DNA of 64,000 nt from Halohasta litorea (GTDB lineage Archaea; Halobacteriota; Halobacteria; Halobacteriales; Haloferacaceae): assembly GCF_024494645.1 (NCBI RefSeq), contig NZ_JANHDJ010000006.1:62001-126000 (forward strand), in the 5' to 3' direction. The notes beneath the pieces were generated by a model that had not been told where the DNA came from, did no database searches, and was given only the letters and a program-made list of their open reading frames with translations. Every line of letters starts with the position of its first letter. The stretch's first letter is position 1. The translations under genes and the position numbers were made by a program. This document shows, in pieces, positions 1 to 64,000 of the stretch.

Positions 1-7
1 AACCAGC

Positions 8-229
8 GTGAGCAAACGCGAACCCACCCCGTCACAGGACACCGCCCAGCGGATGAAGAGTCTCACAGAACTGTGGCGAACGCGCTGTCCGAACGGGCAC
101 TCTTCGTTCACTCACCGGCCCCAGGAAGAATTTTGGTACTGCAAGTCATGTCACGACAACCCGGATATCGACACGCACCGCCACACGTACCTCATCGATA
201 CGAAAAACGGGACACGGATCACCAAGTGA
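8..229 (+). CDS. small zinc-ribbon protein
   Basis: A 73-residue soluble protein. Cys27, His31, Cys45 and Cys48 (a CPNGH knuckle, then CKSC) form a likely single zinc site, as in many tiny haloarchaeal CPxCG-type proteins that act as nucleic-acid or protein adaptors. No catalytic motif or membrane segment is visible. It starts 8 bases into the window, so its promoter lies outside. The stop is about 100 bases before the next start and there is no shared motif between them. The zinc site is read from the residues; the function is unknown. Confidence 0.75.
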   Translation: MSKREPTPSQDTAQRMKSLTELWRTRCPNGHSSFTHRPQEEFWYCKSCHDNPDIDTHRHTYLIDTKNGTRITK

Positions 230-326
230 GCCAGCCCAACCACAGAGAATTCCCCATAGAACCACCAATACGGTGACGAGTTTAACACCCCATTAATTTT
301 TGCCGAGGCGACACCAACTGAGCGTC

Positions 327-617
327 ATGGCCACACCAAACTACATCATCGTCCCCAAAGAAGACGGAAGTTACGTGGTTGGGGGTCGCGCATATCCTAC
401 CGAAGGCACGATCGGAGCCACGATTCTCCGGGAGCTAACAGACATCCCAGAGCGAATCGCCAACATCAGCGGGTTCGAGCCTGATGAATATGTGTTTTAC
501 TTCGATGGCCCGAGTGAAGGCTACATCAACCCAAGCAGCGTAGAGACCGTCATAAACGTTGAAACCCTCCTCGAGGAGGAACTCAACAAGTTGGACAAGT
601 CGATCGAACACCCTTGA
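327..617 (+). CDS. hypothetical protein
   Basis: A 96-residue acidic protein I do not recognise, with alternating short strands and a helical C-terminus. The ATG at 327 is preferred over an upstream in-frame TTG at 300 because the codons between encode an untypical basic stretch. Its TGA stop is the first three bases of an IS200/IS605-end-like TGACATCCTCC sequence, so the C-terminus or the stop may have been supplied by a past insertion. Confidence 0.65.
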   Translation: MATPNYIIVPKEDGSYVVGGRAYPTEGTIGATILRELTDIPERIANISGFEPDEYVFYFDGPSEGYINPSSVETVINVETLLEEELNKLDKSIEHP

Positions 618-655
618 CATCCTCCTCGCGCTGAAAGGGCGAGGCTTTCTCCTCG
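615..655 (+). repeat. IS200/IS605-type end-like hairpin (solo)
   Basis: TGACATCCTCC is followed by a hairpin with arms CCTCGC (624-629) and GCGAGG (639-644). The TGACATCC-plus-GC-hairpin form is, from memory, what lies at the right end of IS1341/tnpB-type elements in haloarchaea. There is no tnpA or tnpB in the window, so this is a solo end, a decayed element or a co-opted terminator. A second copy lies at 6440. Confidence 0.5.
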
Positions 656-719
656 ATTCTCCGTAACCCCGGCCCGGATCCTCTGTAGTGACGGGCACAG
701 CAACCAGGCCCATCGAGTG

Positions 720-748
720 GAGTTTGTAGCTACCATCTGGGGTAGAGT
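720..748 (+). promoter_or_regulatory. GTTTNTAG-CCGA box 1
   Basis: TTTGTAG at 723-729, 26 bases before the ATG at 749, then GCTACCA in place of the usual GCCYCCGA, then GGGGTAGAG. A weaker copy of the recurrent box; it heads the 749-2959 unit. Confidence 0.7.
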
Positions 749-1369
749 ATGGATTCAGAAGGTACGCAGAGACGCCTCATCGATCAGCCGAGGCCAGATG
801 TTGAATCGTTCACCCCGAACACGACTACCATCTCGACGATCGTGGAGATCGAAGCAGGTAGCGAGGCGAGGGCCAAGCAGGTCCTCGAGAAACTCCCTGC
901 CGAGGTCAACAAGCTCGCGTTCAACGGGTGGCCCGTCTACAAATCTGACATGGAGCCGAACGACGACCCCGCAGTTGTTTCCCACTTCGATCACTCGATA
1001 GCGTGCTATCACGGCCACCCGCTGTATGAGTCGTCTCGGGGGCCGGGCATCCCCGAGGACTTCCCGGTCGAAGACAAGTGCGGCGGCCTCGCGTTCCATG
1101 TGACGAAAGACTACGACACGGCCATCTACCGATTCTTCGGCCCGTCGGTGACCGTCGCAGGAAGGCCCACCCACGATCAAATCGCCGGGACGTACGAGCT
1201 CTCCATCTCCGTGAAGAAGGACACAGAACGGACGAACCACATGCGGGGGCCGGGCAGGACCACCCACGATGTCCAGCTTCACCTCAACGGGATGCGTACT
1301 CGTGGAAGCATCTCCTACGGCGAAACCGTCATCGAACCCGTCAACAACACCGACACCGCCAGCGCGTAA
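749..1369 (+). CDS. hypothetical protein, first gene of a three-gene unit
   Basis: A 206-residue soluble protein I do not recognise. It has a Pro/Thr-rich start, a central region with several His and Cys (around residues 80-115) and a beta-rich C-terminal half. The start is fixed by the upstream box ending at 748, which places the ATG 26 bases after the TTTGTAG. The stop is 2 bases before the next ATG (1372), so the two are almost certainly cotranscribed and perhaps translationally coupled. No enzyme motif is visible. Confidence 0.75.
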   Translation: MDSEGTQRRLIDQPRPDVESFTPNTTTISTIVEIEAGSEARAKQVLEKLPAEVNKLAFNGWPVYKSDMEPNDDPAVVSHFDHSIACYHGHPLYESSRGPGIPEDFPVEDKCGGLAFHVTKDYDTAIYRFFGPSVTVAGRPTHDQIAGTYELSISVKKDTERTNHMRGPGRTTHDVQLHLNGMRTRGSISYGETVIEPVNNTDTASA

Positions 1370-1371
1370 TC

Positions 1372-2469
1372 ATGCAAGCAAAACTACCGGGAACTGACGA
1401 CGTGGAGCAACCAGACCAGCCGAGGCCGCCAACGATCGAGAACTCCGAACAGTACGCACTTCCGAAGAAGGCGGATCTCCCCGACATTCCCGGCATCGTC
1501 TGGGGACTGTTCGACACTGACGGCGAGACGCGATACGTCAAAGGCGATACGCTAACCTCGCCAGCCGGCGTCGATACGGAACAACCACCACACGGAGAGC
1601 TCCCCGCGAACGCAGTAGTGGAAGGCGTCGGTGCCTACATCGAGTCTTACGGCATCGAAGAGATCGAGATCCCCGACTACTACAGCCGGTTCTCGGACTT
1701 CGAGCCCGTCATCAACACCTGGACAACGACGGCGACCGGGATTGGGTACGGAATCGAGCAGAACATGCTCCGGGGACTCGTCCGACTTGCCAACGGTTCC
1801 GGGCGAATTGACCACGACAAGACCCACGTCATCCTCTGTGAGAACGATACCGTCCTCGTCACCGGCCCCCGCGGTGCGTTCATCAAGGACCTCTGGGGAA
1901 TCAAAGGCGACAGGACGGACGAGGAACCGCCAGCAGACGTGTATCAGAACGTCCGAGGGTTCTCCATGCCCGAAGAGAACGAAACCGCTCTCGAGAAGAC
2001 TGAGGCGGTTCTCGACGCTCTCGAAACCTACACCGACTACGAAGTCAGCGAGTACCAGTTCAACCGTGACCGGGGAAAGCACATATTCCACACCACATGT
2101 GGACGCGAGTTCTACCCCCGAGGTGGCCCAATACTCGAAGCAGGACCCGCCTCATCGGTCGTCGGTGAGCACACTTACGACTACCGTGGAACCACCTACT
2201 CAGCAACGGTTGAGCCAGAAGACATCGATCACGGCATCGGAGACACCATCGCTCCAATGATTCAGACGACGAAGACCGTCCTCGGCTACACCGTCGATTG
2301 GAAGATCCGCGACTACGTCTTCTCCGGCAACGCCCGCTGCGTCGACGCCATCCTCTGTTACGTCACCCTCACTCACACACCCGCCGAGAACTCGGAGGGG
2401 GACGTCTACCTTGATTACGCCGTGAACTCACAAGGAGAGATCATCGAATCGTACGACCTCGACGACTAG
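1372..2469 (+). CDS. hypothetical 365-residue protein
   Basis: A 365-residue acidic protein with no motif I can assign. The N-terminus is Pro/Gln-rich and probably disordered; the rest looks like an alpha/beta fold with a region rich in Tyr, Trp and Gly (about residues 90-180) and two Cys near the C-terminus. There is no signal peptide or membrane segment. I chose ATG 1372 because it lies 2 bases after the upstream stop; the longer in-frame extension only shadows the preceding gene. Size and fold would suit a structural or DNA-binding protein, but nothing in the sequence shows it. Confidence 0.75.
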   Translation: MQAKLPGTDDVEQPDQPRPPTIENSEQYALPKKADLPDIPGIVWGLFDTDGETRYVKGDTLTSPAGVDTEQPPHGELPANAVVEGVGAYIESYGIEEIEIPDYYSRFSDFEPVINTWTTTATGIGYGIEQNMLRGLVRLANGSGRIDHDKTHVILCENDTVLVTGPRGAFIKDLWGIKGDRTDEEPPADVYQNVRGFSMPEENETALEKTEAVLDALETYTDYEVSEYQFNRDRGKHIFHTTCGREFYPRGGPILEAGPASSVVGEHTYDYRGTTYSATVEPEDIDHGIGDTIAPMIQTTKTVLGYTVDWKIRDYVFSGNARCVDAILCYVTLTHTPAENSEGDVYLDYAVNSQGEIIESYDLDD

Positions 2470-2515
2470 CAACCACCAGCAGAGACACCCACACAACCAC
2501 CACCCCACCACAACC

Positions 2516-2959
2516 ATGGGAGCATACATCAACTTCAAACTGATCGACGAATCGCAAGCCGAAGAAGCCAACGAGTGGCTCAAAGAGCAACCAGAGCAGC
2601 AGGAACTCATCGAGATCGGACGGGGACAGATCCACTTCTGGTGCGAGGCAGATCGACAGCACGAACTCGCCAAAGAGGAACGCGGAGTCCCTGACTTCCA
2701 CGACATCGGCGAAGCGCAACTGAAAGCCAGCGGCCTCGGCTACCACCGGTCAGACCGAATAAAGGGGCTCTGGGTCGACCTCTTCGAAAAACTCCACAAC
2801 CACGACGAGTTCGGCGTGAAGCTTCTCAGCAACAGCTGCGGACTGAGTCACCACTACTTCTCCCATACGGAACTGCTGACGATCACCGATAACAAGGAAG
2901 CACTCTCGGATACTGGCTTCGACGACTTCGAAGAAGAGCTCGCTCAAGCGGCGGCGTGA
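2516..2959 (+). CDS. hypothetical protein
   Basis: A 147-residue soluble, Glu/Gln-rich, mostly helical protein, third in the unit starting at 749. It has several His residues (WCEAD and HHYFSH segments) but no recognisable metal site. The 46-base spacer before it is a CA-rich, purine-poor leader of the kind seen between many cotranscribed genes here. Function unknown. Confidence 0.7.
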   Translation: MGAYINFKLIDESQAEEANEWLKEQPEQQELIEIGRGQIHFWCEADRQHELAKEERGVPDFHDIGEAQLKASGLGYHRSDRIKGLWVDLFEKLHNHDEFGVKLLSNSCGLSHHYFSHTELLTITDNKEALSDTGFDDFEEELAQAAA

Positions 2960-3002
2960 AACGCCCTTACCGCAGTTCAAGTTATCCAGGCAGACCCTAT
3001 TA

Positions 3003-3416
3003 TTAGGGTTGTGCCTCACCTGGGTGCCGTGGATCGGCACCATCCGGGGGCCATTTTTGCTCAGAGCCTTGGTAGGCGCTTGGATCGTCGTCGGGGTGAA
3101 GTTGGTGCTGCCCGATCCAAGCCTCAAACATGATGTCCGGCTCTTCACCCTCATACCCGTGAGTGTGATGAACTCGGAAGTTCGTTCCGTTTTGGCCAGC
3201 AGGGGTGACCCGATCGCTTCTGATGTATCGCACATCGTCCGCTCGAAGAGCGACGTACTCAAAATCCATCGAACCGTCTTCTCCATCATCCGACGGCTGG
3301 ACGATTTCTGCTGTAAGCCACTCCGCACCAACCAGCCGAACTACAGCGTCAACGTTGAGTTCATCACCATTTGTGAAGCAGACCGTCACCTCGTTTAGCA
3401 TGTCGTCATCAGACAT
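3003..3416 (-). CDS. hypothetical protein
   Basis: A 137-residue protein, one of the few minus-strand genes on the left side, convergent with the 749-2959 unit and divergent from the PP-loop gene at 3564. It has a beta-rich N-terminal half and a His/Pro/Asp-rich C-terminal tail. A TTTAACC box on the minus strand (3438-3446) lies about 28 bases before the ATG, supporting a leaderless transcript. No family recognised. Confidence 0.65.
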   Translation of the reverse strand: MSDDDMLNEVTVCFTNGDELNVDAVVRLVGAEWLTAEIVQPSDDGEDGSMDFEYVALRADDVRYIRSDRVTPAGQNGTNFRVHHTHGYEGEEPDIMFEAWIGQHQLHPDDDPSAYQGSEQKWPPDGADPRHPGEAQP

Positions 3417-3435
3417 ACTCTGATCGTATCATCAT

Positions 3436-3447
3436 AGGGTTAAATAC
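3436..3447 (-). promoter_or_regulatory. canonical TATA-type promoter for 3003-3416
   Basis: On the minus strand TATTTAACCC lies about 28 bases upstream of the ATG at 3416. The region 3417-3530 is strongly AT-rich with several TATATA runs in both directions, so it is a divergent promoter region. Confidence 0.5.
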
Positions 3448-3530
3448 CTTCCCCGTCTTCACATATATACCCCTATATAAAGAAACGCCAAATTAGCAAT
3501 TTTAGTATATAAACCACCCCCGCCAAAAGT

Positions 3531-3559
3531 AGGTTTGTACGGCTCGCTTGGAGTAGAAG
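3531..3559 (+). promoter_or_regulatory. GTTTNTAG-CCGA box 2
   Basis: TTTGTAC at 3534-3540, then GGCTCGC and GGAGTAGAAG, 30 bases before ATG 3564. A canonical-looking TATATAAA lies about 25 bases further upstream (3505-3512), so this gene may have two promoters. Confidence 0.6.
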
Positions 3560-3563
3560 ACTG

Positions 3564-4811
3564 ATGATTGAAATGGAAGAATACGGGATTGCACCACCTC
3601 CCGAAGCAATCCACTCAGAAACGATCGCGAAGCCACAGCCACAGTCAGAGCCGCTCGACATCCTCGAATCGGACCGGATCCTCGAAGTCCCGAACGGACG
3701 GGGTGAAAAGACAGATGCGGTCCTCTTCAGCGGCGGCGACGATTCGCTTGCGCTTACCCACCTCGCGATGGAGGAGGGGTGGGCTGACTTCGTTATCCAC
3801 CTCGAAACGAACTCCTCTATCCCGGAGAATCTCGATTACGTTCGTGAGGTCTGTGAGACCTTCTGTTGGCCGCTTCTCATAATCTCGTCTCCGATGCCGT
3901 TAGATACGTTCGCGTATCGCTATGGCTTTGCTGGCGCTCCCTCTCACACGATGGCGTATAATTATTTCAAAGGAAGGCAGCTCGGGCATTTCTACCGCAA
4001 GAAGCACGGCAACGTGAAGTACCTATCCGGTGTACGGAAGCTCGAATCGGATCGGCGGATGGAAAACATCGAAGCAGAGGTCCAATACGAGTCGACATCC
4101 CATTCTGGGAACTTCACCGGATGGTGGGTCTCGCCGCTGATCGAGAAGTCAGACGACTGGATAACCCGGTATCGCGAAGAACACAGCCTTCCCCAGAACC
4201 CGGTATCGGCGAAGATCCACCGGAGTGGGGATTGTCAGTGTCTCGCCTACGGGAACCGCCAGGAAGAGCTGATCATGATCGAATCGGAGTACCCCGATTT
4301 CGCGGCATGGCTACTGTCGGTCGAGAAGCGCGTTCAGGAGTATCGCGGCCGTGTGATGATTCTCGAAGAGACGCACCCGGAGATAGCCAAGCAAGTCGAG
4401 TCACTCCGGGAGGAGACCCGCCCGTACCCCATGCGCTTGTCGGTACTCAAAGAACACTTCCCGACCGTCTTTCGGGAAATCGTCGACGTCGACGCCGAGA
4501 CGGCGATCCTCAAAGGGCAGACGGAGCCCACATCGTACATCGGCCACGGTGGGCTCTCGTCGAAAGAACTCCGCGATCTGACTGCGAGTGCTGACGCATC
4601 CCAGCAGACCCTCTGTGAATCGTGTGGCGACCCGTGCTACACGCTTTCGCCAGCAGTCCAAGCCAACGTCGAGGAAGCCAAAGAACGAGCCGCCCGAGCC
4701 ACCCCTACTCAGCAAACGCTACCCGGAACCACCGACGATTACGCCTCATCGCCCGCGATCGCCAGCAACGAGTCAGCGGACCGAACCCACAGACAGCAGA
4801 CATTCGAGTAG
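3564..4811 (+). CDS. PAPS-reductase-like PP-loop ATPase
   Basis: A 415-residue protein of the adenine nucleotide alpha-hydrolase (PP-loop) superfamily, closest in layout to phage PAPS-reductase-like proteins. SGGDDS at residues 56-61 is the PP-loop; SGVRKLES..R at 155-164 matches the conserved G-[IV]-R-x2-ES-x2-R segment; Cys224/Cys226 and a later CESCGDPC add thiol or metal sites. The last 60 residues are Ala/Thr-rich and look disordered. Family members adenylate or release PPi in sulfur transfer or base modification. In a virus-like element a role in nucleic-acid thiolation or modification is possible, but no Dnd or Que partner genes are beside it. A classical sulfate-assimilation role is unlikely because no cys neighbours are present. 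Confidence 0.8.
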   Translation: MIEMEEYGIAPPPEAIHSETIAKPQPQSEPLDILESDRILEVPNGRGEKTDAVLFSGGDDSLALTHLAMEEGWADFVIHLETNSSIPENLDYVREVCETFCWPLLIISSPMPLDTFAYRYGFAGAPSHTMAYNYFKGRQLGHFYRKKHGNVKYLSGVRKLESDRRMENIEAEVQYESTSHSGNFTGWWVSPLIEKSDDWITRYREEHSLPQNPVSAKIHRSGDCQCLAYGNRQEELIMIESEYPDFAAWLLSVEKRVQEYRGRVMILEETHPEIAKQVESLREETRPYPMRLSVLKEHFPTVFREIVDVDAETAILKGQTEPTSYIGHGGLSSKELRDLTASADASQQTLCESCGDPCYTLSPAVQANVEEAKERAARATPTQQTLPGTTDDYASSPAIASNESADRTHRQQTFE

Positions 4812-4813
4812 TC

Positions 4814-4859
4814 GTCTTGTCAACCATTCCAAGGATTGCGTTGTAACGATTGACAAGAC
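4814..4859. repeat. inverted-repeat element A (pair of 60305-60349)
   Basis: Arms GTCTTGTCAA (4814-4823) and TTGACAAGAC (4850-4859) are perfect inverted repeats around 26 bases. The right part, TTGTAACGATTGACAAGAC (4841-4859), recurs exactly as its reverse complement at 60305-60323. It lies in a 129-base intergenic stretch just after the PP-loop gene and before box 3. It could be a recombination site, a replication or partition site, or a processing/termination stem-loop. Confidence 0.75.
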
Positions 4860-4903
4860 GGCCAGTAGAGTCAAGGGAGAAGAGAGAGTCTGTCTGGAGA
4901 GGT

Positions 4904-4934
4904 GGGTTTGTAGCTCACGAGTGAGGTGAGTGAG
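4904..4934 (+). promoter_or_regulatory. GTTTNTAG-CCGA box 3
   Basis: TTTGTAG at 4907-4913 followed by CTCACGAGTGAGGTGAGTGAG. It lies 34 bases before ATG 4941. An in-frame GTG at 4926 would fall inside the box and is rejected as the start. Confidence 0.75.
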
Positions 4935-4940
4935 ATAGAA

Positions 4941-5291
4941 ATGAGCACTGTCGTAGAAGTCAGCCGGGCGGGAGAGATGGACAAGCCGAAGATGGATCTC
5001 TGGTGGGGGCTCGCCGTCCTAACGGGCCTCGGCGACCTTGTGACCACCCGTATCGGCCTCCAGTTAGGGCTCGAAGAAGGCAACCACCTGATCGTGTTGC
5101 TCCTCGAGGCCGCGGGCTGGGCGGGGTTCACCCTGTTCAAGATCGCTATCCTCGCCGGGGCGCTCCTGTTTGCCGCCAAGCTATCAGCTGAAAAGCGGCC
5201 CGCCGTCCCGCTCGGCCTCGCAGCGACGTGGTCGCTTGTCACCGTGATAAACACGATTCACGTCGCGGCGCTCCTCCCGGTTACGCTGTAG
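4941..5291 (+). CDS. small membrane protein, DUF5658-like
   Basis: A 116-residue protein with three hydrophobic segments (about residues 22-40, 48-80 and 88-114). The first carries GLGDLVTTRIGLQLGLEEGN, which resembles the conserved D-x2-[ST]-T plus E-x-N signature of the DUF5658 family of small haloarchaeal membrane proteins. The N-terminus is cytosolic-looking and there is no signal peptide. Function of the family is unknown. The gene is single between box 3 and the LamG gene 5335. Confidence 0.75.
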   Translation: MSTVVEVSRAGEMDKPKMDLWWGLAVLTGLGDLVTTRIGLQLGLEEGNHLIVLLLEAAGWAGFTLFKIAILAGALLFAAKLSAEKRPAVPLGLAATWSLVTVINTIHVAALLPVTL

Positions 5292-5334
5292 GCAGAAGTA
5301 TTATCACTACGAAGAGAGTCTCATACAGCAATTG

Positions 5335-6135
5335 ATGAGCTCGAAGACGCCCTTCTTCCGGACCAAACGGAAGCGGGTCGGATCCGGGACGCCACCCCCT
5401 CAGTGGGATAACAGCAACTGGAGTGACGAGGCCCACTCCAAGTCGGGGGTCGTGATCCGAGATGGGGGGATCGTCGTTGATCCGTCGATGAAGCCGAAAG
5501 CCGGCGTAGCGCGGTGGACACTCTCACCAGAGGACACCGATGGAACGACCGCCCTCGACACATGGGGAGACAACGACGGTGCGATCTACGGCGGCGTTCA
5601 ACCAGACGTCGAGACGGATGTGGGACCGGCGTACCAATTCGATGGGTCAACCGGTCATGTGGTACTCGGGTCAGTCGAGTCTCTCCAGCTCGATTCGGCG
5701 TACACCGTCTCGCAGTTGATCCGCTTCGAGAGCCAACAGGAGACCTGGTTCTTCGGCAATTACGACACTGAAGACCGAGGAGCTGGGATCACATACGATC
5801 GCGAGGGCAGCGGGCGGATACGGTGGTATGATGGAATCGAGTTCTTCACGCTCTCCAATCCGATCGAGACCCAGCGGTGGTATCTCGTGACGCTATCCAG
5901 ATCCGGATCCACCTACACACTCTATCTGGACGGCGAATACGAAGGGAGTATCACGACTTCGCAGACCGGGTTCAGCGACTCGTCACGCCCTAACGTGACT
6001 ATTGGCAGTTCCTGGGGAGAGACACGCACCGACCACCGAGCCCCACTACACGGCTTCATGAAGAACATCCAGATCTACGCGAAGGAGATCACCAGCGAAG
6101 AAGCAGCGAGGCTGTATTCACAGGGGGCGATCTGA
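5335..6135 (+). CDS. LamG/concanavalin-like lectin domain protein (plus-strand member of fibre family)
   Basis: A 266-residue protein. Residues 1-60 resemble the N-terminal module of the minus-strand fibre genes (FF.TKRKR, then a W..SNWSDEA segment, then a short GGIV strand and W.LS.ED). The remainder is a LamG-type jelly roll ending in the typical ITSEEAARLYSQG, as in Laminin_G_3 domains. No signal peptide. By analogy it is a candidate receptor- or glycan-binding protein of a virion or cell surface. It is the only member on the plus strand and the most diverged. ATG 5335 is preferred over TTG 5332. Confidence 0.75.
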   Translation: MSSKTPFFRTKRKRVGSGTPPPQWDNSNWSDEAHSKSGVVIRDGGIVVDPSMKPKAGVARWTLSPEDTDGTTALDTWGDNDGAIYGGVQPDVETDVGPAYQFDGSTGHVVLGSVESLQLDSAYTVSQLIRFESQQETWFFGNYDTEDRGAGITYDREGSGRIRWYDGIEFFTLSNPIETQRWYLVTLSRSGSTYTLYLDGEYEGSITTSQTGFSDSSRPNVTIGSSWGETRTDHRAPLHGFMKNIQIYAKEITSEEAARLYSQGAI

Positions 6136-6138
6136 TGG

Positions 6139-6166
6139 TGGTTTTTAGCCGCCGAAGTGGATGCGG
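6139..6166 (+). promoter_or_regulatory. GTTTNTAG-CCGA box 4
   Basis: TTTTTAG at 6142-6148, then CCGCCGAAGTGGATGCGG. It starts 46 bases before ATG 6188, so a leader of about 20 bases is expected. Confidence 0.75.
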
Positions 6167-6187
6167 CGCGACTGAGTAAAATAACCC

Positions 6188-6439
6188 ATGAGCGATTCAA
6201 CACCCGACATCACCGACGTCAAAGCATGGCTCGACGACGAATACAATCAGTACATGTCCACGTACCTGTACGACAGCTACCTCCGCCTTACGAACGGCTC
6301 TGCGGCGCATTTCGTCGATATCCGTATCACCGACGACGAGGAGATCCAACTGTTCGGCGAGCGATACGGTGATCAGATCGACAAGAGGTGTGAAGCAACT
6401 CGCAAAAGCCTCCTCGAGACGCTATCGTCGACAATCTAG
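6188..6439 (+). CDS. hypothetical small protein
   Basis: An 83-residue acidic, Tyr- and Asp-rich, mostly helical protein with no recognisable motif. It has its own box-type promoter and is followed at once by an IS200/IS605-end-like hairpin that starts with the base after its TAG stop. Function unknown. Confidence 0.65.
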   Translation: MSDSTPDITDVKAWLDDEYNQYMSTYLYDSYLRLTNGSAAHFVDIRITDDEEIQLFGERYGDQIDKRCEATRKSLLETLSSTI

Positions 6440-6477
6440 TGACATCCTCCCCGGCGTTCACGCCGGTGCTCCCCCTA
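6440..6477 (+). repeat. IS200/IS605-type end-like hairpin (solo)
   Basis: TGACATCCTCC leads into a perfect hairpin CCGGCG-TTCA-CGCCGG (6451-6466). It is the same form and orientation as the copy at 615, and again directly abuts a stop codon. No transposase is present between or beside the two copies. Confidence 0.55.
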
Positions 6478-6522
6478 CGAAATGGCAGGAAGAACTAATA
6501 CACCTCTCCGAAAATCACAATT

Positions 6523-7197
6523 GTGGAAAAAGTAACAAACGCCCTGCCAGACAGGGCGATCACCGTTGAAGAAACATTTGACCTGATGCGCCCACCTCGC
6601 CAATGTGGATTCGTTGCTCCATTACATCAGGATGAGGCAGGCCGCTGCACCAGCATCTACTTTGAGCATGAAGGGCAGATGAGCGCAGCGGCATTTGATG
6701 GAGCATCTTGGGCCCCCCTCACCCCCCACTGTGAAGACATCGATCAATACTTCCACAACGATCAGGTGATGGAACAGTTCACCGACGACATGGCAGCCGA
6801 GGCGGAAAGGCAAGTTCCGAATCCCCACTCCATGTTCGGTCACCAAGTCCAGTTCCAAGCGCCTCCAGGGTTCCAAACGAAACTCTGCATCCGGCACCGA
6901 GCACTCTCACCTGAGGATTACGACTCTCTCAAGGCTTGGCCGCAACTTGGGGACGCGACGGCGATCTGGGGAAACCCGGAGGCGGGAATTGTAGCGGTTG
7001 CTGTCATGGAGCTATCGCCTGATGGAGAACATTCCGTCATCTTCACCAATTTTAACCCCGAGATTGGAACCTGGCGAGTCGTAGACACCATCGGACTAGA
7101 CAGTCTGCCTGAAGTAGCGGGCCACATCCACAAAGAAACTGGAAAGGCCGCTTCAGAGCATTACACTGAAATCGAAATGATCACTGGACCTCAGTGA
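6523..7197 (+). CDS. hypothetical protein
   Basis: A 224-residue soluble protein of mixed alpha/beta content that I do not recognise. It has a Cys/His-containing N-terminal third (Cys28, Cys41 and several His). The GTG at 6523 is the start that gives the full reading frame; there is no earlier ATG after the hairpin at 6440-6477. The gene lacks the box-type promoter. It is followed after 25 bases by the 7223 gene and the two are probably cotranscribed. Confidence 0.65.
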   Translation: MEKVTNALPDRAITVEETFDLMRPPRQCGFVAPLHQDEAGRCTSIYFEHEGQMSAAAFDGASWAPLTPHCEDIDQYFHNDQVMEQFTDDMAAEAERQVPNPHSMFGHQVQFQAPPGFQTKLCIRHRALSPEDYDSLKAWPQLGDATAIWGNPEAGIVAVAVMELSPDGEHSVIFTNFNPEIGTWRVVDTIGLDSLPEVAGHIHKETGKAASEHYTEIEMITGPQ

Positions 7198-7222
7198 AAA
7201 CCTCAATCACCCGCAACCAACA

Positions 7223-7954
7223 ATGATACACACTACACCATCACCGGTGGAATTCGAGTACCCAGAAGTCAATCTGAGCAACAGCGAACTCGGAATGTTA
7301 GAATGGGTACTCAAAAGCAACAGAGACAGTTGGCAGAATGCCCGAGGCGACCCGAACCAAGATTACAGAGAGAACGACATTCACGACACGGTGTCCGTTT
7401 TAAACGACCTCATCAGTCGTGTTACAGAGCTCCGGCTTACGGAAGTGGGTGGGGGGACCTTGTCGATCAACACGCCCCGAGAAATGGATGAGATTCTCTT
7501 TGGCACTCTGTTATGTCTTCAGGGCATTCAGGATGGTGAAGTCGAACTCGGAACGCAAGACAGTGACGCTGTGGCAGCCAGCTACAAGAGCTTGTTATCT
7601 CGCTTTACCGATGCCCACTGGGAGGACAACCCGTTGGCAGAATACTGGCACGAGTTCGGTGACCTCACCCCAGCCTCACCAAGCGACCCGATCATTAAAG
7701 CGATCGTCGAGCATGGAGAACGGACCCACGTCCTCCGCGAGTTGATGGCGCGGCGTAACATGGAATACACCGTTTCGGCGCTTGAAAATCCTGAGCGGCT
7801 GAATGCCGATCCAGATGATCCAGACGACGTCGCCCAGAAGTTCATCGCTGCGTGGGATGAGACACGTGGATCGATGGGCTCCCACCAATACCAGATGTGG
7901 CTTGATGCTGCTGAGGAAAGGGTCGGAGCAGGTGCCGACTTCCTCTACAAATAG
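7223..7954 (+). CDS. hypothetical protein
   Basis: A 243-residue, mostly helical, acidic protein without recognisable motifs, signal peptide or membrane segments. It lies downstream of the 6523 gene in the same orientation and converges with the minus-strand fibre gene ending at 7992. G+C is slightly lower than in the right half of the window. Function unknown. Confidence 0.7.
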   Translation: MIHTTPSPVEFEYPEVNLSNSELGMLEWVLKSNRDSWQNARGDPNQDYRENDIHDTVSVLNDLISRVTELRLTEVGGGTLSINTPREMDEILFGTLLCLQGIQDGEVELGTQDSDAVAASYKSLLSRFTDAHWEDNPLAEYWHEFGDLTPASPSDPIIKAIVEHGERTHVLRELMARRNMEYTVSALENPERLNADPDDPDDVAQKFIAAWDETRGSMGSHQYQMWLDAAEERVGAGADFLYK

Positions 7955-7991
7955 TTCTTTCTAAGAGGTTTCTCAGGGCAGGACAACCGAT

Positions 7992-8630
7992 TCAAATATT
8001 CAACCCGACGTAATAGAACTCACCCTCAGACCGACGTGAATCATCGTACCCATCACTACTAATCACGTTATCTCTAGCCATCAAATGGACGTAGTATTCA
8101 TTAGAAACACCTGAGACATCGAGGGTTTCTGTTTTACGGGGGTACGGCCCGGAGTGATCATCTGAGCCACCAGTTCTATAGAATTCCTCAATGTCAACGT
8201 ACTTTTTTGTGGAGAGAACAACCGCCACAAATCCCTCGTTTTCTTGAGAGGCTGACTCGACGACAATTTCGCGGTAGCCTCCGAAGTCGATTATGTCGTC
8301 ATAGACCCACGAGACAGCATTAAAACCATCTGGGTTCGGATCCGCATCCGCGAACAGGTGGTCTGTTTCTTTCGTCAGTGTCCCGCCAAGAGGCGTATTT
8401 GGATCTCCCTCTGTACCGCCATACCTCCAATTATCCTCATTCGCACCTTCGTTGTACAATTCCACATCCCCAGATATTTGTCGAGATTGAGTTGGAGCTT
8501 GACCGACCAGTACACCATCAACAACAGCAACATTCTCAGCAGTGCCAGTGGCCCAATCAGCTTCACCCCCCCACGAAGCTTCCCTAGCCCCACGCCGATC
8601 GCTAATGAAATGGGATGGATTTTTTGACAT
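7992..8630 (-). CDS. fibre-like protein 1 (shared N-module, unique C-domain)
   Basis: A 212-residue protein. Residues 7-45 carry the family module (SHFISDRRGAREASW, then DW.TGTAENV.V..G.LVG). The C-terminal ~160 residues form a beta-rich domain with no LamG signature, quite unlike the other members. There is no signal peptide, which argues against export by Sec and fits a virion component. It lacks the GACCGGAAT promoter of its relatives; instead GATATATGATATAC lies about 20-30 bases upstream. It is separated from the other five by the helicase gene. Confidence 0.75.
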   Translation of the reverse strand: MSKNPSHFISDRRGAREASWGGEADWATGTAENVAVVDGVLVGQAPTQSRQISGDVELYNEGANEDNWRYGGTEGDPNTPLGGTLTKETDHLFADADPNPDGFNAVSWVYDDIIDFGGYREIVVESASQENEGFVAVVLSTKKYVDIEEFYRTGGSDDHSGPYPRKTETLDVSGVSNEYYVHLMARDNVISSDGYDDSRRSEGEFYYVGLNI

Positions 8631-8725
8631 GGATCAACGAACACGGCAGTATATCATATATCTATCGCCAAGGTGGCCCCAATCCAGAGATTCTACCCAT
8701 CATCCCTCAGTGGTAGTATGCCGAT

Positions 8726-11269
8726 CTACTCGCGTCGGCTCCTCCAGAACTCGGCCAGACGATCACCCAACTCTCCACCAGAGACCGACTCGAACTCATC
8801 GCGGGCGTGTTCCGGGAAGTGCCGCAGTACACTCGATCGGCCAGCCGACTCAGTATAGCGGCCATCTGCGAGGACGCGAACTCCGACGTCTTCCGTCCCT
8901 CGGATCACTCGCCCCAACGCCTGCCGCGTCTTCCGGACCGCAGGCACGGTGAACGCATAGTTGAAGCCGTTCCAGTTTCCGAAGCGTTCGGCGTATGCGT
9001 CTTGGATCGCCGTCGCCACCTCGCTCCCCGTATTCGTAATCGGTACTCCACAGATGACCGCTCCGTGGAGCTGATCGCCCGAGAAGTCGACGCCCTCCGT
9101 GAGCGTCCCCCGGAGGCTGGTGGTCAGCACCTTCGGCTCGCCAGCAACGAACTCCCGCTTGAGGGCTTCCGTTTCCGCGTCCGAACTGCTCTCGTCGACG
9201 AGGATCGGTTTCGTGACCGAGTCCATGTCGCGGAGTACCTCGGCCGCCCACTCACCCTCAGCGTACGAGGGCATGAACACGAGAACGTTCCCCGGCGTCG
9301 TGTTCACCACCGCCGAGATCGTGTCTCGATACTGCGCCCGAAGTTGTTCGTTCTGCTCAGGCGGCCACCGGTTCGAATACGTGAATTTCGGGAGTTCAAC
9401 CGCGTAGCTCGCTCGGTTCTCAGCTGGGAAGTTCATGTCGAACACCGCGGTCGTCACCCGACGTTTCCGTCGTTCCGGATCCCAATCTGACGACTCATCT
9501 TTCTCATCGTCCTCGCTGTCTCCGTCATCACCCTCCTCTTCGTCATCGTCCTCGTCGAGACCGGCGTCGACGTCGCGTGCGCTTCCCTGATTACGCTGAA
9601 CGTTCTTGAACCGGGACGCCGCTTTAGTGACGAGTGAGTCAAAGGGCTGGATGCCGTGTTCGATTTTCGAGATGCCAGTCACCTGCTGGTAGACATCAAT
9701 CGGTTCCAGTGTGGCCGACATCACGATCGCGCCACCGAAGGCGTCGAGAGTCGCCGCAATCTCGTCCTGTGGGATGCAGTTATTCACGCGAATTTCCGTC
9801 TCATACTCCGCTTCCCACGGCCGGTCGCCCGAGTGCGAGGTGTCGCGAGTGTCCTTCGGGTGGAGGTTCACTTCGCGGTAGTATTCGGTGTGGTTCCCGA
9901 GCAGCCAGCGGTGGAGCATCTCACGGACCTGCTCGATGGCGAAGTCACCCTTCGGCGTCTCCTTGTCGATCTTTTTCTGGACCTTCTCGCGGAGATACGC
10001 GACAGAGAATCCGAGGTACAGTATCCGGTGCCAGTCATCCTCCGCGCCGTGTTCACCCATCCACTCGCGGAGGATGTCGCTCTCTTCTCCAGGGCGGACC
10101 TCCTCATGAGCCGAGATGGACACTTCAGACAGGGTACGATTAGAGAGGGACCGCTGCCACCCCTCTCCGAACTCGTCTTTCAGATACGAGACCGTCCGTC
10201 TCGTGAAGAGCTTCCGCGTTTTTTCGAGGAACCAGCGCAGCCTCTTGATGTCCTCCTGAGTATACTCTGCGTTCTCGACCGTACTCCGAACGAGAGCAGC
10301 CTTCCCACCGTGGCCCTTTCCATCGAGCCAGTTGAGAACCATATCGACGTCCTGTATAGCGTAATCAAGCGTCTCCATCGACACCGAGTACGACAGTTGA
10401 TCGCGGGCCTGACTGACCAGTTCGTGTGCCTCGTCGATCACGACAAGCGTGTCCTTGGTGAACAGCTTGCCCGTGAACCCCTGGACGGTTAGCGTGTCTA
10501 AGATATGCTGGTAGTTGCCGATGAGGACCTCACACTCCTCGACGACGTGTTTCATAGCCGCATGGGGGCAGGTCCCCGCTTGAACGCCATTTCGTAGCGT
10601 CTCTTCCGGCGTGACCCCATCACCAGCGTCGAACGCTTTCTGATCCGTGAAGTCGTTGACGAAGTGCCTCGCGAAGAACGGACAGTACGCCTCACCGAGG
10701 AACTCGGGAACCTCACGCTGATATGGTGATTCGACGCCAGCGGCCTCAAGCGAGTCAGTCCGCGGATCATCTGCCTCGGCCCGAGACGCCAAGCCCGCAC
10801 CGACGTCGGCTTTTCGCTCAGCCCCACCGTCGTTCACCACCTCAGACATCATCCGGTCGGTGTTATCCCGCAGCTCGTCACACCGATGGTACAGATCCGA
10901 CCGGTCGATCTCGCCAGCATCGACATACGGACAGACGTCGGCCTTCCCAACGAGGGTCAGCCCCCGAAAATACGAGTTCCCGCTGTTGATGGCCGCTAAG
11001 TCATCCTCGAACGCCCGCAATTGCTGTTTCTTCGAGGTCACCACGAACACCCGCTTGAACCGTGTGTTGCGATCGCGGACGAGCGAGAGGCCGGCGGTGA
11101 GCGCAATCAGCGTCTTTCCCGTTCCACACTCTCCCTCAAGAAGGTAGACGCCATTATCTTGTAGGGTATCAACGGCCTCGTTGATCCCCACCGTCTGCTT
11201 CTGATACGGACTATCGAACGGAAAGATGTCTGCCCAGTAATCGCGTGGGCCAGTGAATTTAGTTGCCAT
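8726..11269 (-). CDS. Rad3/XPD/DinG-like superfamily 2 DNA helicase
   Basis: An 847-residue protein with Walker A GECGTGKT at 46-53 and DEAH at 279-282. Cys113, Cys130, Cys196 and Cys234 lie between them where XPD/DinG helicases bind a 4Fe-4S cluster. The C-terminal helicase half contains LGRVIRG (motif VI). An acidic, probably disordered insert of Asp/Glu (about residues 565-600) is unusual and may be a halophilic linker. Family members unwind DNA 5' to 3' in repair, recombination or replication. It sits within the fibre gene cluster on the same strand but has no GACCGGAAT promoter, so it is probably regulated separately. Confidence 0.9.
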   Translation of the reverse strand: MATKFTGPRDYWADIFPFDSPYQKQTVGINEAVDTLQDNGVYLLEGECGTGKTLIALTAGLSLVRDRNTRFKRVFVVTSKKQQLRAFEDDLAAINSGNSYFRGLTLVGKADVCPYVDAGEIDRSDLYHRCDELRDNTDRMMSEVVNDGGAERKADVGAGLASRAEADDPRTDSLEAAGVESPYQREVPEFLGEAYCPFFARHFVNDFTDQKAFDAGDGVTPEETLRNGVQAGTCPHAAMKHVVEECEVLIGNYQHILDTLTVQGFTGKLFTKDTLVVIDEAHELVSQARDQLSYSVSMETLDYAIQDVDMVLNWLDGKGHGGKAALVRSTVENAEYTQEDIKRLRWFLEKTRKLFTRRTVSYLKDEFGEGWQRSLSNRTLSEVSISAHEEVRPGEESDILREWMGEHGAEDDWHRILYLGFSVAYLREKVQKKIDKETPKGDFAIEQVREMLHRWLLGNHTEYYREVNLHPKDTRDTSHSGDRPWEAEYETEIRVNNCIPQDEIAATLDAFGGAIVMSATLEPIDVYQQVTGISKIEHGIQPFDSLVTKAASRFKNVQRNQGSARDVDAGLDEDDDEEEGDDGDSEDDEKDESSDWDPERRKRRVTTAVFDMNFPAENRASYAVELPKFTYSNRWPPEQNEQLRAQYRDTISAVVNTTPGNVLVFMPSYAEGEWAAEVLRDMDSVTKPILVDESSSDAETEALKREFVAGEPKVLTTSLRGTLTEGVDFSGDQLHGAVICGVPITNTGSEVATAIQDAYAERFGNWNGFNYAFTVPAVRKTRQALGRVIRGTEDVGVRVLADGRYTESAGRSSVLRHFPEHARDEFESVSGGELGDRLAEFWRSRRE

Positions 11270-11385
11270 TGTAGGTAGTGGAGGCGAATATCAGTAAATA
11301 CGGGTACACAACAACCGACCATAATCCCTTGGGTCGACGACAGCCCGCAGCATGAACGACCCAGACGCCTTGACGTGTAACGGTA

Positions 11386-12189
11386 TCAATCGATTCTCCC
11401 TGTGTTGTAAAGGTTGAAAATTTCCGTGTCGCTGAGAGCCTTGCTGTAGATACGAACGTCATCAGCATCCATCGGTATGTCACGAGACGAGTTGTACTTC
11501 TGATTCCCGATACAGAACGGGTCGTTGACGCTCGTCACTGTGATATCATTTGACACATCCGGTCCAGCCGCAAGAGTGCCATTGAGATACATCCTACCTT
11601 CGTTGTCATCGAATACACCAACCGCGTGATACCATTGACCAAGATTTATTGATACAGTCCTTGAGCTAGCATGTGAACCATTAGTTTCACACCGGAAGCG
11701 GATGCTAGAATTGTCACTGTGCGTGAACCCCCATCCATCATCATTCTGCGTGTGCATGGCGATGGATGAATTAAACGACCGTATTGAATCGTATTTTACC
11801 CACGCAGCGAGAGTCATGCTGTTCAAACCTTGAACTTCGGTAATAGTTCCACAGTTCACTTCCCCGTCACCGTTGAAATAATACGCCTCGTTTGTACCGT
11901 ATGTCTGATTCGCGCCGCTGGTACCAGTCGAAACCCCTGTAGAGATAGAACCATCATTACCTCCCCAACTATCAATCGCGACCGAACCGCTCGTGTCTTC
12001 GTTGTCAAACGTCCATCGCGAGACACCGCTATCGGGTGCTTCACCGTCCTGTGTAGGAGCACGGCCCACCAACCCATCAGCAGTCACGCCAACGTTCTCG
12101 GGAGCCCCCGCATTCCAGTCCTCCTCATCCGCCCAAGATGCTTCCTCGCGACCGCGCCGATCGCTAATAAATCGGCTCTCCCCAGTCAT
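11386..12189 (-). CDS. fibre-like protein 2, LamG C-domain
   Basis: A 267-residue protein. Residues 1-55 carry the shared module (SRFISDRRGREEASW, DW.AGAPENVGVTADGLVG). Residues ~60-267 form a LamG jelly roll: WTFDNED then a D-S-W-G-G-N-D-G segment, and a terminal ALSDTEIFNLYNTG. Such domains bind glycans or proteins. No signal peptide. ATG 12189 is chosen over an upstream ATG because every relative starts a few residues before SRF and because the promoter element at 12214-12228 sits 39 bases away. Confidence 0.8.
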   Translation of the reverse strand: MTGESRFISDRRGREEASWADEEDWNAGAPENVGVTADGLVGRAPTQDGEAPDSGVSRWTFDNEDTSGSVAIDSWGGNDGSISTGVSTGTSGANQTYGTNEAYYFNGDGEVNCGTITEVQGLNSMTLAAWVKYDSIRSFNSSIAMHTQNDDGWGFTHSDNSSIRFRCETNGSHASSRTVSINLGQWYHAVGVFDDNEGRMYLNGTLAAGPDVSNDITVTSVNDPFCIGNQKYNSSRDIPMDADDVRIYSKALSDTEIFNLYNTGRID

Positions 12190-12213
12190 ACTCGAGGTAC
12201 CTTCCACTGTGAG

Positions 12214-12228
12214 TTATACATTCCGGCC
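12214..12228 (-). promoter_or_regulatory. minus-strand fibre promoter element
   Basis: On the minus strand this reads GGCCGGAATGTATAA, 39 bases (outer edge) before ATG 12189. Member of the GACCGGAATGGCTAATA class; the TATAA portion lies near -26. Confidence 0.6.
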
Positions 12229-12299
12229 AACACCGGGTAAGCTCCAACCAGGCGCGACAGTATCCATCCCGACCAGATCCGATAGTAAGCCACGACAGG

Positions 12300-13040
12300 T
12301 CACCGGTCAAATCCTATCGAATCTATATTTATGCCTCCACTGAATTCGCGAGGTGCAAACCCCACAAACGGACATGGGGCTGTTGGAGAAAACGAATCCG
12401 AATGGGAAAGCACAGAGCTCCCATCGACGACGAGGTCGATAGTAAACGAGCTAAAGTCACCGTTGAAATCTATCTCGACTTGCCGCGCCCCGCTTCCAAA
12501 GTTGAACGGCACCTGCACTTCACGTCTGAACTCGGTCCCTTCCCTCATTTGGATGCGCCACTCCTGGGCATCCTGGCTGTAATGGACCTCAATCGAGTTT
12601 TCAGCAGTGGCATACTTTCCAACGGCTGTCCCATCCCAAAACAGCGCAATCACAATCTGCTGTCTGTCCCCCGCGAACTCAATCATAGCGTCGAGTGAAC
12701 ACGGATTCCCATTTTGGCCGTCTTGAACTTCATCCGCTGTTCGGAGATATGGCCTATTGTCACCTCGCCCGCCACCTCTGAGCTCAATTTGGTTGTTCCG
12801 TTCCGAGACGGATCCACCAGAGACTATCACTTTGCGCCAGATAGAGGTGTCAAAAACACCATCATCAAAATCGTCGAAGACAGTGTACTGTACATCACCC
12901 TCCGCAAAGTGTGGAGAAAGGCCCCCACCAGCTACAGCAACATTTTCACAGACACCAGCGTCCCAATCCCCTTCATCCGACCAAGTTGCGTCCCCGCGAC
13001 CACGCCGATCGCTCGTGAACCGACTCGATTCATCTACCAT
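12300..13040 (-). CDS. fibre-like protein 3, concanavalin/GH16-like C-domain
   Basis: A 246-residue protein with the shared module at the N-terminus (SRFTSDRRGRGDATW, DW.AGVCENVAV). The C-domain begins with FDDFDDGVFDTSIW, a start typical of concanavalin-like/GH16-type sandwiches rather than LamG, and no catalytic ExDxxE is visible, so it is probably a binding domain. ATG 13040 is chosen by alignment with relatives and by the element at 13065-13080; an upstream in-frame extension overlaps the region between genes and is rejected. Confidence 0.8.
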   Translation of the reverse strand: MVDESSRFTSDRRGRGDATWSDEGDWDAGVCENVAVAGGGLSPHFAEGDVQYTVFDDFDDGVFDTSIWRKVIVSGGSVSERNNQIELRGGGRGDNRPYLRTADEVQDGQNGNPCSLDAMIEFAGDRQQIVIALFWDGTAVGKYATAENSIEVHYSQDAQEWRIQMREGTEFRREVQVPFNFGSGARQVEIDFNGDFSSFTIDLVVDGSSVLSHSDSFSPTAPCPFVGFAPREFSGGINIDSIGFDR

Positions 13041-13064
13041 ACAGCCCACACCCCAGAGAGCGGC

Positions 13065-13080
13065 GTTAGATGCTCCGACC
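13065..13080 (-). promoter_or_regulatory. minus-strand fibre promoter element (diverged)
   Basis: Minus strand GGTCGGAGCATCTAAC, 40 bases before ATG 13040; the position matches the other copies but the sequence is the least conserved. Confidence 0.5.
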
Positions 13081-13119
13081 AACTCACTACCGAAAACCCA
13101 CCCATCGAGTAGCACAGAG

Positions 13120-13911
13120 TCATCCGGCGATTCTCCCCGTGTTGTAGAGGTTATCAACTTCCGTGCTGGAGAGTTCTTTAAAGTAGACCCGCGGGTCGTC
13201 TATGTGACCCTCCCAGAACTGAATCCCAGCGCGCGAATAACTCGCGCCGATGTCGCCCTCTGCGTGTTTGTCGTTTGAAAACCCGTTAAAAATCGTATCC
13301 TGTGTTCTCCTGTTCCCGTTCTCATCGTAGAACCAAACACGGCAATACCCCTCCGCTTCGTTCCACGCCCCTGCTACAAACAGCCACTGACCAGCTGTAC
13401 CAGTCATTACGTTATTTTTCCACCCGTCAACGGAATCGTGATACTGGACACCGAACTCTTCAGAGGCCTTTCTGAGGGCGGGCTGTCCGTATCCTTTCAG
13501 GTTGTTTATGAACTGCTGTCCCTCCAGATTGTCTGCTTTAAACCACGAGGTGAGTGTGAACTCAATCTCAGAGGGAATCTCGATTCCGTGGTTCTGGTAG
13601 GACGATCCATCGTAGTAGGTGCTGAAATCCCCCACGGCGGAATCCGAGGACCACGTTGCCCCGTGATTCGTTGCGTCATTATCATTCCAGCTGTCGATCG
13701 AGACAGAGACATCACCCTCACTGTCGAAGTTCCACCTCCCGACCCCGCTGTCGGGCACCTCACCAGCTTGAACAGGAGGATCAGCCACTAACCCACTAAC
13801 CGTAACATCAACGTTCTCGACAGTGCCAGCATCCCAGTCTGCTTGGGCAGCCCAAGACGCCTCCTCTCGAGTACGCCGATCGCTCGTGAACCGACTCGAT
13901 TCATCTACCAT
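13120..13911 (-). CDS. fibre-like protein 4, LamG C-domain
   Basis: A 263-residue protein with the shared module (SRFTSDRRTREEASW, DW.AGTVENVDVTVSGLV) followed by a LamG domain beginning WNFDSEGD and ending ELSSTEVDNLYNTG. The C-domain resembles that of protein 2 only at these signature strands. The ATG at 13911 is set by alignment and by the element at 13934-13950. Near-identical DNA in the first ~100 codons among relatives would allow recombination between genes. Confidence 0.8.
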   Translation of the reverse strand: MVDESSRFTSDRRTREEASWAAQADWDAGTVENVDVTVSGLVADPPVQAGEVPDSGVGRWNFDSEGDVSVSIDSWNDNDATNHGATWSSDSAVGDFSTYYDGSSYQNHGIEIPSEIEFTLTSWFKADNLEGQQFINNLKGYGQPALRKASEEFGVQYHDSVDGWKNNVMTGTAGQWLFVAGAWNEAEGYCRVWFYDENGNRRTQDTIFNGFSNDKHAEGDIGASYSRAGIQFWEGHIDDPRVYFKELSSTEVDNLYNTGRIAG

Positions 13912-13933
13912 ACACCAACCTCCAAGCACGCAG

Positions 13934-13950
13934 TATTAGCCATTCTGGTC
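13934..13950 (-). promoter_or_regulatory. minus-strand fibre promoter element
   Basis: Minus strand GACCAGAATGGCTAATA, 39 bases before ATG 13911. Together with the 14831 copy, it and the following TGCGTG are almost identical. Confidence 0.7.
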
Positions 13951-13979
13951 ACGTATGTAGGAGATCCCAGCATCAGGCA

Positions 13980-14807
13980 TCAGACCTCGGGACGAACAGC
14001 TCTCAGTGCTTTTCTCTCAGATTCACCATATGGTTCATCTCGGAATTCGAAAAAGCCAGCATGGTAGTTCATGTGCCTACGAATACTCCCAAAGGAGTTT
14101 TCGGCGTAAAATGACATACCAGCTGTGACTGAATATTTCGTGTGGTCAAATCCTTGATCCCTTCTATTATTTTGCGAAGTCTCGTTCGTCATATCATCAA
14201 CATAGAAGTCAATTTCCGATGCAGAATTCCCTCTCTTATTTATCACCACCAAATGGACGTCTCCGTCTACAATACCAGTCTTACACGCCACTTTGAGTTC
14301 ATTGCCGTTACCATCTCTGACAAGGACGTTCGGTTCACCCAACCTGCCTACAGCATCATCTTGATACAACGCAAAACACCCACTGCCATCAGTCGACGCG
14401 AACCAAGTAGATAGGTCCGTTTTATCAGCAGTTTCAACCGTGAAGGCCACCCCGAACGTTTCATTTTCGGGGATAGTTTCTGGCCCATTCGCCAGCCCGT
14501 AATCATCCGAACCATTCCCGGCTACGGACTTGACCCCATTGCTAAATGTTGAGGAAGAGAGGCCATTGGCAGACATCCCAACCGATGAAACACCATCTGT
14601 CCATGGGATGGCAAAGTCATCAGCGGTCCATCGGTAGACTACGCTGTTGGATGTCTCATTATTTTGAGTGAATAGACGACCAACCAACCCATCTTCCGTC
14701 ACATCAACGTTTTCCGCGGTACCAGCTTCCCAATCCGCCTGACCGGTCCAAGATGCTCCCCCGCGGCCGCGGCGATCGCTGGTGAACCGGCTCGATCCAT
14801 CAGTCAT
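13980..14807 (-). CDS. fibre-like protein 5, LamG-like C-domain
   Basis: A 275-residue protein with the shared module (SRFTSDRRGRGGASW, DWEAGTAENVDVTEDGLVG). The C-terminal 215 residues are a beta-sandwich with W.ADDF at its start and an FGVAFTVET strand, consistent with a LamG/concanavalin fold but very diverged from proteins 2 and 4. G+C is visibly lower than in neighbouring enzymes. No signal peptide. The start is fixed by the module alignment and the element at 14831-14847. Confidence 0.78.
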   Translation of the reverse strand: MTDGSSRFTSDRRGRGGASWTGQADWEAGTAENVDVTEDGLVGRLFTQNNETSNSVVYRWTADDFAIPWTDGVSSVGMSANGLSSSTFSNGVKSVAGNGSDDYGLANGPETIPENETFGVAFTVETADKTDLSTWFASTDGSGCFALYQDDAVGRLGEPNVLVRDGNGNELKVACKTGIVDGDVHLVVINKRGNSASEIDFYVDDMTNETSQNNRRDQGFDHTKYSVTAGMSFYAENSFGSIRRHMNYHAGFFEFRDEPYGESERKALRAVRPEV

Positions 14808-14830
14808 ACGCAAACGCTCAAGACACGCAA

Positions 14831-14847
14831 TATTAGCCATTCCGGTC
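14831..14847 (-). promoter_or_regulatory. minus-strand fibre promoter element
   Basis: Minus strand GACCGGAATGGCTAATA, 40 bases before ATG 14807, used here as the type sequence. CTAATA centres near -26, suggesting a leaderless transcript with the CCGGAATG portion at the BRE position. Confidence 0.7.
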
Positions 14848-14882
14848 AGTCACACGAGAAAACTAGACACGGGAGTGGATCT

Positions 14883-15620
14883 TCATCCCCATACCTCGTC
14901 TACCCACTCGTATCCGGTTGGGTTAGCATTCCCACCCGTTTTGTCTCGCCGTCCACCACCGATGAAAACTTCACTTACTTCTGAGGATGTAGTTTTGAAC
15001 GATTCGCCATTCGCGGTGAGGTCTGGCGTAGACCCTGTCAGATCTTCCCAGAGAACATCAAATTCGTTGCGACCCCAATCGATCGTCACAGTGAATCGAC
15101 GCCACTCGTCGTAATTGGGAGACGGATCTGGAGTCAGTTCACGATGACCGAATCCAGACTCATATCCCACTTGTGGGTTTAGCGTATAGAGTTCAAAGAT
15201 AGAATCTCCATTCTCGTTGAATAACTCGTATAAAATCCCACGCGAATCGGCTGTTTCTTTATATGCCCACGATACTTCGGTAGGTGTTGCAGACAATCCG
15301 GTTCGCCGGGCAACATACTCGTCATTGTTTGGGGAGTAGTGGTTACGTAGAGAATGTGAACCGTTGCTTGCGGTACTATCTATGACCTCCGCATCCCGAA
15401 CTTCCCACCCGTCAGGCGATGAGCCAACAGAATCGTCCTCGAAACTATAGACCCCGCTGTCGGGTGCCACACCGGCTTGTAGAGTAGGACGGCCCACCAA
15501 CCCATCGGCAGTTACATCAACGTTCTCAGGGGCTCCAGCCTCCCAGTCAGTTTGGTCAGCCCAAGACGCCTCTTCGCGAGTACGCCGATCGCTGGTGAAC
15601 CGGCTCGATCCGTCTGCCAT
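14883..15620 (-). CDS. fibre-like protein 6, unique C-domain
   Basis: A 245-residue protein with the shared module (SRFTSDRRTREEASW, DWEAGAPENVDVTADGLVG). The C-domain (VYSFEDDSVGSSPDGW onward) resembles a generic concanavalin/CBM-type sandwich and has no detectable similarity to the other C-domains beyond its first strand. It is the first gene of the minus-strand array as transcribed. The start is fixed by the module and by the element at 15645-15662. Confidence 0.78.
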   Translation of the reverse strand: MADGSSRFTSDRRTREEASWADQTDWEAGAPENVDVTADGLVGRPTLQAGVAPDSGVYSFEDDSVGSSPDGWEVRDAEVIDSTASNGSHSLRNHYSPNNDEYVARRTGLSATPTEVSWAYKETADSRGILYELFNENGDSIFELYTLNPQVGYESGFGHRELTPDPSPNYDEWRRFTVTIDWGRNEFDVLWEDLTGSTPDLTANGESFKTTSSEVSEVFIGGGRRDKTGGNANPTGYEWVDEVWG

Positions 15621-15644
15621 ATACACTACCTTTCCTGAGTCGGG

Positions 15645-15662
15645 TAGATAGAGATACCGGTC
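15645..15662 (-). promoter_or_regulatory. minus-strand fibre promoter element
   Basis: Minus strand GACCGGTATCTCTATCTA, 42 bases before ATG 15620. Confidence 0.55.
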
Positions 15663-15711
15663 AACACGCCGCATTAGAAGCACTACTGAAGCTGAACCCT
15701 CGAATCGCTAC

Positions 15712-16146
15712 TCAGACGCCTGGGTTAACACGCTTTACAACATCAGCGAACCCTACTGATTCCAGCACCGTCTCGACTCTCACGACAACTCGCTCGCCGA
15801 TATCTACATCAGAAACCATCAGCACAAACCCATCCACGTAGGCGATCCCGTCGCCTTTCTCACCAAGCGACTCAATTTCGACTTCATACGTCTCACCCTC
15901 AACGACAGGCTGCTGATCCGGGCCAGCGGACTGTTTAGCTTGACTGTCTCGCTCTCGGGTCTGGGTCTGCGTAGACTCCACATCTGTGGTCTCTTCAACC
16001 CCGATCAGGCCGACACGGTACGCTTCACTCACAGCCAGATCGCCCTGTTCAACTTCTGACGACGGGATCGAGACCACATAGTCACCATCTCGCTCCTCAA
16101 CAACCCCCGTGAAAAGAGTACGAAGCGAATCTGAGATTTCAACCAT
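15712..16146 (-). CDS. TRAM-domain protein
   Basis: A 144-residue protein. Residues ~78-140 form a TRAM domain (VVEGETYEVEIESLGEKGDG, then a V.GFVLMV strand and GERV.VRVE), the OB-like RNA-binding fold found in TrmA/MiaB-type tRNA modifiers and in short stand-alone archaeal TRAM proteins thought to act as RNA chaperones. The N-terminal half is a variable acidic extension with a Gln/Thr-rich linker. ATG 16146 gives a sensible N-terminus (MVEISDS); the longer frame has an implausible Cys-rich start. It is adjacent to but spaced from the fibre genes. Confidence 0.8.
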   Translation of the reverse strand: MVEISDSLRTLFTGVVEERDGDYVVSIPSSEVEQGDLAVSEAYRVGLIGVEETTDVESTQTQTRERDSQAKQSAGPDQQPVVEGETYEVEIESLGEKGDGIAYVDGFVLMVSDVDIGERVVVRVETVLESVGFADVVKRVNPGV

Positions 16147-16254
16147 ACCCCCATTCAAAGGGACTTGGGTAAAATAACACATGGTCTGAGCACACAAAAT
16201 GGCCACACGCAGGGATTCAGACGCCTATCGAGCAGTCGCCCTTCCTCCCCGAGT

Positions 16255-16284
16255 GGGTTTTTAGCCCCCGAAAAGTTGGTAGAG
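16255..16284 (+). promoter_or_regulatory. GTTTNTAG-CCGA box 5
   Basis: TTTTTAG at 16258-16264, CCCCCGA, then GTTGGTAGAGG, 28 bases before ATG 16286. One of the best matches to the consensus. Confidence 0.8.
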
Positions 16285-16285
16285 G

Positions 16286-16828
16286 ATGAATTCAGAGACT
16301 CACGCGGATGATCCCGCAGAAGTAACGACGGCGCTTCGAAACATCAAGCGCCACACTGTGGGGTACGGGGAACGCTACCCACAGCCAGACACCGATCACT
16401 TCGTCACCGAAGACACGAACGCGAACGGCGGGGTCCATCACCAGAACCAATCGAACGAGTACGGGTACGACCTCACATCGTTCGGGAGCGGTCGCCAAGG
16501 CGTTCGGAACTTCGTTGCGGTCCTCGACGCAGGCAACCTCGATCCCGTCGACGACTACTACCGAGTCTTCAGAGACATGGGCCGGGGTGTCGATATCGAC
16601 TATCGCGATCGCTTCGTGTTCGTGTGGGCCAACGGGGAAGCGATGGTCGTCTGTTCGAACAACCCAATCACTGGCGAGGCGAACAGCCCGAACATCAACA
16701 ACGAGCAAGGCGGCGCAGGCTACGTGGGTGTCGCTGGCGACACGCCGGCCGTCGACGACATCATCGAAGCCATCGACCAGCACGGAACCACGAAGTCCGG
16801 GAGGCGAGATGATGGACTCTTCTCCTGA
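16286..16828 (+). CDS. hypothetical protein
   Basis: A 180-residue soluble protein I do not recognise, Asn/Gly-rich in the middle, with a beta-rich core (NFVAVLDAG, RFVFVWANGEAMVVC). Its ATG lies 28 bases after box 5, which makes the start secure. It is followed by a 166-base intergenic stretch before the methyltransferase pair, so it may be monocistronic. Confidence 0.75.
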   Translation: MNSETHADDPAEVTTALRNIKRHTVGYGERYPQPDTDHFVTEDTNANGGVHHQNQSNEYGYDLTSFGSGRQGVRNFVAVLDAGNLDPVDDYYRVFRDMGRGVDIDYRDRFVFVWANGEAMVVCSNNPITGEANSPNINNEQGGAGYVGVAGDTPAVDDIIEAIDQHGTTKSGRRDDGLFS

Positions 16829-16994
16829 GCCGAGTGAAACAGCGTAAGGGCGTTCCTTTTCCAACCCGCCCTCAGAGAGTACAATTCGTGTGTTCACCAC
16901 CGATAAAGCGGAGCTTCAGTCTCTGTAGAGTCGGTTTTGCTACGAAGCAAATCCGGATCTGCCTCAAACCAATCACCGAATCTGCCACGACCCA

Positions 16995-17828
16995 ATGACA
17001 ACCAGAATCGACTACCGAATCGCCGATTTCACCGAGATAGCCGACGAGTTTGCTGGCCAAGCCAGTCTCGTCCACCTAGACTCACCGTGGGCGGCCCCAG
17101 CTCGATATGGTGGACGTGGGGTGGATTATCGCACCTGGCCCATCACCGAAGATGCGCTCTCCGACTTCCCCGAAAGCGAGCTCGAGCGCGACGAGATCGA
17201 CACGACGCGCTTCGTGAGCGAACTAATCAATGTCGCCATGGACTGTCTCGAAGACGGCGGCTGGCTCATCGCAGACGGTGACTCATACGCGGCCCCCCGG
17301 ATCGAAGCGTACCTCCGAAGCGAATACGGCGAGGCGCGGATCAACGACCAGAACGGCCGTCCGTACACGGGCGGTGGGTTCAGGAAACAAGGCCGAGTCT
17401 GCTACCACACAAAATCCGGCGAACCAGACTGTTCCACGACCGGGAAGTACGGCATCGAGGCGGGCTATCCGATCATATTCGCGACGAAAGGCGAAACCGA
17501 CCGGACGCTCCCTGAATCAGTCTGGCAACCCGCCCGGCACCCGCGGTGGAACGAACCCACAGAGGAATACGGACAAGGCACAGTCAAGCCAGTCTCACCG
17601 TACCGTGTCTGGATGGACGCTCTCGTCGAACCGGGTGAGCTTGTCCTCGCACCGTGTGCCGGCTCAGGCCCCGCCCTGATCGCCGCCGAGCAGCTGTGGG
17701 ACACCCAAGCTCGCGCAGTCGGTATCGACGTCACCGAGACCGCCAAGCAAGCATACGAGACACGGCGAAACGCCGTCATCGCACCGGATCACCAGGAAAC
17801 ACTCGGAACTATCTCGGATCACGCATGA
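16995..17828 (+). CDS. beta-class DNA methyltransferase-like protein
   Basis: A 277-residue protein with the order of a beta-class amino-methyltransferase: DSPW at 29-32 in the position of the catalytic (D/N/S)PP(Y/W), and near the C-terminus KPVSPYRVW followed by LAPCAGSG (218-225), the AdoMet-binding motif, then VGID. The Ser in DSPW replaces the first Pro and is unusual, so activity is not assured. It overlaps the next methyltransferase-like gene by ATGA. The pair may make a complex or modify different strands. Expected substrate is adenine-N6 or cytosine-N4; no restriction gene is adjacent. Confidence 0.75.
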   Translation: MTTRIDYRIADFTEIADEFAGQASLVHLDSPWAAPARYGGRGVDYRTWPITEDALSDFPESELERDEIDTTRFVSELINVAMDCLEDGGWLIADGDSYAAPRIEAYLRSEYGEARINDQNGRPYTGGGFRKQGRVCYHTKSGEPDCSTTGKYGIEAGYPIIFATKGETDRTLPESVWQPARHPRWNEPTEEYGQGTVKPVSPYRVWMDALVEPGELVLAPCAGSGPALIAAEQLWDTQARAVGIDVTETAKQAYETRRNAVIAPDHQETLGTISDHA

Positions 17829-19051
17829 GTACAACCACTACCCAACCCACAGACGGACAGCACATCGAGGACCGCCCCGCGGAACTCGATGCCTATTGGC
17901 CGAGCCGAATCGAAAATGACCGAATCTGGTACGGCCACCACGCCCTCCCCGGTTCCCGATTCGTCTGCCACGAGACAGAGACCGTCTACACCGTCACCGA
18001 CATCAAAAATGGCGGCGACACGTTCACACTCGCCCCTTGCCACAAAGCAAACGGACTCTCAGACGGATTCTCCGACCCGGACCTGCCCGACCATTTCGTC
18101 GACAACATCTGTGACCTCGCCGGAGCGATCGAAGCCGGCGACCTCACGCCGCTTCCAACTGGCGTCCTGAAAACCGTCGATGAAAGCACGTACTTCAGCG
18201 TGGGCGACCTGACCGTCGCGATCGACGTCGACGCCACAGAGACCACGCCGCTGTTAGAGCAACTGGACCCACCCAACGGACCGGTCGCGACCGACATCGC
18301 GAAGATCGCACCAACTCTCGAGAGTGTAGACGCAGAACCCACACTCTTTGGACCGCACGACGCCGCCACACCCCCGGACGAACCAATGAGTGGTTCTGGC
18401 CACGAATACACCGAAAGGCGACCACGCGGCGCACAGGCGGTTCCAACACATTTCGTCCCTGTACAGCCATTCAGTAAGTGGACCTTCGAGGACAAGACCA
18501 TCCGAGACTGGGTCGAGAGTTCATTCGAGGAAGGCGAAATTATCCTCAACGCCTGTGCCGGGCAGACGGAGCTTACCCCACCCCCCGGAGGCAAAATCCT
18601 CCGTAACGACATCAGCGGCGAACGTCCCAACCTCGACTTCGAGATGGACGTCGCAGAGCTCGCAAGCCACCCCGACCTCGAACAGGGTAGCATCGACCGA
18701 GTCGTTTTCGACCCGCCTTGGTCACTTTATCAGGCAAATCTACGGTACGAAAAAAACATGGTATCGAAGGACGGCACACATGATATCGACCTCACAACCC
18801 TCCCGTTCGAAACCCCCGGCCCGGAGGAGAAGACACAGATTGGCCACTCACGACTCGCTAAGGAAGGCTTCAACTGGCTCCTAAAACCGGGTGGTGAGGT
18901 CCTGGAAATCACTTTTCACGGTAGTTCGATGTCAGCGAGGCTCGGATACGAACGTCAAGAACGACTCATATTCGACCCGGTAGGCGAGGGAAAATGCGTA
19001 ATTGGGAGCCGAGATCAGAAAGTGCGAAGGCGTCTCGACGATTTCTTCTGA
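17825..19051 (+). CDS. DNA methyltransferase with DPPW motif
   Basis: A 408-residue protein. Residues 1-200 are a variable region of unknown fold with an acidic, Pro-rich linker; residues 215-400 form a Rossmann methyltransferase with the AdoMet strand LNACAGQT (241-248) and catalytic DPPWS (296-300). A DPPW tetrad fits N6-adenine methyltransferases. ATG 17825 overlaps the previous stop (ATGA), so it is translationally coupled to 16995. It is followed by tmk two bases after its stop. Confidence 0.8.
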   Translation: MSTTTTQPTDGQHIEDRPAELDAYWPSRIENDRIWYGHHALPGSRFVCHETETVYTVTDIKNGGDTFTLAPCHKANGLSDGFSDPDLPDHFVDNICDLAGAIEAGDLTPLPTGVLKTVDESTYFSVGDLTVAIDVDATETTPLLEQLDPPNGPVATDIAKIAPTLESVDAEPTLFGPHDAATPPDEPMSGSGHEYTERRPRGAQAVPTHFVPVQPFSKWTFEDKTIRDWVESSFEEGEIILNACAGQTELTPPPGGKILRNDISGERPNLDFEMDVAELASHPDLEQGSIDRVVFDPPWSLYQANLRYEKNMVSKDGTHDIDLTTLPFETPGPEEKTQIGHSRLAKEGFNWLLKPGGEVLEITFHGSSMSARLGYERQERLIFDPVGEGKCVIGSRDQKVRRRLDDFF

Positions 19052-19053
19052 AC

Positions 19054-19683
19054 ATGACTGGACGATTCATTTCAATCGAGGGCGTGGACGGCGCTGGCAC
19101 GACGACACAGGCCCAAGCTGTCGCCGACGAGCTCGTCGAGCGACACGACGGTCTCACCGAAGACGACATCCTCGTCACCGCAGAGCCAACAGACGGCGAA
19201 ATCGGCAGGCTGATCCGAACGGGTCTCGCCGGAGACATCGAACTCAGCCAGCAGGCACTCGCACTTCTCTTCGCCGCTGATCGAGTAAACCACATCAAGA
19301 CCACCATCGAACCGGCCCTCAACGACGGGAAGACCGTCATCACGGATCGCTACTACCTCTCCTCGTATGCGTACCAGCAGGAAGCGGGCTCGCCTCTCGA
19401 TTGGCTTCAGACCATCAACAAGCACGCGCTCACACCCGACCTGACTGTCTATCTCGACGTCGACCTCAACGAGTGCTTCAACCGGATGGGCGACCGGGAC
19501 TCGACGGACATCTTCGAAGAGCGTGAGTTCCTCGCCAAGATACAGGCGAACTACCACACGACGATCGAGACGCTCGCAGAGCAGGGAGAACCACTCTCCG
19601 TCGTCGAGGGAAACCACGCAGAAGAGACAGTTACAGACGCCATCATAGACGCGATCGCCGACGCGGACTCCACTTCACTGTAG
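19054..19683 (+). CDS. tmk: thymidylate kinase
   Basis: A 209-residue dTMP kinase, full length for the family. It has P-loop GVDGAGTT at 10-17, the DRY motif at 98-100 and the usual LID region. It phosphorylates dTMP to dTDP in dTTP synthesis in the cytoplasm. ATG 19054 is chosen because it lies immediately before the conserved first strand and 2 bases after the methyltransferase stop. It ends 12 bases before the convergent DHFR gene. Together they would raise dTTP or folate supply during replication. Confidence 0.93.
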   Translation: MTGRFISIEGVDGAGTTTQAQAVADELVERHDGLTEDDILVTAEPTDGEIGRLIRTGLAGDIELSQQALALLFAADRVNHIKTTIEPALNDGKTVITDRYYLSSYAYQQEAGSPLDWLQTINKHALTPDLTVYLDVDLNECFNRMGDRDSTDIFEEREFLAKIQANYHTTIETLAEQGEPLSVVEGNHAEETVTDAIIDAIADADSTSL

Positions 19684-19695
19684 GCCAGCCCCGCG

Positions 19696-20226
19696 TCACA
19701 CGGTGCGATACTCGACAAAGTCGTACCGCCCGTGCCCCTGTCGGGATACCTCAGTCCAGTCCCCCGCAGTTATCTCAGGGAACCGGCTCTCACCGTCAAC
19801 CTCCATGTGAACTTCGGTCAGCAACAGCGTATCTGCCATCGGGAGGAACTGTTCATAGACACTAGACCCACCAGCAACGAAGCATCGACTGACACCAGTC
19901 TCATCAGCTCGAGCTTCAGCAGCGGCGATCGCGGAATCCACATCGTGGACGGTAACTACGGACTCCGGGCCGCCGACATCGGAGGAACTCAACACAACGT
20001 TCAATCGCCCAGGTAGCGGCCCACCAAGGCCGTCAGCGATGTTCTCGTAGGTCTTCCGCCCGAGGACGACGGGGTGGCCCATCGTCTCGGCCTTGAACCG
20101 CTCCATGTCCTCCGGCAGGTCCCACGGGATACCGCCGTCGCTCCCGATGACTCCGTTTTCCGCGACTGCGGCGATATGGACCCATTCACACTCCGCCCTC
20201 CTCGCATTCGCTTTGTCAGTGGACAT
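19696..20226 (-). CDS. folA: dihydrofolate reductase
   Basis: A 176-residue DHFR with all landmarks: IPWDLPEDM at 33-41 with the acidic active-site Asp40, GRKTYE at 56-61 and the AGGSSVY nucleotide-binding segment at 118-124. It reduces dihydrofolate with NADPH, supporting thymidylate and purine synthesis. A short N-terminal extension (~13 residues) is seen. There is no thymidylate synthase gene beside it. Its upstream region was invaded by an ISH8-like element whose target duplication lies 33-42 bases before the ATG, so expression may be altered. Confidence 0.93.
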   Translation of the reverse strand: MSTDKANARRAECEWVHIAAVAENGVIGSDGGIPWDLPEDMERFKAETMGHPVVLGRKTYENIADGLGGPLPGRLNVVLSSSDVGGPESVVTVHDVDSAIAAAEARADETGVSRCFVAGGSSVYEQFLPMADTLLLTEVHMEVDGESRFPEITAGDWTEVSRQGHGRYDFVEYRTV

Positions 20227-20258
20227 TCTACCTACTCTGATGACACAGAGCGCCTACA

Positions 20259-20268
20259 AATAGGTTCC
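20259..20268. repeat. 10-bp target-site duplication, left copy
   Basis: AATAGGTTCC directly flanks the left end of the insertion sequence and is repeated at 21669-21678. Confidence 0.9.
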
Positions 20269-21668
20269 CATCCGTCTTTAGTTAAGCCTCACACCTCGGT
20301 TGTGTAGCGGTAGCGAGCGTCTCTTGTAAGATTGGTCGTCGTTTGTGGATCTTTTGAGCGTCTTCGATCAGCCGGTCGAGCAGCGGCGGTGGTGAGTAGC
20401 CGAGGAACTCACCGAGTTCGTGGAGAATGAGCTGGGCGTGCGACCGGAAGGTCGCCGCCCAGCGCTCTGTCGGAAACACAAGCTCATCATCCGCCTGCTC
20501 AGTGACTAGATCCAACAGATCGCGGCTTACAAGCAGCGACAGCAGCGCTGCGTACAATAAGATCCTCACCACGTGTTCGTCACTCGTGTCGAACTCGTCC
20601 AGTTCGTACTGCGTCTTCAGCTCCCGGAACAGCAACTCAACTTCCCACCGACAGCGGTAGATCTCCGCTAAATCCGCCGGAAAGAACTCTTTTCTCGCTA
20701 AATTCGTCATGTACAGGTGGTAGTCGTCGGCGTCCTCGTCGCGGACGCCGACGACGCGAAATCGCTTCGTATCCAGCGACTGTGTCCCATTGTACGGCCC
20801 CCGTTTGAACTCGACTTCGACCTCCACATCGATGTATTTCCGGTCAAGATCATCGAGAACAGCTCGGAGCTGCTCGCCCTCTAAGGGAATGGCGCGGCCG
20901 CGCCATTCCCGTAACTCCGCCGTAATCAGCGGATTCGCGTTCTGCTTCAGCCGACTCACGAAGTAGCCGTCGTTTTCGTCGATCAGCGCAAACCGGCGGT
21001 ACTTGAAGTAGGCGAGATCGAACAGTATGAGGCGATTCTCAAGCCACGGCCCCGTGTTGAACAAGGTGCTGTCGTGCGTTTTCTCGTTAGCGGTATCGAG
21101 CCGTTCAATCGTCTGCTCTGTGGCATTGTGGAGCAGGTGGAGCTTCGCTCCAGCCTGCTCCTCGTGGCGGGCTTCGAACTGATCTGAGAGAAATTCGTGT
21201 AACCGCAGCACCGTTCCATCAGCGATCATCACGTCTCTAAATCGGTCGAGATCAGCGTCAACAGCGTTAGGAACAGCGACCTCGTCGAGGCCGCGCTCGA
21301 CGAGGTCGCGGAAGTACTCCGCAAGCGTCGGTGTCAACCGCTGATAGAATCCACCCGGAGAGATCGTCTCATCGGCAGTAGAGTTGTAACAGCGTCTAAA
21401 CCCGGCGAGTGTTCGGCTTTCGCCTGCGGCGAAGCCGAACACGAACGCCCAAACGAAGGCAGGGATCTGGAGCTTGCGGTCACGTTCGACCACGCCGAGT
21501 TCCTCGGCGTGCTCTTCGAGGAACTCAGAGGGAAACAGTGTAGTGAGCCGACGCATAATCCGAGATGAGGAGCCGTTGGGCACAAACTCGGCTTCCTCAT
21601 TCCTTCCGAAAGATGCCTCGATAAGCCGCCGCTATCACGCGATTTCTCGCTTAACTAAAGACGGATGA
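20269..21668 (-). mobile_element. ISH8-like insertion sequence (IS4 family), 1400 bp, intact
   Basis: Perfect 19-bp terminal inverted repeats, CATCCGTCTTTAGTTAAGC at 20269-20287 and its complement at 21650-21668, bound a single transposase gene. A 10-bp direct duplication flanks it. Length, ends and transposase signature match the ISH8 group of haloarchaeal IS4 elements. Intact ends and exact duplication indicate a recent insertion, between dhfr and the box promoter of the 21730 gene. Confidence 0.93.
20282..21583 (-). CDS. IS4-family (ISH8-type) transposase
   Basis: A 433-residue DDE transposase, full length for ISH8 elements. Asp122 (MIADGT), Asp189 (LFDLAYFK) and the signature Y309-x2-R312-x3-E316-x6-K323 are all present, so the catalytic triad is intact. 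It moves the surrounding 1400-bp element by cut-and-paste. The stop lies within 15 bases of one terminal repeat. Codon use is more GC-rich than that of the fibre genes, consistent with a recent arrival. Confidence 0.93.
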   Translation of the reverse strand: MPNGSSSRIMRRLTTLFPSEFLEEHAEELGVVERDRKLQIPAFVWAFVFGFAAGESRTLAGFRRCYNSTADETISPGGFYQRLTPTLAEYFRDLVERGLDEVAVPNAVDADLDRFRDVMIADGTVLRLHEFLSDQFEARHEEQAGAKLHLLHNATEQTIERLDTANEKTHDSTLFNTGPWLENRLILFDLAYFKYRRFALIDENDGYFVSRLKQNANPLITAELREWRGRAIPLEGEQLRAVLDDLDRKYIDVEVEVEFKRGPYNGTQSLDTKRFRVVGVRDEDADDYHLYMTNLARKEFFPADLAEIYRCRWEVELLFRELKTQYELDEFDTSDEHVVRILLYAALLSLLVSRDLLDLVTEQADDELVFPTERWAATFRSHAQLILHELGEFLGYSPPPLLDRLIEDAQKIHKRRPILQETLATATQPRCEA

Positions 21669-21678
21669 ATAGGTTCCC
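21669..21678. repeat. 10-bp target-site duplication, right copy
   Basis: AATAGGTTCC, identical to 20259-20268. Removing the IS and one copy restores a continuous intergenic region between dhfr and box 6. Confidence 0.9.
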
Positions 21679-21688
21679 GCCCCGCTCG

Positions 21689-21717
21689 AGGTTTTTAGCC
21701 TCCGAGGGCAGCTTGTA
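21689..21717 (+). promoter_or_regulatory. GTTTNTAG-CCGA box 6
   Basis: TTTTTAG at 21692-21698 followed by CCTCCGA and GCTTGTAGAG, 38 bases before ATG 21730. It lies only 24 bases from the inserted IS end but is intact. Confidence 0.8.
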
Positions 21718-21729
21718 GAGTGATTGTAG

Positions 21730-23190
21730 ATGAGTAGTAGCCAAGCAGGATTAGGTGATTACGGCGCGACCGTCCCCGAGTCGACCACCGAGTCTACCTA
21801 CAACAGCACCCGACCAAAGCTTGGCTTGGAATCGACACCGACGAGTGAGCCGCTTCCAGAGACCATCCGCGAAGCTCGCAACGCCGACTGGGTCGTATTC
21901 ACCGGACGCTACCCCTACGTATTCGACGCCGCCCGTCTCGGGTTTGGCATCGGCCACCGTGAAGATTCGTCGTATCAGTGGATCCCCGAGGAAGTCTCGC
22001 TCCCGGTCCACTTTCTCGATAACGAGTATCTCGACGCCGACCTCGACCGATTTATCGACCGCGTCTTCGAGTACGAACCTGAGATCGCGGTCGTCGGCGA
22101 TATCTATGATCGGGCCTCCCTCCGGGAACACATCGATGCGGCCAACGAAATCTGGGGCTCATACCCAGATACGAACATCATTATCGTCCCCAAATGCGAG
22201 GGCATTCTCCCGGACATCCCAGATCAGTTCGTCCTTGGTTACCCGAACGGCTCATCGCCGATCCAAGCCACAGATATCGCGACGTACGACGAGTGGCGAT
22301 CGGTCGAGAACAGGATCCACATCCTCGGGGGGACGCCGCTTACCACCCACGCTGAAATCGTCAATCTGACCCAAGAGAGCATCACCGGGAAGCCACCGGC
22401 CGACATCGGCGGCGTTGATTGGAACGGCTATCAGCGATACGCCGAAGACCACGGCGACTACGCCTCGGCCAACGGCGGGTGGCACCGTAACCTCAGAGAC
22501 CAGTACCCGCCGAAGAGAGACCTCATCCGGTACTCACTCCTGAACGCGAAACACTACTGGATCACCCACGGCGTGTGGCCAGATACCGACCCGACAGACA
22601 TCCAGACCCGAGACGAACTCCTCACGGCCGATGCTGGCGAGAGTATCAGACTCAACACGACCTCCGACGCGCGTGAACTCTTGCTTTCCCCGCCGCCACA
22701 TACCGAGCGGAAAGCCCAACCCATCTACCGAACGGACGACACCCAAGCCACCATCATCGAACCGCTCTCACCGATCGCCGCGCTCTTCTCTAACCTCAAC
22801 TGGACGCCCGATGGGGCACTCTCCGGCTCGACTGAGTACACGACGCCGAGAGCACACCACATCGAACCAATCTGCCCCGGATGCGGGAATCACATCTTTC
22901 ACCGAGAGACCGAACGAGAGTCATCGACCGATACGGCACAGGTCGTCTCCTACGAACACCAGATACAGGACGACCCCCGAAACTACGACTCGGTCCCAAA
23001 CAGCGGCGAACCAGCTCTCAAGACAGACCGGGTATTCCCAGCAATCCACTGCTACTGTTCAGATGCCTGCCGAACTCATACAGAAGGCCGTTCCCCGGAC
23101 CTCCTCTTGGATTCAGCACACACTGGGGCATACGGCTGGCCCGACGGAAAACACATCTGTACGCTCAGACCTGCCGACGAGCGTCGTTGA
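21730..23190 (+). CDS. TGT/DpdA-like TIM-barrel protein with C-terminal zinc knuckles (DUF6610-like)
   Basis: A 486-residue protein. Residues ~50-240 read like a tRNA-guanine transglycosylase-type barrel: VVGD (121-124), IIIVPK (150-155), RIHILGG (195-201) and GVDWNG (228-233), where Asp230 could be the nucleophile. I recall similar haloarchaeal viral proteins filed as DUF6610. The C-terminal third has CPGCG and CYCSDAC zinc-knuckle-like clusters. TGT-superfamily enzymes exchange guanine for a 7-deazaguanine in tRNA or, for DpdA types, in DNA. The fold assignment is inference from motif order; a structural prediction would settle it. Confidence 0.5.
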   Translation: MSSSQAGLGDYGATVPESTTESTYNSTRPKLGLESTPTSEPLPETIREARNADWVVFTGRYPYVFDAARLGFGIGHREDSSYQWIPEEVSLPVHFLDNEYLDADLDRFIDRVFEYEPEIAVVGDIYDRASLREHIDAANEIWGSYPDTNIIIVPKCEGILPDIPDQFVLGYPNGSSPIQATDIATYDEWRSVENRIHILGGTPLTTHAEIVNLTQESITGKPPADIGGVDWNGYQRYAEDHGDYASANGGWHRNLRDQYPPKRDLIRYSLLNAKHYWITHGVWPDTDPTDIQTRDELLTADAGESIRLNTTSDARELLLSPPPHTERKAQPIYRTDDTQATIIEPLSPIAALFSNLNWTPDGALSGSTEYTTPRAHHIEPICPGCGNHIFHRETERESSTDTAQVVSYEHQIQDDPRNYDSVPNSGEPALKTDRVFPAIHCYCSDACRTHTEGRSPDLLLDSAHTGAYGWPDGKHICTLRPADERR

Positions 23191-23226
23191 CCCAAACATC
23201 TCCAGCAGTCCGAACGACCCCCAGAG

Positions 23227-23256
23227 AGGTTTATATGACCCGAGAGGAGGTGAAGG
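23227..23256 (+). promoter_or_regulatory. GTTTNTAG-CCGA box 7
   Basis: TTTATAT at 23230-23236, GACCCGA, GGAGGTGAAGG. It starts 40 bases before ATG 23270 and lies just after the stop of the previous gene. The GGAGGTGA also matches a Shine-Dalgarno sequence. Confidence 0.8.
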
Positions 23257-23269
23257 AGTCTTAGAAAGA

Positions 23270-23737
23270 ATGTCGACCGAATCCAGCAAACAGTACACTG
23301 TAGCAGTCGCAGAGAAGGTCAACGTCTCTGCGCCGAACCCGGAGAAAGCACTTCGGGAGGTAAGCCGGGTGACTGGCCTTTCAGAACAGCGCCTCTCCAT
23401 CGAAGCCGTCGAGGACGTCGACAATATCGACGGCCCGTACGTAGAACTGAAGTTCACCCCCCAAGAGTGGATCCGGGGCCGCGCAGAACCGGTCGAAACG
23501 GAGGGGAAGCGTTCGTGGCTCGTCCCGGTCGAGGACGCGGTAAACGACGAAGGGGTGCTGATCAGCCCGACCGACTTCGAGGCGGACGAGCTCAAGGACC
23601 ACGAGCGAGCGCCGTTCTGGGTCCAGAACTGGTCCGGGCCGTTCAGCATCAAGATCATCGACATCGGCGGTATCCCGACCGATCTCAAAGAACTCCTCTC
23701 GAACGGAGAGCCCGTAGACGACGTGCTTTACGAGTAA
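23270..23737 (+). CDS. hypothetical protein, first of a five- or six-gene unit
   Basis: A 155-residue soluble alpha/beta protein I do not recognise. The ATG at 23270 follows box 7; a much longer frame that opens inside the upstream gene is rejected because it lacks the promoter and overlaps 21730-23190. It is followed 2 bases later by the 23740 gene. The unit continues through 25294 with overlapping or near-touching genes. Confidence 0.75.
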   Translation: MSTESSKQYTVAVAEKVNVSAPNPEKALREVSRVTGLSEQRLSIEAVEDVDNIDGPYVELKFTPQEWIRGRAEPVETEGKRSWLVPVEDAVNDEGVLISPTDFEADELKDHERAPFWVQNWSGPFSIKIIDIGGIPTDLKELLSNGEPVDDVLYE

Positions 23738-23739
23738 CC

Positions 23740-24099
23740 ATGTACCTCAAAATCCTCAAATCAGACGGATCGGGCTTCCTCGAAATATTCGGTGCGAACG
23801 ACTTCCAAGCCGAAGGCGAGGGCAGCATCCGACTCTGGTTCGGAACCGACTCCGCAATCGATGGTGAGAAGCGACACAAAGATATCAGCGGATACGTCAT
23901 CAGTGCCGTCGACGAAGCGTCGTACAACTACCAAGGCGCATACGAGACCATCGGGGATATCGGCGTCTCTGAAGAAACAGAGTTGCTCGTCGTCAGCTCG
24001 CCGAAGTACCCACAGATCAGCAAGGCCGCCCACACCCTCAAGAACGAAGCCGACTACATCGGGGACTTCGTCTTCGTCTCTGACCAAGCAAGCGCATGA
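23740..24099 (+). CDS. hypothetical protein
   Basis: A 119-residue soluble protein of mixed strands and helices, unrecognised. Starts 2 bases after the previous stop and overlaps the next start by ATGA, so it is translationally coupled on both sides. Confidence 0.75.
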   Translation: MYLKILKSDGSGFLEIFGANDFQAEGEGSIRLWFGTDSAIDGEKRHKDISGYVISAVDEASYNYQGAYETIGDIGVSEETELLVVSSPKYPQISKAAHTLKNEADYIGDFVFVSDQASA

Positions 24100-24362
24100 C
24101 CACCGACAAGGTGACGTACACGATCGAGTCCGGAAGCATCGCGATGCGCGAACACGTCGCCAACCTCATCACAGAGATAGGCAACAACACCCCCGTAAGC
24201 GTCGACACCAGCACAGGAGACACAGGGGTGACCGCAACAGTCATCGGAGATGGCTACGAACTCCCACTCATCGAAGACAGTATCCGAACGTCGCTACCAG
24301 CAAGTCTCCAGATAACCGACACCGATGTCACAATCGGAGCTGATCGCAGCGCCGATGTCTAA
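24096..24362 (+). CDS. hypothetical small protein
   Basis: An 88-residue Thr/Asp-rich protein, unrecognised. Its ATG overlaps the preceding TGA (ATGA) and its end overlaps the next start by 8 bases, which is strong evidence for a coupled operon rather than for chance frames. Confidence 0.7.
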   Translation: MTTDKVTYTIESGSIAMREHVANLITEIGNNTPVSVDTSTGDTGVTATVIGDGYELPLIEDSIRTSLPASLQITDTDVTIGADRSADV

Positions 24363-24723
24363 CGACGAGACAGTAACCATCCGTGTGTGGAGAGGGCGAC
24401 ACCGCGACTTCGATCGCGACCCTGACGAAACACACGAAATCTCCTGTCACGATGGAGATCGGTGGAGCGCCGAGACAGTCCAGATAGACGGCACCAATAG
24501 CTGTGGCTGGCTCGCGTTCGACCTCGTCGATCTCCCGGAAGACATGGAGACGGCCACACTCTTCGTCCACGAGAACAACTCTGGACACGAACACCCACTC
24601 AACACCCGTGCGGTAGAGCGCGGTCTCGTTTTCGACGGGCGACCATACAAGCCCGGAATCGATCCGCCGTGTTTCCTCCTCGATGGGGAAGTCGTCGCTC
24701 ACGTCGCCCGGGGTTCGCTATAA
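24355..24723 (+). CDS. hypothetical protein
   Basis: A 122-residue acidic beta-rich protein with scattered Cys and His but no clear metal site. ATG 24355 is internal to the end of the previous gene; an ATG 30 bases earlier is possible but overlaps more. Unrecognised. Confidence 0.7.
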   Translation: MSNDETVTIRVWRGRHRDFDRDPDETHEISCHDGDRWSAETVQIDGTNSCGWLAFDLVDLPEDMETATLFVHENNSGHEHPLNTRAVERGLVFDGRPYKPGIDPPCFLLDGEVVAHVARGSL

Positions 24724-24736
24724 CATCCACTCAGAC

Positions 24737-25294
24737 ATGACCGAATCAACCGAGAGAACAGAGGCTGGAAGCAATGGCCTATCGCCAACCGTCCAGAAAA
24801 GCCAGCGGTCGAGCAGAGACGAGATCGTCATCCCCGAACGGCCAGCCGACGGCCTCGTCGACGGCGAACCCATCCCAGAGACCTGGGCACAGTACGGCCA
24901 GCACATGTCGATGACGCGCTTCGATCAGCGCATGTATGCGGCGACTGTCAAGGAGGACGGCGACGAAATCCTCATCAAGTACATCCACCCGACCAACCCC
25001 GACCCGATGGTAGTCAGTTACGACGCCGTTGAGACGGAAGCCGGGAAGGTCGCCCCAGAAGAACTCGTCAACATCGTCGAGCTCGCACACCGGCTTGGGA
25101 AAGACCCCGAGGAGATTACGAAGTACAACCTCAAGCGCAACAACGTCGATCCGTTCCCCATCAGTTTCGGTGTGGGCTACGTGAACCGAGACGCCGAACT
25201 TGACGAACCGACCACCGCCGAACGCGAGCTCATCTGGTCGCTCCACGGAGATTACCTCCGGGACAAGACCCTCTACACCCCGCCGGCAGAGTAA
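24737..25294 (+). CDS. hypothetical protein
   Basis: A 185-residue protein with a Ser/Thr/Glu-rich disordered N-terminus (~45 residues) and a mixed C-terminal domain containing a long helix (EELVNIVELAHRLGK). ATG 24737 is preferred over an upstream ATG inside the preceding gene. Unrecognised; last small gene before the dam-type methyltransferase. Confidence 0.7.
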   Translation: MTESTERTEAGSNGLSPTVQKSQRSSRDEIVIPERPADGLVDGEPIPETWAQYGQHMSMTRFDQRMYAATVKEDGDEILIKYIHPTNPDPMVVSYDAVETEAGKVAPEELVNIVELAHRLGKDPEEITKYNLKRNNVDPFPISFGVGYVNRDAELDEPTTAERELIWSLHGDYLRDKTLYTPPAE

Positions 25295-25332
25295 CGAATC
25301 CCCAGAAGATACAGTCCACTTCACAAGGCCAA

Positions 25333-26202
25333 ATGACGGATCCAATTTTGAAGTGGGCAGGCGGGAAGCGTCAATTGTTATCGGAGATTACTGGCCTGTT
25401 CCCGACGACATACAACGAATATCACGAGCCATTCATTGGAGGCGGGGCGGTTTTCTTCTACCTCAATCCTAGCACAGGGACAGTCAACGATCTCAACTCC
25501 CACCTCACTACGCTCTACGAGATCACCCGCGACCACCCGGCAGCACTCATCGAAGAGAACAGGACCCACGACCACTCGAAAGACTACTACTACGAAATGC
25601 GGACGGAATTCAACGACTTTCTCTCAAAACAGAACCTGACTACACAGGACCGCATTCGAGAAGCAAGTCTCCTCATATACCTCAACCGAACGTGCTTCAA
25701 CGGCCTCTACCGGGAGAATAACGACGGCGAATTCAACGTCGCATTTGGCGACTACACGAACCCCAACTGGGTACAAGAACAGCGGATTCGCAAAGCCTCC
25801 CGCAGACTCCAAGGAACAGCGATCTACAACACAGATTTCGAATACATCGTAGAGACCGCCGAAAGCGGCGATCTTGTATATTTTGACCCCCCGTATCAAC
25901 CAGTCTCGAAGACAGCCGACTTCAATTCGTACCACGCAGAGGGGTTTGACCGAGATGACCAACGGCGATTACGGGATGTCGCTGTTAAACTCTCCAACCA
26001 AGATATCTCGGTTGTCATCTCGAATTCCCCGCCCGTCGCGGAATTATACGAAGACTTTGAGTCCTTCTCAACGACATATGTAGGAGCCACACGAGCGATT
26101 AATAGCGATGCCAGTGGTCGTGGTGAAGTCGATGAGGTCCTGATCACGAACGTCCAAAACGAGGACCGCCAGCGAAAAACACTCGCAGATTTCACCGGGT
26201 AA
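25333..26202 (+). CDS. dam: Dam-type DNA adenine N6-methyltransferase
   Basis: A 289-residue alpha-class methyltransferase of the D12/Dam family. It has KWAGGKRQ (7-14), FIGGGAVF (34-41, AdoMet binding) and DPPY (185-188, catalytic). Members methylate adenine in short palindromes such as GATC, although the target cannot be read from the sequence. It is a solitary enzyme with no nuclease next to it, as in viruses that protect their DNA. Its G+C is lower than that of neighbours, hinting at separate acquisition. It could be cotranscribed with the unit starting at 23270 (38-base gap). Confidence 0.9.
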   Translation: MTDPILKWAGGKRQLLSEITGLFPTTYNEYHEPFIGGGAVFFYLNPSTGTVNDLNSHLTTLYEITRDHPAALIEENRTHDHSKDYYYEMRTEFNDFLSKQNLTTQDRIREASLLIYLNRTCFNGLYRENNDGEFNVAFGDYTNPNWVQEQRIRKASRRLQGTAIYNTDFEYIVETAESGDLVYFDPPYQPVSKTADFNSYHAEGFDRDDQRRLRDVAVKLSNQDISVVISNSPPVAELYEDFESFSTTYVGATRAINSDASGRGEVDEVLITNVQNEDRQRKTLADFTG

Positions 26203-26248
26203 CGACACACCGGAGCCTCGCTCAGACGGACACTAACCCCCACAGAGA

Positions 26249-26280
26249 GAGTTTCTGCCCTTCGAATAGAGTAGAAGGTG
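26249..26280 (+). promoter_or_regulatory. GTTTNTAG-CCGA box 8
   Basis: TTTCTGC at 26252-26258, CCTTCGA, then GAGTAGAAGGTG, 36 bases before ATG 26288. A diverged copy with TG in place of TA. Confidence 0.65.
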
Positions 26281-26287
26281 AATTGAA

Positions 26288-26614
26288 ATGAGCAAGTCGT
26301 TCTCCGACGCAGATTGGGATCAAGGGACCCCCTTCAGGGTTCTCGCAGACCTCGGGTTCTTTCCGTACTCCGGGGCTGACGGAGACCTGTTCCGTAAGCA
26401 GGGCCTCGCAGGCTGGCGTGTCTCCGTATACACCCGATCACTCGTCAGGATCCAAAAGAAGGGCCGGAAGTTCCGCGGCCGCAACACGTGGAACACCCGC
26501 CGACAGTGGGACGCAGAAGACGATGAAGAGTTCAGTGAAGAAGCCATCTCCGAATTCAAAGACGAACTATCCCACCTCATCAACCACGGCGAACTGAGGC
26601 CAGAATCAGAATGA
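26288..26614 (+). CDS. hypothetical basic protein
   Basis: A 108-residue protein with a notably basic middle (R-x-QKKGRKFRGRN, about residues 53-66), unusual in this acidic proteome and suggestive of nucleic-acid contact. Its stop overlaps the next start by ATGA. Unrecognised. Confidence 0.72.
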   Translation: MSKSFSDADWDQGTPFRVLADLGFFPYSGADGDLFRKQGLAGWRVSVYTRSLVRIQKKGRKFRGRNTWNTRRQWDAEDDEEFSEEAISEFKDELSHLINHGELRPESE

Positions 26615-27981
26615 GCGATCGACACGCCAGCATCGACCAGCTGCTAACGGGAGACGGGATCACTACGGAATCCGAACTCCGGAGCGCAATCTGGTGTGGG
26701 GACCCGCGAGTATTCGAGAACCACGACGGCAAAACGATCACCCAAGCAGCCAAGCACCTCACGTGGGGCGGCTTCGATTTTACCCGCCTGGACGTCGACG
26801 ATCTCTCCCGGCGTTCTCGGGTCCTTGAGGAGGTGAACAACACCGCCCTCGCAGTCCTAGGCCCAGACGGCAACGTCTACCAGTTAGGCGACACGGTGCG
26901 CGCAGAAGTCCAGAAGCCACGGCACGGTTGGGGGCGGAGGCCGGACCCCGACGAAACAGCCACTTACGAAACGGAGCTCACACGGGTGAGCGAACTCGGC
27001 GTCTCGCTTTCGTTTGACCCGACCTACAGCAACTCATCGGGGAAGAGCGCCTCTGCGAAGCCCGGACGGGACCCACTCGAACTGCTCTCGCGAAGTGATC
27101 TCGATGAGTACAGAGAGCGGCTAACAGAAGGGACCGACATCGACATCCCCAAGGAAGTCAACGGCTGGACGCTCTCGGAGACCGACGAATACGACCGCGA
27201 CACGAATCACCTCCAGAACAACCTCATCACGAAGATACAGTGGTGTAACGGCGAGTCGACGTATATCACGGCAAAATGGCGAGGGGGGTACAACTGTTTT
27301 TATCTCACTGCCCCCATCCCCGGAACGCTCACCGACGCGAACCAAGGCGAGAACGACTACCTGTACGAGATTGACGTCCCGCAACGAGTCGTCACCAGCC
27401 GGGAGATCATCAGCCTCGCCGTCGAAGCCATGGAGTCGCTCAACCCGGCGCACTTCCAGTCCGCATACGACCTTCGAGACGCCGATGAGATCGACAGCCT
27501 GCGGGATCAGCGATACGGACCTGCGCCCGTCAACTTCCCAAGGCAGCTCGGCGACTGGACGCGAGAAAGCATCCACCCCTACGAGGTCGTCTACGCGAAC
27601 AGTCGTGAGATGTGCCCGTGGGACGGCTATCAGGTCAAGATCGACATGCACGGCGGCGTCATCGTGAAGAACGAAGCAGACAACGTAGTCCACGATCGCC
27701 GGCTAGTAGAGCGTTACTTCCCGAACGGCGAGCCGTACCCAGCGAACATCGACACCCACGACTACGTCGGCGAGAGTCGCGATATGTTCGACGAGAACTG
27801 GTACTATGGGGTCGCGTTCATGGCCCAATCCTCGAAAGCACGGCCGGATCACACCACGCTCGAAACGCTCGAAGAGCACACCCCGGCTAGTGTCTCACTC
27901 ATGACGTTCGATCACGGGCTTTCAACGAACGCTACAGCGTCACAGGACAGGGAAAACGGGAACCTCTTCGCGTACAGTTAG
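26611..27981 (+). CDS. hypothetical 456-residue protein
   Basis: A 456-residue soluble protein coupled to the 26288 gene by ATGA. Residues 1-90 look like a helical domain; the middle is an Arg/Asp-rich linker; the C-terminal half contains two internally similar beta-rich stretches (each starting with a GW or GDW motif followed by an S-x-E-x-Y segment), which may be a duplicated domain. I do not recognise the family. Its stop codon overlaps that of the convergent gene at 27978. Confidence 0.72.
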   Translation: MSDRHASIDQLLTGDGITTESELRSAIWCGDPRVFENHDGKTITQAAKHLTWGGFDFTRLDVDDLSRRSRVLEEVNNTALAVLGPDGNVYQLGDTVRAEVQKPRHGWGRRPDPDETATYETELTRVSELGVSLSFDPTYSNSSGKSASAKPGRDPLELLSRSDLDEYRERLTEGTDIDIPKEVNGWTLSETDEYDRDTNHLQNNLITKIQWCNGESTYITAKWRGGYNCFYLTAPIPGTLTDANQGENDYLYEIDVPQRVVTSREIISLAVEAMESLNPAHFQSAYDLRDADEIDSLRDQRYGPAPVNFPRQLGDWTRESIHPYEVVYANSREMCPWDGYQVKIDMHGGVIVKNEADNVVHDRRLVERYFPNGEPYPANIDTHDYVGESRDMFDENWYYGVAFMAQSSKARPDHTTLETLEEHTPASVSLMTFDHGLSTNATASQDRENGNLFAYS

Positions 27982-28280
27982 TTCGGCTCGATGATGACGA
28001 TGGGGTCAGACTCGACGAGGCCACCAAGGCCAGCCTCCGATAGCGTTGTCGCCAGAAGCCGGGAGTTCTGCATGTCCAGCCCCTGAATGGTCACGGACGG
28101 CGACTGCGTCTCCTGGTCGATAGTGGTGAAGCCCACATTGTTGACTTTTACTCCCGCAAGCCCGATACCCTCTCGAAGCTCCTCGACAGCCTGTTCGCTG
28201 AATCCAAAGAACACGAGCTCGCACGCATTGTCTGGCCCCAGACTATCCACAGCAGCACTATCCGCGCTCGATTCGCTCAT
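27978..28280 (-). CDS. hypothetical protein under the fibre-type promoter
   Basis: A 100-residue acidic protein with an alpha/beta pattern, unrecognised. The ATG at 28280 is chosen because the GACCGGAATTGCTATA element on the minus strand lies 43 bases (outer edge) upstream; a longer frame would start beyond that promoter. It is therefore the only gene outside the 11-16 kb array that shares the fibre promoter, suggesting it is expressed at the same time and may be a virion or late protein. Confidence 0.65.
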   Translation of the reverse strand: MSESSADSAAVDSLGPDNACELVFFGFSEQAVEELREGIGLAGVKVNNVGFTTIDQETQSPSVTIQGLDMQNSRLLATTLSEAGLGGLVESDPIVIIEPN

Positions 28281-28307
28281 ACAACTACCGCCGTCACAGC
28301 AATCAGG

Positions 28308-28323
28308 TATAGCAATTCCGGTC
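28308..28323 (-). promoter_or_regulatory. minus-strand fibre-type promoter element, remote copy
   Basis: Minus strand GACCGGAATTGCTATA, 43 bases before ATG 28280, 13 kb away from the fibre cluster. Confidence 0.65.
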
Positions 28324-28350
28324 AGATCGACATCCAGAACCCATCCAGAA

Positions 28351-28381
28351 GAGTTTGTGACCTCCGATGGGTGGTGAGAGG
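28351..28381 (+). promoter_or_regulatory. GTTTNTAG-CCGA box 9
   Basis: TTTGTGA at 28354-28360, CCTCCGA, GGGTGGTGAGAGG, 37 bases before ATG 28391. It lies back to back with the minus-strand promoter at 28308-28323. Confidence 0.75.
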
Positions 28382-28390
28382 TATCCAAAA

Positions 28391-28636
28391 ATGACCCTAG
28401 TAGAACCAGCAGAGACGTTCGAATTCGATTACTGGCGAAGCGTCGTCGACGAACTCAGTCTCGAAGACGAATTCGAGTCTGTCACCGGCACGCCGTTTAA
28501 CGAGGACTACACGATCGAGATCTCAGAAGGTATCCTGATCGAAGATCTCCTCGAAGCAGCTGAACAGCGGTTCGTCCTCAACATAGTCCAGCATAACCCC
28601 AACCCCTACACCATACTCCTGTTAGACGACGACTGA
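28391..28636 (+). CDS. hypothetical small acidic protein
   Basis: An 81-residue, strongly acidic protein (Glu/Asp more than a quarter of residues), unrecognised. The ATG at 28391 follows box 9. A hairpin (GTGCCC/GGGCAC, 28637-28658) directly after the stop may terminate the transcript. Confidence 0.65.
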   Translation: MTLVEPAETFEFDYWRSVVDELSLEDEFESVTGTPFNEDYTIEISEGILIEDLLEAAEQRFVLNIVQHNPNPYTILLLDDD

Positions 28637-28658
28637 GTGCCCGAGCGCAGGTGGGCAC
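28637..28658 (+). terminator. possible stem-loop terminator
   Basis: GTGCCC (28637-28642) and GGGCAC (28653-28658) are perfect inverted repeats immediately after the stop codon. There is no T-run, so it may only be an RNA 3'-end structure. Confidence 0.3.
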
Positions 28659-28772
28659 CACGAGTCAGTTCCAACCAGCAATCACCATAGGCGTTCCCGT
28701 CAACTACCACGCGAATCCCCCAGAGACAGGAAGGGACGGGAAAGCCTACATATAGTAGTGGTCGGAATCAGT

Positions 28773-29261
28773 ATGCAGATGGAAGACGCCGAAGCAGAAG
28801 CGGAGACAAAAACCAAACCAAAGGGTGGCCGAGATCGCGTCTCGCACAAGCAGTTAGAACGCTGTAGTTGTGGGCCAAGCCAAGTCGAATCTGTTAGCTA
28901 CGGCCTCCCAGACGACTCCTTTATCAGCCTCACACGGTGCCTCAGTTGTGAAGGACTAACCGACTGGACGATCCGCAAGCACGAAACGAAGTTTAACCGG
29001 GACTCTGACGAGTCTCAAGACACACCAAGTGACGATTCCGAGCCAAAGACAGACGAAAACACCACCGACGCACCTGATGCCGGCGGCGTCTCTGGATTCA
29101 TTTCTTTCCTCGGTCGAGAGACGATCGCGCTTGTGATCGTAGGTATCGGCGTCACGATTTTCGCGGTCCAGTGGGGCTTTACGATGCTCACCGGAGCAAT
29201 TGCGTTGCTCTCATTTCTCGTCATCCTCCCACTGCTCTATTTTACCAACAGCGAATACTGA
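28773..29261 (+). CDS. zinc-ribbon plus two-TM membrane protein
   Basis: A 162-residue protein with a cytosolic N-terminal zinc site (Cys31, Cys33, Cys56, Cys59), an acidic linker and two closely spaced hydrophobic helices (about 110-133 and 138-158). ATG 28773 is preferred over GTG 28758 because a TATATAG at 28750-28756 lies about 23 bases upstream, as expected for a leaderless start; this gene does not use the CCGA box. Function unknown. Confidence 0.65.
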   Translation: MQMEDAEAEAETKTKPKGGRDRVSHKQLERCSCGPSQVESVSYGLPDDSFISLTRCLSCEGLTDWTIRKHETKFNRDSDESQDTPSDDSEPKTDENTTDAPDAGGVSGFISFLGRETIALVIVGIGVTIFAVQWGFTMLTGAIALLSFLVILPLLYFTNSEY

Positions 29262-29285
29262 ACCGACCGTTGCCTGCCTAAGAGG

Positions 29286-29316
29286 TGGTTTTCTATCCAT
29301 CGAACGGGGTGGATTA
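29286..29316 (+). promoter_or_regulatory. GTTTNTAG-CCGA box 10
   Basis: TTTTCTAT at 29289-29296, CCATCGA, GGGGTGG, 34 bases before ATG 29324. A diverged copy. Confidence 0.65.
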
Positions 29317-29323
29317 TAGAAAA

Positions 29324-29701
29324 ATGTCCGCAAGAGACACCCCCGAACCAGAGTGTATCGAAACGAGTGAAACCACCAGTCCACACCAAACTGACATTCA
29401 GCTGGTCGCCGATCGACTCGCTCGAAACGGCATCGAAGTGATCAACACCGAGCCGGAATCCAACCCGCACCTCGAGGTCGCTACCTCAAAGAACCAGATC
29501 GAATCGATACAGACCCTCCTCGAAGACACGGAGACAGATCAGCAGTACCGAATCATCACCCCCACAGATACGAACACCCTCCCCGAGTGGCCCACATCTA
29601 ATACCGGACGAGAACAGCTCCGAACCGTCTTCATCACCCCTCAAAGTGAGGTCAGGTTCACCCCGAAACAGAAGGGCATATTACGTGCTTCCTATCTTTA
29701 G
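29324..29701 (+). CDS. hypothetical protein
   Basis: A 125-residue acidic protein with a Thr/Pro-rich start, a helix-strand core and a short basic C-terminus (FTPKQKGILR). The ATG is set by box 10; an upstream in-frame GTG lies inside the box and is rejected. Unrecognised. Confidence 0.68.
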   Translation: MSARDTPEPECIETSETTSPHQTDIQLVADRLARNGIEVINTEPESNPHLEVATSKNQIESIQTLLEDTETDQQYRIITPTDTNTLPEWPTSNTGREQLRTVFITPQSEVRFTPKQKGILRASYL

Positions 29702-29708
29702 ATGACGA

Positions 29709-29747
29709 CAGCAATTTGCTGGAAAACTCTAACAATTTCTCTCTTTT
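29709..29747 (+). terminator. hairpin followed by T-rich tract
   Basis: CAGCAA-T-TTGCTG (29709-29721) is a perfect short stem, followed by TTTCTCTCTTTTT (29736-29748). T-rich tracts are the usual archaeal termination signal, so this probably ends the 29324 transcript. Confidence 0.45.
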
Positions 29748-29784
29748 TGAGTGCTTGTGCGTTGATATACCAACCAATTCGATA

Positions 29785-29797
29785 GTAAACTTTAAGT
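29785..29797 (+). promoter_or_regulatory. canonical TATA-type promoter for 29824
   Basis: AAACTTTAAG about 30 bases before ATG 29824 in an AT-rich stretch. The repeated word GTGCTTGTG occurs at 29751 and 29801, bracketing this box, and might be a regulator site. No CCGA box here. Confidence 0.45.
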
Positions 29798-29823
29798 CGG
29801 GTGCTTGTGTATAGTTATACGCA

Positions 29824-30102
29824 ATGGCAGGGGAGAAATTGTCCATTGAGGAGAACAGATTCCTGCGACTCGGGACGCTCCCGGCGTTCTGTCCGAGCAA
29901 GCAGTGTGACGAGTACCTGACGTTAGAGAACGCGACGGTCAAGACCGAAGGTGGGAGCGCCTTCCGGCTCCAGTGCCCCGAATGCGAAGAGCTCATCGAC
30001 CAAGCGTGTCCTGACTGCGGTAGCAAAGACTTCCAGATCGAAAGCGGGGTCGAAGAGTGCCTCCTGTGCGGTCATCTGGTCAAGATGGAGTACCAGGTCT
30101 AA
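29824..30102 (+). CDS. four-knuckle zinc-ribbon protein
   Basis: A 92-residue protein with eight cysteines in four pairs (Cys23/28, 51/54, 62/65, 79/82), giving two zinc ribbons. The C-terminal CPDCGS...CLLCGH resembles the rubrerythrin-like and TFIIS-like ribbons. It may be an adaptor or transcription-related factor. It sits under a canonical TATA promoter rather than the CCGA box and is followed by a hairpin and the 20-bp-period repeat array. Confidence 0.75.
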   Translation: MAGEKLSIEENRFLRLGTLPAFCPSKQCDEYLTLENATVKTEGGSAFRLQCPECEELIDQACPDCGSKDFQIESGVEECLLCGHLVKMEYQV

Positions 30103-30106
30103 CAGC

Positions 30107-30142
30107 GGCCACCCCACTTCTTCTCCCCTGTGGGGTCTGGCC
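30107..30142 (+). terminator. possible hairpin terminator
   Basis: GGCCACCCCA (30107-30116) pairs with TGGGG-TC-TGGCC (30131-30142) around a pyrimidine-rich loop CTTCTTCTCCCCTG, five bases after the 29824 stop. Confidence 0.35.
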
Positions 30143-30233
30143 GACACCCATCATCCCCTGCCATCCTTCCTCCCTGCCCCAGTCCCGATACAGAACTCAC
30201 AGTTAGTGCGGGGGGTGTTCGGGACCAATCAAC

Positions 30234-30415
30234 CCGACTGTATCGAAGCAAGCCATACTGAATCGAACTCAATTCGACTCAGTCGATCCATACCCGATTC
30301 AATCGAATCTGCCACACCCCAATCGGCTGGATCGAAGCCAGCCATACTGAATCGAAGTCAACTCGACTCAGTTGAACTCTATTCGACTCAGTCGATCTGC
30401 GCTCGATTCAGTCGA
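30234..30415. repeat. array of nine 13-bp near-palindromes at 20-bp period
   Basis: Units of form YCGAYTSARTCGA begin at 30234, 30254, 30274, 30294, 30323, 30343, 30363, 30383 and 30403. Spacing is exactly 20 bp except for one 29-bp step. TCGACTCAGTCGA (30274, 30383) is a perfect palindrome about a central C. The two halves (from 30234 and from 30323) look like an 89-bp tandem duplication. Two helical turns per unit put all sites on one DNA face. It ends 30 bases before box 11. Candidate roles: replication iterons, a partition site or a cooperative operator. Confidence 0.88.
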
Positions 30416-30440
30416 ACCTCCACGGCGAGCGACCCGGTTG

Positions 30441-30474
30441 GAGAGTTTGTAGCTCCCGAGGATGGTGGAGGAGA
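30441..30474 (+). promoter_or_regulatory. GTTTNTAG-CCGA box 11
   Basis: TTTGTAG at 30446-30452, CTCCCGA, GGATGGTGGAGGAG, 36 bases before the TTG start at 30482. It lies directly downstream of the repeat array, so the array may control it. Confidence 0.8.
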
Positions 30475-30481
30475 CTGAAAT

Positions 30482-30724
30482 TTGCCGTTCCCATCACACA
30501 TCAATCCGAACAGTTCGCGAGCGCCGTGGAACGCCCCACCGGCTCCGGAGTGTCCAGACTGCGAGCGAGTCATCCACGACGGTCGCGACCACGAGGCCGA
30601 CTGCCCACTTGCTGGCGTCGACGACGAGGAACTCCACCGTCAGCTCGTCGAAGACGCCGAGGCCGATACCGCAGAGCAGCGATTCGAACAACAGCGCGTC
30701 GACAACCACCGTCCCAACCAATGA
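30482..30724 (+). CDS. small zinc-finger protein with TTG start
   Basis: An 80-residue protein with Cys24, Cys27, His37 and Cys41 (CPDC then H-x3-C) as a likely zinc site and an acidic helical C-terminus. There is no ATG between box 11 and the conserved part; TTG at 30482 is in the right place. If correct, weak initiation may limit the level of a regulator. It overlaps the next gene by ATGA. Confidence 0.65.
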   Translation: MPFPSHINPNSSRAPWNAPPAPECPDCERVIHDGRDHEADCPLAGVDDEELHRQLVEDAEADTAEQRFEQQRVDNHRPNQ

Positions 30725-30996
30725 GTGCCGAATTCATCCACGATCCCGAAGGGATCCTCGTCTTTGCGGAACCGACCACGCTCCAGGTCTCGTCTGGATG
30801 CGCCGAATCCACCGTCACCGCGACTGTCCTTCCGTTCTCCAAACGGAACGACGACAGCGTCTGGGCCGGCCCGGACACGTACATGATCCCCGAGGATGCT
30901 GACTTCACGGTCCTCGACGGGCTCGCCTCGCTGGCGGCGACCGACGCCGAGACCGTCGACGTCGGCGACCGGCTTGGGTCGGCCGAGCCCAACTGA
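30721..30996 (+). CDS. hypothetical protein
   Basis: A 91-residue acidic, beta-rich protein, unrecognised. ATG 30721 overlaps the previous TGA (ATGA). It is followed 8 bases later by the kinase-like gene. Confidence 0.72.
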   Translation: MSAEFIHDPEGILVFAEPTTLQVSSGCAESTVTATVLPFSKRNDDSVWAGPDTYMIPEDADFTVLDGLASLAATDAETVDVGDRLGSAEPN

Positions 30997-31004
30997 GCAG
31001 ATCG

Positions 31005-31622
31005 ATGGCCAGTTCCGCGTTTGAGTCGCTCGCTGAGTCACTCGACGACCGACCCGCGTACGCCACGACACTCGCAGACATCCTCGATACGATCGCGGAC
31101 CGAGAGACCGTCATCTGGACCGACGTTCGCGAGATGTTTCCCGACGGCACCGAGTTCCTCGGCGCGGGTGCTGGCCGGCTCGTCGTCGCGATCCCGTCGC
31201 TGCCGGACACCACCGTCGCCAAGTTGGCGATCCCCCAATGGGGGACTGGCTTCACGAGCGGGACGCTCCAGAACGCGCTCGAACACCACATTTCAACGAC
31301 GCCCACAGCACTCTCGACAGTCACATTGCCCTGTCTCGCCACGCCGGAGGACGGGCATCGATGGGGGGTATACCCGCGGGCCGCCCCGGAAAACGAGACG
31401 ACGGTGGCAGGCCCGGCTATCCAACGTGCCTGGCAGGAGCTTGACCAGCTCGGGTTCACGACCTCCGACATCTACGCTCATGAAAACTGGGGGGTGTATC
31501 GAGGCCAATCGTACCTCATCGACTACGGCTACGCGCACCCGGACGACGACTGTCGACTCGCGACGACGATCGCCCCCCAGTGCGAGCAGTGGCGGTCCAA
31601 GCGGGCGGCCCAGTCAGAGTAG
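31005..31622 (+). CDS. possible kinase-fold protein
   Basis: A 205-residue protein. VAKLAIP (about residues 69-75) could be the beta3 Lys region, and IYAHENWGVYRGQSYLIDYG near the C-terminus mimics the catalytic-loop N plus metal-binding D of kinase/aminoglycoside-phosphotransferase folds, but the catalytic Asp of HxD is absent. It may be a pseudokinase or a minimal kinase acting on host proteins. The assignment rests on motif resemblance only. It is the third gene of the unit behind box 11. Confidence 0.4.
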   Translation: MASSAFESLAESLDDRPAYATTLADILDTIADRETVIWTDVREMFPDGTEFLGAGAGRLVVAIPSLPDTTVAKLAIPQWGTGFTSGTLQNALEHHISTTPTALSTVTLPCLATPEDGHRWGVYPRAAPENETTVAGPAIQRAWQELDQLGFTTSDIYAHENWGVYRGQSYLIDYGYAHPDDDCRLATTIAPQCEQWRSKRAAQSE

Positions 31623-31650
31623 CCACACCGGTCAGCAGCACCGCCATAGG

Positions 31651-31688
31651 GAGTTTTTGTGCTCCGAAGAAACCGAGAGAGAGAGTAG
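31651..31688 (+). promoter_or_regulatory. GTTTNTAG-CCGA box 12
   Basis: TTTTTGT at 31654-31660, GCTCCGA, then a long purine-rich AAACCGAGAGAGAGAGTAG, 37 bases before ATG 31691. Confidence 0.7.
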
Positions 31689-31690
31689 AA

Positions 31691-31960
31691 ATGGAAGCCA
31701 ACACCGCCACCGAAGCATCCCCGAATAGCACCGACGACGAGGACGAAGACCCGCGTATCTGGACCGAAATCAAGCGCGGTACCGAAGGCGTCTCCGCAAC
31801 CGTCTACAAGCGAGAGAACGGCCAGACAACGACTGTCGATGAGACGTGGTGGACCTGGGCCGAGTTCACCGGCATCTCGACACAGGACCTCCCGATCAGC
31901 CGCGGCGGGACGACTCGTCTCGAGGCAGCTGGCCCCGACGACCTCACGTCGGCCAACTAG
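31691..31960 (+). CDS. hypothetical small protein
   Basis: An 89-residue acidic protein with a Thr/Asp/Glu-rich start and a compact beta-rich core containing WTEI, ETWWTWAEF and a PIS segment. First gene behind box 12, in a unit with the GP88-like protein, a zinc finger and a methyltransferase. Unrecognised. Confidence 0.7.
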   Translation: MEANTATEASPNSTDDEDEDPRIWTEIKRGTEGVSATVYKRENGQTTTVDETWWTWAEFTGISTQDLPISRGGTTRLEAAGPDDLTSAN

Positions 31961-31978
31961 ACACACTTCCCGAGTCCC

Positions 31979-32818
31979 ATGCAAGCGCGTATTAACTCCT
32001 TCCAGAACGGCCAGAACCGCGCCCAGCGGATTGCCGAGGCCCGACCCGCGCCCCCGGCGGACGACGAGCTGGCGGAGTATATCGCGCCGAACTGGGCGTA
32101 CAGTTTCGACGTCGACGCCGTCGAGGGGATCGATCGGTTCCGCCGCCGGATCCGCGAGGCCGAGTACGCCGTCGATCGGGCGAAAGCGTGGTCACATATC
32201 CTCGGCACCTACACGAGCTACAGAAACGCGAAGATTGCCCCACATGTTGCGATCGTCAACATGAGCGCGGCCACGGATTGCGTCAATCTCGGGACTGAGT
32301 TCTGTCAAGTAGATGAAATGACTTGTTTCGCCGCGAGAAACGAACGAGATTTTCCCATGCCGCTCCACTTCCGGCGAAAACAGGAGATAATCTGGTCGTA
32401 TCTCGATCCGGTCACCTGGGCGGATGCGTTCAGGCTTCACGTCGAACGAAAAGAGAATCCGGTTACGACGATTCGGCTGAACGAGGCCGGGGATTTTTCG
32501 AGCCGACACGACATCCTCAAAGTTACGGAGATCGCAAGACAACTCCCCGAATTCGACATCTACACCTATTCTGCCTCGTCGTGGCTCAACTGGGATGAGG
32601 CAGACGGCTTTACTGTGAACCGGTCCAACGACGGCGACTACGGTCATCGGCGGTACAAGGTGGTCGACGACGTCGAAGAGATACCAGCCGGCCCAGAACA
32701 CGTCCTCTGCCCGTACGACGCGACGGACGGCGAGATCCAATGCGGCGACTGCAAACTCTGTATCAACGAAAACGGCCCAGACATCTACGTTACCACGTTT
32801 TCAGGCTCAAACCAATGA
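31979..32818 (+). CDS. GP88-like phage-family protein
   Basis: A 279-residue protein. The segment TTIRLNEAGDFSSRHDIL, then IA.QLPEFDIYTYSASSW, and the C-terminal CPYD...CGDCKLC, follow the pattern of the mycobacteriophage gp88 family (a T-C-[IV]-R-x-[HN]-x-[AS]-GDF box plus IA..P and YT.S). The Cys clusters (also DCVN, FCQ, TCF at 95-120) suggest a metal or Fe-S centre. The biochemical role of the family is not known to me. It overlaps the next gene by ATGA. Confidence 0.6.
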   Translation: MQARINSFQNGQNRAQRIAEARPAPPADDELAEYIAPNWAYSFDVDAVEGIDRFRRRIREAEYAVDRAKAWSHILGTYTSYRNAKIAPHVAIVNMSAATDCVNLGTEFCQVDEMTCFAARNERDFPMPLHFRRKQEIIWSYLDPVTWADAFRLHVERKENPVTTIRLNEAGDFSSRHDILKVTEIARQLPEFDIYTYSASSWLNWDEADGFTVNRSNDGDYGHRRYKVVDDVEEIPAGPEHVLCPYDATDGEIQCGDCKLCINENGPDIYVTTFSGSNQ

Positions 32819-33033
32819 CTCTACAGACCAACCACGAAACGACGAACAGCCCCGAATGTAACCGATGCGACCACGGCTTCTCGAAAGAAGACAACGCCTG
32901 CGAGGTCCTCAGCGGCCGCTCAGACGACGGGCTTGGAACAGCGGTCGTCTGTACCTCGTGTGCGAAGAAAGCCGGCGTCGACGTCGGAGCGTTCGCGAGG
33001 CCCGCTCCAGAGGTCCTCCCCGAACTCGCCTAA
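32815..33033 (+). CDS. small zinc-finger protein
   Basis: A 72-residue protein with CNRC (15-18) and CTSC (46-49) forming a likely zinc ribbon, and a Pro-rich tail. It is coupled to the GP88-like gene by ATGA and sits 2 bases ahead of the methyltransferase ATG. It may be a DNA-binding accessory subunit, but no direct evidence supports this. Confidence 0.7.
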   Translation: MTLQTNHETTNSPECNRCDHGFSKEDNACEVLSGRSDDGLGTAVVCTSCAKKAGVDVGAFARPAPEVLPELA

Positions 33034-33035
33034 CC

Positions 33036-34421
33036 ATGCAATCGACCCTAACAGCCACCACCGACTATCGCCCCGGCCTCGAGGACCGAGACTGGTCGTT
33101 CAAGGGTGCGACGACCGACTACGGCACCCACGACCTCCACAAGTACCCCGCCCGGATGATCCCCCAGATTCCGGACGCGCTGTTCGAACATTGGACGCAC
33201 ACAGGGACGCTCTCCGAAGGCGATCTGGTGTTCGATCCATTCTCCGGGAGCGGCACGACAGCGGCTGAAGCCCGGCGACACGGCCTGAACGCTATCGCGA
33301 CCGATATTAACCCGTTCGCGTGTCTCCTCTCGCGAACCAAATCAACGGTTCCCGATCTCGATACACTCGAGTCCGCAATTCGCCAGTGTCTCGGGACAGA
33401 CTGGGCGACTCGCGAACAGTTCATCGAGGAGAATTACCAGTCCGCAGCGAGCCAACACCGGACCAAACACGGCGGCGACATCTACACGGAAGACTCGGGA
33501 GACCAGAATTACAACGCATACGGAGTCCGAAAGGGTTGGTTCCCTGAACCGCAACTAGCGAAGATCACGGCCATGAGCCGGCAGTTAAGTGAACTGCGAG
33601 CAGAATACGACCACGAGGTAATCCGGTTCATCCGGATCGCTCTCGCACAGGCCGCGCGGAACATTAGCTATCAGCGAGATTCCGAGTTTAAGCGCCACCG
33701 GATCCCAGAGGCCGACCGCGAAAGCCACGATCCGAAGTTCACGGAGACGTTCATTGAGACTCTCAGGGAGAACTTCTACGGGCTTGTTGACTACGCTACG
33801 CAGGTTTCAGATGAAACGACCGCGACAATCAAGTACGCGGACTGTCGCGATACAAGCGTTCTCGCACCAGATTCTGCCGATGCTGTTGTCTCTAGCCCCC
33901 CCTATGGTGACCATTCCACCACCGTTGCGTACGGCGGTTTCAGCACCGACCCCGCAGCCGTCGCGACGCCGCTCAAGCTCGACCAGATGACGGACGTCGA
34001 CCCGAGTGGCCTCGGTGGGAGCAAAACCACCTCAGACATCGAGTTCGCCACGGTCAGCGAGTGGTCGCCAACGCTTCGGGCCACCGTCGACGCGCTGAAA
34101 GACGTAGATGGGAGAGACGACGACGTGCTCCACTTCTTCGCAGACTACGCCGAGACGCTCGAACAGATGGCCCGCGTCGTGAAGCCAGGACAGCCCGTTG
34201 CGATCGTCTTAGGCAATCGGACGGTCTCGCGAGTCCCCATTCCGATGAACGTCATCACCATCGAAATTGCCCAGCAGTTCCAGCTCGACCTCGAACACAG
34301 TCTTCCGCGGTCCATCCCCTCGAAGACACTCCCATACGAGAACGCCCCGGAGAACATTCCCGGCCAGACAGGCGGGTTGATCGCCGACGAGTACGTGCTC
34401 ATCTTCCGCGCCGGCCAGTAG
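33036..34421 (+). CDS. beta-class DNA methyltransferase (N4-cytosine or N6-adenine)
   Basis: A 461-residue enzyme. LVFDPFSGSGTT (64-75) is the AdoMet-binding motif and SSPPYGD (286-292) the catalytic motif; the AdoMet motif lies upstream of SPPY here, which is not the usual order of the beta class, with a long ~210-residue insert between them that may be the target recognition domain. SPPY is typical of N4-cytosine enzymes. HKYPARMIP (35-43) is a familiar start in this type. No nuclease gene is adjacent. It converges with the 34426 gene, stops 4 bases apart. Confidence 0.85.
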   Translation: MQSTLTATTDYRPGLEDRDWSFKGATTDYGTHDLHKYPARMIPQIPDALFEHWTHTGTLSEGDLVFDPFSGSGTTAAEARRHGLNAIATDINPFACLLSRTKSTVPDLDTLESAIRQCLGTDWATREQFIEENYQSAASQHRTKHGGDIYTEDSGDQNYNAYGVRKGWFPEPQLAKITAMSRQLSELRAEYDHEVIRFIRIALAQAARNISYQRDSEFKRHRIPEADRESHDPKFTETFIETLRENFYGLVDYATQVSDETTATIKYADCRDTSVLAPDSADAVVSSPPYGDHSTTVAYGGFSTDPAAVATPLKLDQMTDVDPSGLGGSKTTSDIEFATVSEWSPTLRATVDALKDVDGRDDDVLHFFADYAETLEQMARVVKPGQPVAIVLGNRTVSRVPIPMNVITIEIAQQFQLDLEHSLPRSIPSKTLPYENAPENIPGQTGGLIADEYVLIFRAGQ

Positions 34422-34425
34422 CCGG

Positions 34426-34698
34426 TCACCGAACGACGAGAAATCCATCGTCGTACTCCACGCTCAGGTCCCCCAGGTGAAGACACTCGTCGCATGTAAC
34501 CGTGGGTGCGAGAAGGTCGAGCCAGCAGGGATCGTTCGCAATCGTGAACTGGTGATACAGGCCGTGTTTCGTCTGTTTTGTCTCAAGGACATCTCCCTCG
34601 ACCGTCCGGACAACAGCGATCCCGTTGTGGAGCTCGACCATCTCCGAATCGGGCAGCCACCCCTCGACTCGCCGGACGTATTCCTCCAAGTCACACAT
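34426..34698 (-). CDS. hypothetical protein with CxxC
   Basis: A 90-residue acidic beta-rich protein. A TCDEC pair near residues 68-72 is the only feature. It overlaps the upstream PPC-domain gene by 8 bases and is probably cotranscribed with it. Unrecognised. Confidence 0.65.
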   Translation of the reverse strand: MCDLEEYVRRVEGWLPDSEMVELHNGIAVVRTVEGDVLETKQTKHGLYHQFTIANDPCWLDLLAPTVTCDECLHLGDLSVEYDDGFLVVR

Positions 34699-35185
34699 CG
34701 GTGTGATTCAGGTTGAAGCCAGTCTCGGGGTGCGTCTCCGGGCTCGCTTCGATATCGGCACTCAACCACTGTCGAGTATCCAGCACGGGCGTTGCGCTGC
34801 TCTCTCGGTCGACGGGTTCGTCGAACAGGTCCGCATACACCTCGCCGACGAACACCTCTGCGGACTCGAGGTGGCCACCGATCGAATTGCCCTCCATGTC
34901 CGCGACCGTGACGTGAGTGTGAGCGAACATCGACCCGTCGACGCACGCGAAGTTTCCGACACAGAAGGTCAGCTCCAGCGGTTCCTCGAAGTGAATACTG
35001 TCGTAGTGCCGCTCCTGTTGGTCGAAAAACCAGAGAGTCGCGTTGCGAAGCCCACCGAACCCGATGAACCAGCCCCCTTCTGCGCCAACATCCGACGCAG
35101 CTTGTTCGATTCCCGCACGAAGCTCCTCTCCATCCTGTAGCCGTACGAATAGACGCTCGTCTACACCGACGGTCGAATACTCCAT
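34691..35185 (-). CDS. PPC-domain (DUF296) protein
   Basis: A 164-residue protein matching the PPC/DUF296 fold (COG1661): an opening FVRLQDGEEL strand, GGWFIGFGGLRNATLWFFD, the ELTFCVGNF strand and the metal-binding-like FAHTHVTVAD, then GGHL. In prokaryotes these stand alone and are annotated as DNA-binding or regulatory proteins without firm function. On the minus strand TTTTGTAAAG lies about 30 bases before the ATG, a canonical promoter. Leads a two-gene minus unit with 34426. Confidence 0.82.
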   Translation of the reverse strand: MEYSTVGVDERLFVRLQDGEELRAGIEQAASDVGAEGGWFIGFGGLRNATLWFFDQQERHYDSIHFEEPLELTFCVGNFACVDGSMFAHTHVTVADMEGNSIGGHLESAEVFVGEVYADLFDEPVDRESSATPVLDTRQWLSADIEASPETHPETGFNLNHTDV

Positions 35186-35248
35186 ACAGCCCGCTCACAA
35201 CCACTTTACAAAAGCCTGCTCCCGTTAACAATAGTGGAGATCTGGAGG

Positions 35249-35279
35249 TTAGTTTGTATCCGGCGAGGTGGGTGACCCG
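35249..35279 (+). promoter_or_regulatory. GTTTNTAG-CCGA box 13
   Basis: TTTGTAT at 35253-35259, CCGGCGA, GGTGGGTGA. It lies 72 bases before ATG 35325, giving a leader of about 45 bases. Confidence 0.7.
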
Positions 35280-35324
35280 GCGGGGAAGATTAATCACATC
35301 CAGCACCGACGGGAAAATCACACC

Positions 35325-35822
35325 ATGTCCGACACTAGCGATGACACCGACAACACGCCCGACGGCTTTCGTGCTGTCGACCCAGAACCGGGAAGAACCT
35401 CGCCGATAGGCGAACCAGTCGAACTGATATACGAACCGGAAGGATGCGTGTTAGACTTCGAGGGGTCCGATTACACCTGTACCGTGGTAGTTCTCCAAAC
35501 ACCATCTCTGTACTTGACCGAACTAAGTATAGAAACAGAGGCTGGCGATACCAAGTTCGAAAAGGGCTATGCGGCGAACGAAGCTCGTGCACTTGCCGAA
35601 CAACTTCTCGGAGGCAACGCTCCAAAACTCACGCAGTTCGTGGGTGGAGTACAAAACGCCGAAACGCTCGGGCAGTATCTCAAGTACGGCGCGTCCATGG
35701 CTGGTACGCTCGCCATTGGAGAGGTCGCAGGCGACGACACCATCGATGCGTTCAAAGAAGGAAAAATCACGACCGAAGAATTCCTCCACGAATACGGGCG
35801 GAACGTCGACAAGATGTTCTGA
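35325..35822 (+). CDS. hypothetical protein
   Basis: A 165-residue protein with an acidic disordered start (~25 residues), a beta-rich middle and a small Gly/Ala-rich region (YGASMAGTLAIGEVAG) near the end that is mildly hydrophobic but too short for a confident membrane helix. ATG 35325 is preferred to an in-frame GTG at 35268 inside the box. Unrecognised. Confidence 0.68.
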   Translation: MSDTSDDTDNTPDGFRAVDPEPGRTSPIGEPVELIYEPEGCVLDFEGSDYTCTVVVLQTPSLYLTELSIETEAGDTKFEKGYAANEARALAEQLLGGNAPKLTQFVGGVQNAETLGQYLKYGASMAGTLAIGEVAGDDTIDAFKEGKITTEEFLHEYGRNVDKMF

Positions 35823-35910
35823 ATTGCTCTTAAAAGAAAATCAGAAGACAAACACCACCCCCCGCCACGTCCGCAATTCGAAGAGTGGAGAAAAGAGCGC
35901 GCCCCGCAGA

Positions 35911-35946
35911 GAGGTTTTGTATGTCCCGAGAGGGGGTGAGGAGAGA
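35911..35946 (+). promoter_or_regulatory. GTTTNTAG-CCGA box 14
   Basis: TTTTGTAT at 35915-35922, GTCCCGA, GGGGGTGAGGAGAG. The rpa start is 97 bases downstream, so the transcript has a leader of about 70 bases rich in purines and CCTCTC, which could fold or be regulated. Confidence 0.78.
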
Positions 35947-36011
35947 GAAAAAGGGGAGAAGCAGCCTCCGCTCAAGCCTCTCTCGGAAGATCGGACTAGA
36001 AACCAACAGAC

Positions 36012-37022
36012 ATGAGCAACGTAGCAAGCAACGCGGCAGACCTCGTGGAAACGTACGGCGACCAAGCAGACCTGAACGTCGAACAGATCGAAGCGCAGAT
36101 CCAGAATCTCGTCGACGAGTACCTCCTGCCCGTCGGCGAAGCAACCCGGAGCGTCGAGAACACGATCTGCGACAACGCCGGCATCGAGCGGTCCGAGACG
36201 CCGACGAACGACACGGAAGCAGAGACGAACTACGACGCCTTCGACCCGACCCCTGTCGAAGAGATCACCGAGGAGGGCACCTGGCACGATCTCGCCGTCG
36301 AGGTCGTCCAGCTGTGGTCGCCCAACAGCGACAGCATGGCGCAGGTCGGCCTGCTCGGGGACGAGACCGATAAAATCAAGTTCACAATCTGGGAGGGAAC
36401 GGAGGGCATCCCCGAACTCGAGGAGGGACAGACCTACCACATTCAGAACGTCGTCGCCGACGAGTACGAAGGCCGGTACTCGGTGAAGTTCACGAAGAAC
36501 AGCCAGGTCACCGTCGCGGAAGACGAAGAGATCGACATCCAGAGCAGCGAGACGGCTCACGAAGGAGCCATCGTCGCCATCAACACGGGCTCGGGACTGA
36601 TCAAGCGGTGTCCCGACGACGACTGTACGCGCGTCGTCCAGAACGGACGGTGTGCCGAACACGGCCCCGTCGAGGGCGAGTTCGACCTTCGGATCAAGGC
36701 GGTCATCGACAACGGCGAGACGGCACAGGATGTCGTCTTCGATCAGGAAGCGACCGAGGCAGCGACGAGCATGGACCTCGAGAAAGCCAAGGAGATGGCG
36801 ATGGACGCGCTCGATACGACCGTCGTCGCCGACGAGATTCGCGCGGAGGTCCTCGGCAAGTACGTCGAGATTCGCGGTCCCGTCTTCGGACAGTACCTCC
36901 TCGTCAACGACGCCACCTTCTGTACGGGCGCAGACGACGATGTGGTCGCCGCACTCGAAGACCTCGTGAGCGACGACGCCGACATCAGCGCCGACGCAAC
37001 GCCCGCCGAGACCGCCGCGTAA
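36012..37022 (+). CDS. rpa: replication protein A (ssDNA-binding)
   Basis: A 336-residue RPA of the haloarchaeal single-OB-plus-zinc type. Residues ~85-170 form the OB fold (W.DLAVEVVQLW...KFTIWEG). Cys200, Cys205, Cys214 and His217 form the zinc finger, followed by a C-terminal winged-like segment. It coats single-stranded DNA in replication and repair. First gene of a three-gene operon with the RPA-associated protein, the standard haloarchaeal arrangement. It is likely element-encoded to serve its own replication. Confidence 0.92.
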   Translation: MSNVASNAADLVETYGDQADLNVEQIEAQIQNLVDEYLLPVGEATRSVENTICDNAGIERSETPTNDTEAETNYDAFDPTPVEEITEEGTWHDLAVEVVQLWSPNSDSMAQVGLLGDETDKIKFTIWEGTEGIPELEEGQTYHIQNVVADEYEGRYSVKFTKNSQVTVAEDEEIDIQSSETAHEGAIVAINTGSGLIKRCPDDDCTRVVQNGRCAEHGPVEGEFDLRIKAVIDNGETAQDVVFDQEATEAATSMDLEKAKEMAMDALDTTVVADEIRAEVLGKYVEIRGPVFGQYLLVNDATFCTGADDDVVAALEDLVSDDADISADATPAETAA

Positions 37023-37057
37023 CGACCGACAACCACCCACCAGACAACACTACACCC

Positions 37058-37735
37058 ATGAGTGACAACGACACCAACAACAGCAACGGCAGCCAGCGCG
37101 AACGGAACAAAGCGACCCGGATGTTCGCAACGGAGTTCAACGAGTCCAACACCGAGTTCAAAATGCCCGCAGACATCGAGTCCGACGGCGACCGCGCACC
37201 GAACTACTACTTGACGCCGACCGGCGCAGGCGTCCACCGCGTCCTGATGATGGGGACGTTGATGGAAGTCGCGAAGGTCAACGACAGCCCGACCACCTAC
37301 CGGGCGAAGATCCGCGACGCGACGGGCGTCTTCTACGTGTACGCCGGCCAGTACGACCCGGAGACGGTCAGCGTGCTCGAAGAGCTCGCCCCCGACGGCG
37401 ATCGCGAGGAGCTGACGGCGTCCGAAGTCGAACACGTGATGGTGATGGGCAAGCCGAACAGCTACACCACCGACCGTGGACAGACCTACGTCTCGGTCGA
37501 GCCCGAATTCCTCCTCGTCTCCGACGCAGGCACTCGCGAGCGGTGGACGGCCGAGGCGGCGAAGTTCACGCTCGAACGGGTACAGGCGTACGAGAACGGT
37601 ACAGCCCCGTTCGACAGCGAGGCTGACCAACAGTACGAGTTCGACGTAAGCATCATCCGTGACGACGTCGAGCCCATCGCCGAGGACTTCATCTCGGCCG
37701 ACGAGGAACCCGACGCAGCGCCCGCCCCGGTGTGA
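37058..37735 (+). CDS. rpap: RPA-associated protein (COG3390)
   Basis: A 225-residue protein of the RPA-associated (COG3390) family found next to rpa in haloarchaea. After a disordered start it has an OB-like domain (RVLMMGTLMEVAKV, R.KIRDATGVFYVYAGQYDP) and a P-x2-Y-x6-Y-V-x-VEPE segment. It binds RPA and helps it act on single-stranded DNA. ATG 37058 follows the rpa stop by 35 bases. Its end overlaps a possible GTG start of the next gene. Confidence 0.88.
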   Translation: MSDNDTNNSNGSQRERNKATRMFATEFNESNTEFKMPADIESDGDRAPNYYLTPTGAGVHRVLMMGTLMEVAKVNDSPTTYRAKIRDATGVFYVYAGQYDPETVSVLEELAPDGDREELTASEVEHVMVMGKPNSYTTDRGQTYVSVEPEFLLVSDAGTRERWTAEAAKFTLERVQAYENGTAPFDSEADQQYEFDVSIIRDDVEPIAEDFISADEEPDAAPAPV

Positions 37736-37737
37736 CC

Positions 37738-38016
37738 ATGAGCGACTCCTCATCCGATCGACCACTCGAAGACGACGTCAACCGACTCAACAACCGCTAC
37801 AGCGACGACCTCGCCGACAGCGAAATCGTCCTCCGAGAGATCCCCGGCACGCCGCGGTATCGGCTGGTGATTGAGCCAGTCGATCCGAGCGAACACGACC
37901 ACGACTTCCAGAAAGACCTCGGCGAGACGTTCGATGAAGCCGGGATGCGAGCGTTCATCGCCGGCCTCGAAGCCGCTCCGCTCATCGCCCAAAAGGCAGA
38001 ATCGGCCACGGAATAG
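37738..38016 (+). CDS. third gene of rpa operon, hypothetical
   Basis: A 92-residue acidic protein, unrecognised, with ILREIPGTPRYRLV and a helical end. ATG 37738 is used; a GTG at 37732 overlapping the previous TGA is also possible and would add two residues. Its place behind rpa and rpap suggests a role in single-strand DNA handling, by context only. Confidence 0.7.
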   Translation: MSDSSSDRPLEDDVNRLNNRYSDDLADSEIVLREIPGTPRYRLVIEPVDPSEHDHDFQKDLGETFDEAGMRAFIAGLEAAPLIAQKAESATE

Positions 38017-38048
38017 AGTTTCTAGCTCCCGAGAGATGGTGTGAGGGC
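38016..38048 (+). promoter_or_regulatory. GTTTNTAG-CCGA box 15 (ahead of tRNA genes)
   Basis: TTTCTAG at 38019-38025, CTCCCGA, GATGGTGTGAGG. No protein gene follows within 340 bases; the next features are two tRNA genes at 38124 and 38236, so this box apparently drives a tRNA-plus-mRNA transcript. Confidence 0.75.
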
Positions 38049-38123
38049 GGAAGAGCGCCCTCTCTACTCACCGAAAAGTAGATACTCCCCGTCCCCAACG
38101 TTGGAACACAGACCAACCAACGA

Positions 38124-38228
38124 AGTTCCGTGGTGTAGACGGCCAATCATAATGGCCTTTGGGCGTCGTTCGTCCCCTCGGACGGCGGAAGTTAGCCATT
38201 GACGGCGGTTCGAATCCGCCCGGAACTA
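38124..38228 (+). tRNA. tRNA-Gln(UUG) with 31-nt intron
   Basis: Acceptor arms AGTTCCG (38124-38130) and CGGAACT (38221-38227) pair perfectly, discriminator A at 38228. Anticodon stem ATGGC/GCCAT (38152-38156, 38195-38199), T-arm GGCGG/CCGCC. The anticodon TTG is 38159-38161. The intron 38163-38193 lies at 37/38. CTTT pairs with GAAG, bulges GGG and TTA have three bases each, and an 8-bp inner helix closes it, a full bulge-helix-bulge. The spliced loop is CTTTGGA. No CCA is encoded. Confidence 0.93.
38163..38193 (+). other. archaeal tRNA intron (BHB)
   Basis: A 31-nt intron with inner helix CGTCGTTC/GGACGGCG around loop GTCCCCTC. Splice points fall after the second base of each three-base bulge (GG^G and TT^A), as needed for archaeal splicing endonuclease EndA of the host. 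Confidence 0.88.
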
Positions 38229-38235
38229 TCACGAT

Positions 38236-38310
38236 GCCAGAAGAGCATGGGTGGTTCATGCACTCGACTTGTAACCGAGATTCACCGGGGTTCAAATCCC
38301 TGTTCTGGCT
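38236..38310 (+). tRNA. tRNA-Thr(UGU), atypical
   Basis: Acceptor GCCAGAA/TTCTGGC (38236-38242, 38303-38309) and D-stem GCAT/ATGC are perfect; T-arm CGGGG/CCCTG. The anticodon TGT is 38270-38272 with a TT GT AA loop. Discriminator T at 38310 fits archaeal tRNA-Thr. Odd points: position 8 is G rather than U, A14 is missing and the last anticodon-stem pair is A-C, so the tertiary core is unusual. It lies 7 bases after tRNA-Gln. Confidence 0.82.
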
Positions 38311-38389
38311 CTTGCGGCCTTCTCTCCTCTCTTTAGCTCACTACGCAGTAACAACACCACCGATGACACCACCACCCAACACCCAAACG

Positions 38390-38707
38390 ATGAACGAATT
38401 CGAGACCACACTCAAAAACACCGATCACCTGACCGAGGAAACGGCACAGAACCTGCGTGAGGAACTGCTTGCGGCTCTCGAGTGCGACAACTCGTGGATA
38501 CTGGACGGAGACTCCGCCGAACCGTGCGTCGACGAGACCGGTGACTGGCATCTGTTCACGCTGATCCACGAAGACAGCCACGACCGGAGTGTCACCGTAC
38601 TCATACACGCGGTAACGCTCTCCATCCAGACCTATCTCGAACCGGCGGGCGTCTACACGGAACCCTCTCAGAGTATCGAGCACATCCAGACTGCACTTTC
38701 AGATTAA
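38390..38707 (+). CDS. hypothetical protein
   Basis: A 105-residue acidic protein, unrecognised, with a helical start and a beta-rich core (WHLFTLIHEDSHDRSVTVLIHAVTLSIQ). ATG 38390 is preferred; ATG 38363 in frame would add nine Pro/Thr residues. A longer reading frame that runs back through the tRNA genes is not real. Probably cotranscribed with the tRNAs behind box 15. Confidence 0.68.
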   Translation: MNEFETTLKNTDHLTEETAQNLREELLAALECDNSWILDGDSAEPCVDETGDWHLFTLIHEDSHDRSVTVLIHAVTLSIQTYLEPAGVYTEPSQSIEHIQTALSD

Positions 38708-38716
38708 CCAACCACC

Positions 38717-39043
38717 ATGAACATCAGCTCACTTCCTAACCGAAAGTTGTCGTTTAACGAAAAAGAACAACTAGCCGCCACCGCTCTCGAGGCCGTGACG
38801 GTCTCTCCCACGAGGATGGGCGACCCGAAAGACGCTCCAACCATTTCCGATTTCGTCCTTATCACCGAGGATTCGATCCACGGGGTCCACTTTAATGGAG
38901 ACTCGTGGGAGCGTCTGGCAACGAGAAACAAGCCGGATGGTGCATTCGAAGGAGAATTCTTCACAAACACAGACCACGACCACGACGAATACAGGGATGT
39001 AGTTGAAACCCTCGAGAACGCCAGATCAGGCCCCGAAGAATGA
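38717..39043 (+). CDS. hypothetical protein
   Basis: A 108-residue acidic protein, unrecognised, with a V-LITEDSIHGVHFNGDSWERL strand pair and an acidic tail. It follows the 38390 gene by 9 bases and precedes tRNA-Ser by 74 bases, so it lies inside the tRNA cluster. Confidence 0.68.
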   Translation: MNISSLPNRKLSFNEKEQLAATALEAVTVSPTRMGDPKDAPTISDFVLITEDSIHGVHFNGDSWERLATRNKPDGAFEGEFFTNTDHDHDEYRDVVETLENARSGPEE

Positions 39044-39117
39044 GCCACTGGAACATGACGTTCGTTCCGAACAGCCGACCGAAACGGCCTTAACAGGCTG
39101 TACTCACTACGCAGCAG

Positions 39118-39201
39118 GGGAGGGTGGCAGAGCGGCCTATTGCGCCGGTCTTGAAAACCGGTGTCCGAGAGGACTCCTGGGTTCGAATCCCAGCCCTCCC
39201 G
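39118..39201 (+). tRNA. tRNA-Ser(UGA)
   Basis: A type II tRNA. Acceptor GGGAGGG/CCCTCCC (39118-39124, 39194-39200), discriminator G; anticodon stem CCGGT/ACCGG with loop CTTGAAA, anticodon TGA at 39152-39154. It has the long variable arm with GTCC/GGAC stem that marks Ser, and T-arm CTGGG/CCCAG. U8 and A14 are present. No CCA is encoded. Reads UCA codons. Confidence 0.95.
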
Positions 39202-39272
39202 TCAACAATATAACAACCATCAATGGTAACTCAGAAGACAACAGTTATTATAATGTACAATTTGGTTCAGAC

Positions 39273-39818
39273 ATGACAGAGTCGGTAGATCGAGTTCAGA
39301 AGGTCCTTATTATTGACGACAATGACGATCTCCGCGAACTACAAAAGCTCCTTCTGAAGCCCACATACTCGGTAGAAACTGCTGAGTGTGGGATGTCAGG
39401 TCTAGAAACCTTAGACCACAGCACCGATGTCGTATTGCTTGATCGGAACATGCCTGGCCTCTCAGGAACCGAGACAGCCGTCGCGATCCGAGAAAGCGAG
39501 TACAATCCGGCAGTCGCGATCGTCTCCGCCAACCCTGCCGACACTGACATTTTCAAAATTCCGTGTGACGCCTACCTCGAAAAGCCAGTCAAACAACCCG
39601 ATCTGATCAGCACTGTCGAAGAGTTGCTCTCGAGAGCATTACACGACTCAACCCTGCGCGAATTCCTTGCTCTCGAATCCAAGCACCGCGCCCTCCGAAA
39701 ATCCACATTCGGGAACTGCCACACTGACGAGTTTAAAGAATCAGTCCGCAAGTTAAAATCGTTAGAGAAGCAGCTCGCTGGTAATGCGGTTACGGGCAAC
39801 TCGGCCGTTTCAGATTAA
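39273..39818 (+). CDS. REC-HalX response regulator
   Basis: A 181-residue response regulator. The receiver domain has Asp15/Asp16, phosphoacceptor Asp57 (VVLLDRNMPG), Ser85 and Lys104. The C-terminal ~65 residues (LREFLALESKHRALRKS... ESVRKLKSLEKQL) fit the helical HalX domain seen only in haloarchaea. It would receive phosphate from a host histidine kinase. No kinase is near. ATG 39273 follows an AT-rich TTATTATAATG promoter-like stretch (39245-39255). It lacks the CCGA box and looks host-derived, placed right after tRNA-Ser. Confidence 0.88.
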   Translation: MTESVDRVQKVLIIDDNDDLRELQKLLLKPTYSVETAECGMSGLETLDHSTDVVLLDRNMPGLSGTETAVAIRESEYNPAVAIVSANPADTDIFKIPCDAYLEKPVKQPDLISTVEELLSRALHDSTLREFLALESKHRALRKSTFGNCHTDEFKESVRKLKSLEKQLAGNAVTGNSAVSD

Positions 39819-39855
39819 GGGACTACCCACAGAGAACGAACAACTCCAGCACCGG

Positions 39856-40020
39856 TCACCGCATCTCGTCCAACCTCTCGATCAGCGCGGTCGTGTCCTC
39901 TCCGCCTTCCGTGCGAAGCTGTCCATTGTGTTGGCCGGCAATGGGCTCCTCATCAGTTTCGAACGAGGCCATCTCTTCGAACCGTGCGTACTCGTCTTCG
40001 TCGTACTCTCCGTATCCCAT
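39856..40020 (-). CDS. 54-residue haloarchaeal small protein (DUF5786-like)
   Basis: A short minus-strand frame starting MGYGEYDEDEY with an acidic, Glu/Asp-rich body and a C-terminal TALIERLDEMR helix. The start (MGxGxYDE) and the end (LL..L.EM) resemble the DUF5786 family of small haloarchaeal proteins. A GATATAACA box about 30 bases before the ATG on the minus strand (around 40045-40055) supports expression. Convergent with the response regulator. Confidence 0.68.
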   Translation of the reverse strand: MGYGEYDEDEYARFEEMASFETDEEPIAGQHNGQLRTEGGEDTTALIERLDEMR

Positions 40021-40101
40021 GGCTTACACTTCAACCTCCACAGCCTAGTGTTATATCTGTTTGGGTGTTGCTGTCAACTGACACAACGATACGGCCAGTA
40101 G

Positions 40102-40130
40102 AAGGTTTGTAAATCCCGTTTGGGAGTGGA
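40102..40130 (+). promoter_or_regulatory. GTTTNTAG-CCGA box 16
   Basis: TTTGTAA at 40105-40111, ATCCCGT, TTGGGAGTGGAAG, 28 bases before ATG 40133. Confidence 0.72.
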
Positions 40131-40132
40131 AG

Positions 40133-40792
40133 ATGACGTATATTGACGCTGAAGATCACGAGCACGCTCCCCTGATCGAAACCCGACACGACCGTCTCGC
40201 AACTGAACATGGCCGCGATAACGTCTTCATCACCGAGGTCGACGGCGAGGTCGTCACGCTGATCGGCGACGGAGTGGGCACCATCGATCCACTCGACGTG
40301 TCGGTCACGGCGCTGACGGAGGGCGTCGAACACGACGGCTACCGCGTCGAACCCGCACTCGTCCCGCTGTTCGAAGAGCCGGTTCCGTGGTTCGAAGGCC
40401 ACCACGATCTCTTCGAGCTGGCGGCCGGTGGAACGGGTCGCGTGTGTTCGCTCTCGCCGACCGGTATCGTCTTTCTCGATTTCGGCGCACGGCGCTTCTA
40501 CGAAGATCACATTCAGCGGTACGAGACCGCCGAGGCCGTCGACGGCGTTCCAGTCGTCGCCAGCGAGGATGACGCCCTCGCCAGCGGCGAGCACTCCACG
40601 TGGCTTTCGACCGACGACACGAGTGTCTGGACGTACGAGTACGTCCCCTTCACCGATCCCGTCCAGACGGCGGCACAGCTCCAAGCCCAACTGAACCGGA
40701 TTCTCGAGACGCCCCCGGAGTGGGACGCCCTCTTCGAGTCAACGACCGACATCTTCGAGCGAGAACTCGCAAGCGAACACGCCTCGGCATGA
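40133..40792 (+). CDS. hypothetical protein
   Basis: A 219-residue acidic protein, unrecognised, alpha/beta, with several His near residues 6-30 and a WFEGHHDLFEL segment. The start is 28 bases after box 16. Its stop overlaps the next start by ATGA, so it forms a coupled pair with the zinc-finger gene 40789. No membrane segment. Confidence 0.75.
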   Translation: MTYIDAEDHEHAPLIETRHDRLATEHGRDNVFITEVDGEVVTLIGDGVGTIDPLDVSVTALTEGVEHDGYRVEPALVPLFEEPVPWFEGHHDLFELAAGGTGRVCSLSPTGIVFLDFGARRFYEDHIQRYETAEAVDGVPVVASEDDALASGEHSTWLSTDDTSVWTYEYVPFTDPVQTAAQLQAQLNRILETPPEWDALFESTTDIFERELASEHASA

Positions 40793-41322
40793 ACGACTCG
40801 TTCAAGCAGCTCCTCCACACCAGCCCCACGTGCCCGTTCTGTGGCTGTGCGCCAGTCGATGCGAGACTCGTCGGGCTCAACGCCATCGTCTGTGTGCCCT
40901 GTGCGGAAACCATCCACCTCCACAGCGCAGCGTATGCGACCATCTTCGCCGATGGGACCGCGATCGAACTCTGGGACTACCCAGCGCAAACGAAGTCGTG
41001 GCGACAGGCGGGGGCCACGAACGCCGTGTTCACGGAGCCGAACTACGGTTGGTCCGAACTCACCGACAGCCAGCAGACCGCCATCGCCGCGTTCGTGACG
41101 AACACCCACCGAGACGTACTCAGCCGGCGGCCGCTCGATGAGATCGAATCGAAGTACCTCAAAGCGATTCGGCGCGACCAGACGTACGGGAACGGCGGCT
41201 CGACGGAAGCAACACTGAAACGGTCCATCGACGGGCCGGTGATCCTGACGAGCCAACACCTGTACGCGCCCGATCCGGCGGCGTTTACGGCGACACAGGA
41301 AACGCAGGCAACGTTGTTTTGA
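40789..41322 (+). CDS. zinc-finger protein
   Basis: A 177-residue protein with an N-terminal zinc ribbon (Cys15, Cys18, Cys35, Cys38; a further Cys20) similar to treble-clef or HNH-like starts, but no HNH catalytic residues are evident. The remainder is mixed with a basic patch (KYLKAIRRDQTYG). Coupled by ATGA to the 40133 gene. A DNA-binding role is possible, by inference. Confidence 0.72.
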   Translation: MNDSFKQLLHTSPTCPFCGCAPVDARLVGLNAIVCVPCAETIHLHSAAYATIFADGTAIELWDYPAQTKSWRQAGATNAVFTEPNYGWSELTDSQQTAIAAFVTNTHRDVLSRRPLDEIESKYLKAIRRDQTYGNGGSTEATLKRSIDGPVILTSQHLYAPDPAAFTATQETQATLF

Positions 41323-41324
41323 GG

Positions 41325-41350
41325 ACGGGAGGGGGAACACCCGCCCCCGT
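41325..41350 (+). terminator. GC-rich hairpin after 41322
   Basis: ACGGGAGGGGG pairs with CCGCCCCCGT around ACACC directly after the stop of the zinc-finger gene. It is a possible 3'-end structure. The remaining 110 bases to box 17 show nothing else. Confidence 0.35.
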
Positions 41351-41460
41351 GCCCCTGACGACTGGTTCTAGAAGGTTGCCCCATATTTGTGTGTCGAATC
41401 AATCGGATGACCGACTACAACCCGCCTCTGTAGCGCAATTCACACACATCGTTTAGTTGA

Positions 41461-41490
41461 TGGTTTGTATCTTCCGGGAGTGAGTAGAGA
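41461..41490 (+). promoter_or_regulatory. GTTTNTAG-CCGA box 17
   Basis: TTTGTAT at 41464-41470, CTTCCGG, GAGTGAGTAGAG, 29 bases before ATG 41493. Confidence 0.75.
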
Positions 41491-41492
41491 AG

Positions 41493-41834
41493 ATGTCCAA
41501 AGAGAAAGTGCCGACAGACGGCTTCACGACGGCCCAGCGACGGCGAATCCAACGTGACCTCGGTCGCTGGAAACTCGAACTAGAGCTCCCGAATCGATTT
41601 TCGGACGAGGACCTCGACGAATACCTCCAAGAACTCCAAACACTGGACGACGAAACGCTTGCGTGCTGGTGGACCGACAACGTCGGCGAGTGGGTCGCCT
41701 CGCGAGGCGATCTCGACATTCCGCTCGACGTCGACTTCGACGAGTGGCTCGACGCGCAGTTCGATACGCTCGTTCGCGGCGACACGACGGCGTACGGCTT
41801 CGTCGTGGATGTTCGTCTCCCCCCGGCGGCGTAG
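41493..41834 (+). CDS. hypothetical protein
   Basis: A 113-residue acidic helical protein with a basic stretch near the start (AQRRRIQRDLGRWK, residues 14-27) and a Trp-rich middle. Unrecognised. The ATG is secured by box 17. It is followed after 28 bases by the 41863 gene. Confidence 0.75.
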   Translation: MSKEKVPTDGFTTAQRRRIQRDLGRWKLELELPNRFSDEDLDEYLQELQTLDDETLACWWTDNVGEWVASRGDLDIPLDVDFDEWLDAQFDTLVRGDTTAYGFVVDVRLPPAA

Positions 41835-41862
41835 AACTCACAGAGTGAACCACGACACAACC

Positions 41863-42264
41863 ATGAATTCCGATAACACCCCAGCAAGCAGCACCGACCT
41901 GTACTTCGAGGACGCCCAAACACTCCACGACGAGTACAGCGAACAGCGAGCGGCAATCCGGCGGAAGCAGGCGGCACTCGAAGCTCTCTGTGAACGCCTC
42001 GCGCACATCGATTGTGACCACGGATCTGCCAGTCTCGAGATCGACAACGACGGCACCATCACCGTGGGGATTTCGACGCCGAAATTCCCCGACGAGGTCA
42101 AGTCGATCCTCCACGACTTCCAGTGGCCACGAAAGTTCGCCACTGGATATGACACGATGTCCGAGTGCTTAACATGGAGTCTGAAAACCGACATCGAGAC
42201 GCTGATCGAAGACCACGAGCGGAACCAGCAGACGCACGCTGGCGCGACCGAACAGGCCGCCTAA
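41863..42264 (+). CDS. hypothetical protein with coiled-coil start
   Basis: A 133-residue protein. Residues 15-45 form a likely coiled coil (heptad-like LHDEYSEQRAAIRRKQAALEAL), followed by a beta-rich C-terminal domain. Second in the unit behind box 17. The ATG is preferred to a longer frame that overlaps the previous gene. Unrecognised. Confidence 0.72.
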   Translation: MNSDNTPASSTDLYFEDAQTLHDEYSEQRAAIRRKQAALEALCERLAHIDCDHGSASLEIDNDGTITVGISTPKFPDEVKSILHDFQWPRKFATGYDTMSECLTWSLKTDIETLIEDHERNQQTHAGATEQAA

Positions 42265-42266
42265 GA

Positions 42267-42300
42267 GCGTTTCTAGCCTCCGAAGGGAAGTAGAGAGGAA
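42267..42300 (+). promoter_or_regulatory. GTTTNTAG-CCGA box 18
   Basis: TTTCTAG at 42270-42276, CCTCCGA, GGGAAGTAGAGAGG, 41 bases before ATG 42311. Confidence 0.8.
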
Positions 42301-42310
42301 GATTTGAGCC

Positions 42311-43441
42311 ATGCAAGAAGACGTGAAACAGCGGATTCTGGCGAACCGGAGCGCCGTCGTCGATATCTACCTTTCAGGCGGGAACGGCCGGCTCTACTGG
42401 CCGTGTCGACTCCAGCCGGTCGATGAGTCGATCCCGACCGTCCGCCGCAGCTCCTCAAAGTACATTATCGACTCCGGGTTCCAGGAGGCGGAATCGAACA
42501 CAGACACCCCCGTCAACGCCACGCTCGGTGATTTCACCGGAGAGGCCACCGCGACAACCGAGCCAGCCAGTGAACCGTCGCTGTCCGGAGCGAAGATCAA
42601 CGAGCTCGTCGACGCCGCCTACGAGCGCCGACCTGACTATATCATCCCGAACGACACGGTGAACACGCCCAACGTCGAGATGCGAACGGCAATCGAAGAG
42701 ACCGCCGAGAAGGTTGCGGCGTTTCTCGATCACGTCGATGAGACCACCTTCCCGGCGACCGTGATCGTGCCTCTACAGCCGAATCACGCCCTCCACTTCG
42801 CGTATCTTGCTGAGAACTACCCCCGACAGGCCAAACGGGGACATTTCGCGCTCGGTGGGATGAAGAATCTCACGCCGACTGAGCAAGTGGCCTGTATCAA
42901 GTCCTTCCGCGAAGTCGCAGGATACGCACCGTACGTCCACGCTTTCGGTGTGGGCTCTTCGAGAGTGCTCATTCAGGCCCTGCGAGAGGACCCGGCGCTG
43001 CTCCAGTCGGTGGACTTCTCGACACCACAACACCACGCTTCGTCAGGCCGGATCGCCGGCACCTCGCGAATCCCCATCTATGTGGGGACCGCACAGGGGA
43101 CCGACAGCGCCAGCACCTCGGCGCAGTTGATGTCGGCCGAGTTGGTAGACATCGCCCGGATGCTCTCGCCGACGATGACGAGCGACGAGGACGTTCGCGT
43201 CCGTTGGGACCAGTTCGAGAAGTACCACAAGCGGCTCGAAAACAACATCCTCGACGCAAATCCTGACTTCGAGTGGGAGTTGCTCGAGTCGCGCTATAAT
43301 TCTCTCGACGAACTGCTCGCGACGAGTGACGCCGACGACATCGACACCGACCTCCTTGTGGACTTTCGCGACAAGCTGACTGACCACCTCGATCAGGAGA
43401 CGTTCGGCGGTAGAGCCAACGCGGCTCTCGGCTCCGCTTGA
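42311..43441 (+). CDS. TGT/DpdA-like 7-deazaguanine transglycosylase candidate
   Basis: A 376-residue protein whose motif order fits the tRNA-guanine transglycosylase superfamily, nearer the DNA-acting DpdA branch. IDSG at 53-56; PDYIIPNDT (108-116) as the substrate Asp; FPATVIVPLQP (147-157); FALGGM (179-184); YVHAFGVGS (208-216); and SVDFS (233-237), where Asp235 is the likely nucleophile. The family swaps guanine for preQ0-type bases. Haloarchaeal hosts make preQ0 for archaeosine, so no synthesis genes are needed. A degenerate paralog follows at 43830. Fold is inferred from motifs. Confidence 0.62.
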   Translation: MQEDVKQRILANRSAVVDIYLSGGNGRLYWPCRLQPVDESIPTVRRSSSKYIIDSGFQEAESNTDTPVNATLGDFTGEATATTEPASEPSLSGAKINELVDAAYERRPDYIIPNDTVNTPNVEMRTAIEETAEKVAAFLDHVDETTFPATVIVPLQPNHALHFAYLAENYPRQAKRGHFALGGMKNLTPTEQVACIKSFREVAGYAPYVHAFGVGSSRVLIQALREDPALLQSVDFSTPQHHASSGRIAGTSRIPIYVGTAQGTDSASTSAQLMSAELVDIARMLSPTMTSDEDVRVRWDQFEKYHKRLENNILDANPDFEWELLESRYNSLDELLATSDADDIDTDLLVDFRDKLTDHLDQETFGGRANAALGSA

Positions 43442-43443
43442 GG

Positions 43444-43471
43444 GGGTTTATAGCCTCCAAGGGGAGGTGAG
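43444..43471 (+). promoter_or_regulatory. GTTTNTAG-CCGA box 19
   Basis: TTTATAG at 43447-43453, CCTCCAA, GGGGAGGTGAG, 25 bases before ATG 43472. GGAGGTGA here also matches an anti-16S Shine-Dalgarno sequence two bases before the ATG. Confidence 0.8.
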
Positions 43472-43804
43472 ATGGAGACAAAAGAGAACGAAGAAGTCGG
43501 CGTGAGAACGCGAGTCCGAACTGAGGGCCGCGTGGAAGGCATCCTCGAGCCCGCGTTGTTCGAAAGTCAGATCGACCCCGAGACGGGGCTGTTCTGGGGC
43601 CTCCCAAGAGAGTTTTTCACCGTCGAACGCGGCTCGGTCTATCTCGATGCGAAGGTCGCCGACGAGCTCACCTGGCTCGTCACCAGCCACATCGGTTCGA
43701 CACTCGAGATCACGGCGCTCCCGCAGAAATTCGGCGTCGAAACCGAATACGCGGTCAACCCCGGCTTCTGGGCGGCCACGATCGACGAATCCGAGATCCG
43801 GTGA
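43472..43804 (+). CDS. hypothetical protein between the TGT-like pair
   Basis: A 110-residue protein, unrecognised, with a basic start (RTRVRTEGRVEG) and a beta-rich core. It lies between the two TGT-like genes and shares a transcript with the second. It could be a partner or inhibitor subunit, by position only. Confidence 0.72.
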   Translation: METKENEEVGVRTRVRTEGRVEGILEPALFESQIDPETGLFWGLPREFFTVERGSVYLDAKVADELTWLVTSHIGSTLEITALPQKFGVETEYAVNPGFWAATIDESEIR

Positions 43805-43829
43805 GCCACCGCTCAACGACACATCCACC

Positions 43830-44756
43830 ATGAACGGCCTTTCACAACATATCGCAGACGACGACGACCGGACTCGTATCGCGTCGCGCTCCGATATCAA
43901 CGTCTTCGTGCCCAAGCTCGATGACTCTCGCTACGTGTCGGACTTGGCGGGCGACTATTGGCCCCACCGGTCAGTCACGCTCAAGCAAGCGTGTGAACAG
44001 CCGAAGGCAGTCGAACGAACGCGCCGCCGGACACAGACACTCCGACTCGTCGACAACCGACCACCGGGAAGCAACTTCCCGATGGAACTCTTCGAGACGG
44101 CCGACGACGCCCACGTCGACGAGGTGCTTCCGGCGAGTTACTCCGGGACGGCGAGGGACGCGATCGCGGACGCGGTTCGGCTCTACTCGAACTACGATTT
44201 CCGAACGGAACCGACACTGCTTGTACCGGTTGTTGCGCCGTACGAGCTGACGGGAGCCTGTATCAAGCATCTCCTGTACGAGACTGACCACACGAGCGGA
44301 CTCCGGTCGATCAACAATCCGACCGACTTCGCCGTCCGTGGGCTCTCCTCGCGAACACAGAGCTACGAGCAGTTCAAGGAGATCCTCACGACGATCGAGG
44401 ACGTCCTCAAAGGCGGCGTCAATCTGAACATCCACGCGCCTCACGTCAGCGCCGACCTCGTTCGAATCGTCCGCAACCACAACGGGCTGATCAACTCGGT
44501 GACGCTCCCCCACGACACAGCGGGACTCGCAACCACGGAGTCGACATCGTACCTCTCGGCGAAAGGCACGGAGAATCTGACAGCGGACTCGTGTCCGTTG
44601 GTCCAGTTGGCCGGCGAACTGAGCCTACTCACGAGCGACCTGATCGACGATGACCAGGTGGCGAGCGCACTCGCCGAGTCAAGTATCCCAGAGCTCGCGC
44701 CGGAAACGCCGAAGCCGGACGCTGCGGGAGTCGACCGTCAGTCGACATTCTCGTGA
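43830..44756 (+). CDS. TGT/DpdA-like paralog lacking the nucleophile Asp
   Basis: A 308-residue protein aligned in motif order with 42311: LLVPVV (130-135) for VIVPLQ, FAVRGL (167-172) for FALGGM, LNIHAPH (199-205) for VHAFGVG, and SVTLP (223-227) for SVDFS. The Asp of SVD is a Thr here, so catalysis by this chain is unlikely. This recalls the eukaryotic TGT, where QTRT1 is catalytic and QTRT2 a degenerate partner. A heteromer with 42311 is proposed. The C-terminal 50 residues are a disordered tail. Confidence 0.55.
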   Translation: MNGLSQHIADDDDRTRIASRSDINVFVPKLDDSRYVSDLAGDYWPHRSVTLKQACEQPKAVERTRRRTQTLRLVDNRPPGSNFPMELFETADDAHVDEVLPASYSGTARDAIADAVRLYSNYDFRTEPTLLVPVVAPYELTGACIKHLLYETDHTSGLRSINNPTDFAVRGLSSRTQSYEQFKEILTTIEDVLKGGVNLNIHAPHVSADLVRIVRNHNGLINSVTLPHDTAGLATTESTSYLSAKGTENLTADSCPLVQLAGELSLLTSDLIDDDQVASALAESSIPELAPETPKPDAAGVDRQSTFS

Positions 44757-44829
44757 AGACACCGTGAAGACAGACACAGCCACGTACGACCGAATACACC
44801 ACACAGACGGCCCAAAACACCAGAACCCC

Positions 44830-45333
44830 ATGACAGACGACTCCCCAGAAACTACGTTCACACTCAACGTTCGCCACGAAGGATACCACGCCGATCAGTT
44901 CACACCACACACGCAGATCAACCGGTTTTACCTCGTCGGCTCGGGGACGCCATCTGCGGAACAGCTTGTCGAGGCCTACCTCCATGCGATCGCAGACGCC
45001 GTCATCTACGACAAGCACAGTCTGTCGGACGCTCTACTCAGCGGGATCATCGCCGATAGCGGGAATCCACTCGATATCGAAGTGGTGGACAAAGAGACCT
45101 ACACCGAACACGAAGCGGCCGAGACGTTCGACCTCTATATCTGGGACTACCGGGAGGCAACGCTGGAGAGAGGACGCAGTCACGTCCCAGCTATCACAGA
45201 TCCAACAAAGGAGGAGTTGATCGACGCGGCACAGACACTCGACGAAGAACACGAACGACCCACGACCGCGAGCGACAGCCAAGAACCGCTCGACGGTTTC
45301 GACACTTCCGACGCCGACCTGGATTTCGCGTAA
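44830..45333 (+). CDS. hypothetical protein
   Basis: A 167-residue acidic protein, unrecognised, with a beta-rich start (ETTFTLNVRHEGYHADQF) and a helical middle, ending in an acidic disordered tail. ATG 44830 is preferred; an in-frame GTG at 44764 right after the previous gene would add 22 residues and cannot be excluded. Probably the last gene behind box 19. Confidence 0.66.
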   Translation: MTDDSPETTFTLNVRHEGYHADQFTPHTQINRFYLVGSGTPSAEQLVEAYLHAIADAVIYDKHSLSDALLSGIIADSGNPLDIEVVDKETYTEHEAAETFDLYIWDYREATLERGRSHVPAITDPTKEELIDAAQTLDEEHERPTTASDSQEPLDGFDTSDADLDFA

Positions 45334-45345
45334 TTGCCCCTGTGA

Positions 45346-45374
45346 GTGTTTGTAGCCCCCGAATGAGGTGAAGG
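45346..45374 (+). promoter_or_regulatory. GTTTNTAG-CCGA box 20
   Basis: TTTGTAG at 45349-45355, CCCCCGA, ATGAGGTGAAGG, 26 bases before ATG 45375. A near-consensus copy. Confidence 0.82.
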
Positions 45375-45734
45375 ATGGGAAACATACCAAAGTACCTCAG
45401 AGAAATCTTGGACGAGGCGACCGCCTACTTGGAGGAGGACGATGACATCTCGCGAGTAGGGGCCGCCCACGAGATCGCCCACCAGCACGAATCGCTGGTG
45501 GTGATGGACGACGGCGAGCGCGACGCCCTCGAACTGTTGCGGGACATCCGAGCCATCCACACGTTGTGTGGCGACGAGTTCGAAACGTACCGACAGTACC
45601 GCGACGCAGAGTACGCGGACTCGATTCTCGAAGCGGTCGCGCTTCGCTCGCTCGAGGAGCTGATCAACGTCCATCTCCACGACGAACAGTCCTTCAACAA
45701 GAACGAACCAGCCACGGCGCAGACGGCGAAGTGA
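45375..45734 (+). CDS. hypothetical helical protein
   Basis: A 119-residue, almost fully helical acidic protein, unrecognised, with leucine-rich heptads in the second half. First of five genes behind box 20. The start is fixed by the box and by good context. Confidence 0.74.
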   Translation: MGNIPKYLREILDEATAYLEEDDDISRVGAAHEIAHQHESLVVMDDGERDALELLRDIRAIHTLCGDEFETYRQYRDAEYADSILEAVALRSLEELINVHLHDEQSFNKNEPATAQTAK

Positions 45735-45739
45735 AATCC

Positions 45740-46081
45740 ATGACAGAAGCCATTAACCCCGAAAATCTGCGAGAAGCATACGACCAGACGACCATCCCCA
45801 AGCCGGGGACGCCAGAGCGGAAGCCGCACACCGAGTCGGACGACGAGACCGAGGTCGCGGTGAACGTCGGCGACGTTATCGAACGCCGAAACACGCGCAA
45901 CGGCGGGACGGTCGCCGATGTCAGATACGTCTTGGAAGTGTACGACCACGGCCTCGTGGTGTGGATCCTCGACGACGAACGGTACACGTACTACCCGAGC
46001 GAATTCCTCCGGGAGGACCTGAGTGAGTACGACCTGCGTGTTCACGAGGATCCGTGGGGCCTTCGCGAGGACGACGAGTAG
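45740..46081 (+). CDS. hypothetical protein
   Basis: A 113-residue acidic protein with a beta-rich core (VGDVIERRNTRNGGTVADVRYVLEVYDHGLVVWIL) that resembles small SH3- or KOW-like barrels, though no family is recognised. It starts 5 bases after the previous stop. Confidence 0.72.
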   Translation: MTEAINPENLREAYDQTTIPKPGTPERKPHTESDDETEVAVNVGDVIERRNTRNGGTVADVRYVLEVYDHGLVVWILDDERYTYYPSEFLREDLSEYDLRVHEDPWGLREDDE

Positions 46082-46086
46082 CGACC

Positions 46087-46413
46087 ATGCCAGCCACAGA
46101 GACCGAGTACGGCCGCGGGGGACCCTACCCGAAAGACGGCGAACGGTTCGACCCGATCAACGGCACACCGCCGAACGACTGGAACCTCGACGCCCACCTC
46201 GTCGGCGGCGGAGCCGACACGCCACGCCGAGAGACGGCGCTATGGAGCCACCCAGCCGGCGGGACCATCCGCGTGGTCCGATTGCCCAACGCCGACGAGA
46301 AGCCGTACACGCTCGCCGTAACGGCGACTGGCGAGTCCCGGCGTGGAAAGCGAGAAGCAATCTTCGATCAGGCCCGCGAGCTGATGGGCCGACGCCGCCC
46401 AACGGGCCGATGA
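46087..46413 (+). CDS. hypothetical protein
   Basis: A 108-residue protein, unrecognised, Gly/Pro/Thr-rich at the start, beta-rich, with a basic C-terminus (RRGKREAIF, GRRRPTGR). It starts 5 bases after the previous stop and overlaps the next gene by ATGA. Confidence 0.72.
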   Translation: MPATETEYGRGGPYPKDGERFDPINGTPPNDWNLDAHLVGGGADTPRRETALWSHPAGGTIRVVRLPNADEKPYTLAVTATGESRRGKREAIFDQARELMGRRRPTGR

Positions 46414-47723
46414 CCACGACGTGGCCGATTTCGATCCGGCCGCCGTTCGCAGACGACTGCTGGGCGATCGTTCGAGCCCGCTTTCTCGACGCCCAGTATT
46501 GGGAGGCCGACTCGAAACAGGCGGCCATCGACCAACTGAAAGCCGGCATCGACGACCCACGGAACGTGCCGGGCGAGAACCCTCCGGTGACCCGACAGAC
46601 GGTCGCGATCGATGCTCACGAGGACTTCGCGAACAGCATCACGCTGGACACACTCTTCGAGAACCAAGTCGGGCTCGCGAGCTTTGGAGAAGCCACCACC
46701 GAGGAGCCGTGGTTCAAAGCCCAACCAGAGTGGACCCAACTGGAGCCACTGTACGACGCCGACCGTGTGCTCCACGCGACGAGCGGCGACGGCCCTGCTG
46801 AACACCCCTCGGGGTGGGAGTGGGACTACGCGATTTGGGCGAGACATGCCGGTGACAAAGAGTTCGATATCGTGCTTCACCGCCCAGAGCGATACGAGTG
46901 GACGACGAAGACCGCTGAGACCAGCGAGCTCATCCGGATACTCCAAGGGCGGTGGCACACGCAGGGCAGCGCACACCTCAAGCAGTTCTACTTCGAGAAG
47001 TCTCACGAAGACACGGACGACCCGTATCTTGCGTGGGAGCCAGCCGCGGTCGAGTACCACCCGGAGTCGGAGTCACCGTTCGACCCATCGTGGGACTTCT
47101 GTCCGGGCGCTCCGATGGCGATCAACGGCTGGGAGTACGATCCACACGCCAGGCTGTCGCGTGAGGTCTGGCGAAGCACGACGACGCCGGAACGCCGAGT
47201 CGAACTCCACCACAACCCCAGCGACTACTCGTTTCTGAAGGTGTTCGACAGCCGGGTCTCAGGCGCAGACGCCGCGATGGTGCCGGACGGATTTGACGGT
47301 AAGGTCCAATCGACCACCTCGGCCAGCGACCTTCGAGACAAGGCCGTCCGCTGGATGCGACAGCACAGTCCCGGCGGCGTGGCTCACCCAGCGTTCGACG
47401 CGCAGCTGCTCGAAACACCGGCTGGGTGGGTCCTTGATCGGTCACCGGGCGTTCGGTATGGAACCGAGTTCCACGTCCGCTACCGCAAAGAGACGCCCTC
47501 AGACGAAGAGACAAACGTGTTCATCGAGATCGCCGGGCCGTCGAAAAGCACGGACTTTCGCGTGACACGGATCGAGCAGGTGGGGGAGACCGGCCGGAAG
47601 ACCACCGAGTCTATCCCGACGCCGGAACACTGCTCGCCAGTCGTGGCGCATTCACGATTCCGGAAGTTCGTTCGCTCGAACACGGAATCTCCGGCAGACG
47701 GCCCGACGCGGGCACACCCATAA
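46410..47723 (+). CDS. hypothetical 437-residue protein
   Basis: A 437-residue soluble protein, unrecognised, Trp-rich (more than 15 Trp), with two similar beta-rich halves (each with a W-x-YDP or W-DYAIW segment and an R-x-E-x-H strand), perhaps a duplicated domain. Coupled to the 46087 gene by ATGA. No signal peptide, membrane helix or catalytic motif. Its size and repeated sandwich pattern would suit a structural protein, but this is conjecture. Confidence 0.73.
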   Translation: MTTTWPISIRPPFADDCWAIVRARFLDAQYWEADSKQAAIDQLKAGIDDPRNVPGENPPVTRQTVAIDAHEDFANSITLDTLFENQVGLASFGEATTEEPWFKAQPEWTQLEPLYDADRVLHATSGDGPAEHPSGWEWDYAIWARHAGDKEFDIVLHRPERYEWTTKTAETSELIRILQGRWHTQGSAHLKQFYFEKSHEDTDDPYLAWEPAAVEYHPESESPFDPSWDFCPGAPMAINGWEYDPHARLSREVWRSTTTPERRVELHHNPSDYSFLKVFDSRVSGADAAMVPDGFDGKVQSTTSASDLRDKAVRWMRQHSPGGVAHPAFDAQLLETPAGWVLDRSPGVRYGTEFHVRYRKETPSDEETNVFIEIAGPSKSTDFRVTRIEQVGETGRKTTESIPTPEHCSPVVAHSRFRKFVRSNTESPADGPTRAHP

Positions 47724-47754
47724 GTTCAAACCCACAGCCACGCAGAACACACCC

Positions 47755-48045
47755 ATGACACCACTCACAACGCTTCTCACTCTCGCAATCGGCATTCTGA
47801 TCGCCGGGACCGTCGCGGGGACCGTTGCGTACTCGATGAACTACATGATGCGGGCGGACGACGTCGCCCACCGAATCATCTTGGGGACGTACGTCATCGT
47901 CCCGTCGGTTGGCCTCATCGCGAGCGGCGAGGACCCCACAGTCGTCATCATCTCGATGTTCGTGAGCATCATCATCATCGGGCGCTACACGTTCGGCCTG
48001 ATCAAACCCCGTCTCCCACAGCGCAAACCGACCAACCAGCAATAG
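47755..48045 (+). CDS. small three-helix membrane protein
   Basis: A 96-residue protein with three hydrophobic segments (about 3-25, 39-60 and 63-82) and a basic C-terminus (KPRLPQRKPTNQQ) that should stay inside. The sequence TLAIGILIAGTVAGTVAYSMNYMM shows a GxxxG-like helix. It could be a holin-like or accessory membrane protein; no family is recognised. Confidence 0.72.
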   Translation: MTPLTTLLTLAIGILIAGTVAGTVAYSMNYMMRADDVAHRIILGTYVIVPSVGLIASGEDPTVVIISMFVSIIIIGRYTFGLIKPRLPQRKPTNQQ

Positions 48046-48084
48046 TCACCGGTCGGCCAAGACTTTTCATAGAAACAACAAATA

Positions 48085-48103
48085 CTTGGAAGTAGATTCC
48101 AAG
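48085..48103. repeat. perfect 7-bp inverted repeat
   Basis: CTTGGAA (48085-48091) and TTCCAAG (48097-48103) around GTAGA in the AT-rich 183-base spacer between 48045 and 48229. A possible operator or transcript 3'-end hairpin. Confidence 0.4.
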
Positions 48104-48228
48104 ACCCTACTTGAGCGAAACTATAATACTGTGACATACCTGTTAGTGAGTCACCAAGAACAGAACCAGTCAGATAGGTACAGTGCGAGTCGAAGACCTG
48201 CGCCCCGCTTAGCGTGGATAGGAAACGT

Positions 48229-48750
48229 ATGAACCCCGCAAAAACAGAATATACAATCGCAGTCGAAGAGGAAGTTGCCCTCGAAGCGTTCAGGAACGCG
48301 ACGAGTGACGGAGTCAACATCAGGTGGGTCAATATCGCCCCCATCCACCACCGGACAACTGCTCCGTTAGACACCAAGCGAGCCACACACGAAATTATCG
48401 CAGACATGGCCGCCCTCTGTGAAGAGTGGCCAGAAGACGAGACGACGCTTTACTGGAATCTTCACATTCCGGATACAGACACGCTAATCGACCCCCTCAC
48501 GAGCAGGTCGATTCGCACGCCGGCAGTCTCCCATCTTCAACCGCCGCCTGCCCCGATCGTGACTGCGTGCCAGCGATGGTACGACGACGACAACGAGGAG
48601 ATCGAGGGTGATAGCGACGGCACTCTACTCAAGGGCTTTTTCATCAAGACGACCATCGGCCAAGACGGAACGGTCACTGATGCCGAACTGATCGCGAAGT
48701 ACACCGAGCCCTCAAACAGCAGAGCTGGACTCAACTCACCACCATACTAG
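48229..48750 (+). CDS. hypothetical protein
   Basis: A 173-residue protein, unrecognised, alpha/beta. Upstream bases 48120-48228 contain no CCGA box, only AT-rich stretches (ACTATAATACTG). ATG 48229 is preferred to an in-frame GTG at 48214. It converges with the histone-fold gene at 48790. Confidence 0.68.
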   Translation: MNPAKTEYTIAVEEEVALEAFRNATSDGVNIRWVNIAPIHHRTTAPLDTKRATHEIIADMAALCEEWPEDETTLYWNLHIPDTDTLIDPLTSRSIRTPAVSHLQPPPAPIVTACQRWYDDDNEEIEGDSDGTLLKGFFIKTTIGQDGTVTDAELIAKYTEPSNSRAGLNSPPY

Positions 48751-48789
48751 CGCCGAAACCGCAACTACAAGAGGGTAGTAGACCGGTAT

Positions 48790-48957
48790 CTACAGGTCGC
48801 GCGGCTGGACCGTCTTCCGATCGTTCGCCTCAGCTCGGGCCGCGGCGTCGGAGATCAGTTCCTCGACTTCCGCATCGAGTGCGTCGTAGAAGTCCGCCGC
48901 CACGTTGCTGTCATCCAGGGCTTCCTTTACGGCCGCTTTGACGATTAGGTCAGACAT
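48790..48957 (-). CDS. 55-residue histone-fold protein (DUF1931-like)
   Basis: A short minus-strand frame starting MSDLIVKAAVKEAL and ending RAEANDRKTVQPRDL. This closely follows the short archaeal histone-fold (CBF/NF-Y-like, DUF1931) proteins of haloarchaea, whose single fold is a helix, loop, long helix and short helix; the K-T-V-x-P-x-D-L end is the family mark. It may bind DNA as a dimer. GTTTATATT about 28 bases before the ATG is a canonical promoter. It is divergent from tfb, so both genes share a 209-base control region. Confidence 0.85.
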   Translation of the reverse strand: MSDLIVKAAVKEALDDSNVAADFYDALDAEVEELISDAAARAEANDRKTVQPRDL

Positions 48958-49081
48958 TGCGAATTATACTCTGATGCCCCTCAATATAAACCTTGTTTAT
49001 AGGAGATAGATGGGGCCGAAACGGGCGGAATATCAAATGACGACAGCGGGGGAACTTCCTGATAGAATAGATATGATTCCT

Positions 49082-49111
49082 TGTTTTTGTCCCCCGGAGT
49101 TGTGCGAAGGG
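49082..49111 (+). promoter_or_regulatory. GTTTNTAG-CCGA box 21 (upstream of tfb)
   Basis: TTTTTGT at 49084-49090, CCCCCGG, GTTGTGCGAAGGGG. tfb starts 83 bases after the box, so a leader of about 57 bases is expected. If TFB acts at these boxes this would be an autoregulatory loop. Confidence 0.65.
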
Positions 49112-49166
49112 GTTTCCTTAGAAGCACCACCGTAGATCCCAGACAGATCACTCCAATCACCCACTA

Positions 49167-50234
49167 ATGACTCACCGAACATCCGTAGTAACCGCATCGC
49201 AAGAAGCCGCGACCACGTCGGCCATTTCACCCGAAGAAACACGCCAAGAGCCGGCAAGCAGTCGCCAAGACGAAACCACCTGCCCTGACTGCGAGGGCAC
49301 AATCATCACTGACGAGGCCGCCGGGGAGCGTCACTGTGCTGACTGTGGGATGGTCGTCGAGGAAAACCGAATCGACCACGGCCCCGACTGGCGGAATTTC
49401 GATCACGAAACGGACAACAGCCGAGTCGGAGCACCGGTCTCCGAGGCCTTACACGATAAGGGCCTCTCGACTCAGATCAGCTGGCAGGACAGAGACGCAA
49501 ACGGGAATCGGATCTCCACGCGAAAGCGGAGGCGGATGTCTCGACTCCGGAAATGGGACGAGCGATTCCGAACGCAGGACGTCCGCGATCGCAACAACAA
49601 GAAGGGCTTCACCGAGATCCAGCGGATGACCTCTGCACTGGGGCTACCGACTAACATCGCACAAACGGGCGCAGTCATCTTTCGGCAAGCCTCCGAGCAG
49701 AAAGTCCTGCTCGGACGATCCATCGAAGCCGTCGCAACGGGTGCGACTTACTTAGCCGCGCAGTTAGAGGGCATCCCCCGGACCTTCGACGAGTTCGCTC
49801 ACGTTTCACGAGTCGAACGGGCAGCCATCAGACGAGCCCAGTCCGCGATCGACAAGAAACTGAAGCTCCCCATCAAGCCGACGACGCCCGAGGTCTACAT
49901 CCCGCGATTCGCGAACGAACTGGATGCCTCAGAGCGAGTCGTCACAGAAGCGAAGCGACTGACCAACCATCTCTCGGAGACGAACCACATCTCCGGTCGG
50001 AAGCCGAGTGCGCTCGCTGCTGTCGCCCTCTATGCGGCCAGCATCACCCTCGGAACGCAGATGACACAGAACACCGTCGACGAATCCGGACTAGCGAGCG
50101 AAGTGACGGTCCGGAACACCTACAAGCTCTTCCTCGACGCCGACCCCACCTGTGAGTACACGCTCGAAGAGCTCGAATCGATGAACTCCGCCGAAATCAA
50201 ATCGAAACTAAGCCCGGACCCTACCGACAAATGA
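49167..50234 (+). CDS. tfb: transcription initiation factor TFB
   Basis: A 355-residue TFB. Cys39, Cys42, Cys57 and Cys60 form the N-terminal zinc ribbon. Residues ~70-90 (DHGPDWRNFD) are the B-reader; a basic linker RKRRRMSRLRKW follows. Two cyclin-fold repeats lie at about 145-235 and 245-335, the second with the BRE-reading helix. The N-terminal 35 residues are a disordered extension. It recruits RNA polymerase to promoters with TBP. Element-encoded TFBs may redirect transcription; this one may recognise the recurrent box. Overlaps the next gene by ATGA. Confidence 0.93.
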   Translation: MTHRTSVVTASQEAATTSAISPEETRQEPASSRQDETTCPDCEGTIITDEAAGERHCADCGMVVEENRIDHGPDWRNFDHETDNSRVGAPVSEALHDKGLSTQISWQDRDANGNRISTRKRRRMSRLRKWDERFRTQDVRDRNNKKGFTEIQRMTSALGLPTNIAQTGAVIFRQASEQKVLLGRSIEAVATGATYLAAQLEGIPRTFDEFAHVSRVERAAIRRAQSAIDKKLKLPIKPTTPEVYIPRFANELDASERVVTEAKRLTNHLSETNHISGRKPSALAAVALYAASITLGTQMTQNTVDESGLASEVTVRNTYKLFLDADPTCEYTLEELESMNSAEIKSKLSPDPTDK

Positions 50235-50611
50235 CACACGCCAACAACCTAGACGACAGCCCGCCTGAGCGAGACGAATTCAAGACGATCTACTCGCCGT
50301 ACAGACCGTTCCCGCATGGAGCGAAGAAGGCCCTCGCGAACGCGGCAGACGCCGTCGAGTATCCCGAGGATCACAGCCGGTATGCGTACGTGAGCGACCT
50401 CCCCGACGAAGAGACTCTGGATAGCTGGGAGCTCTCCCACGTGAAGTACGACAGTCCGGATGAAACGTGGGTCACAGATAGCGGAGAGGAGGTTCTCATC
50501 TACACAGACCGGGTCATCGTCGATGGCCGCGTGACACAGATGGACCCCGGTGATGCAAAGAGTCAGGCCCGGTCACAGGATTCCTTCACTCGCACCGAGT
50601 CACCCGCCTGA
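50231..50611 (+). CDS. hypothetical protein coupled to tfb
   Basis: A 126-residue acidic protein, unrecognised. It overlaps the tfb stop by ATGA and so is made with it. It might modulate TFB, by context only. No DNA-binding motif is evident. Confidence 0.72.
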   Translation: MTHANNLDDSPPERDEFKTIYSPYRPFPHGAKKALANAADAVEYPEDHSRYAYVSDLPDEETLDSWELSHVKYDSPDETWVTDSGEEVLIYTDRVIVDGRVTQMDPGDAKSQARSQDSFTRTESPA

Positions 50612-50727
50612 ACCGCTGAGAATTTCAGCCAGCCAACAACACGCCCGACGAATACCGAGAAACAGACACAAGCAACTCTAACAGGGGCAGTGTGGTTTTA
50701 TACATTAGAAGGGTGTGCTGTTCATAT

Positions 50728-51435
50728 ATGAAATCAAAAAAAGCAGAAGAGGTCGTAGAGGAACTCCGGGCAAAAAAGCCAGATAGTGCAGGCCACTGTG
50801 AAATCGAGCTAGTAGATACTTATTCAGACGAGACCATCGACAGGTTCACCTCGGGAGATCTGGCGAGCATCCATAACACATTCAGACAACATTTTCTGGT
50901 TCTTATTAAATATAGAACAGCGACATCAACTGAACAGTTACCCAACCGCGACAACGTGGTTGACACCTACAAGATTCCCGATTGGCTACAGAACGTCGCT
51001 CAAGATTTTGAATCAGTAAGGCTAAGAACCGGAGAGGGCGACAATAATTACTCACATAAGTATTTCACACTCGATGACGGCAAAAAGGAGGTGGTCGATG
51101 ACGTTAATATCTGTCAATTAAAGACCATCATCGACAAATCGAAGGCGCAACTGCCGGTAACTCGGAGTATTAGAAGGAAGCTAGGTGTTGAGTTTGATTC
51201 ATTTGAATCGATCATACTTGCGGATAAAAAACGGCTACAAGGAGTAAATGGAATTGGAGAAGCAATCTCTGATAAAATATATAGCCGTTATAGCGATCAG
51301 GTGCGGGAATACGTAGCGTCTGATGAGTATTCAGACGAAACCACACTCCCACTAATTGAGGATCAAGACGGTGTTCTACGGCTACCTGAGGAATTCGAAG
51401 CGGACTCATTAACACCAAAGACGCCTTCACTGTAG
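50728..51435 (+). CDS. AT-rich HhH-containing protein, possibly foreign
   Basis: A 235-residue protein with a helix-hairpin-helix at about 160-187 (KRLQGVNGIGEAISDKI), a non-specific DNA-binding element. The N-terminal ~150 residues are unrecognised. The gene is clearly richer in A+T than its neighbours, with many Ile ATA, Leu TTA and Arg AGA/AGG codons that are rare elsewhere here. It has its own TTTTATACATTAG promoter (50696-50708) and no CCGA box. It looks recently acquired. ATG 50728 is preferred over an upstream GTG. Confidence 0.75.
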   Translation: MKSKKAEEVVEELRAKKPDSAGHCEIELVDTYSDETIDRFTSGDLASIHNTFRQHFLVLIKYRTATSTEQLPNRDNVVDTYKIPDWLQNVAQDFESVRLRTGEGDNNYSHKYFTLDDGKKEVVDDVNICQLKTIIDKSKAQLPVTRSIRRKLGVEFDSFESIILADKKRLQGVNGIGEAISDKIYSRYSDQVREYVASDEYSDETTLPLIEDQDGVLRLPEEFEADSLTPKTPSL

Positions 51436-51490
51436 CATTCACAGCTGCTTCATCGCACCCACCTGATCGACTACAGAGACCGCAGCGCCG

Positions 51491-51517
51491 GTGTTTTTGT
51501 CCACCGATGGGGTTGAG
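51491..51517 (+). promoter_or_regulatory. GTTTNTAG-CCGA box 22
   Basis: TTTTTGT at 51494-51500, CCACCGA, GGGGTTGAG, 24 bases before ATG 51518. Confidence 0.75.
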
Positions 51518-51838
51518 ATGGAGAAGGTAAAATCACCAGAGGAGGGATTCACCCACTGGTATGACGAAGATATCCATAGTGCCATCAACCCGATCAACTA
51601 CACGCAAGCGTTGATCGATGAGATGGGGCTGAAAAGCGGGGATGTCTACCTCGCGAACGGAAAGGCCCACCAGATCGAATCCATCGACATAGCCGTCGAT
51701 CGGCTCGTCCTCGCCGACCCCACGGTGAACCACCCGCAAGATGCCCGAAGCGGCCAGTGGAGCGTTCCGATCACTGGACTGTATCAGGACTGGCGGCAGG
51801 GGAAAATCGACCCGGCAACCATGGACGCAGTAGCGTGA
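51518..51838 (+). CDS. hypothetical protein
   Basis: A 106-residue protein, unrecognised, with a beta-rich middle (GDVYLANGKAHQIESIDIAVDRLVLADP). The ATG at 51518 is fixed by box 22; a frame opening earlier at 51491 lies within the box. Its stop overlaps a GTG start of the next gene. Confidence 0.73.
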   Translation: MEKVKSPEEGFTHWYDEDIHSAINPINYTQALIDEMGLKSGDVYLANGKAHQIESIDIAVDRLVLADPTVNHPQDARSGQWSVPITGLYQDWRQGKIDPATMDAVA

Positions 51839-52305
51839 CTGCCCGAGATACCCCGCCACACCGTTCGGTGAATTCTCGGCATACGCACATCGCCGAAGAC
51901 CGGGCAGTCCACGTCGTCGATGACGGAGAGGTCGAGCAGGACCTGACCGAGACCGCCGACCCCAACGAGGTTCTGGCGTTCATTCGCCAGCTCGTCGAGT
52001 GGTACGAGAGCGACGTTGATCACCGGGACGAACTCCCGCTGTTCGCGACGGTCGTCGACGACGGCTGTGTCTACATCCGAGACCCCCAAGGCGGCGAGTG
52101 GCTCGCGTGGACTGTCGATGAGTGGACGCTCCCCCCTGAAGACGGACAAGCGAGTGACAGCGATTACTCGTTAGAAGGCACAGACCGACGGCTGAACACA
52201 GACGTGATTCGACCGATCATCACCGCGATCGCACAGACCTACGAATCCCCAAGCGAAATCAAGCAGCGACACGACCGCACCCAGATCGAATCCTGTTCCC
52301 CCTAG
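51835..52305 (+). CDS. hypothetical protein, GTG start
   Basis: A 156-residue acidic protein, unrecognised. GTG 51835 overlaps the previous TGA (GTGA), the same coupling as the common ATGA, and gives a sensible N-terminus; frames opening earlier are shadows. Beta-rich core around LFATVVDDGCVYIRDP followed by a helical end. Confidence 0.68.
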   Translation: MTARDTPPHRSVNSRHTHIAEDRAVHVVDDGEVEQDLTETADPNEVLAFIRQLVEWYESDVDHRDELPLFATVVDDGCVYIRDPQGGEWLAWTVDEWTLPPEDGQASDSDYSLEGTDRRLNTDVIRPIITAIAQTYESPSEIKQRHDRTQIESCSP

Positions 52306-52309
52306 ACCC

Positions 52310-52636
52310 ATGCACAACGGAGTATACACCGACATCGACGAATTCACCGAGGCAGTTGACGAGTCCAGCGAGATCCACCGCGATCTCGACTTACAGGGCG
52401 CACCGATGAACCGGACCATCGGAACCCTGATCGAGATGAACGACGAATTCGACCTACTAACGGTCGTCACTTCCCACCGCCACGACCTCCCTTACCCGAC
52501 GGGAGCCGATTTCAACGTTTCGTCAGTCCACGAGTTCGCAGACCTCATCGAGAAACTCGGTGGGAGCTGTATCTGTACGGAGGACATCGAACAGAACGAC
52601 GACGGAAGCGCCCAGGTCGGCTACCACTTCGATTAA
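52310..52636 (+). CDS. hypothetical protein
   Basis: A 108-residue acidic protein, unrecognised, alpha/beta with a GGSCICTEDI segment near its end that pairs two Cys. It starts 4 bases after the previous stop. Confidence 0.72.
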   Translation: MHNGVYTDIDEFTEAVDESSEIHRDLDLQGAPMNRTIGTLIEMNDEFDLLTVVTSHRHDLPYPTGADFNVSSVHEFADLIEKLGGSCICTEDIEQNDDGSAQVGYHFD

Positions 52637-52648
52637 CACGCCCAACCC

Positions 52649-52771
52649 ATGACAACCACTACTCTCCCGATAGAATCGCTCCTCGAGGCCGCTGACATCC
52701 CCAGCGATGCGTCAATTCACGACTTCGAGTGGACAGACGACGGTCTCGAAATCGAGTATAGTGAGTCCTAG
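52649..52771 (+). CDS. 40-residue hypothetical peptide
   Basis: A short frame (MTTTTLPIESLLEAAD... ending EIEYSES) with haloarchaeal codon use, 12 bases after the previous stop and 3 bases before the convergent signal peptidase gene. Its acidic composition and position as last gene of the unit support it; no function can be given. Confidence 0.5.
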   Translation: MTTTTLPIESLLEAADIPSDASIHDFEWTDDGLEIEYSES

Positions 52772-52774
52772 CAG

Positions 52775-53476
52775 CTAGACGATGAGCCGACCGGAGAAGA
52801 TCAGTCGGATCCAGCCTACGTAGGGGACATCCGCGCGAGCAACCGAGCTTATCCAGTCACCGTCGATCGGCCGGGACAGGCCGATAGCTTGGTCATAGTA
52901 CGGGTTGTTGTCTCCCTTCGTGATGTAGCCAGCATTTGGAGCAGGGCAGTTCCGGAGGTCAGAACACGATGTCGCCCCGTGAAGGAACGATTCATTCGCC
53001 CGCTCGAACCAGTCTTCACCCTCCTCAACGTGGAACATGGCACGGTGGATCGTTGCTGGACCGTTCGTTTGTGGATCCTGAAACACGATCACCGTCCCGT
53101 ATCCGCCGAGGTTCTCGACCCCTTCCTGAACGGCGAAGTCGTGAGTGACGACGCCGTTCTCGTCAGCGTTCTCGTTCACAAACCGATCAGGAGCCGACAC
53201 GATAGTCATGTCTCCTTGGTTGATGTTCGGCTCCATACTCCCGCTTTCAACTACAGTCATCGGCGGCCAAACGCCAGCAGCCACCGTAAGTAGAAGCAAC
53301 CCTACAATCACGATCCCGAACCCGAGACTTCCGTCGCGGATCCACAACCCGATAGTAGACTTACCACCGCCCCCATCAGTAGGCGACTCCATTTCGGGAT
53401 ATTCTATCGCCTCAGACTCCGAATCGGAATCCGGATCGGGATAGACAAACCCTGACCCATCATCGTCTTGGCTCAT
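52775..53476 (-). CDS. signal peptidase I, archaeal/ER type
   Basis: A 233-residue S26B-type signal peptidase. A membrane helix lies at about 50-71. Ser80 in SGSMEP is the nucleophile, His144 (TIHRA) replaces the bacterial Lys, and Asp189/Asp195 lie in KGDNNPYYD, the Ser-His-Asp set of archaeal enzymes. It cleaves signal peptides on the outer face. A long acidic N-terminal cytosolic tail (~40 residues) is present. No exported substrate gene is adjacent, and its presence on an element is unusual. Confidence 0.88.
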   Translation of the reverse strand: MSQDDDGSGFVYPDPDSDSESEAIEYPEMESPTDGGGGKSTIGLWIRDGSLGFGIVIVGLLLLTVAAGVWPPMTVVESGSMEPNINQGDMTIVSAPDRFVNENADENGVVTHDFAVQEGVENLGGYGTVIVFQDPQTNGPATIHRAMFHVEEGEDWFERANESFLHGATSCSDLRNCPAPNAGYITKGDNNPYYDQAIGLSRPIDGDWISSVARADVPYVGWIRLIFSGRLIV

Positions 53477-53610
53477 TACAACTCGTACTCAGTCACTTAT
53501 CAAGTATCTTTGGCTCAACTTTCCGCCGCGCCTCAGTAGAGACACAGGGTGTGAGCAGACCGAGCGGCACCCTGACGGGGGGATAGCTACCTACAGAAGC
53601 CGCCAAGGGA

Positions 53611-53638
53611 GAATTTTTAGAAACCGAGAGGGGTGAGT
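53611..53638 (+). promoter_or_regulatory. GTTTNTAG-CCGA box 23
   Basis: TTTTTAG at 53614-53620, AAACCGA, GAGGGGTGAG, 26 bases before ATG 53640. The base before TTT is A instead of G. Confidence 0.75.
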
Positions 53639-53639
53639 T

Positions 53640-54032
53640 ATGGAATTGATGGAAACGCCGGTTACGCAGGCCCAAGCACAACAGGCACTCGAAGCCGCCT
53701 TCGAGACGGAGGATGACCAGCCGGACCTCGAGGTCTTCATGTCTCTCCTCCGTGAGTACCAGGCCTACTTCCTCGATGAGGAGCTGGAAGGACACCTCGA
53801 ATCCGTCCACGAAGGATACATCCGAATCTACGCAGCCTACGCAGACTGCTTCGTGATCGAGACTTCGTACGACGCTCACTCCATCGGATTAGGAGAACTC
53901 GGATACGGTCACCAACCCCTCCAGCGCGCCGTAATGAACGCCCACCGAAAGGTCGCAGAAGAAGTCGAAGACGAAGTGGGGCCGGACATCTACCCGATCG
54001 CGCTCAACCTCCCAAACAGAACCACCGAATGA
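53640..54032 (+). CDS. hypothetical protein
   Basis: A 130-residue acidic helical protein, unrecognised, first of five genes behind box 23. Overlaps the next gene by ATGA. Confidence 0.73.
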   Translation: MELMETPVTQAQAQQALEAAFETEDDQPDLEVFMSLLREYQAYFLDEELEGHLESVHEGYIRIYAAYADCFVIETSYDAHSIGLGELGYGHQPLQRAVMNAHRKVAEEVEDEVGPDIYPIALNLPNRTTE

Positions 54033-54322
54033 CCAACATCAAGTCGCTGAAAGAACTGAAGCGGAGTAGCATTACTCGGTACGAACACACCCGTACCGGC
54101 GAAGAGAAACGAATCCACACTATCGACATCCGTGGAAAGCGAGAGGAACCAAAGCTCGTTGGAAGCGTCGTCACTGTCGATGAAGATGGGCAGTGTGACG
54201 AAATCGACGCACAAGAGTTCCAGAACCAACTCGCGCTCGGGGTAATCAAGCTCCTACCGGACACGAGCACCGAGACGACTACCCTAGACAGCATCGAGAA
54301 CACGCCGGCCGGACATGCGTAA
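54029..54322 (+). CDS. hypothetical protein
   Basis: A 97-residue protein, unrecognised, with a basic start (KSLKELKRSSITRYEHTR) and an acidic beta-rich core. ATGA-coupled to the previous gene. Confidence 0.72.
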   Translation: MTNIKSLKELKRSSITRYEHTRTGEEKRIHTIDIRGKREEPKLVGSVVTVDEDGQCDEIDAQEFQNQLALGVIKLLPDTSTETTTLDSIENTPAGHA

Positions 54323-54328
54323 TCCAAC

Positions 54329-54955
54329 ATGAGCGACACCACGACCCTCAAGCAGACAGAACAGACCGGACCACCGCCGACCCACCTCCCCGACCCGCCA
54401 AAAATCACTGGTTATCAGTCATCGGGCGGTGAGTTGGGCTCGCCGTCGACGATCACGCTGACCGTCGAGTTCTACACACCGGGGATTGCGGAACCCTACG
54501 AGACAGACGTCCTGTTCTCGATCATCAACGGCACCGCAGAGTTCCGCCGCGTCGAAGCCCAGCTCGGCCTCTCCAAGTCCCTCATTGCGGTAGAAGCCGC
54601 TTCAAAAGAAGTGAGCAAGCACCCAGCAGTAACCGCTGTAGAAGGCGTCGACGCAATCGTTGAGTCACAGCGCCAGTGGATCGGGCGGTGTAAACAGTTC
54701 AACGAAACCGGCTGGGTCGAGATGCCGGAGAAGCCCGACAGCACGATCGCCAGTTGCGTCGAGGCGTACGAGAACAAAGATGGCGAGCAGTACATCATCT
54801 GGACGACCTCCGAAGACGACGACAACCACCCAGACATCCTCGTCGAACACCACCACGGAGACGACGACGAGACCGTGGACACGACACCCTGCGACACTCT
54901 CAATGAAGCACGAGAGAAAGTCGCCCGCGAAACGACAGGCGTGACCGAGGAATGA
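54329..54955 (+). CDS. hypothetical protein
   Basis: A 208-residue protein, unrecognised. Pro/Thr-rich first 45 residues, a beta-strand region (TITLTVEFYTPG), then a helical middle and an acidic, His-rich tail. It starts 6 bases after the previous stop and is ATGA-coupled to the next gene. Confidence 0.72.
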   Translation: MSDTTTLKQTEQTGPPPTHLPDPPKITGYQSSGGELGSPSTITLTVEFYTPGIAEPYETDVLFSIINGTAEFRRVEAQLGLSKSLIAVEAASKEVSKHPAVTAVEGVDAIVESQRQWIGRCKQFNETGWVEMPEKPDSTIASCVEAYENKDGEQYIIWTTSEDDDNHPDILVEHHHGDDDETVDTTPCDTLNEAREKVARETTGVTEE

Positions 54956-55248
54956 CCACACAGGCTAGCGAAGGCACAGAGCGTTGTCGAGAGACGACCG
55001 AGCATCAGAACGTCCCCACATCAGCATCCTACGGAGGAGCAACGTTCCACCTCTACCAGCTCGTCTACACGCCTGACCCCAGAGACAAACACTACCCGAA
55101 GGCGTGGGTTGTGGTAGATCTTCAAGACAGACTCAAATTGGCCGATCTGCGATTTGACGAGACGAAGAGCCTCACAGAAGAGGAAGTCCGCGATTTTCGG
55201 GTCACTCCAGAGACAGCCGAAACCGGAACGCCGGTCTTCGGGTACTAA
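54952..55248 (+). CDS. hypothetical protein
   Basis: A 98-residue protein, unrecognised, with a beta-rich middle (ATFHLYQLVYTPDPRDK, AWVVVDLQD). ATGA-coupled to the previous gene. Confidence 0.7.
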   Translation: MTTQASEGTERCRETTEHQNVPTSASYGGATFHLYQLVYTPDPRDKHYPKAWVVVDLQDRLKLADLRFDETKSLTEEEVRDFRVTPETAETGTPVFGY

Positions 55249-55274
55249 CCCCGATCTGCCCCAGAACCCACAGA

Positions 55275-55970
55275 ATGAATCACAGAAACGCAGCCCACGG
55301 TGAGACGATTTCCTTACCGACAGTCTACCATGTCGGGAACCTCGATGAAGAGCGAGCCGTCCCATACACCTCACAGGAAGGGGGTGAACTCTCTATCTCA
55401 GTCCACCCAGACGTGTGGGAAGGGATCATCCGAGGAGACGGCACAGCAACCCACGAAACCCTCCATACCTACGAGCTCTCAAACGGACAAGCGGAGTTCT
55501 ACTACGTCGACCCAACTGCCGAGTTAGAAGCCGAACGGGCCTGGTGTCTCGATGCGGAATACATCACCGAGGTCACCGGCTATCGTGTGACCTTCACCGA
55601 CGAAAACGGCGACGAGCGGTATCTGAAAGTCAAAGACGAAGGTACTGCTCAGGAAGAAGCGGCATCCAGACAGTCGAGATACGCTGAGGAACCAATCCTC
55701 ACACTTGCCGCGAAAGGAGTGGACTACTGGAACAAAGCGTTCAGACAAGCGCCGGAACACGCTTCACCAGTCCTGATAGAAGGGCTACTGCCGATTTGGT
55801 ACGCCAGCGACCTCGATGTCGACGGCGTCTGGTGGGCCGAACAACTGGCCCCCGAGAAACGTTCTGCCCCCCGTGGTTGTATCTTCCAGAACCGGCTCAA
55901 CAGATGGAACAAAGAGATCACCGGGACAACGAAGCCGGCGTTCGACGATTCACCGCGTTCGTCAGCGTGA
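55275..55970 (+). CDS. hypothetical protein
   Basis: A 231-residue acidic protein, unrecognised, mixed alpha/beta, last of the unit behind box 23. It converges with the DUF192 gene with a single base between the two stops. Confidence 0.73.
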   Translation: MNHRNAAHGETISLPTVYHVGNLDEERAVPYTSQEGGELSISVHPDVWEGIIRGDGTATHETLHTYELSNGQAEFYYVDPTAELEAERAWCLDAEYITEVTGYRVTFTDENGDERYLKVKDEGTAQEEAASRQSRYAEEPILTLAAKGVDYWNKAFRQAPEHASPVLIEGLLPIWYASDLDVDGVWWAEQLAPEKRSAPRGCIFQNRLNRWNKEITGTTKPAFDDSPRSSA

Positions 55971-55971
55971 G

Positions 55972-56550
55972 TTATGCCTCACAACCGCCGTCGATCCGCA
56001 CGGAATCGCCCGGTTCAACAACACCAGAAGCGGCCCCTTTGGGGACTTCTAGAACGTATTTCCCAACACCTCGGTACTGATGATGCGGCTCGACCCCGGT
56101 CTCGTTTCCGGTCGGCGCGTCCGCCTCGTGAACCGCCTGGATGACACACGAATCATCGATGAATAGAATATCGATGTCGAACTCCATCCGTGGCATCGCG
56201 TAGGTAAACGTCCGCATCTCGTCATGGAGGAACAGCATTCCCGTACCTGCTTCAAGTTCTGAGACACCACCGAGCCCGGACTCTTTCTCCGACTGCGTGT
56301 CCGCGTGAACGACAGAGAACGTCTCAACAGTCTCGCCCTCCGAGACCAGCTCGACTTCACCATCCCAATCCACGGTGTACGCTTCAACCCCAATGAGAGC
56401 GCCAGTTCCGATGAGGATGCCGAATCCCGCGACCCCCGCTAGAACGAGCACTAAGGAGGGGTGTCCATCTTCAGACTCCACCGCTTCCTCCGGCTCAGCA
56501 GCGTCGTCACTATCCACTTCTCCGTTCGAATTCGTGTGTTCGTCACTCAT
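55972..56550 (-). CDS. membrane-anchored DUF192-domain protein
   Basis: A 192-residue protein with an acidic N-terminus (~35 residues), one membrane helix (about 30-55) and a DUF192 domain (GLGGVSELEAGTGMLFLHD, FTYAMPRMEFDIDILFID, GVGKYVLEVPKGA), which would lie outside the cell. DUF192 domains are small beta-barrels of unknown function common in haloarchaea. ATG 56550 is chosen over an upstream start because of its acidic N-terminus. A perfect 8-2-8 palindrome lies just upstream. Confidence 0.82.
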   Translation of the reverse strand: MSDEHTNSNGEVDSDDAAEPEEAVESEDGHPSLVLVLAGVAGFGILIGTGALIGVEAYTVDWDGEVELVSEGETVETFSVVHADTQSEKESGLGGVSELEAGTGMLFLHDEMRTFTYAMPRMEFDIDILFIDDSCVIQAVHEADAPTGNETGVEPHHQYRGVGKYVLEVPKGAASGVVEPGDSVRIDGGCEA

Positions 56551-56557
56551 TGTTGAT

Positions 56558-56575
56558 ACAGCGGCTGGCCGCTGT
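56558..56575. repeat. perfect palindrome upstream of DUF192 gene
   Basis: ACAGCGGC-TG-GCCGCTGT, 8 to 25 bases before the ATG of the minus-strand DUF192 gene, across the expected transcription start. A likely operator or a 5'-end hairpin. Confidence 0.5.
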
Positions 56576-56637
56576 CTCTTACCCACCGATTCACACCACC
56601 CCATCAAAAGTGTTGAGGGTCAAACACAGACGGGGGA

Positions 56638-56655
56638 TAGAGTTTATACCACACG
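56638..56655 (+). promoter_or_regulatory. canonical TATA promoter for 56691
   Basis: GAGTTTATACC at 56640-56650 resembles the first half of the recurrent box but has CACACGTTG instead of CCGA; it is treated as an ordinary TATA promoter 49 bases before ATG 56691. Confidence 0.45.
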
Positions 56656-56690
56656 TTGTGTGTGTCCTGTTGTTAAAGGAGTCTCCATCT

Positions 56691-57368
56691 ATGGATTCTA
56701 ACCACTCACACCCAGACGACACCGATGCCGCCGTGCTCGCTCCCAGTCCAGAGTACCTCATCTGTCTTGCGGAACTCTCACCCGCGAACCTCAAACTGTA
56801 CAACACCGAGACGGGGCAGTTCGTGAGGGTGGTCCCGTCAGATCAGGAGTTCGAAATGGAACACCGAGCGGGGGCTGAACAGCCGTGGGAACACCAGTCA
56901 ACTGGGACTGATCTGAAGGAGATCGTCAGAGAAGCCACCGACGTTCTCGATCTGGCGGTCGCGACGAAGACGTGCCCTCAGACCGGCCTTGAGGATCTGT
57001 ATATCGACACGGGAGAACACGGTCGGCTACTCATCGACGATCGCGACCAGTTCCCGGTCCACATCGTCAAGAAGCACCCCAATCCGTTCGACCCGACAAA
57101 CGAAGAGTTCCTCATCGAAGCCCCCAGCAAGCAGGGGGAGTCGATCCCGAACCACTACAGCTACCACGTCCACACCCGGCACTGTATCGAAGACGAGTGG
57201 GAAGCCCTCCACTCCTGTTACGAAGAGCTCACCCCGGCAGCGGCGATGGACCGCTTCTCAGCGATTACGGACCTCGACACGCTGATGATCAACGAAGAGG
57301 AGGAACCAACCGAGCTCTTCCAGGAGCCTCATGAGACAGAGGCAGAATCGCCGAACACCGAGAGCTAA
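56691..57368 (+). CDS. hypothetical protein
   Basis: A 225-residue acidic protein, unrecognised, with strands around VRVVPSDQEFEMEH and YSYHVHTRHC and a helical end. ATG 56691 is chosen; a frame extending back through the promoter is a shadow. It is followed by the zinc-finger gene 57418 after 49 bases. Confidence 0.7.
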   Translation: MDSNHSHPDDTDAAVLAPSPEYLICLAELSPANLKLYNTETGQFVRVVPSDQEFEMEHRAGAEQPWEHQSTGTDLKEIVREATDVLDLAVATKTCPQTGLEDLYIDTGEHGRLLIDDRDQFPVHIVKKHPNPFDPTNEEFLIEAPSKQGESIPNHYSYHVHTRHCIEDEWEALHSCYEELTPAAAMDRFSAITDLDTLMINEEEEPTELFQEPHETEAESPNTES

Positions 57369-57417
57369 ATAGAGCGGGTCCAACGTTCAATACAACCACT
57401 ACCCCGATTCGCCACCC

Positions 57418-57903
57418 ATGACTGAGAGACTATCAGAGATCAACTTCCCGCTCGAAAGCTGCTCCTGCGCTCACTGTGGGGTGAGTTTTCCCGAGGCTAG
57501 CATCCCCGAGATGGCGAAAGCGATCGCTACACACTGGAACAGACAGCACCGAGCTGTTCTCGCGGAAGTGTACACCCAATTCGACGCAGAGGCCTACCAC
57601 GAAGAGCACATCGAAGGCGACCTCTACGGTGTGTTCAAGGAAGCCCACTACATCACGGCCTACGACGTGATCGCGACCACCGGAGTGTACCCACTCTCTC
57701 CGGAGTTCACATCCGACCTCAAGTTTCGCGATGTCTGTGTCGACTGCTGGGAAGACGTCGCAGATATCGACGAGTACACGGAAGTTCCGGACGACACCGA
57801 ACTCGCTGGCGAATACCTCTGTATCCCCTGCTCGGAAGCCAGACAGATCGAGCGGCGACAGCAGAACAATCAGCAGTTGAGCCGGTTTTCAGCAGCGGAG
57901 TAG
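57418..57903 (+). CDS. C2H2-like plus zinc-ribbon protein
   Basis: A 161-residue protein. Cys17-x2-Cys20 and His39-x4-His44 form a C2H2-type finger (with an extra Cys15), and CVDC (107-110) with CIPC (135-138) form a second zinc site. It is probably a nucleic-acid-binding protein. Function unknown. It ends at a stop just before box 24. Confidence 0.75.
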   Translation: MTERLSEINFPLESCSCAHCGVSFPEASIPEMAKAIATHWNRQHRAVLAEVYTQFDAEAYHEEHIEGDLYGVFKEAHYITAYDVIATTGVYPLSPEFTSDLKFRDVCVDCWEDVADIDEYTEVPDDTELAGEYLCIPCSEARQIERRQQNNQQLSRFSAAE

Positions 57904-57904
57904 T

Positions 57905-57934
57905 CTGTTTTTAGCCTCCGAGTGGTAGTAGAAG
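57905..57934 (+). promoter_or_regulatory. GTTTNTAG-CCGA box 24
   Basis: TTTTTAG at 57908-57914, CCTCCGA, GTGGTAGTAGAAG, 27 bases before ATG 57935. It begins one base after the previous stop codon. A near-consensus copy. Confidence 0.82.
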
Positions 57935-58384
57935 ATGTGTAATAATGCCCAAGCACAGCGGAAGCCACCGATGAGCCAGACCGGGCTCAGCCGGGAGGAA
58001 TTCGTCGCGATCGGAGAAACAGTTGGCGAGCAGGTAGACACGGACATTGGAGGCGACTCCCAAGTCAAGTACCAGATGGAGCCGTACTACGCCGACACGA
58101 CTGGTGAGATCACTCTCTGCTTCAAAGCGCAGGACGAGCCCGTCATCATCGTCGAGTCGATTCCCGCGAGGGGGTCAGAGCGAGGGATCACGCTGACCGC
58201 GCCTGCCTCCGAGTGGACAGTCGCGAACGACGTCGACGACCACAACATCATCACGACGCTCAGTATCGCCCAGGAGGTAGGCCACACCGCCGAGTTGTAC
58301 TTCCGAGGGCCGCCAGCGAAGCTCACCCCGGAGGGTATCGTCACTGATGGCCCCGTCGAATACCCCCCACTCTTCAATGAGTGA
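57935..58384 (+). CDS. hypothetical protein
   Basis: A 149-residue acidic beta-rich protein, unrecognised. The ATG at 57935 is in the box-defined position; a second ATG at 57971 could also be used. It overlaps the next gene by 8 bases. Confidence 0.72.
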   Translation: MCNNAQAQRKPPMSQTGLSREEFVAIGETVGEQVDTDIGGDSQVKYQMEPYYADTTGEITLCFKAQDEPVIIVESIPARGSERGITLTAPASEWTVANDVDDHNIITTLSIAQEVGHTAELYFRGPPAKLTPEGIVTDGPVEYPPLFNE

Positions 58385-59618
58385 CTCCCAACCCGCGCTC
58401 TCGGAGTTCGACGGGAAGACAGCCCGAACGAAGCCAGAGCCCGCAGATACACCGCCCGAACCGATCAGTGTCCCCAGCCACAGCCAGTTCGAATCTACCG
58501 AGGGCGAGTATCCCGACAGCCAGATCGGCGCGCTCACCGACGGATCAACGATCAGCGTCTCGTTGTGTATCCCAGAGGGGACAGTTTCAGTAACGTTCAC
58601 TCACCTCGCCGGGTCGGGCGGTATGGGGCCAACCGCGGAGATCGAACACCGCAACGAGGTAGCAGGACTACTGGACCAGCTCAACGGTCACCCACTTCTC
58701 GTGACCGGTGGGGGAATGAACACACCGATGGGGTGCGGATTCGTCCTTGGACGCCTCACAGACACCAGGACCGTCGACGCGACCGTCGAGGTGGAGTATC
58801 GAGAGCTCTTCCGACACGCCAAGCACAGCCGAGACACCACCGAGACGAAGCGACTCGGCTCGTATCAGGTATTCGTCCCCAAAACGGACCACGACAGCCA
58901 ACGCGCAGCGAAGGCGCTGACCCACTGGGAAGCCGGCGAACTCGAACATCTGAATCCCGAAAAACGGGCGCAAGAGAAGGCCAAAGAACAACATCAAGAA
59001 GCGTTCGACAGCCTCTCTCCCGGCGACAAGATCGAGACGCCGGAGTACGCGACCCGGCTCGACGTCATCTCCGAGCCATACGAAACACACGCGGTCATCC
59101 CGCGAGGGACGCTCGGAGAGAAGACAGTTCCAGTGACCGCAGTCGTCGTCGCAAATCCGCGAGGCGGCTACTATCAGATCGGGATGAATCCGAATTCCAA
59201 CTCGCGGTACCGAGACGGTCCCACGTGCTACATGAGCGGGTCGAAAAAGACACCGCCCACCCCGAATACAGCGTTCACTCGCGACGTGAGGTTCGGCTGT
59301 TCGGACATCGAGATCACGACGATCGACCACCCACCGGACCCAACGGTCATCGAACCAGACAGGACGGTCCTCGAATCACCACTCCCCGAACCGCGGCTCC
59401 AAACGACCCTCCAATCCCTCGACGGAATCGGCGAGAAGACCAGCCGGAAGATCCAGCGTCTCGCTGACGAGCGGGTGACCGCCGACACACTCGCATGGAC
59501 GCTCTTCGGAGACGGAGAGACACACACCGGGTCACAACGAGAGATCGAGAAGATCCTCAAGTCCCTGCCAAAACACGAACAGATATATGACCAGCTTCAG
59601 AAGTACACTCCAGAATAA
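58377..59618 (+). CDS. HhH-containing hypothetical protein
   Basis: A 413-residue protein. A helix-hairpin-helix lies at about 345-365 (LQSLDGIGEKTSRKIQRL), suggesting DNA contact. The N-terminal ~170 residues are beta-rich; a charged helix (EKRAQEKAKEQHQEAFDS) links to a second beta-rich region with a GGYYQIGMNP segment. No nuclease motif is clear. It overlaps the upstream gene by 8 bases and the next by one. Confidence 0.75.
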   Translation: MSDSQPALSEFDGKTARTKPEPADTPPEPISVPSHSQFESTEGEYPDSQIGALTDGSTISVSLCIPEGTVSVTFTHLAGSGGMGPTAEIEHRNEVAGLLDQLNGHPLLVTGGGMNTPMGCGFVLGRLTDTRTVDATVEVEYRELFRHAKHSRDTTETKRLGSYQVFVPKTDHDSQRAAKALTHWEAGELEHLNPEKRAQEKAKEQHQEAFDSLSPGDKIETPEYATRLDVISEPYETHAVIPRGTLGEKTVPVTAVVVANPRGGYYQIGMNPNSNSRYRDGPTCYMSGSKKTPPTPNTAFTRDVRFGCSDIEITTIDHPPDPTVIEPDRTVLESPLPEPRLQTTLQSLDGIGEKTSRKIQRLADERVTADTLAWTLFGDGETHTGSQREIEKILKSLPKHEQIYDQLQKYTPE

Positions 59619-59815
59619 TGGCTCCCTGGCCCCTCTTCGCCGTCGTCTATCACGCCGCTCGGTCGGGAGACGCCGACTGGCTGAAAGCGATCAGCATCGC
59701 AATCCTGTTCTTTCTGTTTCTACCAGTCATCTTCGGAGTAGCTGGCACTTCTGGACAGATCCTCGCGTGGGGGACGCTCTTCGGACTCCTCCTCCTCGGC
59801 CGAAAGAAGGACTAA
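59618..59815 (+). CDS. small two-helix membrane protein
   Basis: A 65-residue protein with hydrophobic segments at about 23-42 and 46-60 and a positively charged end (GRKKD). The start overlaps the previous stop (TAATG). Unrecognised. Confidence 0.68.
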   Translation: MAPWPLFAVVYHAARSGDADWLKAISIAILFFLFLPVIFGVAGTSGQILAWGTLFGLLLLGRKKD

Positions 59816-59819
59816 CACC

Positions 59820-60296
59820 ATGTCAGACCAAACAGTAGTCGGAATAACGGCGTGTAGCAAGTCGAAGAGCGTCGACGACGATTTCCAAGGCAAGATCGAG
59901 GCACAACACCTCTACGACTCTTGGCTGTTCGACTCCCGGAGAGACGCCCTCGAAGCGAACTGCGATGAGTGGGCGATCTTCTCTGGGAAGTTCGGCTACG
60001 TCGAACCCGACGAAAAGCTCCCGTGGTACGACCAGCAGATCTCAGAACTCCCCGAAGACGAACAGTGGGAGTTGGCCGAGGAGGTCGCAGGCAACGTGGG
60101 CCACGCAGACAAGGTTCTCATCCTGATGGGGCGAGACTACGCAGAGAAGTTGAAAGACGCCCTCGACGCCAGTGTGACGATCTGGGACCCGCTTGAGGGG
60201 GTCCAACTATTCGACCAGCGCGGGAAACTCAAGGAGTTAGCAGACGGAACCGATCCGACTGGGCAGACCACATTCGCGGAACTCGACAACGAGTAG
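59820..60296 (+). CDS. DUF6884-family protein
   Basis: A 158-residue protein matching DUF6884: an ITACSKSK start, LYDSWLFDSRRDAL, the WAIFSGKFGYVEPDEKLPWYD segment and a C-terminal strand. These proteins are common on phages and mobile elements and look like a Rossmann-type fold related to nucleotide or base handling; DUF6884-like domains also appear near 7-deazaguanine modification genes. Activity is unknown. It is the last gene of the unit from box 24. Confidence 0.78.
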   Translation: MSDQTVVGITACSKSKSVDDDFQGKIEAQHLYDSWLFDSRRDALEANCDEWAIFSGKFGYVEPDEKLPWYDQQISELPEDEQWELAEEVAGNVGHADKVLILMGRDYAEKLKDALDASVTIWDPLEGVQLFDQRGKLKELADGTDPTGQTTFAELDNE

Positions 60297-60304
60297 CAGA
60301 ACCG

Positions 60305-60349
60305 GTCTTGTCAATCGTTACAATCTGATAGCGGACGCAATTGACAAGA
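60305..60349. repeat. inverted-repeat element B (pair of 4814-4859)
   Basis: Arms TCTTGTCAAT (60306-60315) and ATTGACAAGA (60340-60349) around 24 bases. GTCTTGTCAATCGTTACAA (60305-60323) is the exact reverse complement of 4841-4859. Lies 8 bases after the DUF6884 stop and 29 bases before box 25. Confidence 0.75.
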
Positions 60350-60374
60350 GACACCCACCCACCACGCCGGGGGT

Positions 60375-60405
60375 GAGTTTTTCTCCCCCGGATTAGAGGT
60401 GGAGG
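60375..60405 (+). promoter_or_regulatory. GTTTNTAG-CCGA box 25
   Basis: TTTTTCT at 60378-60384, CCCCCGG, TTAGAGGTGGAGGGG. The start of the next gene is 62 bases after the box, so a leader of about 35 bases is expected. Confidence 0.7.
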
Positions 60406-60439
60406 GGTTCGAAAAGAGCCCATCAGAGATAGAATACTC

Positions 60440-61180
60440 ATGAGTGAATCCAGCACCACGATCGGCGACTTCGAGTTAGCCGGGGTCCCCACCTCGGTAG
60501 AGCAGATCAGCGAATCAGCGTCCGCTCACGTACTGGAGGCGTTCACCGCCCTCAGTTCGTGGGGAACGGCCGTTACCATCAACGAGATGGACGAGCCGCT
60601 GTTAGTCGGCGCAAAGACGGACGGCCACACCGAATCATACCGGCTCTACCACGGACCTTCAGCAGACCACGGCCTTCAGTTCGCCGGGGTCCTCGCCCAC
60701 TCGCACTCTTACAGCGACGACATCCCCGACCGAGTCGGATTCGTCCCTGCCGGCGACGGCCCCGATGAACCCACCGAGGTCGCCCCTGTCGAGACGCTCG
60801 ACGTCACCGATCACGACCGAACGGACCGGCTAGACAAACTGTTACCGTACATCCGTACCGAGATCACTGACTCAGACTGGGTGAACGGGCGGGGTGATAC
60901 GACCTACCCAGAGTGGGGCCAAGCCGTGAGGCGGATGGCCGAGTTCATGCGGGACGACCTCGACACCGAGCTCGCCTTTGACCGGCAGCTGCTCCGACTT
61001 CCCCGAGTCGAACACGCGCTTGGCCGGTATCCCATCGATGCAGGTGGCATCCTCACCCAGTTCTCGAACACGATCGACCAGAAATCCAAGCTCGACCATC
61101 ACAATGTGAGCCCGGAGGCGTTCAGAGAACTCCTCTTCGCATTCGCCACGCACCACGACATCACCGGAGAGGGTGAATGA
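60440..61180 (+). CDS. hypothetical protein
   Basis: A 246-residue acidic protein, unrecognised; alpha/beta N-terminal half (SWGTAVTINEMDEPLLVGAK, then HGLQFAGVLAHSHSY) and a helical C-terminal half. It overlaps the next gene by ATGA. Confidence 0.73.
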   Translation: MSESSTTIGDFELAGVPTSVEQISESASAHVLEAFTALSSWGTAVTINEMDEPLLVGAKTDGHTESYRLYHGPSADHGLQFAGVLAHSHSYSDDIPDRVGFVPAGDGPDEPTEVAPVETLDVTDHDRTDRLDKLLPYIRTEITDSDWVNGRGDTTYPEWGQAVRRMAEFMRDDLDTELAFDRQLLRLPRVEHALGRYPIDAGGILTQFSNTIDQKSKLDHHNVSPEAFRELLFAFATHHDITGEGE

Positions 61181-62223
61181 CCGACACACAAGAGTCTCTC
61201 TCGGCGTTTTCGACAACAGACACCCCGTCATCACAGAATACACCACAGAAACAGAACGAAACGGACGAACAGTCCGAACAGTCCAACGCGGGAAAGAGAA
61301 CTACACCTACACCGACCACGGCGTCTCAGTCCAAGACCCCCCTCGCAGACCTGTACGAAGATGTCGAGTCGCACATCATCGAACACTACCCAGCATTTCT
61401 TCGAGAGCAATCGATCGTCACGCCCCTCAACCCGGAGGAAAGGCGATACCGAACGAACAGAATCCCAGACGGCGTTGATGCGCTTCCGGACACAATTGGC
61501 CAGTGGAAGCTCGTCACCCACGATGCCACTCACGTGAGCTATCTCGCAGACGGACCCGCCTACGATGCGGAGTACGGCAAAGGCGGCTCGCTGGTCAGAT
61601 TCAAGCTCTCGCTAAACGATCGCGGGGCCAATCGAGACGACAAGTACCACCTCCGAACCGAGAAAGTCGTCGGTTACACCAACGGGGAGAAGATACGGTC
61701 ATACACCCCGGACGACGAGTCGCCAATGCTCGGGATTCGCGGCCACAGTGTCGGGGACAATCCCGGTGACTTCTCCGTTCTCGGCGGAACAAAACGCAAG
61801 TACGTAGACCCGAGAGACGGCCTTATCGACCTCATCTCTCTCCTCCACCACCTACCAGTCCCGATTCGGAACTACCTCCCCGACACAGAAGACACGCCGT
61901 GGGATCTGGTCAGACACGATCTGGTGAGTGGCAATTGGGCCACAGACGCGCCCGACTGCGTCCCCAAGGAAAGTCTGAAGCTCGGACTGTCGCATAACCA
62001 ACTCAGACTAACCGCATCCGATTCAAGCGATTCGTTGCCACAGAAGGATAAGGCGACAGCCCCTCTCGTCGATCCCAGCCACCCGGACGATCTCACCGAG
62101 TGGCTCGAGTCGAAGTCTGCGTACACCACCGTTTCGTCAAATCCCGCTGCGAGTGCGATACTGACCGAGGACTTGACCACGGTGGCCGAGAAGAGCCAGT
62201 TGGATACCTCAGAGAGTTTGTAG
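61177..62223 (+). CDS. hypothetical 348-residue protein
   Basis: A 348-residue protein, unrecognised. The first ~55 residues are Thr/Gln/Ser-rich and disordered, and the last ~60 are also low complexity. The core (residues 60-260) has several GWK- and FKLS-type strands. ATGA-coupled to 60440. Its last two codons and TAG stop are themselves the TTTGTAG core of box 26, so coding and promoter sequence overlap. Confidence 0.73.
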   Translation: MTDTQESLSAFSTTDTPSSQNTPQKQNETDEQSEQSNAGKRTTPTPTTASQSKTPLADLYEDVESHIIEHYPAFLREQSIVTPLNPEERRYRTNRIPDGVDALPDTIGQWKLVTHDATHVSYLADGPAYDAEYGKGGSLVRFKLSLNDRGANRDDKYHLRTEKVVGYTNGEKIRSYTPDDESPMLGIRGHSVGDNPGDFSVLGGTKRKYVDPRDGLIDLISLLHHLPVPIRNYLPDTEDTPWDLVRHDLVSGNWATDAPDCVPKESLKLGLSHNQLRLTASDSSDSLPQKDKATAPLVDPSHPDDLTEWLESKSAYTTVSSNPAASAILTEDLTTVAEKSQLDTSESL

Positions 62224-62246
62224 CCCCCGAAAGGAGATGTAGGGGA
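62214..62246 (+). promoter_or_regulatory. GTTTNTAG-CCGA box 26
   Basis: TTTGTAG at 62217-62223 (the TAG is also the stop of the previous gene), CCCCCGA, AGGAGATGTAGGGGAG, 49 bases before ATG 62266. Confidence 0.8.
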
Positions 62247-62265
62247 GTCTAAGGAGACACCACAC

Positions 62266-62634
62266 ATGGATACAATCACCGTCGAAGCGTTCGAGACACT
62301 CGACAGAAACGTAGCTGAGGTCAGCACCGACGCGGAGGCATACATCGAGGTCGAAGTCACCCGAAAGGAGGCTGTCGACGTCGACGACGCACTCAGCAGC
62401 CTCCTCAAAGAGGCGATCGGCGGAGAGTACGGCAACGCCGAGCAGGTGTCGAATTTCAAGCGACTCTGGGAAGGTCGGTCTCAACAGAACCCGACCATCA
62501 TGATCACCAGCTCCGACGAAGCCGACATCGCACTCGACGCTTTGGATCGGTTCGAAGCGGACGAACTCGATCTCACAGACCGGATCCATGACGACCTGGT
62601 CGAGGCCATCAACGAGACCAGCGTCGATCTGTAG
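62266..62634 (+). CDS. hypothetical acidic protein
   Basis: A 122-residue, very acidic, mostly helical protein, unrecognised. First of four genes behind box 26. Confidence 0.73.
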   Translation: MDTITVEAFETLDRNVAEVSTDAEAYIEVEVTRKEAVDVDDALSSLLKEAIGGEYGNAEQVSNFKRLWEGRSQQNPTIMITSSDEADIALDALDRFEADELDLTDRIHDDLVEAINETSVDL

Positions 62635-62654
62635 CCCGCACCGAATCAATTCTC

Positions 62655-63065
62655 ATGAGTTCAGCACACCACCCAGCAACAAGCACCGAGACCTGTATCG
62701 ACTACACCGAAACCGAACACTCAGTCCGGCTCTCACACCGAGATGAGCCGCTAGAGGTGACGTTCGATAAGGCGTATGAAGACGCCCCGACCAAGTTCAG
62801 CGTCGTCGCATACGAACACCTGATCGCAGACCACCTCGTCGGGCCGTTCGCCGAGACCGACTTCGAGATCGACACGGTCCACGAGGATTCCGCTCACTTC
62901 TTCCTCACGACCGAACTCCACAACGTGGATTCGTACGAAGAACTGGTCGACATCCTCTCGACAGTCGCGAACTACGCTTGGGAGTATCCCGGTGGTTGCT
63001 GGCTCAACGTCCAGACGGTCGAATCGGACCATCACTCCCACGTCGTCGCGACGATCATCCCATGA
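62655..63065 (+). CDS. hypothetical protein, tandem paralog 1
   Basis: A 136-residue protein with three repeated-style strands (DYTETEHSVRLSHRDEPLEVTF, FFLTTELHNVDSYEELV, YAWEYPGGCWLNVQ). The next gene product follows the same pattern throughout, so they are tandem duplicates. The fold is unknown to me. It is ATGA-coupled to its paralog. Confidence 0.75.
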   Translation: MSSAHHPATSTETCIDYTETEHSVRLSHRDEPLEVTFDKAYEDAPTKFSVVAYEHLIADHLVGPFAETDFEIDTVHEDSAHFFLTTELHNVDSYEELVDILSTVANYAWEYPGGCWLNVQTVESDHHSHVVATIIP

Positions 63066-63478
63066 CCATGACCACCTACCCATACTCCGACAACGAGAAC
63101 CGGAAATTCACCTACGAAGAGACCGAGCAGAGCGTCACGATCACTCACGAGCCGGAAGCTGTGTCGGTTAACTTCAAGCACGTCTCGAACCCCACTCGCA
63201 ATACAAAGCTGAGCATCATCGTCAACCGAGGGGGCTTAGAACAGTTCCCAACCGACCTGTTCGACGAGACCCCATTCGAGCCAGCAATAGCCGAGGTCGG
63301 CAACCGAACATCGTTCATCACGACCGAATTCGTTGAGCTCGACGCCTACACGGTACTACTCCCAGTTCTCAAGGCACTCGCAGAGTACGCCTGGGTGGAC
63401 AACATGAATTCACTCCACATCCACAACAGCGATACCCCCGCAGCGAATCACCTCGTGTGCGTCCTCGGGGAGATATAG
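63062..63478 (+). CDS. hypothetical protein, tandem paralog 2
   Basis: A 138-residue paralog of the 62655 product: YEETEQSVTITHEPEAVSVNF, SFITTEFVELDAYTVL and YAWVDNMNSLHIHN match its strands in order. ATG 63062 overlaps the preceding stop; a second ATG at 63068 is also usable. Confidence 0.74.
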   Translation: MTMTTYPYSDNENRKFTYEETEQSVTITHEPEAVSVNFKHVSNPTRNTKLSIIVNRGGLEQFPTDLFDETPFEPAIAEVGNRTSFITTEFVELDAYTVLLPVLKALAEYAWVDNMNSLHIHNSDTPAANHLVCVLGEI

Positions 63479-63522
63479 AGCGATAAGGTCAAACCCTCAG
63501 ACACCAGTTTCCCGATAACAAC

Positions 63523-63930
63523 ATGGCCCACCACGACATTCCCGATCTTCCGTCTGGCTGGGTGGTCTCCACGAACATCGAGGAGCACATCTCGCTGCTC
63601 CGTGCGGAAGGGGAAACGCGCTACTCGATCGCGATCTACCCGACGAATCCAGCAACCACCCATTCAGGATGGACCGTGATGGGCCTCGCGAACTACGAGC
63701 CATTCCGCCCAGTCTTCACAGACAACGCCACACTCGAGGACGCACTCTCCACCGCGATTGACGAGATCACCGCAAAGAACAACGGCGAGCAGATCACCCA
63801 CGTCAGGAAGGCAGGCGGCGACCAAGACGCAGACCCGACGGACAACCCCGAACCGGAGTCGGACGATGAAGACACAGAAACAGACTCAGACTCCGGCGAC
63901 GGACAAAGCGATCTGAACCACTGGACCTGA
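63523..63930 (+). CDS. hypothetical protein with acidic tail
   Basis: A 135-residue protein: a ~95-residue alpha/beta domain (WVVSTNIEEHISLLRAEGETRYSIAIYP..., then a helix ATLEDALSTAIDEI) and an extremely acidic Asp/Glu/Ser tail of about 35 residues, typical of haloarchaeal disordered linkers. Unrecognised. Confidence 0.73.
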   Translation: MAHHDIPDLPSGWVVSTNIEEHISLLRAEGETRYSIAIYPTNPATTHSGWTVMGLANYEPFRPVFTDNATLEDALSTAIDEITAKNNGEQITHVRKAGGDQDADPTDNPEPESDDEDTETDSDSGDGQSDLNHWT

Positions 63931-63962
63931 AGTTTTTATCCACCAGATCGAGTGATGCGGAG
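63931..63962 (+). promoter_or_regulatory. GTTTNTAG-CCGA box 27
   Basis: TTTTTAT at 63933-63939, CCACCAGA, TCGAGTGATGCGG. A weak copy ahead of a gene starting at 63985. Confidence 0.6.
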
Positions 63963-63984
63963 TTCGGAATAGGTGAGAAGAGAT

Positions 63985-64000
63985 ATGACCGGATCAACAA
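63985..64000 (+). CDS. start of a gene cut by the window edge
   Basis: ATGACCGGATCAACAA opens a frame that runs off the window; only five codons are seen. Its position behind box 27, after GAGAAGAG, supports a real start. Confidence 0.5.

Follow-up and report, generated by a model that had tools for sequence, protein, structure and literature searches.

A circular 297-kb element of Halohasta litorea encodes a family of proteins with one N-terminal module and variable C-terminal domains

The window analysed in this work is a 64,000-nucleotide stretch of the Halohasta litorea contig NZ_JANHDJ010000006.1 (positions 62,001 to 126,000). Between positions 7992 and 15620 on the minus strand, six genes encode proteins that share an N-terminal module of about 45 residues (N-module) and have dissimilar C-terminal domains (C-domains), as the first-pass annotation had described. 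The features are listed in Table 1. The module lies at the protein start with the consensus M-x(2-5)-[RH]-F-[TI]-S-D-R-R-...-[ST]-W-x4-DW-x-[AT]-G-...-EN-V. A profile built from the six genes themselves recovered all six among the 2,658 frames of the element at i-Evalues of 5e-24 to 7e-27, so their resemblance is not due to chance. DNA identity between members is 0.5-0.8 within the module and falls to the background of about 0.27 roughly 150 nt into the gene. The array had been described as a set of six; all six are present, but the run is broken by a helicase gene and a seventh, diverged member lies on the plus strand. The two LamG assignments were also upheld. The gene at 14883 falls into a second jelly-roll class without a significant match to a catalytic family, and the remaining three C-domains have no significant Pfam match.

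Table 1. Features of the array and related genes in the window.
Position	Strand	Feature	Evidence
5335..6135	+	Diverged member; LamG protein with degenerate N-module	Matches member 11386 at 5.3e-14; Laminin_G_3 4.9e-17; aligned with LamG members
7992..8630	-	Family member, 212 aa	N-module i-E 2.7e-24; no significant Pfam match; best promoter score 4.5 bits (no good motif)
8490..8630	-	Constant N-module coding DNA of first member	Alignment; same 5'-end place in every member
8726..11269	-	DinG/XPD-like helicase, not a family member	Helicase_C_2 1.8e-30; DEAD_2 1.2e-13 (Pfam)
11386..12189	-	Family member, 267 aa; LamG (ConA-like) C-domain	N-module i-E 1.5e-26; Laminin_G_3 7.5e-26; AlphaFold model and Foldseek
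12209..12230	-	Promoter motif of 12189 gene	Motif scan
12300..13040	-	Family member, 246 aa	N-module i-E 4.7e-24; no significant Pfam match
13061..13082	-	Promoter motif of 13040 gene	Motif scan
13120..13911	-	Family member, 263 aa; LamG C-domain	N-module i-E 1.7e-25; Laminin_G_3 3e-8
13931..13952	-	Promoter motif of 13911 gene	Motif scan
13980..14807	-	Family member, 275 aa	N-module i-E 1.1e-25; no significant Pfam match
14828..14849	-	Promoter motif of 14807 gene, GACCGGAATGGCTAAT; 25 nt between motif end and ATG	Motif scan
14883..15620	-	Family member, 245 aa; second jelly-roll class	N-module i-E 6.6e-27; class profile matches HCTV5_137
15643..15664	-	Weaker promoter motif of 15620 gene	Motif scan
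27978..28280	-	100-aa gene without N-module; same motif upstream (28304-28325)	Motif scan
49167..50234	+	Element-encoded TFB (TFIIB repeats)	PF00382 matches at C31:111590-112138

The family extends beyond the window. Another 15 clear members were found with the N-module profile (7e-10 to 3e-22), which brings the clear members to 21; with about 5 diverged ones, the circular 297-kb element encodes about 26 in all. A gene for a 1860-aa CARDB membrane protein lies beside the second array. The beta-rich C-domains of the family comprise LamG lectin folds, the second jelly-roll class, two beta-propellers (PQQ- and WD40-type) and others without a class. The family is under purifying selection (pN/pS about 0.25). 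Clustering of N-module similarity is weak, whether members are grouped by array (p 0.034) or by the class of their C-domain (p 0.068), and it was dropped as proof of shuffling. The N-module was modelled by AlphaFold at low confidence (pLDDT about 36-54). The model of the second jelly-roll class has a mean pLDDT of 56, so its PDB matches are only indicative. A search for relatives of the N-module in 392 genomes of the order and in IMG/VR, phage and plasmid sequences gave nothing convincing, the outside matches being LamG domains alone or weak fragments. The family does not fit a polymorphic toxin array, in which C-terminal toxin domains go with immunity genes: tests of the C-domains gave lectin folds, propellers or no match, none belongs to a toxin family, and no effector or immunity partner genes lie within the arrays.

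In most members, a promoter motif of their own precedes the ATG at a constant spacing. The motif reaches at least 10 bits in 16 of the 21 members versus 2 of 298 other genes (Fisher p 8e-21). The proposal that each gene has its own promoter thus stands for most of the family, but not for the 8630 gene, which has no good match. The motif also places the start of the 12300 gene at 13040 and not at 13157. The TFB encoded on the element is a candidate factor for this promoter. The predicted lack of signal peptides was borne out: no signal peptide, transmembrane segment, lipobox or hydrophobic segment was found in the members, the maximum 19-residue Kyte-Doolittle mean being at most 1.31 in every one. 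A hidden signal peptide is unlikely, because in most members the spacing between promoter motif and ATG does not vary. Export would therefore need a special route.

Halorubrum laminariae R60 carries an element that is 98-99.8% identical. Four cassettes of the R60 element are missing in the present copy, where a truncated remnant is left behind, and one propeller cassette is missing in R60, where the join falls inside the shared module. Cassettes have thus been lost, truncated and fused, with at least one join inside module DNA. The recombination at the conserved 5' DNA that had been suggested earlier is seen directly between the two elements. The element encodes one integrase-type protein, and its alignment with the R60 element contains no inversions. 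Switching, which had been offered as an alternative to joint use, received no support. Since most members are self-promoted and no inverted expression site was detected, side-by-side use is favoured.

The constant N-module and variable binding domains that had been predicted are supported, and tail-tip proteins of haloviruses are homologues of the C-domains. The LamG family profile matched the tail-tip LamG proteins of five haloviruses (HVTV-1 gp137, HCTV-2 gp59, HHTV-2 gp63, HCTV-5 gp136, and HHTV-1 gp36) at E 9e-27 to 1e-11, with HVTV1_137 at 9.2e-27 (BLASTP 33% over 216 columns). All five alignments begin at the SW of the module, and all five viral proteins have an [ST]Wx4-5[DE]W element at the same place before the LamG domain. 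The SWx4DW core matched their N-terminus by hhalign at E 0.0014 over 23 columns, which is weak alone but co-linear in the profile alignments. However, nothing in the haloviruses corresponds to the initial half of the module (SRFTSDRR), and the viral proteins have about 90 extra C-terminal residues that are absent here, the alignment stopping at residue 275 of 367 of gp137. Four of the five viral genes lie directly after a baseplate gene and that of HHTV-1 lies after the tape-measure gene, whereas about 26 paralogues and no tail are found here. The second variable tail-tip gene of these viruses (HCTV-5 gp137, HCTV-2 gp60) also resembles the family, since the second jelly-roll class matched HCTV5_137 at E 9e-20 and the PQQ propeller matched HCTV2_60 at E 1e-6, but its constant module (FVFEEGEAI...) is unlike the SRFTSDRR module.

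The element is circular, with a 127-bp terminal overlap, and the R60 copy is opened at another point. It carries the plasmid genes Orc1/Cdc6, RPA-like, PCNA, ParA, TBP, and TFB. A 952-aa protein with a "terminase" PHROG match proved to be VirB4 (PDB 4ag5 match, E 4.4e-9), and a similar protein occurs in 232 plasmid records. The polytopic gene adjoining it keeps that place on about 20 haloarchaeal plasmids. Plasmids with DUF87/VirB4 transfer genes (e.g. NZ_CP095490 and NZ_CP031151) have the same gene pair but, unlike the element, lack an annotated LamG array in the parts that were inspected. No family members lie in the transfer cluster of the element. The candidate coupling ATPase, a protein of 1247 aa (C31:284868-288611), contains a Walker-type GSGKT motif but matches nothing in Pfam or PDB. 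As a relaxase was not identified either, conjugation itself remains putative. The elements in G343, G364 and G328 that also encode this ATPase were ruled out as backbone relatives; all that they have in common with the present one at high identity is the ATPase gene and a small neighbour.

The family resembles the shufflon/PilV adhesins of IncI plasmids in being plasmid-encoded with a constant N-part and exchangeable C-parts (PMC9045228, PMC5430464). However, the shufflon has one expressed gene and an invertase switch, whereas the present family has about 26 mostly self-promoted genes that are not pilins, and no invertible segments were seen. The host-range adhesins of hafunaviruses and the invertible tail-fibre module of phiCh1 are likewise variable haloarchaeal recognition proteins under diversification, but they are virion-borne, occupy one locus and are diversified by mutation or inversion, in contrast to the expanded array found here (PMC8651126).

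The reading that we prefer, tentatively and at slightly under an even chance, is that the plasmid carries a set of ligand-recognition proteins that share a docking tag, vary by recombination at this tag and are tied to the transfer or surface apparatus of the plasmid. In its favour are the size and layout of the family, the specialised promoter, the circular element with its transfer and plasmid genes, the cassette turnover relative to R60, the purifying selection and the homology of the C-domains to halovirus proteins. Against it count the lack of export signals, the absence of members from the transfer cluster and of annotated LamG arrays from the related plasmid regions inspected, the unmatched ATPase candidate and missing relaxase, and the low-confidence model of the N-module. 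The N-module, as the tag, would guide every variant to a common partner, and the C-domains may bind glycans or surface proteins, as the related halovirus tail-tip proteins do. The partner would most likely be a component of that apparatus, either in the VirB4-type cluster or a large membrane protein, and several adhesins would allow a donor to recognise varied recipients. A more specific version is rather unlikely on present evidence: a conjugative-type archaeal megaplasmid would have adopted virus tail-tip domains on its own docking tag, expandable adhesins would widen recipient recognition, and new genes would arise via recombination at the tag.

The first-pass annotation had viewed the proteins as virion receptor-binding proteins docked to a baseplate, here that of a giant tailed halovirus. 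The homology of the LamG, second-class and PQQ domains to tail-tip proteins encoded beside a baseplate gene is consistent with this, as are the RNR, dTMP kinase, dCTP deaminase, and vWA/AAA gene pair that the element has in common with HVTV-1 or HF2. However, the genome has no match to Terminase_6N or Phage_capsid, and the element has no detected homologue of a terminase, a major capsid protein, a sheath or a halovirus baseplate; a profile of four gp136-type baseplate proteins had no match there at E <= 1. Apart from the LamG protein, the structural proteins of HVTV-1 and HF2 have no match on the element, and 106 further proteins have no head, packaging or tail PHROG except the LamG-containing phrog_8510 among the matches listed (25 of 28 families). 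No relatives were found in IMG/VR, and the element carries the plasmid-type VirB4 transfer cluster as well as replication and partition genes. A giant tailed virus was rejected on these grounds, and attachment to a virion baseplate is quite improbable.

The proteins could instead stay in the cytosol as sensors, decoys or inhibitors that bind viral or foreign ligands on entry, and the N-module would recruit an effector common to all of them. The fixed start codons and the lack of export signals agree with this, as do the recognition folds of the C-domains and a DUF499/DUF1156/helicase cluster on the element that is defence-like in look. However, the arrays hold neither effector nor immunity partner, and LamG and related folds are normally found outside cells or on virions; we consider this role unlikely. 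It is highly improbable that the tagged proteins enter the tail of a helper virus or a host contractile injection system and retarget or spoil it. The SWx4DW alignment to the halovirus proteins and a contractile injection cluster in the host genome speak for such substitution, but that cluster lies on contig C28 only and not on the array element, the terminase search found no helper provirus, and the SRFTSDRR half is peculiar to the family in the comparison with haloviruses. R60 retains the arrays with no detected sheath homologue, which also disfavours the proteins as cargo or fibres of the host injection system.

Variable recognition proteins are familiar from phage tails and bacterial shufflons. 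If the preferred reading of a plasmid-borne repertoire is true, archaeal plasmids put virus receptor-binding domains to their own use, with about 26 proteins on one tag and no detectable tail. The two near-identical elements document cassette loss and fusion at base resolution, which makes the mechanism testable. We know of little published work on recipient choice by haloarchaeal plasmids, and the family would offer a handle on it.

The module profile, built on the N-terminal segment of about 45 residues with the consensus MTDGSSRFTSDRRxRxxASWxxxxDWxAGxxENVDV..GLV, recovered 21 clear members and several diverged members on C31, the 297-kb element whose bases 62,001-126,000 make up the window. 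The common start of the six window proteins described in the first-pass annotation is therefore borne out and extends well beyond them. About 150 nt from the start of the genes, the DNA of the members is no more alike than background. The C-domains consist of LamG domains (n = 7), a second jelly-roll class (n = 7, with two more in R60, the Halorubrum laminariae strain carrying a near-identical copy of the element), one propeller pair (PQQ-type and WD40-type), and several singletons. The LamG member acquired a confident prediction of a ConA-like jelly-roll that is close to lectin domains and viral LamG proteins, including that of HVTV-1. The prediction for the module, which is of low confidence, has short strands and a short helix located at the DW motif, and sets the module apart from the C-domain. 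The resemblance of modules by neighbourhood is only weakly significant (p 0.034). A further LamG protein has a similar but very degenerate start, adjoins a diverged member at C31:30523, and is possibly a 27th member.

Coordinates of family members and other features (C31, whole contig; window, 64-kb stretch; C28, another contig of the same genome)
Feature	Coordinates	Strand	Members
Main array 1	window 7992-15620	-	6
Main array 2	C31:152,265-159,506		9
Member pairs	C31, 132-133.6 kb, 210-212 kb, 222-224 kb		
Single members elsewhere on C31	include window 5335-6135		
Member diverged between copies	C31:155,504-156,256		
Further LamG protein	C31:29735-30526	+	
1860-aa CARDB protein	C31:160225-165807		
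Element-encoded TFB	window 49167-50234		
433-aa ORF	window 20282-21583	-	
Helicase-methylase-DUF499 cluster	C31:185227-196031	-	
1247-aa ATPase	C31:284868-288611		
Contractile injection cluster	C28:329557-344952		

In strict hits, exactly 25 nt separate the end of the motif GACCGGAAYRNCTAAY from the ATG. With a leave-one-out matrix, the motif reached at least 10 bits in 16 of the 21 members, compared with two of the 298 other genes, one of which (g050) is a diverged member. This distance is consistent with an archaeal BRE/TATA element and a nearly leaderless transcript, and the proposal that the genes have their own promoters agrees with these 16 members. Because the fixed distance also defines the start codons, a signal peptide concealed further upstream is unlikely. 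No hydrophobic segment was found in any member, which is in line with the earlier reading that signal peptides are lacking. The TFB and TBP of the element could serve the family promoters.

C31 (296,994 bp, in a genome of 3.81 Mb) has ends that overlap by exactly 127 bp. The copy in R60 (Scaffold4_1, NZ_JANHDL010000004.1, 302,165 bp) is 98-99.8% identical to C31 over most of its length, was opened at another point, and spans the C31 end junction. The different cuts in both assemblies support a circular molecule. A stretch of 2.67 kb adjoining the second array in R60 contains four additional cassette starts. For one of these, the final 75 codons remain on C31, in frame and lacking both the module and the promoter, and the junction spans a 5-bp microhomology. 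This remnant indicates that the four cassettes were lost from C31 by deletion. The WD40-propeller cassette is present on C31 and absent from R60, either because R60 lost it or because C31 gained it. R60 also exhibits a fusion gene that joins the promoter of the WD40 gene to the C-domain of the PQQ gene, and the switch point lies inside about 110 nt of module DNA common to both genes on C31. It had been suggested that the conserved 5' DNA would permit recombination, and this join is the product expected of homologous recombination at the module. One member, whose differences between C31 and R60 lie mainly in the C-domain, is 95% identical; the other members common to both copies have identities of 98.4-100%. 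Purifying selection acts on the family (pN/pS 0.25 compared with 0.12 for other genes). The family combines a constant promoter and module with a variable recognition domain, and cassettes are lost and fused at the module with the rest conserved. Near the site matching C31:201820, the R60 contig C37 has an insertion of about 2.5 kb that is absent from C31 and carries a 596-aa ORF, transposase-like by eye. The 433-aa ORF downstream of the window array region also has transposase-like features by eye.

With the module included, the LamG profile matches HVTV1_137, HHTV1_36, HCTV2_59, HHTV2_63, and HCTV5_136 (9e-27 to 1e-11), which are proteins of five haloviruses. All five alignments start either at the SW of the module or immediately ahead of it, and at this place each virus has [ST]Wx4-5[DE]W. 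The module compared with the viral N-termini alone gave E 0.0014, so this link is suggestive. Viral matches for the second jelly-roll class and the PQQ member are HCTV5_137 (9e-20) and HCTV2_60 (1e-6), respectively. The genes come directly after the baseplate gene in four of these viruses (that of HCTV-5 identified by similarity to the others), and the LamG protein of HHTV-1 comes after the tape-measure gene. The matches and gene positions indicate that the domains in the arrays are the repertoire found at halovirus tail tips, with the tail itself absent. The first-pass annotation read the members as interchangeable receptor-binding proteins on a common base; the C-domains agree with tail-tip proteins, but a search of the element for homologues of the viral baseplate protein found none. 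In the viruses, the gene after the tail LamG gene (HVTV-1 gp138, HHTV-2 gp64, HCTV-5 gp137, and HCTV-2 gp60) has by eye a constant FEEGEAI... module at its start (at its end in HCTV-2), and the other part differs in each virus.

The element is unlikely to be a virus with unrecognised structural genes. No Pfam family matches to terminase, capsid, or sheath were found on the element, and a PHROG scan of 106 further proteins gave no head, packaging, or tail family except the LamG-bearing phrog_8510 among the 25 of 28 families listed. Among the proteins of HVTV-1 and HF2, those with matches on the element were confined to the LamG protein and the products of metabolic, DNA-modification, and accessory genes. 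The element encodes a VirB4 ATPase (PDB 4ag5, 4.4e-9) with homologues in 232 plasmid records, mostly haloarchaeal, and the polytopic protein adjoining it is also the neighbour of VirB4 on about 20 haloarchaeal plasmids. Orc1/Cdc6, RPA-like, PCNA, and ParA proteins and a 1247-aa ATPase with a Walker motif are also encoded among the 317 ORFs called (83% coding, mostly on the + strand; approximate, from a simple Markov model). From this gene content, we conclude that the element is probably a megaplasmid with a transfer-type apparatus. Other haloarchaeal genomes contain close homologues of the 1247-aa ATPase (94% and 83%); apart from the ATPase, all that is shared is a small neighbouring gene, and both genes appear to behave like a mobile cassette. 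The PLD/SNF2 helicase, DUF1156/N6_N4 methylase, and DUF499 cluster resembles a defence system, and a similar DUF499-methyltransferase set is present on NZ_CP031151.

On such a megaplasmid, the module would dock to one partner and the members would act as adhesins of the transfer or surface apparatus. A candidate partner is the 1860-aa protein adjoining the second array, whose N-terminal part has several TM segments and which also carries about nine CARDB repeats. Alternatively, the members may be a cytosolic recognition set, or may be used by another particle, either a helper virus or an injection system. The same genome has a contractile injection cluster on another contig, with sheath, CIS_tube with LysM, spike OB domain, GPD hub, two Baseplate_J, and Tail_P2_I. 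Use by the injection system is less likely, since R60 retains the arrays and a search there, run without a positive control, detected no sheath homologue.

Recognition proteins with a constant N-part and a variable C-part are already known from shufflon PilV (PMC9045228) and from haloviral adhesins and the phiCh1 inversion (PMC8651126), which the members resemble. As far as we could find, no archaeal plasmid has been described with an expanded set of virus-type recognition proteins, most of them with promoters of their own. Products of the element also include a TBP and a TFB of its own, two archaellins, and the rod-determining factor RdfA, through which the transcription, motility, and cell shape of the host may be altered.
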